32,803 bases of DNA from NCBI GenBank assembly GCA_905233215.1, contig CAJODC010000019.1:1-32803 (forward strand). Reading direction: 5' to 3'. The DNA is from an uncultured Synergistales bacterium. Its GTDB lineage: Bacteria; Synergistota; Synergistia; Synergistales; Aminobacteriaceae. Position numbers and translations under genes: made by a program. The notes beneath the pieces were generated by a model. The model saw only the letters and a program-made list of their open reading frames with translations, did not search any database and was not told the origin of the DNA. Below, piece after piece: positions 1-32,803 of this stretch. How positions within the stretch are numbered: position 1 is the stretch's first letter; every line of letters starts with the position of its first letter.

Positions 1-1568
1 CCATTCCCGGCAATCTCTTCACGGAACATCTCCTCAATCTTCTCACCGAGTCCAGCCTCGTACAGGTCAACGCCGAAAATATTTTTGTTCGACAGAATCG
101 GCTTCAGCTTATCGCCGACACTCTCAGGCTTGCCGATAGTTACGCTCTCAAGCTGCCCGGTCAATTCCGCATTCATCGGGTCGGGAGACAACTCAAACTT
201 TCCGCCCTTATCGTCAACCTCAAGCAGGTATCTCAGCCAGCCAGCAATCGCCAGCGGTATCGCCGTCAATTTCGCCGCTGATCCTTCACGTTCAACATAA
301 GCCTTCACCGTTTCGCCGAACCTGAAAGCCAATCCCTGTGAAATGTCCGTCGCAATCCTCGCGCTTGTGTCCCCCAAGTAAGGATTAGGGAAACGCTCAT
401 TCATGCACTCGTCAAGAAACGCTCTCGGCGAGATTATGCCGGGATTCTTCACGACTGGTAACGCTTCGTCATAGCCGACTCTCTTGGCGAGCTTCGATAA
501 TTCCGGGTCGTGCATTCCGTCAGCAAAAAGTTCATAGCCAAGAAGAATATCATACGTGCACAAAGCAGAATGAATCGGATTGAGGCACGCCGTTACTTTC
601 ATTCGTTCGGAAAGATTAACGGTGTCTCGGTCAGTCATGTATACTCCGTAATCTGATTTTTCGAGAGCAGGTCTTCCGTTCGGGAACGAGTCCTCAATCA
701 CAAGATAGCCCGGTGCTTCAGCGTTCACGAAAGGAGCGATATACGTTCTTTTTGACGTTACAACAATTCCCATGTCCTCAACGCCCAATCCCTCAAGCAT
801 CTTCGCAACGTCTTCAGAAGGTCTCGGCGTTATCTTGTCAATCATCGTCCACGCAAAAGCAACACGCTTTTCATCTTTGACGTAAGCAACGAAATCAGAT
901 GTAACGAATCCTTTTTCCTGCCACTTTTCCGCTGTCTCGATGACACTTTCACGGAGCTTGCGCCCATTCTGCGATACGTTGTCCATTGAAACGAGTGCCA
1001 ACGGGTATGCTCCTGCCTTGAAGCGTTCGTGTAACATTGATGTTACGATTGCCATCGCTCCTTTGGGTTTGACGGGGCCGTTGTTCATGTCAGCGTCAAC
1101 GAAGCCGAAATATTTTCCGTCAGCACCTTTCAGGGCGTAACCCTTCTCAGTGATCGTGAATGAGACCATCTGCAATCCCTTTGACGTGAAAATTTCCGTC
1201 AGTCTCTCCCAATCCTGAGGAGCTTTGACCGCCTCTGTCAGTGAAGCCAAAACTCTCTTGTCAGTCTTTCCGTCCTCATGAAGAGTAACGGCGAGTGCTA
1301 AGTTGTCGAAAGGCTTATAGATTTTGTCGACAACATCATAATCGAACGTTTCAGCGCAGATTATCCCCCTGTCGAGCAGTCCTTCACGTATCAGTTTGTC
1401 AGCAATGCCGCCGACAAATATTCTGAATATATTTCCGATGCCGAAGTGAACCCATCGAGGATCTTTGCGAGTATCTTCAGCGAGTTTAGCAGGGTCGTAG
1501 GGAGGAAGTTCGATGCCTGCTTTCTGCCAAGCCTTTGAATCTTTCAGGCCGTCATAAGTCAGACGCAT
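1..1568 (-). CDS. Mannitol dehydrogenase-family NAD(P)-dependent oxidoreductase, 3' end missing
   Basis: Reads leftward from ATG at 1568 and runs off the left edge after 522 codons without a stop. The predicted product starts MRLTYDGLKD, has a nucleotide-binding motif HFGIGNIFR at residues 41-49, a conserved MDN..NG stretch in the middle, and the catalytic-domain motif MKVTACLNPIHS with Lys324, Asn330 and His333. These mark the long-chain polyol dehydrogenase family, which includes D-mannonate oxidoreductase (UxuB, fructuronate to mannonate) and mannitol 2-dehydrogenase. The substrate cannot be fixed from sequence, and a sugar-acid role is only a guess. An AAAGGA site lies about 12 bases before the ATG. 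It follows the HxlR gene on the same strand with a 78-base gap, so it may or may not share its transcript. The family is sure, the specificity open. Confidence 0.88.
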   Translation of the reverse strand, partial: MRLTYDGLKDSKAWQKAGIELPPYDPAKLAEDTRKDPRWVHFGIGNIFRIFVGGIADKLIREGLLDRGIICAETFDYDVVDKIYKPFDNLALAVTLHEDGKTDKRVLASLTEAVKAPQDWERLTEIFTSKGLQMVSFTITEKGYALKGADGKYFGFVDADMNNGPVKPKGAMAIVTSMLHERFKAGAYPLALVSMDNVSQNGRKLRESVIETAEKWQEKGFVTSDFVAYVKDEKRVAFAWTMIDKITPRPSEDVAKMLEGLGVEDMGIVVTSKRTYIAPFVNAEAPGYLVIEDSFPNGRPALEKSDYGVYMTDRDTVNLSERMKVTACLNPIHSALCTYDILLGYELFADGMHDPELSKLAKRVGYDEALPVVKNPGIISPRAFLDECMNERFPNPYLGDTSARIATDISQGLAFRFGETVKAYVEREGSAAKLTAIPLAIAGWLRYLLEVDDKGGKFELSPDPMNAELTGQLESVTIGKPESVGDKLKPILSNKNIFGVDLYEAGLGEKIEEMFREEIAGN

Positions 1569-1605
1569 AGTATGAATCAATCCTTTCATCGAGAAAATTT
1601 TTGAG

Positions 1606-1623
1606 GTGTTCAAAGTTTAACAC
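1606..1623. promoter_or_regulatory. Inverted repeat upstream of the dehydrogenase
   Basis: GTGTT and AACAC are separated by 8 bases, about 40 bases before the dehydrogenase start. This is a possible operator for a sugar-responsive regulator. The arms are only 5 bases, so chance is not excluded. Confidence 0.3.
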
Positions 1624-1646
1624 AAATTTTAGACAACGGCTTGACA

Positions 1647-2000
1647 TTACAAAGAGCTTCTGCAATTTTCACAGTCAGGCAAAAATCCTTCAGTCATCAT
1701 TTCGTCAGAAGCCCATTGAGCAGCAGCATTCAGAAAAGGCAGAACACGTTTTCCCCGTTCGGTCAGTGAGTATTCGACATGCGGTGGGACTTCGTTGTAT
1801 TGTGTCCGTGAAATCAGCCCTGACGCTTCGAGTTCCTTCAGTGATTGAGCGAGCATCATGTTGGTGATATTGCCTAACCTGCGTTTTATGGTGCTGTAAC
1901 GTTTGGGGGACATGTCAGCGAGTATACATATTATAGGCATCTTCCATTTTCCGCCGAAAGTCTGCGTCAAGTATTTCAATGGACAGATATTTTCCGTCAA
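1647..2000 (-). CDS. HxlR-family winged-helix transcriptional regulator
   Basis: The 117-residue product has the HxlR/MarR-like winged-helix pattern: Cys near the N-terminus in ICPLKYL, then GGKWKMPIICIL, the recognition-helix region NMMLAQSLKELEASGLI, and a wing ending in VEYSLTERGKRVLP. HxlR proteins are small dimeric regulators, often of redox- or aldehyde-responsive genes, and usually act on a divergent neighbour. That fits here: the metallo-hydrolase operon begins 116 bases away on the other strand. The start chosen is TTG at 2000, 9 bases after AAGGAG. A TTG at 2006 is too close to that site. The Cys8 region (ICPL) and the C-terminal CENC could sense redox state, but this is inference. 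Confidence 0.88.
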   Translation of the reverse strand: MTENICPLKYLTQTFGGKWKMPIICILADMSPKRYSTIKRRLGNITNMMLAQSLKELEASGLISRTQYNEVPPHVEYSLTERGKRVLPFLNAAAQWASDEMMTEGFLPDCENCRSSL

Positions 2001-2055
2001 CTTCAAAATCTCCTTACAGTATAATTTTTGTACAATGTATGAAATTTCTGTGTTC

Positions 2056-2083
2056 TTGTGAAAATCTTATCACAATATAAAAT
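2056..2083 (+). promoter_or_regulatory. Promoter with overlapping palindrome, hydrolase operon
   Basis: A perfect inverted repeat TTGTGA-N8-TCACAA occupies 2056-2075. Its left arm can serve as a -35 box, with TAAAAT at 2078-2083 as -10 (16-base spacer). It lies in the gap between the HxlR gene and the operon, so it is the best candidate operator for HxlR. An 8-base TTGTACAA palindrome at 2029-2036 is a second candidate. The half-sites resemble CRP/FNR sites, but the spacer is 8 rather than 6. Confidence 0.45.
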
Positions 2084-2116
2084 ATTATTATCCAAATTTT
2101 GAGGAGGGTTATATTT

Positions 2117-2842
2117 ATGAAGATAAAAGCAGTGAGACTCTTCGAGGGCGGAGAGTTCAACGAGGAATTTCTTTTCGGCGGAGAGAACAAAGCTGACGGC
2201 CGTAAAGATGTCATGTATCCCGGAAGCCTTCAGAATTACGTGATTGATACCGGCGATGAGGTGATACTTGTTGACACTGGATTTGCTGAAGGCTCTGACT
2301 TCAAGGGCTACAGGAAGGTTAATGAGTATGTTCCCGGACTTGAGGCACTCGGCTACAAGCCTGAGCAGGTCAGCAAGATTCTTGTTACGCACAAGCACCC
2401 CGACCACTCTGGAGCGTTAAGCGAATTTCCGAACGCGAAAATTTACATCGGCCCCGAAGACGCTGACGCATTGAAGCTCACGGGCGATAACATCATCAGG
2501 GCAGCATATCCTGACGGAGCGTATCACAATTTCCCGGAGTCACAGAAAGTCGCCGACGGTGTCTACTTCATCAAGGCAAGAGGACATACGAAAGGCAACA
2601 GCATAATCATCGCCGAGTCTGACGGACTGTACTACATGTTTCACGGTGATGTTACGTATGTTGACGCTGCGCTTCACGCCAACAAGCTGTCGATTGTGTT
2701 CGAGGATTTAGCGGCTGCACGTGAGACTCTTGACCGTGTGAGAGAGTTCGTCAAGAACAATCCGACCGTTTACCTTTCGACTCATACACCTGAGGGCGTA
2801 ACGAACCTTGAGGGAAAAATCGTAATGAAGCTGGAGGATTAA
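2117..2842 (+). CDS. Metallo-beta-lactamase-fold hydrolase, lactonase-like
   Basis: The 241-residue product carries the full dinuclear-zinc signature: HKHPDH at residues 92-97, a later His in ARGHTKGN, an Asp in HGDVTY and a last His in STHTPE. The overall layout resembles N-acyl-homoserine lactonase-type and related small hydrolases of the superfamily. The substrate is unknown. There is no signal peptide, so it should be cytoplasmic. The ATG at 2117 sits 8 bases after GAGGAGGG; upstream in-frame TTG codons are ignored. It is the first gene of an operon with the flavodoxin-ferredoxin gene 2 bases downstream, which suggests a linked redox function, although this type of enzyme lacks the Glu seen in flavo-diiron proteins. 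Confidence 0.85.
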   Translation: MKIKAVRLFEGGEFNEEFLFGGENKADGRKDVMYPGSLQNYVIDTGDEVILVDTGFAEGSDFKGYRKVNEYVPGLEALGYKPEQVSKILVTHKHPDHSGALSEFPNAKIYIGPEDADALKLTGDNIIRAAYPDGAYHNFPESQKVADGVYFIKARGHTKGNSIIIAESDGLYYMFHGDVTYVDAALHANKLSIVFEDLAAARETLDRVREFVKNNPTVYLSTHTPEGVTNLEGKIVMKLED

Positions 2843-2844
2843 GC

Positions 2845-3732
2845 GTGGGCATCAAGGAAACCGATCTCGATGTTTCCCGAATGTTTGACTCACAATGGGG
2901 ACTTGCTACGGCAGGAATGAAAGTTTACGCAGTATATTTCAGTCCGAGCGGTTCAACAGAAAAAATCGTGAAGAGAATCGCAAAGGGCTTTGAGGGATTT
3001 GAGGTTGAGAGTGTTAATCTTTTGACTTCCGCAAGCCGTAAGAAGAATCACACGTTCGGCAAAAATGACGTTGTAGTTTTCGGAATGATGACGGCTGGAA
3101 AACTCTTCACTCTCTCTGATGAAATCTTCGAGTGTCTTCACGGTGACGGTACGCCGTTCGTTGGTGTCATCACTTACGGCAACAGCTATTACGGAATCGC
3201 ACTGACCGAGATGAAAGAGCGTGCAGAGAAGAGCGGATTTAGTGTCGCTTCAATGGGAGCGTTCATAGCAAGGCACTCATTAGACCCGTCAGTAGCTGAA
3301 GGCCGACCGGATTCAGAGGACTTGAAGATTATTGATGACTTTGCCCGCGAATCATGCGAGAAGATTCTCAGAGGCGATTACGTTCTTCACGATGAGCCTC
3401 AAACAGGCTGGTCATCTTCCGAACAGGCAAACAATCTCATCGCTTACCGTGAAACTCACAGGGACGAACCGTATATGCTTCCTCCGTCATACAAGACGAA
3501 GATTATCACTAATGCTTGCATAAAGTGTGGGAAATGTGTTCGTAATTGCCCTGTCAATGCGATCAATATTGAGTCGAAAACTTTTGACCTTGACTCGTGT
3601 ATAGGCTGCTGGGGCTGTATAAACCGTTGTCCTAATCACGCTATAATTTCAACAAGTCAGGAAATGTCAGACATAATGAAGAATATCGGAAGTGTTTTCA
3701 GCAAGAGATTAGAGCCTGAAATTTTTATGTAG
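2845..3732 (+). CDS. EFR1-type flavodoxin/2x[4Fe-4S] ferredoxin fusion
   Basis: The N-terminal flavodoxin-like domain begins near residue 25 at MKVYAVYFSPSGST, where the FMN phosphate loop is SPSGST. The C-terminal part has two [4Fe-4S] motifs, CIKCGKCVRNCP and CIGCWGCINRCP. This is the EFR1 arrangement, a soluble electron carrier that links flavin to iron-sulfur chemistry. Start is GTG at 2845, 7 bases after GGAGG and 2 bases beyond the previous stop. The first 24 residues are extra compared with a bare flavodoxin, and the piece FDSQWGLATAG resembles the start of flavin-reductase-family proteins, perhaps a leftover of a deleted domain. An internal ATG at residue 25 is an alternative start. 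It probably works with the hydrolase upstream and the ferritin-like gene downstream. Confidence 0.87.
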   Translation: MGIKETDLDVSRMFDSQWGLATAGMKVYAVYFSPSGSTEKIVKRIAKGFEGFEVESVNLLTSASRKKNHTFGKNDVVVFGMMTAGKLFTLSDEIFECLHGDGTPFVGVITYGNSYYGIALTEMKERAEKSGFSVASMGAFIARHSLDPSVAEGRPDSEDLKIIDDFARESCEKILRGDYVLHDEPQTGWSSSEQANNLIAYRETHRDEPYMLPPSYKTKIITNACIKCGKCVRNCPVNAINIESKTFDLDSCIGCWGCINRCPNHAIISTSQEMSDIMKNIGSVFSKRLEPEIFM

Positions 3733-3746
3733 GAGGAATAGTTTTT

Positions 3747-4205
3747 ATGGCAGACAAAGCAAAAATCATTGAGGGATTGCAGGTAATAGTAACTGACCTT
3801 GCACAGCAGGCAGACGGCCATGAGTTGTAGGCGAGAATATTCGCGTCTCAGGGCTTCAGCAAACTTGCGGACAAGTACAATGAACACGCAAGCGAGGAAC
3901 GTGGATATGTCGTGAAATGCGCTGACAGGATTCTCGACTTGGGCGGAACTCTGAAACTTGAGGCCAAAAAGGAAGCACCGCTCTTCACTGACGCTATCGA
4001 GTACATGAAATATGATTTACAGGTGTCGAAGGACGGACTTGCATGGCTTGCGGGACTCGTTGAGGAGTCAAGGAGCGATTACGCAACGTTTGACATTCTC
4101 AAAGACTACTACGAGGACGAAGAGACCGACATGTACGAGGCTGAAGGAGAGCTTGCGCTTGTTGAAACGATAGGGCGTGAGAACTGGTACGCAAGAAAGC
4201 TCTAA
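3747..4205 (+). pseudogene. Ferritin/bacterioferritin-like gene with one in-frame TAG
   Basis: From ATG at 3747, 7-8 bases after AGGAGGAA, the frame is open for 27 codons, meets TAG at 3828-3830, and then stays open for 124 codons to TAA at 4203-4205. Both sides read as one ferritin-like four-helix protein: HEL-stop-ARIFASQGFSKLADKY, then EHASEERGYVVKCADRILDL, and FDILKDYYEDEETDMY near the end. Without the TAG the protein would be 152 residues, normal for bacterioferritin-like proteins, which store or detoxify iron. A single C-to-T change from CAG (Gln) would make the TAG. The rest shows no decay, so the lesion is recent, an assembly error, or read through. The ATG at 3912 could give a 97-residue fragment, but it has no good ribosome site. 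Confidence 0.8.
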
Positions 4206-4221
4206 AAACTGCACACAAAAA

Positions 4222-4262
4222 AGCAGGGACTCGACAAACTAGAATCCCTGCTATTATTTTCT
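4222..4262. terminator. Bidirectional intrinsic terminator
   Basis: An 11-base stem (AGCAGGGACTC with GAATCCCTGCT, one mismatch) and a 9-base loop are followed rightward by a T-rich run and leftward by a run of six T on the other strand. It lies between the ferritin-like gene and the convergent hppA, so it can stop both. Confidence 0.8.
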
Positions 4263-4267
4263 TACCG

Positions 4268-6454
4268 TTAGAACAACGGAGCAAGCACCAAAGCTACAAC
4301 CGTCATCAGCTTAATCAAGATATTAAGAGCAGGACCAGCCGTATCTTTGAAGGGATCGCCGACTGTATCGCCTACAACCGCTGCTGCGTGATTGGGCGAA
4401 CCTTTGCCGTTGAAGTGTCCTTCCTCAATGTACTTCTTTGCGTTGTCCCAAGCTCCGCCGGAGTTGGCCATGAACAACGCCATCATTACGCCCGTTACGA
4501 TAGCACCGCCGAGAAGACCGCCGAGAGCTTCCTTGCCAAGAAGGAATCCAACAAGGACAGGCACAACGATTGCCATAACGCCCGGTACGATCATCTGAGT
4601 CAGTGCCGCATGTGTCGAAATTGCTACGCACTTCTCGTATTCAGGTCTGCCGGTTCCCTCCATGATTCCGGGAATCTCGTGGAACTGTCTGCGGACTTCC
4701 TCAATCATTGAACCTGCTGCCTTGCTCACAGCGTCAATCGAGAGTGAGCAGAAGATGAACGGTAACATTCCGCCGATGAGCAAGCCTACAATGACGTAAG
4801 GATTCATGATGTCGATCTTGTCGATGTGAGCAGCCTGTGAGTATGCCACGAACAGAGCAAGCGCAGTGAGTGCCGCTGAACCGATAGCCAGTCCCTTGCC
4901 CATCGCAGCCGTTGTGTTGCCGATTGCGTCAAGGTGGTCGGTGATCTTTCTCACGCCTTCAGGAAGTTCGCTCATCTCCGCGATTCCACCGGCGTTGTCA
5001 GCGATTGGCCCGTAAGCGTCAACACTCAATGAGATACCAGTGATTGAGAGCATTCCTACAGCAGCGACAGCGACACCGAACATTCCGGCAAGATAGTAGC
5101 TGATGAGAGTCGATAAGCAGATGAGAAGTACCGGGATTCCAGTTGACATCATTCCGAGTGAAAGTCCCGAAAGAATGACTGTAGCCGCTCCAGTGTCTGA
5201 CGATGCAGCAACGTTCCTGACAAACTTGTAATCGCCTGACGTGTAAATTTCCGTAACGATACCGATTATGATTCCGGCAAGGACTCCTGACGTAACCGAA
5301 AGGAATACGTTAAACGAGTTCGAGAAGAAGAAAAGAATGCTGAGAATGAACGTTCCGGCAATCATGAGACCACCAGCGACAAACGTACCAGTTCTGAGAG
5401 CGAACGCCGCGTCTCCGTCCTCGATGCGCTTCACAACAACGTCCATTCCCGGAAGTTTGCCGATGATTGAACGGACTGTTGAAGCGTAAGGAGCTTTCTG
5501 AGAGATCATCATACAGCCGACGATTGACGAGAAAACGCCCCATGCAGCAAGGAACAGAGGGAAGCCTACGCCCCAGAGTCCGAGCTGAGAGTCAGCGACA
5601 CCCGGCGTGAATGTGTAGACAGCACCGATGGCCATAGCGGCAAGTATTGAGTTGACGTATGACTCGAAGAGGTCAGCTCCCATTCCTGCGATGTCGCCAA
5701 CGTTGTCGCCAACGTTGTCAGCGATGACGGCAGGGTTTCGGGGGTCATCTTCGGGTATGCCAGCTTCGACTTTGCCGACAAGGTCAGCTCCAACGTCAGC
5801 GGCTTTGGTGTAGATACCACCGCCGACACGTGCGAAGAGTGCTATCGAGCTTGCGCCCATTCCGAACGCCGTCAGAGCCGTAACATCATTCAAGAAGAGA
5901 TAGGCTACTGCGAGTCCGGCAAGTCCGAGACCAACAACGACCATTCCAACGATGCTTCCGCCTGAGAACGCTACTTCGAGAGCGTTACCGGCTGCAGTGA
6001 GGAGTCCGCCTTCTGATTTTGCTTCAGGAGCTGGAGCTTCTTCGGCTTCGGCTTTGTCGAGTTCGACGGCTGACTTCTTTGCCTTCTTGGGAGCTTCGGC
6101 AGGCATAGCGGCGAGTGCGGCGTAAGTTGTACGGCCGTTTGAATTTGTCGCAACATACATGCCGATCCAGCCTGCTGTCGCCGAGCATAACGCACCGAGT
6201 ACGAACGCAAACGCTGAACCCAAACCGAGTCCGGGCGCGGCGATGAGCAGTACGGCAACAACGCCGACAAACGGAGCAAGCCATGAATATTCCTTCTTGA
6301 GGAACGCCATAGCACCGCCATGAATGATTGATGAGAGTTCAGCTACTCGGGCATGACCGATTTTGAACTCATCGAGCTTCTGGTAAACGGTCCACGCATA
6401 GAACCCGGCGAGCAGACCGAATACGAGTGTAACAAATACTAAGAAAAGCCACAT
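4268..6454 (-). CDS. hppA: Membrane ion-pumping pyrophosphatase, K+-dependent type
   Basis: The 728-residue, many-helix inner-membrane protein hydrolyses pyrophosphate to pump Na+ or H+. The pyrophosphate/Mg2+ site is clear: [22 protein letters not shown] with [13 protein letters not shown] at about residues 230-266, and later DNAGGIAEM and [10 protein letters not shown]. The motif [10 protein letters not shown] near residue 511 has Ala where K+-independent enzymes have Lys, so it should be the K+-dependent class. Whether it moves Na+, H+ or both cannot be told by eye. Residues about 117-149 form an Ala/Lys/Glu/Pro-rich insert between early membrane helices that typical family members lack. 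ATG at 6454 follows GGGAGG. It is single-gene, with the terminator at 4222-4262 downstream. TATAAT at about 6494-6499 (minus strand) may be its -10 box. Confidence 0.95.
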
Positions 6455-6518
6455 GAAATTTTTGCCTCCCTGTAAAGAGATTAGAATTGTTCAATTATAA
6501 CTTAAAAATTCACGGATT

Positions 6519-6534
6519 GGGGGAAAAATTCCCC
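6519..6534 (-). terminator. Possible terminator hairpin after the DtxR gene
   Basis: GGGGAA and TTCCCC pair around a 3-base loop, 2 bases after the DtxR-family stop codon, at the end of the iron operon. No clear T run follows on the minus strand, so termination is uncertain. Confidence 0.3.
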
Positions 6535-6536
6535 TG

Positions 6537-7202
6537 TTACTTTGACGGCTGCTGAATCCAAATTGTAGCGGCCTCGTTTAACTGAAGTTCAACAGTCTTG
6601 CGAGACACTTCACAGGCGAAAACTTCATCATCATTCCTGATGAGTTTCACTTCAGCACCGATGACAAAACCTTTCTTCGACAATTCTTTCCGTAACGGCT
6701 CATCGGCTGTGATTCTCAGTATCGCACCGCTTGACCCGGAATCGCAGAGCGTCAAAGGCACAGGCACCAGCAGAATCGGTTTCTCAATCGCAAGGAAAAT
6801 TTCATCAACCCAAGGCTGATGCTCGGCTCTTGCTTTCCTGAAGTATTCGAGAAGAGCGTAGAGCCTTTCTTCCGTAACCGGGTCAATGTAGTGTTCCATT
6901 GAGCAGGCCATTTCCGATGAGTGATCCCTGTCAAGCCCAAGAAGCTCGTGAAAGAACGCCCTGAAACCTTCGTGCCTGTGAAAAACTGTCATTCCTCTTC
7001 GTCTTCCTGCATCAGTGAGATGAAGATTCCCGTAACGTTCATGATTGACCAGTTCGAGATCGACAAGTTTTTGAACGGTAGCGGTTACTGTGCCTTTTGT
7101 GATTTTGAGGCGTTCGGCCAGATCTGTTACGGTAATTTTTCTGCCTGTGCTTTCGAGCAGGAATAATTCTTCGAGATAGTCTTCAATTCTTGGAGAGAGC
7201 AT
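6537..7202 (-). CDS. DtxR/MntR-family metal-dependent repressor
   Basis: The 221-residue product has the three DtxR parts. These are an N-terminal winged helix (SPRIEDYLEELFLL, then ITVTDLAERLKITKGTVTATVQKLVDLELV), a metal-binding/dimerisation helix region (VFHRHEGFRAFFHELLG with MACSMEHYIDP) and a C-terminal FeoA/SH3-like domain. The family binds Fe2+ or Mn2+ and then represses uptake genes. Which metal applies here is not certain; position in the ferrous-iron operon favours iron. ATG at 7202 lies 6 bases after GAGGTG. The in-frame GTG at 7211 is part of that ribosome site. It follows the ABC ATPase by 38 bases on the same strand, so it is probably the last gene of the operon and may control it in feedback. 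Confidence 0.92.
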   Translation of the reverse strand: MLSPRIEDYLEELFLLESTGRKITVTDLAERLKITKGTVTATVQKLVDLELVNHERYGNLHLTDAGRRRGMTVFHRHEGFRAFFHELLGLDRDHSSEMACSMEHYIDPVTEERLYALLEYFRKARAEHQPWVDEIFLAIEKPILLVPVPLTLCDSGSSGAILRITADEPLRKELSKKGFVIGAEVKLIRNDDEVFACEVSRKTVELQLNEAATIWIQQPSK

Positions 7203-7240
7203 AAAATTCACCTCAAATTTTCGTGAATGTCATCAGAGAA

Positions 7241-7951
7241 TTATACATGGCTCCCTCTCAGCTTCAAAGCCTCCCCGAATGTCGCTGACTGGTCAATATC
7301 TCCGACAACCCGGCCATGTTCGAGAATAATTTTCCTCTGAGCTACATCGCCGACTTCAGGGTCATGTGTAACAATAATTATCGTTACTCCCTCATCATGA
7401 AGCCTCCTGAAAATGTCAACAACAATTCCCTCGTTTTCCTCGTCAAGATTCCCTGTCGGTTCATCTCCCAAAAGTATCTGAGGCGAATTTATCAGCGCAC
7501 GAGCAATACACACTCTCTGCTGTTCGCCTCCCGACAACTGAGCCGGAAGATGATGCGCCCTGTCAGAAAGTCCCACCTTCGCTAACGCCTCCATCGCTTC
7601 ATCTTCATCGGGCATACTGTGATAATACTGAGCGACCATGACATTCTCAACGGCCGTTAGGTAACTTATCAGGTGAAACTGCTGGAAGATTAAACCGATC
7701 TTGTCACGGCGAATCCTCGTCAGGCTCGCTGCGTTCTCCCTGCTTATGTCAACACCGTCAAGAATGACGCTCCCTGTTGACGGCGTATCCATGCAGCCGA
7801 TTATGTTTATCATCGTTGTTTTCCCTGACCCTGACGGCCCCATTATCGACAGCCAGTCGCCAGCATTGACGCTCAAATTTATATCGGCAAGTGCCTTCAA
7901 GTTACCGTAAATTTTCGAGATATTCTTCAGTTCGAGTATCTTCTTCGACAT
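7241..7951 (-). CDS. ABC transporter ATP-binding protein, MacB/LolD class
   Basis: The 236-residue nucleotide-binding subunit has Walker A GPSGSGKTT near residues 38-46, a Q-loop in LIFQQFHLIS, the signature LSGGEQQR, Walker B ILLGDEPTGNLD and the switch His in VTHD. It belongs to the class that pairs with FtsX/MacB-type permeases, two of which lie directly upstream. ATG at 7951 is 3 bases after the preceding stop and 8 bases after GGGAG. In the Campylobacter P19 iron system the equivalent gene (Cj1663 type) supports growth on limited iron. Its transported substrate is not settled. All ATPase motifs look intact, though one partner permease is damaged. Confidence 0.93.
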   Translation of the reverse strand: MSKKILELKNISKIYGNLKALADINLSVNAGDWLSIMGPSGSGKTTMINIIGCMDTPSTGSVILDGVDISRENAASLTRIRRDKIGLIFQQFHLISYLTAVENVMVAQYYHSMPDEDEAMEALAKVGLSDRAHHLPAQLSGGEQQRVCIARALINSPQILLGDEPTGNLDEENEGIVVDIFRRLHDEGVTIIIVTHDPEVGDVAQRKIILEHGRVVGDIDQSATFGEALKLRGSHV

Positions 7952-7954
7952 TCT

Positions 7955-9122
7955 CTATTCTCCCTTCAGGACGATCGCAGGGTGTATATCCATTACCTTT
8001 CGTACAGGTATGATTGACGCTGCTATCGTTATCACTACGAACACTATTATTGTTACAGGCAATAATGACCACTGGAAATTTATTCCCCGTCCAAAAACAT
8101 TAAGGCTCACCCTCAGAGCGAACTCAAAACCCAAAAACACTCCCAATGTTCCGCCTATGAGTCCGAGCAATGCTCCCTCGCCAAGCAATTCACTCATGAC
8201 GAGTTTGTTCTCAGCACCAAGAGCCTTCTTCAACGCAATCTCCTTCCGGCGTTCCGCAACCATCGCCGTCATTGTCGTGTAAACCGAAATCATTGTGATG
8301 ATTAACACAACGACAGTAACAAGAAACACAAGAGCCTGTAATTTTCCCAGCACTATATCTTGAGATTGCGTCAATCTTCTCACCGCTCTCGGCTGTAACT
8401 CAGGCATCTCGCTCTCGATTCTTGCTGACAGTTCAGCCAGTTCACCGGCATCAGCTACAATACTGCACTCGATAACGTCAGCCCTGAAAGTGTCGCCGAT
8501 TAACTCATTCAGCATGTCAGCATCAGCAAAAATGAAGCCTTCTTCCGCTCCTCCTGTTGACACTATCCCTTTGACGCTGAAATTCTTGTGAAAGTTCTGA
8601 CGGGCTAAGTCTCGTTTCTGGTTTTCTTCGGCTGACAGATCCTGACGGGAGGCTTCAGCCTGTTGACCGTACTTGACTCCCTGAACCATGAATGAGTCGC
8701 CCAGCTTCAATCCCAAAGTCTGCGCTATCTCATGGCCGACCATAACCTGTGAAGTGTCCCGTGAATTTGCCCATTCGCCCTCAATGTACCAGAAAGGGCT
8801 GTTCTTTTCTGCTTCTGACAAGTCAGTACCGGCGATGATGTAGGGCTGTTCGTTGATTTTCACTGTCTGGTAACGGTAAGGAGCCATTCCGACAATTTTA
8901 TTCTCACCGATTAGAGCCCGTAACTTTCCGAGTGTCTCACGCGTAATTTTTGCCTCGCCTCTGGGTAACACAATCAAGTTTGCACCGTATGAGCGAAATT
9001 CCCGGCCTAACTGTTCCGGCCAACACCGCTATGATTAAACGAGATGCACGCCGTATCAATGAGCCAGCGATCATGCGGAGATACATTTTTCGTCGGCTTC
9101 CGTGTCTTGTTCTATTTTCCAT
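7955..9122 (-). pseudogene. FtsX-type ABC permease with N-terminal deletion and frameshift
   Basis: ATG at 9122 has GGAGGT 6 bases upstream and overlaps the previous gene by 11 bases. That frame gives MYLRMIAGSLIRRASRLIIAVLA and then leaves the family pattern. The family pattern resumes in another frame with PEQLGREFRSYGANLIVLPRG and continues intact to the stop at 7955. The join lies at about 9012-9030. Compared with the sister permease and usual family members, about 18 residues of the first membrane helix are missing along with the frame change. The second frame has a TAG just upstream of the join and no ATG before TTG at 8977. The C-terminal part still has the MacB/FtsX periplasmic domain and three membrane helices. 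It is a broken gene or an assembly error; no functional full-length product is predicted. Confidence 0.8.
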
Positions 9123-10386
9123 GAAGTACCTCCGTCGGTTTCAATGCCGTTAAGTATCGTATTGCCGGAATGCTCCCGAAAAGTGTAACAAAGAAAAGTA
9201 TCACTGCCACAATCAAAATCACCATTCTAGCAATCTCAATGTATGACCCGAAAACTGTCTGTCCTATCACCTGAGCAAAGCCTATCCCAACAAAGTAACC
9301 GACAACACCGCCAGCAAGCCCCGTAATCATTACTTCAGCGAGAACGAGCAATACAATCTGCCAGTTATACGCACCGAGAGCCTTCAACAGTCCCAATTCC
9401 TGACTACGTTCGATTACGCTCGCTGTGATTAAGTTCGAGATTGCCAACGATGAACCTATCGCACTCAGAATCGTAATCAGCACCATGAGAAGAGTCGTTT
9501 TGTTGAGGATTGTTCCTTCTGACTCGGCGACCTGCCTGACAGGTTTAGCTACACCGTCCCTGATTACTTCCTGAATTTGATGACATATTGCGCTGACGTA
9601 AGCTGTACAGTACCAAGTCTCATACTCATCGGGCGAAAGGCTTCGGGGGTCTTGAGCCGCTTTGCGAGCAAGATCGTTATCGGGGGTCGTGAGTGCTGAC
9701 ACTTCGATTGCCGACACTCTGCCGGAAAGATTCATCATGGCCTGTGCTGAAGGAAGTGTCATGAGAATCTTGCTGTCTGAGTTTCCGCCGTCATTGAAGA
9801 TTCCTTTGACTGTGAAAATTTTTGACTGACCGTTTGCCGTGAGAGTGATTTTGTCGTTGACGCTGATTTTGTTTTGGTCAGCAAGAATGTGGCCGACCAT
9901 CACTGAGTCGTCATCATCTTCGCCAAGCCACTGGCCATTAACCTCCCACCAAGTGCGAAGAGCCTTCAAGCCTGTGTGAAGTTCCTCGCCTGTTGGAAGA
10001 GTAGTATTCTTCTCCGGCCATGTGCCGATTATCGCTGTGTCAACACCGTTGAATGACACTCTGCCTTCAAGGATAGGCGCAAAATCGAGAATGTTGAAGC
10101 CCCAGAAAATGCTCTTGAGTTTCAACACGTCATCTTCGTGAAGGAACTTGTCGTTGACTCCCTGACCTTCAAGCCCGTAAAGATCGCTCATCAACGCAGC
10201 GTCTTTGTGTCTGACCGTTATGTTCGCTCCGTAAACTTTCAGCTCACGGTTGACCTTATCGCCGACTCCCAGCATCACGTTCATCATTGCCGTTGACAGC
10301 GAGACACCGAGAACGACAGTGAAAGCGATCATCAGCATCTTGTTTTTCTGACGTATGAGCGTCTTAATTATCATGTGCCAAAACAT
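9112..10386 (-). CDS. FtsX/MacB-type ABC transporter permease
   Basis: The 424-residue inner-membrane protein has one N-terminal helix (about residues 15-37, LMIAFTVVLGVSLSTAMM), a large periplasmic domain beginning RELKVYGANITV, and three C-terminal helices with the FtsX pattern SQELGLLKALGA before the second one. It should form a transporter with the damaged permease and the ATPase downstream. The ATG at 10386 comes immediately after the DUF2318 stop and 9 bases after GGAGA, so the two are coupled. In the Campylobacter-type system the two permeases (Cj1661/Cj1662 type) are thought to help handle iron taken up through P19/FTR1. The gene looks intact. Confidence 0.9.
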   Translation of the reverse strand: MFWHMIIKTLIRQKNKMLMIAFTVVLGVSLSTAMMNVMLGVGDKVNRELKVYGANITVRHKDAALMSDLYGLEGQGVNDKFLHEDDVLKLKSIFWGFNILDFAPILEGRVSFNGVDTAIIGTWPEKNTTLPTGEELHTGLKALRTWWEVNGQWLGEDDDDSVMVGHILADQNKISVNDKITLTANGQSKIFTVKGIFNDGGNSDSKILMTLPSAQAMMNLSGRVSAIEVSALTTPDNDLARKAAQDPRSLSPDEYETWYCTAYVSAICHQIQEVIRDGVAKPVRQVAESEGTILNKTTLLMVLITILSAIGSSLAISNLITASVIERSQELGLLKALGAYNWQIVLLVLAEVMITGLAGGVVGYFVGIGFAQVIGQTVFGSYIEIARMVILIVAVILFFVTLFGSIPAIRYLTALKPTEVLHGK

Positions 10387-11646
10387 CTATTTGAATCTCC
10401 TCTCGTGTTTCTCAAGCTCTTTAACGTCAATGTAAATCTTTCCTGCTCTGACTTCATACTCAAAAGGCACGGGGTTACAGCCTCCTTTGAAGCCGATAGT
10501 GTTCTTGTTCATGACGACATCGCATCTTCGGCAGACTACTTCATCATCTCCACGTTCATAATACCCGGCAGGCCCGCATATGTCGCAGGCATCGAGTCCG
10601 ACTCCGTAAGCGGTCCCGGCAGGTTTCTTGACGATGAGGAAGCGAACGTCAAAGCCTCCCGGCGTAACATATGAGAATTTGTGAAGGTGTCCGTCTGAAA
10701 CTTTCGTGAGTTCAATGCTGATTACTCCGTCTGAAATGTCGTAGGGTTCGGGCTGAATTTCCGCCGGTGGCTTCGTGTCGTAATAGTGAAGGACAACGAC
10801 AATGAACACCGCCAACGCTCCCCAAGCGCATAAGCTCCACGACCATCGCCGACAGTCCCTGAGTCTTGCCTTCTCTTTTCGGAGAAGTGCCTTGTTGGGG
10901 TAAACATGTCCGGGCTTCAAGTGAGTGTAAATCACAAACGCCAGCATCACCAGAGCGAGCGCAAGCTGTGCGAAGAGAAAAGCGTTCGGGTTAGCGTCCC
11001 TCCAAATCATAACGTCAAAGACCGAAACTCCCATGAATGACTCGGAAATCTTGAGGATTTTGAGTCTCTGCAACGCTGCCACCGATGACACAGCGAAACC
11101 GAGCGTGTAAATCATCAATGACACAATCGTGAAAACATAGCCCTGTGTCGCAGTGTTCAATGACCTGTGGACTTCGTAAGCACTCAGCGTCAACAGAAGA
11201 CACACGCACACTCCCAGCGTGAAGCCTAGAGCGCGTAACATTGCGTTTGTGCTTATTCCAGCCTCGCCGAAGTAGACGAACTCTCTTGTGTATTGCAGGA
11301 CAGGCGGAACAAGATACATCATCGACACAAAGATTAACGCCGACAATGCCGTCAAGTTTACGAACCAGAGAAATTTTTTCCGAAAGAATGAAGCCGTTAT
11401 CGCCAAGACTGTCGCAGCAGTACCGAGTCCGGCAGTCCAGACGATGAGCCAGCGGTTAAACCAGATTAAAGCGATGTTCATTCCTCTAGGGTCATAAAGT
11501 CTCACGCCCAATACGACACAGCCAGCGATGAATCCCAAGACGGACGCAAGGACTGTGAATCTTCTGCGTGAAAAACTGAATACTATTCCCAGAAAGACAG
11601 CAAAAGCCGCTAAATGATCGGTAACAGCAACGAGATATTTAAGAAT
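10387..11646 (-). CDS. DUF2318 membrane protein with Cys-rich metal/redox domain; start uncertain
   Basis: Eight or so membrane helices are followed by a C-terminal soluble domain with CDICG, VCRRCD and FKGGCNPVP, the DUF2318 pattern of Cys pairs probably binding a metal or acting in redox. It is the Cj1660-type partner in P19/FTR1 systems. The frame is open upstream to a TGA, and the extra part reads ILKYLVAVTDHLAAFAVFLG, a natural N-terminus. But no ATG, GTG or TTG lies there. TTG at 11538 would cut off the first helix. Two options remain: ATT at 11644-11646, 9 bases after GGGAG, as a rare start; or ATG at 11651-11653 with one A too many in the following A5 run. I give the ATT form. Confidence 0.75.
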   Translation of the reverse strand: MLKYLVAVTDHLAAFAVFLGIVFSFSRRRFTVLASVLGFIAGCVVLGVRLYDPRGMNIALIWFNRWLIVWTAGLGTAATVLAITASFFRKKFLWFVNLTALSALIFVSMMYLVPPVLQYTREFVYFGEAGISTNAMLRALGFTLGVCVCLLLTLSAYEVHRSLNTATQGYVFTIVSLMIYTLGFAVSSVAALQRLKILKISESFMGVSVFDVMIWRDANPNAFLFAQLALALVMLAFVIYTHLKPGHVYPNKALLRKEKARLRDCRRWSWSLCAWGALAVFIVVVLHYYDTKPPAEIQPEPYDISDGVISIELTKVSDGHLHKFSYVTPGGFDVRFLIVKKPAGTAYGVGLDACDICGPAGYYERGDDEVVCRRCDVVMNKNTIGFKGGCNPVPFEYEVRAGKIYIDVKELEKHERRFK

Positions 11647-11729
11647 TTTTCATCACTCCCATAACAAAAGCGAAAGCCCCGAAATTTTCAGAGCCTCCGC
11701 AAAAATTCGTTATTCTTTTGTTGAAACTG

Positions 11730-12332
11730 TCAGTCGTTCTGTAACTGTTCGCCTGTGTAATTCCAATCAAATTCCACCGTGTGAGTCTGGAAGAAATTTT
11801 TTGCGTCCTCTTTTGCCGGTACTCCAGTCTCATCGTCAGTGTGAAGAAGGTAATCGGTTGGAGGCTCAATGATGAAACGGAGCTTGTACGGTCCGACGGG
11901 GAGTCCTTTGGCGATGTTTGCGCCGTAGTGGGGGCCGTCATCGGCGTTCATGGGCATGAATGAGCCTGACATTACGACTTTGCCGTCAATCTTGCAGATC
12001 TCGTACTTGACCGTGAGGTAAGCTGGCCAAATGTCTTCACCGTTGCCGAATCCGTAGGCGATTGCCGCTTCGGGCTTGAGGTGAATGTCTGCTTCAAGGT
12101 GCATGTCGCTGTCTTCCCTTGAAGGGTTCTTTCCTGCCGGGTACATGTCTACTGCCTGAAAGTAAACGGCTGCGACATTGTAGGGGCCGACCTGAGTTTC
12201 ACCGATCGGGATTTCCTCGAAGCCAGCTTCACCGGGCTTCATTGTTACGGGAGCCGCTACACGTGTTGACTCTGCGTATGCGGCTGAGACTGCCAGCGTT
12301 AAAACCATTACTGCGAGAACTAATTTTTTCAT
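11730..12332 (-). CDS. P19/Tp34-type periplasmic iron-binding protein
   Basis: The 200-residue product starts with a signal peptide (MKKLVLAVMVLTLAVSAAYA, cut about residue 20). The mature part matches the P19 (Tp34) family: an immunoglobulin-like fold with Met and His ligands, visible in VDMYPAG, SDMHLEADIH and GPHYGANI. P19 proteins bind Cu/Fe in the periplasm and pass iron to the FTR1 permease. The gene lies between the FTR1 gene and the DUF2318 gene, the standard order. AGGAGG is 12 bases before ATG, a long gap. There is a 76-base gap to the DUF2318 gene downstream. Confidence 0.92.
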   Translation of the reverse strand: MKKLVLAVMVLTLAVSAAYAESTRVAAPVTMKPGEAGFEEIPIGETQVGPYNVAAVYFQAVDMYPAGKNPSREDSDMHLEADIHLKPEAAIAYGFGNGEDIWPAYLTVKYEICKIDGKVVMSGSFMPMNADDGPHYGANIAKGLPVGPYKLRFIIEPPTDYLLHTDDETGVPAKEDAKNFFQTHTVEFDWNYTGEQLQND

Positions 12333-12373
12333 TGCTGAATGTAACCTCCTGATAATATTCTATAAACTCCCTG

Positions 12374-13771
12374 TTACTTTGCAGGGGATTTATCCTTTTT
12401 CCTGAAGATGTGCGGAAGCATCGTCCACAATGCAGCGATGACGAGCATAATTTGAGGAATGAGAGTCTCTGCCCTGTCGTATATGCTCAGTATCTCGATG
12501 CTAAATCCATTCATGGCCGGTATGACTGTCCGCCCTGTGATAACGTCAGCCTCAGTGAGTTCGACAACGCCCTTTCCCATGAACGATATACACATGAGGA
12601 AGAGCAGAACGCTTGTGAACATGAAGAACGCTCTCAAAGGAAGCCTGACACTGAAGTACCTGAAGCACACCCACACTATGACAAGAACGAGAATACCCGC
12701 TCCGATTCCGTAAGCGATGTAAACGGGACTGCTCATTCCGCCGGTGAAGGCTGCCGAGTAGAACAGTATCAGCTCTGCTCCCTCTCTCATCACCGCTATG
12801 AACGCCGCGAAAATCAGAGTCCATTGCGATTTACTGTCGATTGACTGCTGAACTTTACCGCTGATGTAGTTTTCCCACGCTATTGTGTCGGCCTTCGAGA
12901 GCATCCAGTTGCTCACGTAGAAGAGGACAGCGACCGCCAAAAACATTGTCCAGCCTTCGAGAAGTTCACGTGCTACACCGCTTTGTTCGCCCATGAGAGT
13001 ATCGAGTGCCCAAGCGAGAATGACGCTTGCCACGATTGCCGCCAATGATCCGAGATAGACTCCCTTCAACATGTTCTTGTTGCCTGTCTTGATGAGGTAG
13101 GCGACTATCGCAGCGATGACTAGAATCGCTTCGAGTCCTTCACGAACTAGGAGGCCGAACGCTGTCAGGAATGTGAGCCAATCCCGATTAACGGGCTGTT
13201 TCGGTTCGCTGACTGTCGCCGGAGTCGGTGTCTCTGTTTCTGCTACAACGGCTGAATTTGCTGACTGTGCGAAATTCGGACGAGGTACTTTCGTGTCGGA
13301 GTAAATCGCTTCGCCAACGCTGTCAGGGTCTGAGACCTGAGCCATTCCGTCAAGCACCATTGAATCCTTGTAGACTTTGATTTTTAGGGCTTCGATTTGT
13401 TCGATTAACGAGGATTTTTCTTTTTCCTGATTGCCGAGCAGTACATGTTTGATGTCTCTGAATTGTCCCTCAATGTGATTAACACGAGCTGCCGATATTG
13501 CGTACATTACGGTTCGTTCAACGCCTTGAACCTCGTAATATTTGAAGTAAGCGTCATTGACGTGATTATATGCGTCCTTGTAGTTGTCATTCTGTACGTC
13601 ATCAATCGCTGCGTTGAACTCCAACGCCATATCTGCTGCGACTCCCCGCCAGTCATCGTAATGTTTTTTCTTCTTGGCAGCTTCTGATTCATTTGCTGAC
13701 ACAAACATTACAGCAAGCAAAACTAACACAAGCCCTGCATAATAAGCAAAGCCCTTCCTAGCTTTCAGCAA
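12374..13771 (-). CDS. FTR1-family iron permease
   Basis: The 465-residue product has an N-terminal signal/anchor (about residues 8-25), a periplasmic domain to about residue 195, and then the seven-helix FTR1 domain. The two iron-exchange motifs are intact: REGLE at residues 210-214 and REGAE at 329-333. FTR1 permeases carry iron across the inner membrane in concert with P19. The start is TTG at 13771, 10 bases after GGAG. A TAG stop sits directly before it in frame, so nothing longer is possible, and a later start would lose the signal. It is the first gene of the iron operon, behind the promoter at 13830-13858. Confidence 0.93.
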   Translation of the reverse strand: MLKARKGFAYYAGLVLVLLAVMFVSANESEAAKKKKHYDDWRGVAADMALEFNAAIDDVQNDNYKDAYNHVNDAYFKYYEVQGVERTVMYAISAARVNHIEGQFRDIKHVLLGNQEKEKSSLIEQIEALKIKVYKDSMVLDGMAQVSDPDSVGEAIYSDTKVPRPNFAQSANSAVVAETETPTPATVSEPKQPVNRDWLTFLTAFGLLVREGLEAILVIAAIVAYLIKTGNKNMLKGVYLGSLAAIVASVILAWALDTLMGEQSGVARELLEGWTMFLAVAVLFYVSNWMLSKADTIAWENYISGKVQQSIDSKSQWTLIFAAFIAVMREGAELILFYSAAFTGGMSSPVYIAYGIGAGILVLVIVWVCFRYFSVRLPLRAFFMFTSVLLFLMCISFMGKGVVELTEADVITGRTVIPAMNGFSIEILSIYDRAETLIPQIMLVIAALWTMLPHIFRKKDKSPAK

Positions 13772-13829
13772 CTAATTCAATCTCCTTCATCGTGTGGAAA
13801 TTATGTATCTCAAACTTTTAACGATGTGA

Positions 13830-13858
13830 ATTTTACCAGTGCTTAATTTGCTGGTCAA
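13830..13858 (-). promoter_or_regulatory. Promoter of the iron operon with overlapping inverted repeat
   Basis: On the minus strand TTGACC (-35) and TAAAAT (-10) are exactly 17 bases apart, about 60 bases before the FTR1 start. Within it ACCAG and CTGGT (11 bases apart, 13835-13855) form an inverted repeat placed to block polymerase, perhaps the DtxR-family operator. The repeat does not match a known DtxR or MntR consensus. Confidence 0.6.
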
Positions 13859-13883
13859 GTTTTTTGTTACTGTCTACAAACTT

Positions 13884-14804
13884 TCAGAGCATTACAGGTT
13901 GAGGAAGCGTGCTTAATCCTTCGAGTGTGAGAAGTGAATATACACGGAAATTCAACATGTCCTGTGTCAATTCAAACGAGGGCATGAAGTTTTTGACGGT
14001 TTTGAGGCTGTGAGAATTTTCACCTAACAGGGCAAACATTTTCTTCAAGCGGTGATTTCGGATTATTCCTCGAATAGTTCCGGGATTGTCAAACAAAACT
14101 TTGGGAGGCGATGAAGTTATTGTTACGTTAATTTTTTTGTCGATGTTGTAATCAGAATGAAGAAGGGAATTTATGAACAAAGCTCGGAATGCCTCCGAAC
14201 ATTTTGCCGAAAGCGGCCGAGTCAGTCTCGGAAGAATATTTCTGTAAGCGTCCCAAATGTTAGCCGACTCAACCTCAGCGTGTCCGCCCTCGTAATCAAG
14301 AACAGCATGAACTCTCACGACATCACCAAGCATCAAAGCTCCTGCCAACGTCAGCCATTTACCCGAAAAAATTCCGCATCGCCTCAGAAATTCATCGAGT
14401 GAAAGACATTTCATGTCAGCGTTGAGTTCGATGACTCTTTCACGAAATTCATTGAGGGAATTTTCATTGAGCCTGACATCATCAACAGGAATATCATCAC
14501 GTGAAGCCTCGTTCGAGTCCATTGCCATTAAAGATTTCGCCCAAGCTCCTGAGATTACGTTCTGGCCTTCTATGCGTCTGTAAACTCTCCCATTGACGGC
14601 AAAAGGTTTCTCACGCCACGACAACGGAGGGATATACACTCTCTCTTCAGCCTCGAAAATTCTTGGGAGTTCATTCGGAATCAATGAGGAATAATCACAG
14701 TCAACAAAAATCAGAACGCCCCCTGAAGAATTAGCGAAAGCACAGGCCGTTTCAGCGGTTTTTCGAGCGTCATCAATTCCGATTGTCTCAGTGTCAAAAG
14801 TCAA
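13884..14804 (-). CDS. AlbA_2 (Schlafen-like)/RecG-like C-terminal domain protein
   Basis: The N-terminal part has the AlbA_2 motif ETACAFANSSGGVLIFV, a divergent Schlafen-type nucleic-acid-binding domain. The C-terminal half has AFRALFINSLLHSDYNIDKKI and VLFDNPGTIRGI, the pattern of the RecG-like/HATPase_c_4 domain of predicted transcriptional regulators. Such proteins are common in bacteria and their function is mostly unknown. I choose TTG at 14804, 7 bases after GGGAG, giving 306 residues. ATG at 14879 would add 25 residues but overlaps polA and has no ribosome site. It stands head to head with polA, 58 bases apart. The N-terminal domain is short of the usual acidic residues at its start, so activity is unclear. 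Confidence 0.72.
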   Translation of the reverse strand: MTFDTETIGIDDARKTAETACAFANSSGGVLIFVDCDYSSLIPNELPRIFEAEERVYIPPLSWREKPFAVNGRVYRRIEGQNVISGAWAKSLMAMDSNEASRDDIPVDDVRLNENSLNEFRERVIELNADMKCLSLDEFLRRCGIFSGKWLTLAGALMLGDVVRVHAVLDYEGGHAEVESANIWDAYRNILPRLTRPLSAKCSEAFRALFINSLLHSDYNIDKKINVTITSSPPKVLFDNPGTIRGIIRNHRLKKMFALLGENSHSLKTVKNFMPSFELTQDMLNFRVYSLLTLEGLSTLPQPVML

Positions 14805-14862
14805 GGCATGTCTCCCTTCAAAAAATTTCCGACATATTATAATGTCTGCGAGGTGATTGCAC

Positions 14863-17226
14863 GTGAAAACTTTTCTCATTGTTGACGGACACAGCTTAGC
14901 TCACAGGGCTTTTCACGCTCTTCCGTCAACGCTTACCGCCCCTGATGGCACTCCTACAGGAATGATCATGACCTTCATGAATATGCTGTACAAAGTTCAG
15001 GACGAATTGTCGCCGGACTGTACGATTGTTGTTTTCGACGCTCACGGAAAAACTTTCAGGCACGAAATACTCAAGGACTACAAAGCTACACGGCCTCCTA
15101 CTGCTGAAGAGCTGAAGATTCAAATGCCACTCCTTCAGGAACTTTTGACCTCAAGCGGATTCAGAGTCGTAATTCTTGAGGGAGTTGAAGCTGATGATGC
15201 AGCAGCGTCAATCGCAAAGAAAGTCCAGCAAAAAGGAAACGAAGCCGTAATACTCTCATCAGATAAAGACTTATTCCAAATTCTTGACGTACACATACGA
15301 ATGATGAGACCGATCAAGAACGGCATATCAGGCGCAGAAATTTACGACACAAAATCATTCGTCAGTGAATACGGTTTCCCGCCAAGCTCAATGTCTGACT
15401 ACCTCGCAATCATCGGAGACAGTGCCGACAACATCAAGGGCATAACAGGCATCGGCGAAAAGACAGCAAAGAAAATTCTCTCAGCTTTTCCGAAACTCGA
15501 AGAGATATTTTCATCTCTTGACAAGTTAGGAAAGTCAACAAGAGCGAAATTTGAGGCTGTCGGACTCAATGAGGCAATCGAAAAAAGAGACAAGCTGATT
15601 ATGTTGAGGGCGAATCTTTTTGATGACGATGAAAAATTTTTAGACGACTGCTTGAACTTCAAGGGCGATTTCAAGAAGGCCGAGAACCTCGCTTTGAGAT
15701 TAGGTCTGACACGAGTCCTCAAAAGAATCGGAAGCAAAAAGACACCTTTACCGAGAGAAATTTACTCCAGCGGAAATTTCAAGATGCCTGAAGCCGAAAT
15801 CATCACTTGCGACTACAAGAGCGAACTACGGAATTGTCCCGAAAAATTTTCCGAACATAAAACAGTTTGGGACTTGAAGACAGCATATTATCTCCTTCAC
15901 CCTGATGAGAGCGGAACAAAATTTCCCGAAATCCTCAAGACCGTCAACAATTCCGATGACCCTCAAAAGACGCTCCGTGATTTAGCCGGTAACATTGAGG
16001 CCGAAATCTGTAATTATGAGGGACTTCACGAGGTCATGACATCTATTGACATTCCGTTGATACCTGTGTTAAACAGAATGGAAGATCACGGAATAAGAAT
16101 AGACGCTGAGGTCTTCAAGTCGGTACAAAATGAACTCGAAGAAAAAATCACTGAAGCCGAAAGCAGACTGATTGATTTAACGGGAGTCAAAATAAATTTG
16201 AACTCATCGGCTCAAGTGTCATGGCTTCTTTTTGAGAGAATGGGATTTTCTCCAGCAGCAAAAACAAAAAGCAAAACATCATTCTCAACCGGCGCAGGCG
16301 TTCTCGAAAAACTCTCTCACGGTCAAGACGGCGAAATTCCTGCTCTCATTCTTGAATACCGTGAACTCTCGAAAATGCTGACAGGCTTCGTGATTCCCCT
16401 GCAAAGATCAGCCGACAATGACGGGATAATACACACTACGTTTGAACCTGCTTTCACCGGCACAGGGCGTTTGAGTTCAAGAGATCCCAACATGCAGAAT
16501 ATCCCTGCGTTCGGACAATGGGCGGCGAAAATAAAATCAGGTCTCGTTCCCGTAAACCCTCAAAACGTTTTCGTCTCCGCTGATTATTCACAGGTCGAAT
16601 TGAGAGTCCTCGCTTACATGTCAGGCGAAGAGAGACTCATTGAGGCTTTCAGGAAAGACCGGGACATTCACAGGGAAACGGCCTCGTGGGTTTTCGGAGT
16701 GTTTCCTGAGTTTGTTACTCCTGAGATGAGGCGAGACGCTAAGGTCATCAACTTCGGGCTTCTTTACGGCATGAGCACGTTTGGACTCTCTGAACGACTC
16801 GGTGTCAGCCGTATTGACGCTAAAAGCATAATGACGAGGTACTTCAGAGCCCTGCCGGGAATTGAGAACTTCATCAAGGGACTCGCTGACAGTGCGAAAG
16901 AAAGAGGTTACGCAAAAACTCTCTGGGGAAGAATTAGACCAGTCAAAGAGATTCAAGCGAAATCATCAGGACTTGAACGCGCACTCATCAACACGCCGAT
17001 ACAGGGAACGGCCGCTGACATTGCACGGCGTGCCTTGATTGATTTCGACAAGGTTGAAGGCGCAGAACTGTTCCTGCAGGTTCATGACTCTCTGGTCTGT
17101 GAATGCCCGAAGAATAAAGCTGACGAAGCTGCCGAGAAATTATGCGACACTATGGTGAAGGCTGGCGGTGAAGTTAATTTGTTGAAAGCTGAGGCAAAGA
17201 CGGGAATTTCACTGGCTGATGTGTGA
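14863..17226 (+). CDS. polA: DNA polymerase I, without active 3'-5' exonuclease
   Basis: The 787-residue product has an N-terminal 5'-3' nuclease (VDGHSLAHRAFHAL, VEADDAAASIA, SSDKDLFQIL, and the helix-hairpin-helix GITGIGEKTAKKIL), a reduced middle domain, and a full polymerase domain. Motif A is DYSQVELR with Asp574, motif B is RRDAKVINFGLLYG, and motif C is QVHDSLVCE with Asp742. The middle (about residues 310-410) keeps the layout of the proofreading domain but lacks its DxE metal site, as in several bacterial PolA forms of similar length. It fills gaps in repair and Okazaki processing. Start is GTG at 14863, 7 bases after GAGGTG; the TTG 6 bases upstream lies inside the spacer. Confidence 0.96.
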   Translation: MKTFLIVDGHSLAHRAFHALPSTLTAPDGTPTGMIMTFMNMLYKVQDELSPDCTIVVFDAHGKTFRHEILKDYKATRPPTAEELKIQMPLLQELLTSSGFRVVILEGVEADDAAASIAKKVQQKGNEAVILSSDKDLFQILDVHIRMMRPIKNGISGAEIYDTKSFVSEYGFPPSSMSDYLAIIGDSADNIKGITGIGEKTAKKILSAFPKLEEIFSSLDKLGKSTRAKFEAVGLNEAIEKRDKLIMLRANLFDDDEKFLDDCLNFKGDFKKAENLALRLGLTRVLKRIGSKKTPLPREIYSSGNFKMPEAEIITCDYKSELRNCPEKFSEHKTVWDLKTAYYLLHPDESGTKFPEILKTVNNSDDPQKTLRDLAGNIEAEICNYEGLHEVMTSIDIPLIPVLNRMEDHGIRIDAEVFKSVQNELEEKITEAESRLIDLTGVKINLNSSAQVSWLLFERMGFSPAAKTKSKTSFSTGAGVLEKLSHGQDGEIPALILEYRELSKMLTGFVIPLQRSADNDGIIHTTFEPAFTGTGRLSSRDPNMQNIPAFGQWAAKIKSGLVPVNPQNVFVSADYSQVELRVLAYMSGEERLIEAFRKDRDIHRETASWVFGVFPEFVTPEMRRDAKVINFGLLYGMSTFGLSERLGVSRIDAKSIMTRYFRALPGIENFIKGLADSAKERGYAKTLWGRIRPVKEIQAKSSGLERALINTPIQGTAADIARRALIDFDKVEGAELFLQVHDSLVCECPKNKADEAAEKLCDTMVKAGGEVNLLKAEAKTGISLADV

Positions 17227-17306
17227 AATTGCTTAGTGTGTGCTAAAATTTCAAATCATGAAAACTACGTAGACAAAATTTTTGGAAAGAGGGTTTTTAC
17301 TGAATT

Positions 17307-18779
17307 ATGATGAAGTTCCTGCGTACACAAATGAAATGGATCATGGCCATAATCGTTGTGGCTTTCCTGCTGTCGACATTCCTTATGTACGAAGGCAGAG
17401 GAACAAGGAGGACTCCGTCAAGGAATCCTGACGGCACGATGACAGATTACGAGGTCGCTCAGATTAACGGGCGTTCCCTGATGCGTTCCGAACTTGAGCA
17501 GAGATTGAGAAATTATCTCAGCACCTACAGCACAAGAAGCATGACATCTATTGACATGCCAGCGATATACAGATCAGTGTTGGATCAGGCGATACTTGAG
17601 TCCCAAATGTTAAAAGAAGTCGAGGAAAAAGGAATCAAAGTCAGCGATGCCGAAGCAGATCAGGCCATGAAGAATTACGCTGATACATATTTCCCGACAC
17701 GTGAGGCATTCTATCAGGTACTTGCGAACTCAGGACTCAAAGTCGAGGACTACAAGCGCAGTTTAGCCCGTCAAATCGCAGCGGACAGACTGATGAGCGA
17801 TGCTATCGGAGTCGTAACAGTCAGCGAAGACAAAGCCGTTGAATTTTACGACACGATGAAGGGCATACTCTACTCACGCCCCGAAGGTTTCAACATACAC
17901 ATGGCCGACTTCAACTCGAAAGAGGAAGCCGAGAAGTTCCGCGCAATGCTTGAGGAAGGCGCAAGCTGGGACGTTCTAGCGTCAGGAGACACAGCCGGAG
18001 CGATTAACATCACACGTTCGCCCGTAATGCTTCCTGAGAGCGCATTGAAGACTGGAACACTGAGCGTTCTCGATTCGCTTGATGTCGGAACGTTGTCGCC
18101 TGTCTTTGAGGTAGCGAGCGGAGATTACGCAGTGGCAGTGAAAGCGGCTCATGTTGAAGCAGGCACGACACCTTACGATGAAGTCAGCGGAGACATTAGA
18201 ATTTTGCTGACACAGCAGGAGGAACGCAACAGGCTCGCAGCGTATCAGGACTCGCTCATGAAGAAGGCCAATGTCGTGATCAATGACACGGAGCTTTTCG
18301 CAAGTGAGCATGACCACGAACACGAGGACGAGTCCGGCGATGTTCTTCCGGTTATGACGATTGAGGAAGTCAGCGAGGACGAAACACCCGAAGAGGTCAG
18401 CGAAGTTGTCAAGAGTGAGGACGTTGAGACCGCTGAAGAGTCAGCCGATGTTCCCGCCGTTGAGACTGAGACCAAAGAAGAGTCAGCCGATGTTCCTGCT
18501 GTTGAGACTGAGACCAAAGAAGCGTCTGACGATGTTTCAGCCGTTGAGACCGAGACCAAAGAAGCGTCTGACGATGTTCCTGCCGTTGAAGCTGAGACCA
18601 AAGAAGCGTCTGATGATGCTTCTGCTGTTGAGATTGAACTTGTTGAAGTGAGCGAAGATTCCGCTGACGAGTCAGAAGTAGTTGAAGCGGTAGTAGTAAC
18701 AGAATCAAAAGACGTTTCGACAGACAAGACAGCCGTAACAGAGACGGTCAACGAGGTTTCAGCGGACAAACAGCAGTAA
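17307..18779 (+). CDS. SurA/PpiD-like membrane-anchored folding factor with acidic repeat tail
   Basis: The 490-residue product starts with a short basic stretch and one membrane helix (about residues 10-28), the PpiD-type anchor. A SurA_N-like chaperone domain follows (YEVAQINGRSLMRSELEQRL, LDQAILESQML). Then comes a weak parvulin-like region, about residues 190-300, with sequences such as FNSKEEAEKFRAMLEEGASW. The catalytic PPIase residues are not evident. The last 140 residues are Glu/Asp/Ser/Thr/Val-rich and hold five 14-residue repeats. It likely helps outer-membrane or secreted proteins fold in the periplasm. It lies 80 bases after polA and 17 before carB. The ribosome site AGAGGG is 13 bases before ATG, somewhat far; a second ATG follows at once. 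Confidence 0.8.
   Translation: MMKFLRTQMKWIMAIIVVAFLLSTFLMYEGRGTRRTPSRNPDGTMTDYEVAQINGRSLMRSELEQRLRNYLSTYSTRSMTSIDMPAIYRSVLDQAILESQMLKEVEEKGIKVSDAEADQAMKNYADTYFPTREAFYQVLANSGLKVEDYKRSLARQIAADRLMSDAIGVVTVSEDKAVEFYDTMKGILYSRPEGFNIHMADFNSKEEAEKFRAMLEEGASWDVLASGDTAGAINITRSPVMLPESALKTGTLSVLDSLDVGTLSPVFEVASGDYAVAVKAAHVEAGTTPYDEVSGDIRILLTQQEERNRLAAYQDSLMKKANVVINDTELFASEHDHEHEDESGDVLPVMTIEEVSEDETPEEVSEVVKSEDVETAEESADVPAVETETKEESADVPAVETETKEASDDVSAVETETKEASDDVPAVEAETKEASDDASAVEIELVEVSEDSADESEVVEAVVVTESKDVSTDKTAVTETVNEVSADKQQ
18435..18644 (+). repeat. Five 42-base coding tandem repeats
   Basis: Five in-frame units of 14 codons, of the type EESADVPAVETETK, sit in the acidic tail of the SurA-like gene. 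The first two units are the same in protein, and later ones drift to EASDDVSAVETETK and EASDDASAVEIELV. This is likely a copy-number-variable tract. Confidence 0.9.
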
Positions 18780-18796
18780 CAGGAAGTGAAAATTAT

Positions 18797-21700
18797 ATGG
18801 CATCACCGCAACGCAAAGATATACACAAGATTTTAATCATCGGTTCAGGGCCGATAGTCATAGGTCAAGCGTGCGAGTTCGATTATTCAGGCACACAGGC
18901 GTGCAAGGCGTTGCGCTCTTTGGGCTATGAAGTCGTACTCGTCAACTCTAACCCAGCGACAATCATGACAGACCCTGAGATGGCCGACATAACCTATATT
19001 GAGCCTCTCAACCCCGAAAGACTCGAAGCAATCATCGAACGTGAAAGACCTGACGCTCTCCTCCCTAACTTGGGGGGGCAGTCGGGTCTTAATTTATGCG
19101 CAGAGTTGAGCAAGGCCGGAATACTAGCGAAATACAACGTTGAAGTAATCGGAGTTCAGGCTGACGCAATCGAACGAGGCGAGGATCGTGTAGAGTTCAA
19201 GAACACAATGAATGCTCTCGGAATAGACATGGCACGCTCAAAAGTCGCTTACTCCGTTGACGAGGCGTTGAACATCGCTGAGGAACTCGGCTATCCTGTC
19301 GTCTTGAGACCTGCTTACACGATGGGCGGTGCCGGTGGCGGATTGGTCTACAACAGGGACGAACTCCGCACAGTCTGCGAAAGAGGCTTACAGGCAAGCA
19401 TCGTTCATCAGGTTCTCGTTGAAGAGTCTGTGCTTGGCTGGGAGGAATTAGAGCTTGAAGTAGTACGGGACAAGGACAACAAGATGATTACTGTCTGCTT
19501 CATCGAGAATGTTGACCCTATGGGAGTTCACACCGGAGACTCTTTCTGTGTCGCTCCGATGCTGACGATAAGCGAGGAGCTGCAGTCAAGGCTTCAGGAC
19601 ATGGCCTATCGTATCGTTGAACACATAGGCGTTATCGGCGGAACTAACGTACAGTTCGCCCACGATCCCAAGACCGACAGAGTCATTGTCATCGAGATTA
19701 ACCCTAGAACGTCAAGATCATCGGCTCTAGCGTCAAAGGCTACTGGCTTCCCAATCGCTTTAGTGTCGGCAAAACTAGCGGCAGGTCTCTCGCTTAATGA
19801 CATAGCCTGCGGTAAGTATGGGACGCTGGACAAGTACAAGCCTGACGGTGATTATGTTGTCGTGAAGTTCGCAAGATGGGCGTTCGAGAAATTCAAGGGT
19901 GTACAGGACAAACTCGGAACACAAATGAGGGCTGTCGGTGAAGTGATGAGCATCGGCAAGAATTTCCGTGAGGCGTTCCAAAAGGCTGTACGTTCCCTCG
20001 AAAAAGACCGCTACGGACTCGGCCATGTCAAAAATTTCGGTTATTTGTCAAAATCGGAACTGTTGAAACTTTTGGAGTACCCAACGAGTGAAAGATACTT
20101 CATCATTTACGAGGCGTTGAGGAAAGGTGCTACAGTTGATGAAATTCACGCTCTGACTCACGTTAAGGCGTATTTCCTTGAGGAGATTAAATCGCTTGTT
20201 GACGAGGAAGAAAGAATCTTGACGTTCAAGGGCAAGACTCTTCCCGATGATGTTTTGACGAGAGCGAAGAAGGACGGATTTTCTGACAGATACATTGCCG
20301 GGCTACTCGGTGTCAGCGAACAAAGCATCAGAGAACACAGAGAGAGACTCGGAGTCGTTGAACGCTGGGAAGGAGTACACGTCAGCGGAACGGAGAACGG
20401 AGCGTATTACTACTCATCGTACAACATCGAGGGCAGAAATTCAGTGTCAGGCAACAGAAAAGTTATGATACTCGGAGGAGGCCCAAACAGAATCGGTCAA
20501 GGCATAGAGTTCGATTACTGCTGTGTACACGCTGCTCAAAGTCTCAAGAAACTAGGCTTCGAGACAATCATTGTCAACTGCAACCCCGAAACAGTCAGCA
20601 CAGATTACGACACTTCCGACAAATTGTATTTTGAGCCTCTTACGCTTGAGGACGTTTTGAGCATCTACAGGGAGGAAAAGCCCGTAGGTGTCATCGCTCA
20701 ATTCGGAGGTCAGACACCGTTGAACCTAGCCAGCGAACTTGAACGCAACGGAGTGAAAATTCTCGGAACATCTCCCGAAATTATTGACCTTGCCGAAGAT
20801 CGAGGACGCTTCAAGGCCGTAATGGACTCTCTGAATATCCCGATGCCCGAGTCGGGAATGGCCGCGACTCTCGAAGAAGCTCACGCAGTAGCAGACAGAA
20901 TCGGTTATCCTGTCATGGTGAGACCGTCTTACGTTCTCGGCGGAAGAGGAATGGAAATAGTCTACGATGAGGACAGTTTAGCCAGTTACGTCAAGGCCGC
21001 TGTCGGTGTTACTCCTGACAGGCCGATTTTGATTGACAGATTCCTTAATCACGCTCTTGAATGTGAAGCTGACGCAATTTGCGACGGGACTCACGCTTAC
21101 GTCCCTGCGGTCATGGAACACATTGAGCTTGCCGGGATTCATTCCGGCGACTCTGCGTGCTTCTTACCGTCAAGGCACATTTCCCCCGAAGCGTTAGCGA
21201 CAATCAAGGACTACACGAGGAAAATCGCTGAGGCAATGCACGTTGTCGGCCTGATGAATATTCAGTACGCAATCGAAGCAGGAAAAGTTTTCGTCCTCGA
21301 AGCAAACCCGAGAGCCTCAAGAACTGTCCCGTTAGTCTCGAAAGTCTGCGGAATAAGAATGGTTCCTCTTGCTGTCGAAGCCATAACGCGAGAGCTTACC
21401 GGCAGAGCTTCACCGCTTGAGTCGTTAGGCGAGAGAGTGATACCGTATTACGGCGTGAAAGAGTCAGTCTTCCCTTTCAACATGTTCCAAGAGGTTGACC
21501 CTGTTTTGGGGCCCGAAATGAGATCGACAGGCGAAGTACTCGGACTCGCTTCAATGCCGGGCGAAGCGTTCTTCAAGGCCGAAGAAGCCGCCGGTCAAAA
21601 ACTTCCTATGTCGGGGACTGTGTTAATCGCCGTAAGCGACTCCGACAAGAAAGCTATCGTACCCATTGCGCAGAAATTCAGTTACGCAGGTTTCAAGATT

Positions 21701-22015
21701 CTTGCGACTGCCGGGACTTTTGACGCTTTGAGCAGTATGGGCGTTGAATGTGAATGTGTCGGAACTGGACGGCCTGACGTTTTGGATCACATAATCAACG
21801 GTCAGGTTCAAATGGTCATCAACACTCCGAGAGAGAAAGCCCTCACTAAATCAGGAAGCATTCTCCGAAGAGGAGCGGTCAAGATGAATATTCCTTACGT
21901 TACGACACTGGCAGCAGCCGATGCAGCGATCGAGGGAATAATGACGGTCAAAGCAAAAGGCGCAAACTCACAGTCATTGAAGTCAATAAAAGAGTGGCAT
22001 AATCTCATTCACTGA
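18797..22015 (+). CDS. carB: Carbamoyl-phosphate synthase large subunit
   Basis: The 1072-residue product is the normal length for CarB. It has two ATP-grasp halves: the first begins GSGPIVIGQACEFDYSGTQA and holds VDPMGVHTGDS; the second begins GGGPNRIGQGIEFDYCC and holds IELAGIHSGDSAC. An allosteric MGS-like domain comes at the end (ILATAGTFDALSSMG, VINTPR). With the small subunit CarA, which is not in this window, it makes carbamoyl phosphate from bicarbonate, glutamine nitrogen and two ATP for pyrimidine and arginine synthesis. AGGAAG lies 12 bases before ATG. It follows the SurA-like gene by 17 bases and ends at a strong terminator. Confidence 0.98.
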   Translation: MASPQRKDIHKILIIGSGPIVIGQACEFDYSGTQACKALRSLGYEVVLVNSNPATIMTDPEMADITYIEPLNPERLEAIIERERPDALLPNLGGQSGLNLCAELSKAGILAKYNVEVIGVQADAIERGEDRVEFKNTMNALGIDMARSKVAYSVDEALNIAEELGYPVVLRPAYTMGGAGGGLVYNRDELRTVCERGLQASIVHQVLVEESVLGWEELELEVVRDKDNKMITVCFIENVDPMGVHTGDSFCVAPMLTISEELQSRLQDMAYRIVEHIGVIGGTNVQFAHDPKTDRVIVIEINPRTSRSSALASKATGFPIALVSAKLAAGLSLNDIACGKYGTLDKYKPDGDYVVVKFARWAFEKFKGVQDKLGTQMRAVGEVMSIGKNFREAFQKAVRSLEKDRYGLGHVKNFGYLSKSELLKLLEYPTSERYFIIYEALRKGATVDEIHALTHVKAYFLEEIKSLVDEEERILTFKGKTLPDDVLTRAKKDGFSDRYIAGLLGVSEQSIREHRERLGVVERWEGVHVSGTENGAYYYSSYNIEGRNSVSGNRKVMILGGGPNRIGQGIEFDYCCVHAAQSLKKLGFETIIVNCNPETVSTDYDTSDKLYFEPLTLEDVLSIYREEKPVGVIAQFGGQTPLNLASELERNGVKILGTSPEIIDLAEDRGRFKAVMDSLNIPMPESGMAATLEEAHAVADRIGYPVMVRPSYVLGGRGMEIVYDEDSLASYVKAAVGVTPDRPILIDRFLNHALECEADAICDGTHAYVPAVMEHIELAGIHSGDSACFLPSRHISPEALATIKDYTRKIAEAMHVVGLMNIQYAIEAGKVFVLEANPRASRTVPLVSKVCGIRMVPLAVEAITRELTGRASPLESLGERVIPYYGVKESVFPFNMFQEVDPVLGPEMRSTGEVLGLASMPGEAFFKAEEAAGQKLPMSGTVLIAVSDSDKKAIVPIAQKFSYAGFKILATAGTFDALSSMGVECECVGTGRPDVLDHIINGQVQMVINTPREKALTKSGSILRRGAVKMNIPYVTTLAAADAAIEGIMTVKAKGANSQSLKSIKEWHNLIH

Positions 22016-22021
22016 AAAATT

Positions 22022-22050
22022 CTCCCCTCCGGCAATCGTCCGAAGGGGAG
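22022..22050. terminator. Bidirectional terminator between carB and thrB
   Basis: CTCCCCTCCGG pairs with CCGAAGGGGAG (one mismatch) around a 7-base loop, 6 bases after the carB stop and 5 before the thrB stop. It is GC-rich, with A/T runs on either side. Confidence 0.85.
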
Positions 22051-22054
22051 TAAA

Positions 22055-22966
22055 TTATTCCGCAACAGTTCCCGACTCAGTACAGTTCAACACAAAGAAG
22101 TGTGAAGACGCTCCGCCTTCCGTGAATATTCTGCACATAGCCTCAGAAAGTTTCGCTGCCTTTCCGTGTACTATCGCAATCATTGTCGGACCTGATCCCG
22201 AAATCGCCGTTGCTACGCAGTCAGGGTGATTGGCAATCTCATTCAGAAACTTCTCGCCCGTAGTGCCGGGAAAAAGTGAAGCCCTGTAAATCTGGTGAAG
22301 TCTGTCTTCCATTCCAACACGCAACAAGTCCCATCGTCCCATCGCCCAAGCAGCGCACAATATGCTTGCGTGGCTCACGTTGAACACGGCATCACGGAAC
22401 GGTACGCTGTCAGGAAGAATCCTTCTGGCCTCTTCCGTTCTCACCTCGAAGTCGGGAACGGCTGCGATGACGTTCAAGTTCTCAGGCAGTGAGGGCAGTT
22501 TCACGTAACGCAAAGACTCTCCGTCCCAACATGATACAGTCATTCCTCCGATGTAGCACGGTACAACATTGTCGGGGTGTCCTTCAATTTTCGTCATGAC
22601 CCTGAGAAGTTCGGACTCAGGAAAATTTTTGCCCGACAAAATATTTGCCAGTACCACTCCTGCCACTACAGCCGTTGATGAACTTCCGAGTCCCCGATTC
22701 AGAGGCACGGCGTTACAGCTCTCGAACGCGAAACCTTTCGGCTCAACCTTCCATTCATCGCACGCCTTAATGTAACTGGTAACGAGCATGTTCTTGCCAG
22801 CGTCTTTCAGAATGTCGACACCTTCGCCCCAGACTTCAGATCTGTACTCACCTTTCGGCAGAATTTCGGTAACGGTGAAAATGTTGTAGAGGTTCAAGGC
22901 CATTCCGAGAGTGTCAAAACCTGAGCCGAGATTGGCCGTAGTAGCTGGAACTTTCAGCCGTATCAT
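22055..22966 (-). CDS. thrB: Homoserine kinase
   Basis: The 303-residue GHMP kinase has the N-terminal motif VKVPATTANLGSGFDT-type (seen as KVPATTANLGSGFDTLG), the ATP-binding PLNRGLGSSSTAVVAG near residue 88, and the C-terminal AISGSGPTMIAI. It phosphorylates homoserine to O-phosphohomoserine, the substrate of the next enzyme, ThrC. ATG at 22966 overlaps the thrC stop (TGATG), the usual sign of translational coupling, and GAAGGTG precedes it. The GTG one codon earlier is a less likely start. The order thrC then thrB is common. No leader or attenuator was seen. Confidence 0.96.
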   Translation of the reverse strand: MIRLKVPATTANLGSGFDTLGMALNLYNIFTVTEILPKGEYRSEVWGEGVDILKDAGKNMLVTSYIKACDEWKVEPKGFAFESCNAVPLNRGLGSSSTAVVAGVVLANILSGKNFPESELLRVMTKIEGHPDNVVPCYIGGMTVSCWDGESLRYVKLPSLPENLNVIAAVPDFEVRTEEARRILPDSVPFRDAVFNVSHASILCAAWAMGRWDLLRVGMEDRLHQIYRASLFPGTTGEKFLNEIANHPDCVATAISGSGPTMIAIVHGKAAKLSEAMCRIFTEGGASSHFFVLNCTESGTVAE

Positions 22967-24003
22967 CACTCAAGCACCTTCATCAAGTCTTCGAGTGTAT
23001 CGTTGATTTCTATCGGTTTTCCGACTTGGGACATGGCCGTATCGGGGTCTTTGAGTCCGTTGCCCGTCAAAATCATCGTTACCGTTATGCCTTCGGGAAG
23101 CCTTCCGGCACGTTTGAGCTTGAGAAGTCCGGCAAGAGGCGCGCAAGATGCAGGCTCTGCGAACACACCGCCCTCAGCAGCGAGTATTCTCTGAGCTTCG
23201 AGTATCTGCTCGTCCGTTACGGCGTTGAACTCACCGCCCGACTCGCTGACTGCCGCTCGTGCTAAGTGTGCGCTGACGGGGTTGCCGATTCTGATGGCTG
23301 TTGCGACTGTCTCAGGGTTAGGGCATGGCTTATTGTAGACTAACGGTGCGGCACCTTCGGCTTGAAATCCCATCATCTTTGGGAGCGATGAAATTTTCCC
23401 GAGCTTCTGGTACTCGTTGTAACCTGCCCAATACGCGCTGATGTTGCCTGCGTTGCCGACGGGTATGGCGTGCCAGTCAGGAGCTTTTCCGAGAAAGTCG
23501 CATATTTCCCACGCTCCCGAACGCTGACCGATGAGCCTGTAAGGGTTGACACTGTTGACCATAGCACAGCCGGTTTTCTCGGCACCTTCACGGGCTAATT
23601 CGAGAGCGCGGTCAAAATTTCCGTGAACAGCGATTGTCTTCGCTCCGTACATCAGAGCCTGAGCGAGTTTTCCGAGTGCTACTTTTCCGGCCGGTAAGAG
23701 AACAAAGCACGGTATACCCTGACTTGCTGCGTATGCTGCTGCGCTGGCTGATGTGTTTCCTGTTGACGCACAGATTACGGCACGCTTGCCTTCTTCGAGG
23801 GCTTTTGCTACGGCCAAGACCATTCCTCTGTCTTTGAATGAACCTGAAGGGTTACAGCCCTCAAATTTTCCGTATAACTTTATTCCGAGTCTCTCGCTGA
23901 CTCTCGGAAGAAAAATTAAAGGTGTCATTCCTTCTTCGAGATTAACATTCGGTGTTTTGTCTGTTACTGGTAAAAGTTCCCGGTAATGTTTCAGTACTCC
24001 CAT
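22966..24003 (-). CDS. thrC: Threonine synthase
   Basis: The 345-residue PLP enzyme has the cofactor-binding Lys in [15 protein letters not shown], the phosphate-binding loop near [11 protein letters not shown], and a C-terminal [12 protein letters not shown], all of the fold-type II threonine synthase. It turns O-phosphohomoserine into threonine. The length fits the short (non-plant, non-yeast) class. ATG at 24003 is 11 bases after GGAGG, which itself overlaps the end of the PARG-like gene. Stop overlaps thrB. The transcript probably begins at the promoter before the PARG-like gene. Confidence 0.96.
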
Positions 24004-24009
24004 TGAGAT

Positions 24010-24870
24010 TTATTCCTCCTCTGAATTTTTTTCTTGAGATATTATATCCGCTTCATTGCAAGCGTCAGAAAATTCATTCCTGAACGCCCGATAATTATCG
24101 CCTTCCCTGCCGGGCTGTGCGTAAACGGCAAAAACTGTCATGTCGAATTTGTTTTGAAACTCCTTCAACACCTCACGCCATGCCCAAGCGACAATATACG
24201 GGTCATTGTGGAACGCTCCGCAGCCGAACGCACCGCCGACAAAAATATCAACATCGTTATACGCACAGACACGAAGAATATTTTTCGCTCTCTTCACGTG
24301 AAGCGACAATAATTCTTCGGACTTCATCGCGCTGTAGTTCGTGAGATGAGGAGCAGCACATGTAATCACGTCAATCACTGCGAACTCTTCAGGACTCAAT
24401 CTCGGCGGAAGCTCATCATTATCATCACGGCATATGATGACGTTCGGCGAATATATGCACTCGTCCCAGCCCTTGAAGCTGTAATCCTCCCTGTGTGGAA
24501 AGTAATACGCTCTCACAATCTCGTCAGTGTTGAGTGATGGATACAGGGTTGTTGAACGGCAGATGCTTTCTTCCTGAGCCCTGCTGCCTGATAACACTCC
24601 TCCGCCGGGCTCTGTTGATGACGCAAAATTGAGTATGGCAATTTTCTTGTCAGGAAATTCACGAGAAAGATTGAACGCTGTTTTCACTGTCCTTCCCATG
24701 ATGATACGAAGTTTTCCCGACTTCTGTTTATTCGTATCAACATTGAAATCCGCCGGGTAATATTTCGTGTTCATAGTGCTGACTCTCACTGCTTCACGTA
24801 AAATTTCGTTACTCTCGTAGAAGTGGCGTGTGTCGGCAAAAATTTCGATTAGCTGTCCTCTGTCCGGCAA
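24010..24870 (-). CDS. Microbial-type PARG-like protein (TIGR02452/DUF2263)
   Basis: The 286-residue product carries the poly(ADP-ribose) glycohydrolase macrodomain signature: NFASSTEPGGGVLSGSRAQEES, with GGG at residues 89-91 and QEE at 99-101, then VGGAFGCGAFHNDPYIVA near the end. It therefore may remove ADP-ribose from macromolecules, or act on ADP-ribose-like metabolites. The natural substrate in bacteria is poorly known. There is no signal peptide, so it is cytoplasmic. Start is TTG at 24870, 10 bases after GGGAG. Only 6 bases separate it from thrC, so it is the first gene of the thr transcript, an unusual position for this family. Confidence 0.85.
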   Translation of the reverse strand: MPDRGQLIEIFADTRHFYESNEILREAVRVSTMNTKYYPADFNVDTNKQKSGKLRIIMGRTVKTAFNLSREFPDKKIAILNFASSTEPGGGVLSGSRAQEESICRSTTLYPSLNTDEIVRAYYFPHREDYSFKGWDECIYSPNVIICRDDNDELPPRLSPEEFAVIDVITCAAPHLTNYSAMKSEELLSLHVKRAKNILRVCAYNDVDIFVGGAFGCGAFHNDPYIVAWAWREVLKEFQNKFDMTVFAVYAQPGREGDNYRAFRNEFSDACNEADIISQEKNSEEE

Positions 24871-24906
24871 TTTTCACAAACTCCCTTCGATGAAAATGTT
24901 AAAACT

Positions 24907-24934
24907 ATTATATAAAATATAACAACACTCACAA
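24907..24934 (-). promoter_or_regulatory. Promoter of the PARG-thrC-thrB operon
   Basis: On the minus strand TTGTGA (24929-24934) and TATAAT (24907-24912) are 16 bases apart, about 36 bases before the PARG-like start. The same A/T-rich gap also holds a likely start site for the divergent DUF362 gene (TATATAAAATATAA), less well resolved. Confidence 0.5.
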
Positions 24935-24952
24935 ACAGAAAGGAAAATAACA

Positions 24953-26017
24953 ATGGCAAAAATCTATAACATCTACGGAACTAACGCTCATTCGATGACG
25001 CTCTCGCTTCTTGAGGCAATCAACGCCATAAGCCTCGTACCGTCAGGCGCAAACATTGACCTCAAACCCAATCTAGTCGTGGCAGGTTCACCCGAAAACG
25101 GAGCAACAACTCACGCCGGAGTCCTCTCAGGCTGTATCGAGTATTTCCGTGAGAATGGAGTGAAGGACATCGCCGTAACCGAAGGAAGCTGGGTAGCAGC
25201 AAACACAATGTCAGCGATGAAACGAGCCGGTTATGATGAAGTCTGCAAACGCTACAACGTCCCATTCATTGACCTCAAGCACGAGAAAACTCAACGTGTC
25301 AACTCTCCTATCGGCCCTCTTGAAATCTGCGAACGTTCAATGAATGCTGGCTTCCTCGTGAATCTTCCAGTCCTCAAAGGCCATTGTCAGACCGTAATGA
25401 CATGCGCTCTGAAAAACCTCAAGGGCTGTTTACCCGACAAAGAGAAATCACGTTTTCACTCTCTCGGACTCATCAAGCCCATCGCAGCTCTCGGAAGTGT
25501 CCTGAAACCGGGACTGATTGTCGTTGACAGCATATGCGGTGATCTTGACTTCGAGGAAGGCGGAAACCCTGTTCACACTAACAGAATGTTCTGCGGAACT
25601 GATCCCGTTATGATTGACGCTTACGGTGCAGGCTTAATGGGGCTTGAACTGTCTGACGTTCCCTACATAAAGATTGCTGAGAAATGGGGAGCAGGTTCAA
25701 CAAAATTTTCAGCCGATGAAATTTTTGACATCAACAGCCCTGAGACCGCCGGGAATTATCCGAAGCCTTCAGGACGTGTTGCGAGTCTCACAAGAAGGGT
25801 ACACGAAGACAGCGCATGTTCGGCATGTTACGCGGCGTTAGTGAGGGCGTTGAACACGAACAGAAAAGGACAGTCTCAGGATATTTACATCGGTCAGGGC
25901 TGGAGGGGCAAAAAAATTCCTGACGGTGCATTAGGAATCGGGCGATGCTGTTCCGGAGCTGATAGAAACGTCAAAGGCTGTCCCCCTGATGCGAGGTCAA
26001 TCGCTGAGATGTTTTAA
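24953..26017 (+). CDS. DUF362-domain protein
   Basis: The 354-residue product matches DUF362. It has DLKPNLVVAGSPENGATTHAGVL near residues 35-58, ALKNLKGCLPDKEKSRFHSLG, and CGTDPVMIDAYGAGLMGL. Members often act beside Fe-S proteins, but the ferredoxin domain of many relatives is absent here. The C-terminal part has several Cys (SACSACYAAL, CCSGADRNVKGCPPDA), which may bind a metal or cluster. ATG at 24953 follows GAAAGGAAAA. It has no signal peptide, so it is cytoplasmic. It is divergent from the PARG-thr operon and 46 bases before the S9 peptidase. The function is unknown. Confidence 0.85.
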   Translation: MAKIYNIYGTNAHSMTLSLLEAINAISLVPSGANIDLKPNLVVAGSPENGATTHAGVLSGCIEYFRENGVKDIAVTEGSWVAANTMSAMKRAGYDEVCKRYNVPFIDLKHEKTQRVNSPIGPLEICERSMNAGFLVNLPVLKGHCQTVMTCALKNLKGCLPDKEKSRFHSLGLIKPIAALGSVLKPGLIVVDSICGDLDFEEGGNPVHTNRMFCGTDPVMIDAYGAGLMGLELSDVPYIKIAEKWGAGSTKFSADEIFDINSPETAGNYPKPSGRVASLTRRVHEDSACSACYAALVRALNTNRKGQSQDIYIGQGWRGKKIPDGALGIGRCCSGADRNVKGCPPDARSIAEMF

Positions 26018-26063
26018 TGTGGTACAATCAAGGAAATTTTTTCATTGAAGGGAGTTTTACTTG

Positions 26064-27947
26064 ATGAGGTTATTATTCGCTCTTGTTGTCCTTTTTGTTG
26101 CTGTACCGTCAGTATCAGCTTTCGCGGCAGTACCTCCCATTCTGCCTATGGAAGATTTTTTCAAGAACCCAAACAGCGCAGCCTTCTCGATTTCGCCTGA
26201 CGGAAAATGGCTGGCCTTCGCTCGTCCTTGGCAGCACAGAATGAATGTCTACGTCCGTGAGATTGCGACAGGCAACGAAAAGCGTGTAACGTCAGCAGCC
26301 GAACGAGACATAGCCGGATTTTTCTGGAAAGGTAACGGAAAAATCGTATTCGCTCAAGACACCGGCGGAGATGAGAATTATCACGTCTACATCACTGACA
26401 TTAAAGGCTCAAAGACTACGGATCTGACTCCTTTCGACAAGGTAAGGGCAGGAGTCCTTGATGATCTTGAAGATGACCCTGTTCACATGTTGATTGACAT
26501 GAACAGGAATAACCCTGAAGTTTTTGACGTTTACAGGTGCAACGTTGAGACGGGCGAACTTGAGTTAGTCGGCGAAAATCCGGGCAACATAACGGGCTGG
26601 CTGACGGATCATAACGGGAAACTGCGAGCGGCATTCACGACTGACGGAGTGAACGAGACATTTCTTTATCGAAGCGATGAAAAGAGCGAGTTCAGGAAAA
26701 TAATCACTACGAATTTCAAGGAAACTTTTTCGCCTGTAATGTTTGCTTACGATAATGAACTGATGTACGTTGTGTCGAACTTGAGCAGTGATAAAGCGGC
26801 AATTTACACGTTTGACCCTGAGAAGAATGAGACGCTTGATTTAATTTTTGAACATGATGAAGTTGACGCAGGCGGAATTTTGCACTCAAAGAAGCGCAAG
26901 ATTATCACTGGAGTAACTTACACGACAGACAGGAGGCACTACAAATTTTTTGACGCTGACCGTGAAGAATTGCAGAACACTCTCGATAATTTCTTTCCGG
27001 GACTTGAGGCGGCCGCAGTTGACATGGACGATGACGAACAGCGGGTGATAGTCCGGACATACAGCGACAAAACGAGAGGAGCGTATTATCTTTTTGACAG
27101 GAAGGATAATTCAATCTCAAAACTTGCGGACTTGTCATCATGGCTGAAGCCTGAGCATATGGCATCAATGAAGGCTATAACATTCACGGCTCGTGACGGA
27201 ATGAAGATTAACGGATATTTGACGCTGCCTGTTGGAGTTGAGGCGAAGAATCTTCCTTTGGTTGTGATACCGCACGGAGGACCAAGCGCGAGAGACACAT
27301 GGGGATTTGACTCGGAGGCTCAATTTTTGGCGAACAGGGGGATAGCTGTTCTTCAGGTGAATTTCAGGGGCTCAACGGGTTACGGTAAAGCGTTTTGGCA
27401 GGCAGGCTTCAAACAGTGGGGACGAAGAATGCAGGACGATGTAACGGACGGAGTGCAATGGGCGGTGAATGAGGGCATAGCGGACAGAGCGAGGCTTGCG
27501 ATTTACGGAGGCAGCTACGGGGGTTACAGTGCGCTTGCCGGTGCGGCATTCACGCCGTATCTTTATGCCTGCGCTGTGAGTTATGTCGGACCGTCGAATC
27601 TTTTCACGCTTCTTGAGACTATTCCGCCTTACTGGAAGCCGTATATCGAGATGGAGTATGAGATGATAGGAGATCCTTTAGCGGATAAGGCAATGCTTGA
27701 GGAAGTGTCGCCTGTTTTCCACGCTGAGAACATAAGGATACCGCTTTTTGTTGCGCAGGGAGCTAATGATCCGAGAGTCAACAAGGCCGAGTCGGATCAG
27801 ATTGTAGAAGCAGTGAAGAGAACGGGAAAAGATGTTGTCTACATGGTTAAGGAAAACGAAGGGCACGGCTTCCACAATGAGGAGAATCGCTTTGATTTTT
27901 ACAGGGAGATGGAAGAGTTCTTCAGGGAGCATCTTAATTCCCGATAA
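26064..27947 (+). CDS. Secreted S9-family serine peptidase (prolyl oligopeptidase type)
   Basis: The 627-residue product begins with a signal peptide (MRLLFALVVLFVAVPSVSAFA), so it is exported. A beta-propeller-like region (for example FSISPDGKWLAFARP) precedes a C-terminal alpha/beta hydrolase domain. The catalytic triad is visible: Ser484 in GGSYGGYS, Asp569 in GANDPRV and His601 in EGHGFH. S9 enzymes (dipeptidyl/acyl-aminoacyl peptidase-like) cut short peptides, so this probably feeds on peptides in the periplasm or outside. ATG at 26064 is 9 bases after GGGAG; a TTG one codon earlier is not needed. The next gene starts 20 bases on with a strong ribosome site, so they form an operon. Confidence 0.93.
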   Translation: MRLLFALVVLFVAVPSVSAFAAVPPILPMEDFFKNPNSAAFSISPDGKWLAFARPWQHRMNVYVREIATGNEKRVTSAAERDIAGFFWKGNGKIVFAQDTGGDENYHVYITDIKGSKTTDLTPFDKVRAGVLDDLEDDPVHMLIDMNRNNPEVFDVYRCNVETGELELVGENPGNITGWLTDHNGKLRAAFTTDGVNETFLYRSDEKSEFRKIITTNFKETFSPVMFAYDNELMYVVSNLSSDKAAIYTFDPEKNETLDLIFEHDEVDAGGILHSKKRKIITGVTYTTDRRHYKFFDADREELQNTLDNFFPGLEAAAVDMDDDEQRVIVRTYSDKTRGAYYLFDRKDNSISKLADLSSWLKPEHMASMKAITFTARDGMKINGYLTLPVGVEAKNLPLVVIPHGGPSARDTWGFDSEAQFLANRGIAVLQVNFRGSTGYGKAFWQAGFKQWGRRMQDDVTDGVQWAVNEGIADRARLAIYGGSYGGYSALAGAAFTPYLYACAVSYVGPSNLFTLLETIPPYWKPYIEMEYEMIGDPLADKAMLEEVSPVFHAENIRIPLFVAQGANDPRVNKAESDQIVEAVKRTGKDVVYMVKENEGHGFHNEENRFDFYREMEEFFREHLNSR

Positions 27948-27967
27948 GAATTAAGGAGGTGAGAACG

Positions 27968-28609
27968 ATGAAGAGACTGACACTAGCGTTGTTGATTATG
28001 TTGCAGATGGCAGTAGCGAGTTACGGAGCAGTCTCCGGCGATGTTGGCGAATATGTGCGCAAGGATTTATTTGAGGCGTACATGAAGAACTTTCAGGCCA
28101 CGCAGGAGCGTATACTGGACGAACTGAAAGAGATGAGGCAGGAAATGAAAGAGATGCGTCAAGTTCAAGTTGAACAGGGCAAAGAGATAGCAGCGTTATC
28201 GGCGAAAGTTGACGGGAATTACGCCTCGCTGTCGCAGAAAATTGACGGAAATTACGACTCACTGTCAAACAGAATAGACGGAAATTATGTTTCGTTGTCG
28301 CAAAAAATTGATGGAAATTACGCTTCATTGTCGCAGAAAATTGACGGAAATTATGCTTCGTTGTCAAACAGAATTGATGGAAACTATGTCTCACTGTCAA
28401 ACAGGATAGACGGCCTCGAGTCACGCATGGACGATTTCCGAAATTACCTGTACTTGATACTGGTATTGCTTGGAATAATGGTAGCGTTCCCGTCAGTTCA
28501 GAAGTTTTGGCAATGGAAAGCAGAGCATCAGCCCTCATTCACTCTTGAAGATGTGAAGCGTTTGATTGCCGAGAATAACGCAGAACTTCTCAAGACACTG
28601 AAATCATAA
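27968..28609 (+). CDS. Signal peptide, hendecad coiled-coil repeat, C-terminal membrane helix protein
   Basis: I do not recognise a named family. The 213-residue product has a signal peptide (MKRLTLALLIMLQMAVASYGA), then a predicted coiled-coil of about 120 residues with the Met-rich KEMRQEMKEMRQVQ, then six 11-residue repeats of the type VDGNYASLSQK / IDGNYASLSNR, and one membrane helix (about residues 155-175, LYLILVLLGIMVAF). A short basic tail with LEDVKRLIAENNAELL follows. The 11-residue period fits a right-handed coiled-coil. Its N-terminal part should lie outside the inner membrane, anchored by the C-terminal helix. ATG at 27968 is 7 bases after TAAGGAGGT; the in-frame GTG at 27959 overlaps it. 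It is in an operon after the S9 peptidase. Its role is unknown. Confidence 0.82.
   Translation: MKRLTLALLIMLQMAVASYGAVSGDVGEYVRKDLFEAYMKNFQATQERILDELKEMRQEMKEMRQVQVEQGKEIAALSAKVDGNYASLSQKIDGNYDSLSNRIDGNYVSLSQKIDGNYASLSQKIDGNYASLSNRIDGNYVSLSNRIDGLESRMDDFRNYLYLILVLLGIMVAFPSVQKFWQWKAEHQPSFTLEDVKRLIAENNAELLKTLKS
28208..28405 (+). repeat. Six 33-base coding tandem repeats
   Basis: Six in-frame 11-codon units of consensus IDGNY(A/V/D)SLS(Q/N)(K/R), starting at residue 81 of the coiled-coil protein, with strong DNA similarity but synonymous drift between units. A seventh unit (IDGLESRMDDF) is only partly alike. Copy number may vary between strains. Confidence 0.92.
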
Positions 28610-28610
28610 A

Positions 28611-28643
28611 GTCAATGCCACCGGTTATGCTGGTGGTATTGAC
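28611..28643. terminator. Shared hairpin between convergent genes
   Basis: GTCAATGCCACC pairs with GGTGGTATTGAC (12 base pairs, one G-T wobble) with a 9-base loop. It begins 1 base after the coiled-coil gene stop and covers the stop of the DUF4230 gene. The flanking T runs are weak. Confidence 0.6.
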
Positions 28644-29284
28644 TCTGTCGCTGCCTCAAGCTGAAGCACCGTGTCAGACATTCCGATTTCGCCAGCGTTT
28701 TTGCTGGTGAATATTATTTCGGCTTCCATTCCCACAGACGAGACAACTGAAGTCAAAATCTTCCTCACGTTCTCATTCGACCGCAGCAATATCCCTTCCG
28801 ATAATTCATGAGCTTTCACTTTCGCTAAGTCGGCATTAACCTCCCTGTTCTGATCCTCAAGTTTAACGCTGGTGAAAATTCCTGCCCTCTGATCGTAAAC
28901 TTCAAAGCTCTGCATGTCAGCGTAAGCGTCAAGAATTTCACTCTCAGGAAGCGTTATTCTGACTCTGTTCACTCCAAATCTCTCTGACACCTGCGCTTTC
29001 GATAAATCACAGCCGCACACTATCGTTCCGTAATATTTCAACATGAATTTTCTCGTTGTTCCGGGAATGTTGATGTTGAGACCGGGTATCTTCACTCCGT
29101 CAGAGAATGTTACGATTGACTGGAAACGCTCTCGGATTGTCGCAAGCTCGCTCACATTCTGTATGCCTGACAGTATCATTGTCCTGACTGAACGATTCTG
29201 TCCGGCCTTCTTCCGCATCACAAGCACAACGTTGACCGTGATTGATAATATTAACGCAAGTACTAAAGCTATTGCTGCTGTCAA
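28625..29284 (-). CDS. DUF4230 membrane-anchored protein
   Basis: The 219-residue product has one N-terminal membrane helix (about residues 3-22, AIALVLALILSITVNVVLV), then the DUF4230 domain: LATIRERFQSIVTF, YYGTIVCGCDLSKAQV, RITLPESEILDAYADMQSFEVYDQRAGIF. DUF4230 proteins are of unknown function, usually short single-pass proteins facing the outside. Start is TTG at 29284, 9 bases after AGGAGG; no ATG in frame lies upstream close by. It ends inside the shared hairpin with the coiled-coil gene. Its C-terminal third looks like a helical tail with no known motif. Confidence 0.8.
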   Translation of the reverse strand: MTAAIALVLALILSITVNVVLVMRKKAGQNRSVRTMILSGIQNVSELATIRERFQSIVTFSDGVKIPGLNINIPGTTRKFMLKYYGTIVCGCDLSKAQVSERFGVNRVRITLPESEILDAYADMQSFEVYDQRAGIFTSVKLEDQNREVNADLAKVKAHELSEGILLRSNENVRKILTSVVSSVGMEAEIIFTSKNAGEIGMSDTVLQLEAATESIPPA

Positions 29285-29305
29285 AATTTTTTACCTCCTG
29301 GCAAA

Positions 29306-30659
29306 TTTATCATAAAACCGCAAGATGAATTGCGTTATTATAGTATAATTTTCGCGTGAAATATCATGACAGAAGAAGAAAGATTAGCCAAGAACAACCG
29401 AATACGCGAGAAGGTAAAACAGACCAAGCAAAAACGTAAGTCTCAGCTTTGTCGTGTATTTTGCGTGAAAATCGACACCTCTCACCTTAACGAAAAGCAA
29501 AAACTTCACATGAAAATGCTTTTTGTTGAGGCTAAATGGCTCTACAACAATGCTCTGACTTTTATGAAAGACCACGATGTAAATGAGTATGATACAAAAA
29601 TCCAAACGGTAAACGGACTAGACAAAGACCGCCAGCCGGTAACGCATGAACTGCAATATTTAGGCTCGCAAATGAGGCAGTCAATAATTCATGGAATCAA
29701 GCATAGTTTGAAGTCTCTTTCCACGCTGAAGAAACATAATCACAAAATCGGAGCGTTGCGTTACAAGTCAGACTATAAGTCAATAAATCTTCAGCAATAT
29801 GGAGTAACGTACAGATTCTATGATGATAGCCACATAGGATTTCAAGGCTTCAAGGAACGGATAAGAATCAGGTGAGCAAAACAATTTTGGAATATCCATG
29901 ATATTAAGTTAGCGAATGCGAAACTGTTAAATCTTCCAGATGGTTACTATCTTGCGATAACAACGTATCAGAATAAGGGAGGTGAAAAACGCAGATATAA
30001 ACCCGAAATCGGAATAGACATGGGAATAAAGACGACAATAACGACCTCAGACGGCAGAAAGATAAAAGTATAGATTGTAGAAACGGAACGGGTAAAAAAA
30101 TGCCAAAAAGCATTGTCAAAAAAGAAGAAAGGTTCCAGCAATCGGTACAAAGCAGTGAAGTCGTTGAGAAAAGCATATCAAAAATTAGTGAGCGTAAAGC
30201 GTGATACGGCGAATAAGATTGTGCATGAACTTCTTGAGCATGAACGTGTGTACATGCAGGACGAGAATCTCAGGGGCTGGCATAAAGGATTGTTCGGTAG
30301 GACGGTACAGCATTCAGTGTTAGGGCTAGTGAAAGCGAAACTGATGAGCAATGAGCGTGTAACAGTGCTTCCAGCGAAAGAGCCTACAACGAAATACTGC
30401 CCTTGCTGCGGAAGACTGAATAAGGTCATAACGTTGGCTGACCGAGTGTATGAATGACAAAGAAGACAGAGACATACACGCAACGCGAAATATGATATTG
30501 CTGAGTAAACAAAATACCTGTGGGACGCAGGAAATTTACGCCTTTGGAGAGGACGTAAGACGGAAACAGAAATGTTGCAACGCTGATTACCGTAAGGGGA
30601 GGTAGTTCACAATAATGACATGCTCTCAAATTTTTGGCAACTGAAAGGGGGACTCTCTC
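29306..30659 (+). mobile_element. tnpB-only IS200/IS605 (IS1341-like) element, ends not exact
   Basis: A decayed tnpB without any tnpA fills this stretch. The left edge may lie after the AT-rich TTTAT at 29306-29310, followed by a small hairpin (CGCAA-N6-TTGCG, 29319-29334) and a TATAAT at 29344-29349. The right end is likely between 30605 and 30659, where a hairpin TACC-N9-GGTA (30588-30604) ends the tnpB frame. No inverted ends or target duplication are expected for the family. Confidence 0.45.
29366..30605 (+). pseudogene. tnpB: TnpB nuclease pseudogene, two stops and one frameshift
   Basis: The frame from ATG at 29366 reads as TnpB (N-terminal CRVFCVKIDTSHLNEKQKLHMKMLFV, then KWLYNNALTFM). 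It is broken by TGA at 29873-29875 and by TAG at about 30071. RuvC-I is intact (GIDMGIKTT), RuvC-II reads VYMQDENLRGWHKG with its Glu, and the zinc-ribbon start CPCCG is present. After VYE the frame stops at TGA. The next frame carries on with EDRDIHATRNM (RuvC-III Asp), CGTQEIYAFGEDVRR and a stop at 30603-30605. So one base is lost near 30455, and the second CxxC is not seen. TnpB is a guide-RNA nuclease of IS200/IS605 elements. No working product is likely. Confidence 0.9.
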
Positions 30660-31568
30660 ATCAATAATTCGGAAATCATCTCAAGCCTTCACGAGTTAGG
30701 ACTCGAAGTCGGCGCAACTACTGACGACATTCACGCTGCTTTCAGGAAATTAGCCCGTGAACTTCACCCAGATGTTACCGGGCAGAAAAGCAATTTCCGT
30801 TTTCAGCAGGTTACAGGAGCTTACACTGTCCTCAAAAACTTAACGCCCGAAGAACTCGAATCACTCGTCAAGACTCTCCCTGAACACGAAAAAAACCGTC
30901 TTCAAAAAATCGAGCAGAAACGCCGTGAAGAGTCCCAAAAGGCAGAGCGTTCAGCAAAAATCGACTCCATTCTCAGCAAATACGAATCAGATTTCAGGGA
31001 TTATTACTCCGCGAAAAAATCAGGCGATGACTCCGACATGAAAGCGATAATCTTCCGAATGAAATCGCAGAAGCATAAAGTCATCAACACTGCCCTGAAA
31101 CATTCAGCCCCTTTCGCCAACCGTGTCGAGTTCCGCAAAGCCTTAACCGAAATTCTCAGACGGCCGGAAATTGATTCGTCAACCGCCGAAATAGCCGCCT
31201 CTCTTCCTTTTGATGACAGAACAAGAAAGTTAATCGCTCTTGACACTTCAAGCAACGCCAAAAATTTTCCAGCCGGACTCATCATCAGCTTGATCGGCAA
31301 TGACGCTGACGCAATGGAAAGTATGCTTCTTCACGTGTCCCCCGAAAACACAGCGGTAATTCTCAGGCGATGGCCTTCCGGCAGAAAGATGAACAACAGC
31401 GTAATACGCAGTCTTTTAGCGTCTGACGATGTGAGAATTTTAGTGCCGATTTTGGGAGCGATAAGAACACATTTCCCGGCTTCAGCAATTCATCACAAGA
31501 AAAGAATCGCAGAACTCGAAAATCATTCCGCAGCAGCCGTCAGGGCATGGGCGAAAAAGTTGTTGTGA
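30660..31568 (+). CDS. J-domain protein with HEAT-like C-terminal half; non-canonical start
   Basis: The frame is open from TGA at 30642 to the TGA at 31568. It begins with a J domain: ISSLHELGLEVGATTDDIHAAFRKLARELHPDVTG, with the HPD motif needed to stimulate Hsp70 ATPase. A charged helical linker (LPEHEKNRLQKIEQKRREES) and a helix-rich, HEAT-like C-terminal part follow (SLLASDDVRILVPILGAIRTHF, AAAVRAWAKKLL). No ATG, GTG or TTG occurs in frame before the J domain. ATC at 30660, 8 bases after AAAGGGGG, would give MNNSEIIS, a natural start. ATG at 30615 is in frame but is cut by the TGA at 30642. Starting at 31038 would lose the J domain. Likely a DnaK co-chaperone; partner unknown. Confidence 0.72.
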   Translation: MNNSEIISSLHELGLEVGATTDDIHAAFRKLARELHPDVTGQKSNFRFQQVTGAYTVLKNLTPEELESLVKTLPEHEKNRLQKIEQKRREESQKAERSAKIDSILSKYESDFRDYYSAKKSGDDSDMKAIIFRMKSQKHKVINTALKHSAPFANRVEFRKALTEILRRPEIDSSTAEIAASLPFDDRTRKLIALDTSSNAKNFPAGLIISLIGNDADAMESMLLHVSPENTAVILRRWPSGRKMNNSVIRSLLASDDVRILVPILGAIRTHFPASAIHHKKRIAELENHSAAAVRAWAKKLL

Positions 31569-32465
31569 TTATTCCGTTACTACATCTTTTTTTTGCATTC
31601 TCAGCGATAAATCCTCAGTGAGATTCTTCACGTCTTCTTCGGTCCAGTCCTTCGAGGCTCGACCGCCCGTGATTCTCTGCATCGCCGACTGTGCCGACTG
31701 TGAGTCCTGCTCAAAAAGATCCATGTAGCCTCTATAGAGTCTGTTGATAGCGTTCTTCATGTCATAACTTTCTTGAGGGGCATCTGTTCCTGTGTCAAGC
31801 CATTTTCGGAGCGTCCTTCCTGTTTCCTGCGATATTGTGAAAACTTGACGGTCAAAAAGACTCGTTCGATCCTTGCTGACTGTTACGCCGTGATCCATGC
31901 TCAAGTCAAAAACTATCGTGAACTCGTAGTCCATTCCATCACGCTGGACAGGAGCGAGTCCGACTTTCTGTATCTCCGTCTTGCCTCGTTCGGTCTGAAT
32001 CATTGCGTAATCCGTCTTAGTCCTCATTGTCGCTATGATATGACACGATGAAGCGAGCATAGTTTCAATCAGCCTGTTGTGCCAAGGGGTAACTTTGTTC
32101 CACGCTGTATAAGAATTTCCGCTCTTCATGTTCCTCGTTAGCTGGCTGTGAACGTCAAGCAGTCCTCCTTCACCGCTCCAAGCATGTGAAAGAGAGTCGA
32201 TTATGAGAACGTTATAGCCTTCTTCTTCGGCTTCGTGAATTGCCGTGATGTATTTCTGGACTGAGTACGGTGCCGTTATCGTCTGAACGTCATAGTCGCA
32301 AATGTCAGCGTATAAATCGCCCGAACCGTTTTCCGTGTCAATCATCGCTATTCTTCCGCCGATGCCCTGCGCTATTTGAAGCGCGCCGAAAGTTTTTCCG
32401 GAACCTGCAGGGCCTGTGATTGCGAGTCTGAGTTTAGCTTTACGGCGTTCTGCCTTTCTGAACAT
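31569..32465 (-). CDS. Phage-type RecA-like ATPase (AAA_24, Sak4-like)
   Basis: The 298-residue product has Walker A GPAGSGKT near the start (residues 17-24), a Walker B-like LIIDSLSHAW with DTENGS earlier, and a core with ATMRTKTDY and RDGMDYEFTIVFDL. This is the pattern of the AAA_24/phage nucleotide-binding family, of which Sak4-type proteins help single-strand annealing in phage recombination. ATG at 32465 gives the family's normal start MFRKAERRKAKLRLAITG. An in-frame TTG at 32546 has no ribosome site. The nearest GGAGG is 14 bases before the ATG, rather far. No other phage gene is nearby, so it may be a leftover prophage piece or a host gene. Its stop abuts that of the J-domain gene. 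Confidence 0.82.
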   Translation of the reverse strand: MFRKAERRKAKLRLAITGPAGSGKTFGALQIAQGIGGRIAMIDTENGSGDLYADICDYDVQTITAPYSVQKYITAIHEAEEEGYNVLIIDSLSHAWSGEGGLLDVHSQLTRNMKSGNSYTAWNKVTPWHNRLIETMLASSCHIIATMRTKTDYAMIQTERGKTEIQKVGLAPVQRDGMDYEFTIVFDLSMDHGVTVSKDRTSLFDRQVFTISQETGRTLRKWLDTGTDAPQESYDMKNAINRLYRGYMDLFEQDSQSAQSAMQRITGGRASKDWTEEDVKNLTEDLSLRMQKKDVVTE

Positions 32466-32572
32466 AGAGTTTCTGTCTGCCTCCTGTGTGAATATTTTTG
32501 TGTAATTGTCAGTATAGAGAATAACACCTGAAAAGTTTTGCGGCAATCTGTAGTTATCGCTGTTATGCTGCG

Positions 32573-32803
32573 CTAATATCCCAGCTTTTTAAGTTCTTCC
32601 TGTGCCTTAGCGAGTCCCTGTTCAGCGGCTTTGCGATACCACTTCACGGCCTCTGCGTAATCCTTCTCCACGCCCAAGCCGTTGGAGTACATAAAACCCA
32701 GATTGTTTTGCGCAACAACATATCCCTGTTCAGCGGCTTTGCGATACCACTTCACGGCCTCTGCGTAATCCTTCTCCACTCCGTAGCCGTTGTAGTACAT
32801 AGC
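32573..32803 (-). CDS. Sel1-repeat protein, 5' end missing
   Basis: The frame enters from the right edge and ends at 32573. Two full Sel1-like units of 36 residues are present: MYYNGYGVEKDYAEAVKWYR then KAAEQGYVVAQNNLG, and the next unit with the same DYAEAVKWYRKAAEQG core. The last reads KAQEELKKLGY. Sel1 repeats are TPR-like protein-binding scaffolds, often secreted or periplasmic. The N-terminus, any signal peptide and the number of repeats lie outside the window, so location is unknown. ATG at 32800 is an internal codon, not the start. Confidence 0.88.
   Translation of the reverse strand, partial: AMYYNGYGVEKDYAEAVKWYRKAAEQGYVVAQNNLGFMYSNGLGVEKDYAEAVKWYRKAAEQGLAKAQEELKKLGY
32615..32779 (-). 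repeat. 108-base Sel1 unit repeat
   Basis: 57 bases at 32615-32671 are identical to 32723-32779, at a 108-base (36-codon) interval. This near identity points to a recent duplication or gene conversion within the Sel1 gene. Confidence 0.9.

Follow-up and report, generated by a model that had tools for sequence, protein, structure and literature searches.

A candidate near-cognate isoleucine start codon behind a strong Shine-Dalgarno sequence in a J-domain co-chaperone gene, and similar starts in further genes, of a Synergistales genus

In Escherichia coli, infC and pcnB, which encode the autoregulated initiation factor IF3 and poly(A) polymerase, start with AUU codons against which IF3 discriminates (excerpts of PMC9410913). 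Conserved near-cognate starts combined with an extended Shine-Dalgarno (SD) sequence are described for ccpN (AUA) of Staphylococcus aureus and Bacillus subtilis and for cvfC1 (AUU) and infC (AUA) of S. aureus, and reporter output from the S. aureus AUA and AUU sites amounts to about 10% of that from AUG in poor medium (passages from PMC13009471). For Listeria monocytogenes, the excerpted text of PMC13068326 lists six conserved genes whose non-canonical starts are fixed, reports confirmation of infC (ATT) and rnhC (ATC), and presents ATA and ATT mutants of rsbW as well as reporters that rank ATG > ATA > ATT. A small set of such genes per genome is thus already known from these parts of the Listeria work, and the statement in the original prediction that AUU/AUC starts are known mainly from infC-type genes was too narrow.

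The J-domain protein gene described here resembles E. coli infC and pcnB, as portrayed in those excerpts, in carrying a candidate near-cognate AUN start of the kind that IF3 discriminates against. It differs from them in that other genes are concerned and in that infC of its own genus has TTG at the start position in all loci read, whereas the other Synergistales read keep ATA. With ccpN and cvfC1, as excerpted, it shares a conserved near-cognate start, here a putative one, accompanied by an SD; unlike the S. aureus and B. subtilis set, it belongs to another phylum and to other gene families and has ATG orthologs without a strong SD within the same genus. As in the excerpted Listeria account, a handful of conserved genes is involved, but these are spread across a genus in which the J proteins are 54-78% identical to that of the window (12 rows) and not confined to one species. 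The titles and abstract openings covered by our literature search contain no report of such starts in Synergistota nor of a CTG start of recA, and the excerpted parts of PMC3997798 hold nothing on such starts. Within this coverage, no precedent was seen for the phylum, for the genes concerned (foremost recA), for starts conserved so deeply, for the trade-off with the SD or for the disappearance of the rare start from infC.

The window, that is, the entire stretch of 32,803 nucleotides that was analysed, is contig C19 of a draft genome (1.74 Mb, 80 contigs) of an uncultured Synergistales bacterium. Its features are collected in Table 1. An in-frame stop directly precedes the J frame and the earliest in-frame ATG, GTG or TTG is found at 31038 (codon 127), beyond the J domain, so that the start must be either non-canonical or located after that domain. 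The ATC is the codon spaced appropriately from the SD, from which it is separated by the 8 nt ACTCTCTC; coordinates and spacing had been given correctly in the original prediction, which had also rightly pointed to two AUU/AUC-type candidate starts in one window, the ATC of the J gene and the ATT of the FtrD-like (DUF2318) gene. The frame is intact for 302 codons and its product is 54-78% identical to 12 orthologs. The J domain matches Pfam DnaJ (PF00226) with an E value of 2.5e-10 and 40.7 bits against a cut-off of 27.8; an alignment of 13 rows reveals an invariant HPD motif at residues 36-38, an invariant E5 and a nearly invariant I6. Neither a zinc finger nor a CbpA-type C-terminal substrate domain was found in the protein, its J domain being the only Pfam match, and structure comparison of the helical C-terminus yielded ARM/HEAT-like matches that are weak (Foldseek E 0.01 at best) and uninformative about function. 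Other J-domain loci in the same genome are separate weak matches.

Table 1. Coordinates of features in the window
Feature	Position	Strand	Remarks
Divergent DUF4230 gene	28625..29284	-	tnpB-type element occupies the spacer between this gene and the J gene
Decayed tnpB-type element in the leader/promoter region of the J gene	29309..30608	+	approximate limits, estimated by visual comparison with element-free relatives
In-frame TGA stop directly 5' of the J frame	30642..30644	+	read from the sequence
Shine-Dalgarno sequence AAAGGGGG	30644..30651	+	8 nt before the start codon; duplex energy -11.0 kcal/mol
ATC, putative start codon of the J gene	30660..30662	+	ortholog comparison; ATA in most Ile-start orthologs
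J-domain protein, 302 aa	30660..31568	+	J domain (residues 13-60), long helix, all-helical C-terminal part
FtrD-like membrane protein gene (Pfam PF10080; DUF2318 in the original prediction)	10387..11646	-	
ATT, putative start codon of the FtrD-like gene	11644..11646	-	behind GGGAGTGATGAAA; in-frame TGA

All 43 genomes of our genus sample were searched, and 40 of them contain an ortholog of the J gene, fragments included; G007, G011 and G022 encode other J proteins only. The named relatives are metagenome-assembled Synergistaceae or Synergistales, three of them labelled uncultured Fretibacterium, and their sample names refer mostly to ruminant gut. N-termini were readable in 39 cases (G013, where the gene lies at a contig end, was left out, and G005 and G020 were kept as unclear). 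The putative start is ATA in 22 genes, ATT in two (G014 and G016), ATC in the window, TTG in one (G029), ATG in 11 and unclear in two. Twenty of the 25 Ile-start genes are devoid of ATG, GTG and TTG from the in-frame stop to the start codon, the stop being placed immediately before the Ile codon in G016 and one codon earlier in G017 and G032, and the other five have an in-frame canonical codon upstream, a GTG three codons up in G034 and codons further up in G030, G033, G026 and G039. The ATG occupies the aligned codon in five genes of its class and a position 2-9 codons upstream in six (G008, G010, G012, G018, G024 and G038), and G008 and G010 nevertheless retain Ile at the aligned codon, which counts against the reading preferred below. 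The Ile-start class spans J proteins that differ from that of the window by 22-46%. Outside the genus, all 28 fetched matches, some of them distant, possess a canonical codon at the J start place or at most three codons from it, and the Ile start therefore looks genus-specific.

Two comparisons speak for a function of these starts. In the first, start codon and SD strength go together. Duplex energies range from -4.6 to -11.9 kcal/mol (median -9.7) for the 25 Ile-start genes and from -3.0 to +2.9 (median +1.0) for the 11 ATG genes, without overlap (Mann-Whitney p 2e-6, kinship of rows ignored), such that an SD is present in 25/25 of the former and a strong one in 0/11 of the latter. Relatives with an ATG at this codon had been named in the original prediction as speaking against it; this holds in part, for five of the 39 have one and six more have an ATG slightly upstream, every one of these genes lacking a strong SD. 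On the J protein tree the ATG label requires four changes and so did not arise just once, although kinship links the rows. In the seven ATG-J genomes out of 11 in which the SD of recA was read, it is strong in six (G006, G008, G012, G019, G024 and G025; -7.7 to -10.8) and weak in G018 (-1.4), so the absence of an SD from the J gene is mostly gene-specific. A weak start with a strong SD, or a strong start without one, would fit a low J output that is held constant. In the second comparison, the codon itself is not a random choice among Ile codons: ATA stands at 22 of the 25 Ile starts as against 259 of 798 internal Ile codons in the same J genes, where ATT occurs 321 times and ATC 218 times (Fisher p 2e-8, kinship ignored). 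An internal Ile codon with the true start further up was considered and ruled out by the in-frame stops and this skewed codon use.

The position of the codon, its SD, the lack of another start, the conservation and a normal initiator-tRNA core are all present in the sequences. The reading we prefer, with a probability of roughly 0.85, is that the J gene is translated from the near-cognate Ile codon, held by the strong SD, and that this gives a low, IF3-sensitive output of the co-chaperone. Ordinary initiator fMet-tRNA(CAU) would read this codon, which is ATC in the window and ATA in the majority of the Ile-start relatives, and the J protein would consequently still begin with Met. The initiator tRNA would pair with AUA, AUU, AUC or CUG with one mismatch, for which the SD would compensate; a strong SD some 7-10 nt upstream would keep the ribosome on a codon that is normally rejected by IF3, and IF3 would lower the yield. 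From the features of the genes we infer initiation at the Ile codon, low yield and sensitivity to IF3, and likewise a regulatory purpose. Of the 43 genus genomes, 37 contain an initiator-tRNA core whose anticodon is CAT, the other six being draft genomes without a match. No altered initiator tRNA was seen with a search pattern that itself contained CAT and was able to find CAU anticodons alone.

Several explanations compete with initiation at the Ile codon. The ATC at 30660 could be an ATA that was miscalled or misassembled, considering that ATA is found in 22 of the 39 orthologs and ATC in the window's genome alone, a draft of 80 contigs. The codon also varies in other genomes, in which ATT and TTG variants occur, and we regard such an error as improbable; as ATA is likewise non-canonical, it would leave the conclusion unchanged. 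It is very improbable that translation begins elsewhere, at a downstream TTG or ATG or by frameshifting from an upstream out-of-frame ATG. Codon 13 is indeed an in-frame TTG in several Ile-start genes, and in seven of the 25 an ATG, in one frame or another, precedes the start by at most 25 nt, but the other 18 have no such ATG in any frame, and a frameshift from the upstream ATG (ATGAAAGGGGG in some relatives) was rejected on this ground. In the window, use of the next in-frame canonical codon would delete the J domain, and the SD spacing fits codon 1, followed by the conserved residues 5 and 6 of the 13-row alignment. Scarcely credible, finally, is the idea that the original start was lost to the tnpB insertion and that the present frame is a chance remnant, or that the J gene is dead in the window's genome. 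Some 50 nt separate the element from the ATC, and it replaces what, by eye, resembles the -10 region of the relatives. However, element-free relatives have the same SD and Ile start, and the frame in the window is intact over its 302 codons, its product keeping 54-78% identity to the 12 orthologs. Among the 54 loci compared (L001 and L004-L058, several genomes being represented twice), a search with the N-terminal piece of tnpB located it next to the J gene only in that of the window. What lies upstream of the J gene varies by eye, from a divergent DUF4230 leader to the terminal part of another gene and further arrangements, and the SD and Ile codon are retained. With tnpB confined to one of these 54 loci and the same start found in others, the start does not stem from the insertion. 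Its suspected role in removing an original start was not borne out, because relatives without tnpB show ATA at the same codon, and creation of the frame by the insertion is ruled out on the same grounds. With an element inside the putative promoter, the J gene of the window's own genome may nevertheless lack expression.

The tnpB frame (29366-30604) is split by several in-frame stops, with pieces of 169 aa and 114 aa among the open reading frames. The neighbouring DUF4230 gene on the minus strand has a TTG start behind AGGAGG. In relatives, the DUF4230 and J leaders face each other across a short spacer, possibly a shared regulatory region.

Across the genus, at least the genes for the FtrD-like protein (ATT), recA (CTG) and QueT (ATT, ATC or ATA) probably use the same near-cognate device. 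These genes and the J gene were chosen after a candidate start had been seen and are therefore not a random sample. The FtrD-like gene has ATT at the start in 26, ATA in two and ATG in one of the 29 readable genus loci (L274, which contains Ns, was left out). In 23 of these 29 an in-frame stop precedes the start by only a few codons, no canonical codon occurs between that stop and codon 12 in 17, and the median SD energy is -10.3. For recA and QueT, the reading covered 30 loci each, out of 40 and 39 genomes with a match, respectively, and for smc it covered 16. The start of recA is CTG in 24 loci, ATA in two, ATG in three (one of them in the window's genome) and TTG in one; in other genera of the family, TTG, ATG or GTG stands at the start place in all 27 loci read. 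A GTG three codons upstream that overlaps the SD is a possible start in 22 of the 24 CTG genes, but this GTG has no SD of its own, the median SD energy being +0.7 there versus -7.7 at the CTG; the other two have an in-frame stop close upstream instead, and L219 has an additional TTG 27 codons up (SD -8.2). CTG accounts for 21 of 158 internal Leu codons of the same recA genes. In 24 of the 30 loci, QueT (Pfam PF06177) is free of ATG, GTG and TTG over the stretch that runs from the in-frame stop to codon 9; six have a canonical codon there, four of these upstream of the SD, and at least the gene in L390 has no SD. A single genome, G029, has smc with ATA behind AAGGAGG and an in-frame TGA upstream (L223), whereas each of the remaining 15 loci carries TTG or ATG.

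The gene for IF3 itself behaves in the opposite way. Outside the genus, ATA is found at the start position of infC in all 31 loci of the order Synergistales (L068-L080, L082-L086, L089, L092, L093, L303-L305, L307, L308, L316, L324, L325, L327 and L328), 21 of 21 in other families and 10 of 10 in other genera of the family, with exceptions in context for G047, where TTG directly follows the ATA, and for L084, where TTG stands two codons before it. Inside the genus, TTG takes this position in 25 of 25 loci. The codon just before this TTG is ATA in five and ATT in three of them, and in those loci the older infC start may linger. The IF3 protein of the genus shows two nearly fixed column changes, Tyr to Phe and Met to Leu. 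The former column, which we take to be Tyr107 of E. coli, contains Phe in 21 of 21 genus sequences versus 2 of 23 outside.

Taken across the genus, the near-cognate starts appear to be a long-kept habit rather than damage. It is possible, though we favour it less than regulated low output, that initiation in the genus is merely relaxed, near-cognate starts being tolerated, perhaps via the change in IF3. This accepts the use of the codons and differs on their purpose: strong SDs would simply rescue starts that arose by one-step drift, e.g., from TTG to CTG in recA. The number of unrelated genes affected, the single-genome case of smc, the replacement of ATA by TTG in infC of the genus and the genus-fixed Tyr-to-Phe exchange in IF3 all point in this direction. 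On the other hand, the Ile-start class of the J gene persists across the full range of protein divergence given above, its ATG versions lack an SD as though output were kept constant, and smc and infC retain TTG in most or all of the genus loci read. A regulatory purpose could go further still. In a tentative and rather unlikely extension, IF3-sensitive control would have been relocated, with infC dropping AUA and the J co-chaperone, FtrD-like, recA, QueT and perhaps more genes taking over IF3-discriminated starts as an IF3-responsive group, the output of which would then follow the state of translation initiation. The change of infC from AUA to UUG within the same genus makes the purpose of AUA/AUU starts directly testable, and several conserved near-cognate starts together with natural ATG versions of the J gene without SD offer a ready comparison between dosage setting and drift. 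On the practical side, gene finders limited to ATG, GTG and TTG would overlook such genes or shorten them, at the cost of the J domain in the present case.

Scans for further cases were run at several levels and, apart from the one of 34 families, were noisy. A scan of 34 families flagged the FtrD-like and J families only, and decoy codon sets gave 3, 0, 3, 0, 1, 0 and 0 flags, so that by count there is no excess over decoys (2 versus 0-3). Six of the 34 families were targeted, including recA and QueT, both unflagged, the former owing to its GTG column and the latter probably owing to a gapped alignment; none of the 28 untargeted families was flagged. An ortholog scan of 144 clusters, mostly pairs, flagged 18, mostly by codons that are not start-like. 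When single genomes were scanned, 12 of 786 genes were flagged in five genus samples (several doubtful) versus 1 of 277 in two controls, the sole control flag being an ATC beside an ATG, and a scan admitting any codon flagged 49 of 1086 versus 3 of 302 in controls, mostly with codons unable to be starts. Among genes without an early canonical start, an SD with a near-cognate codon was present in 6 of 34 in the five genus samples versus 1 of 5 in controls; by the same criterion the J-flank sample yielded 8 of 14, each of which is the J gene. An SD with other hydrophobic codons was found in 7 of 34 genes of the genus samples, 3 of 14 of the J-flank sample and 0 of 5 controls.

Two further loci deserve mention. 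An OppB-like permease gene (Pfam BPD_transp_1; G029:C5:96964-97878, minus strand, in L141) has a candidate ATT start, and the open frame of the OppB-like gene begins two codons ahead of the aligned start in numerous other members of the genus. In lpxK (G030:C5, approximately 95243-97453, plus strand, in L159), GGGAGGGG is followed by ATT CTG, either of which is a candidate start; 49 codons separate them from the best canonical codon downstream.
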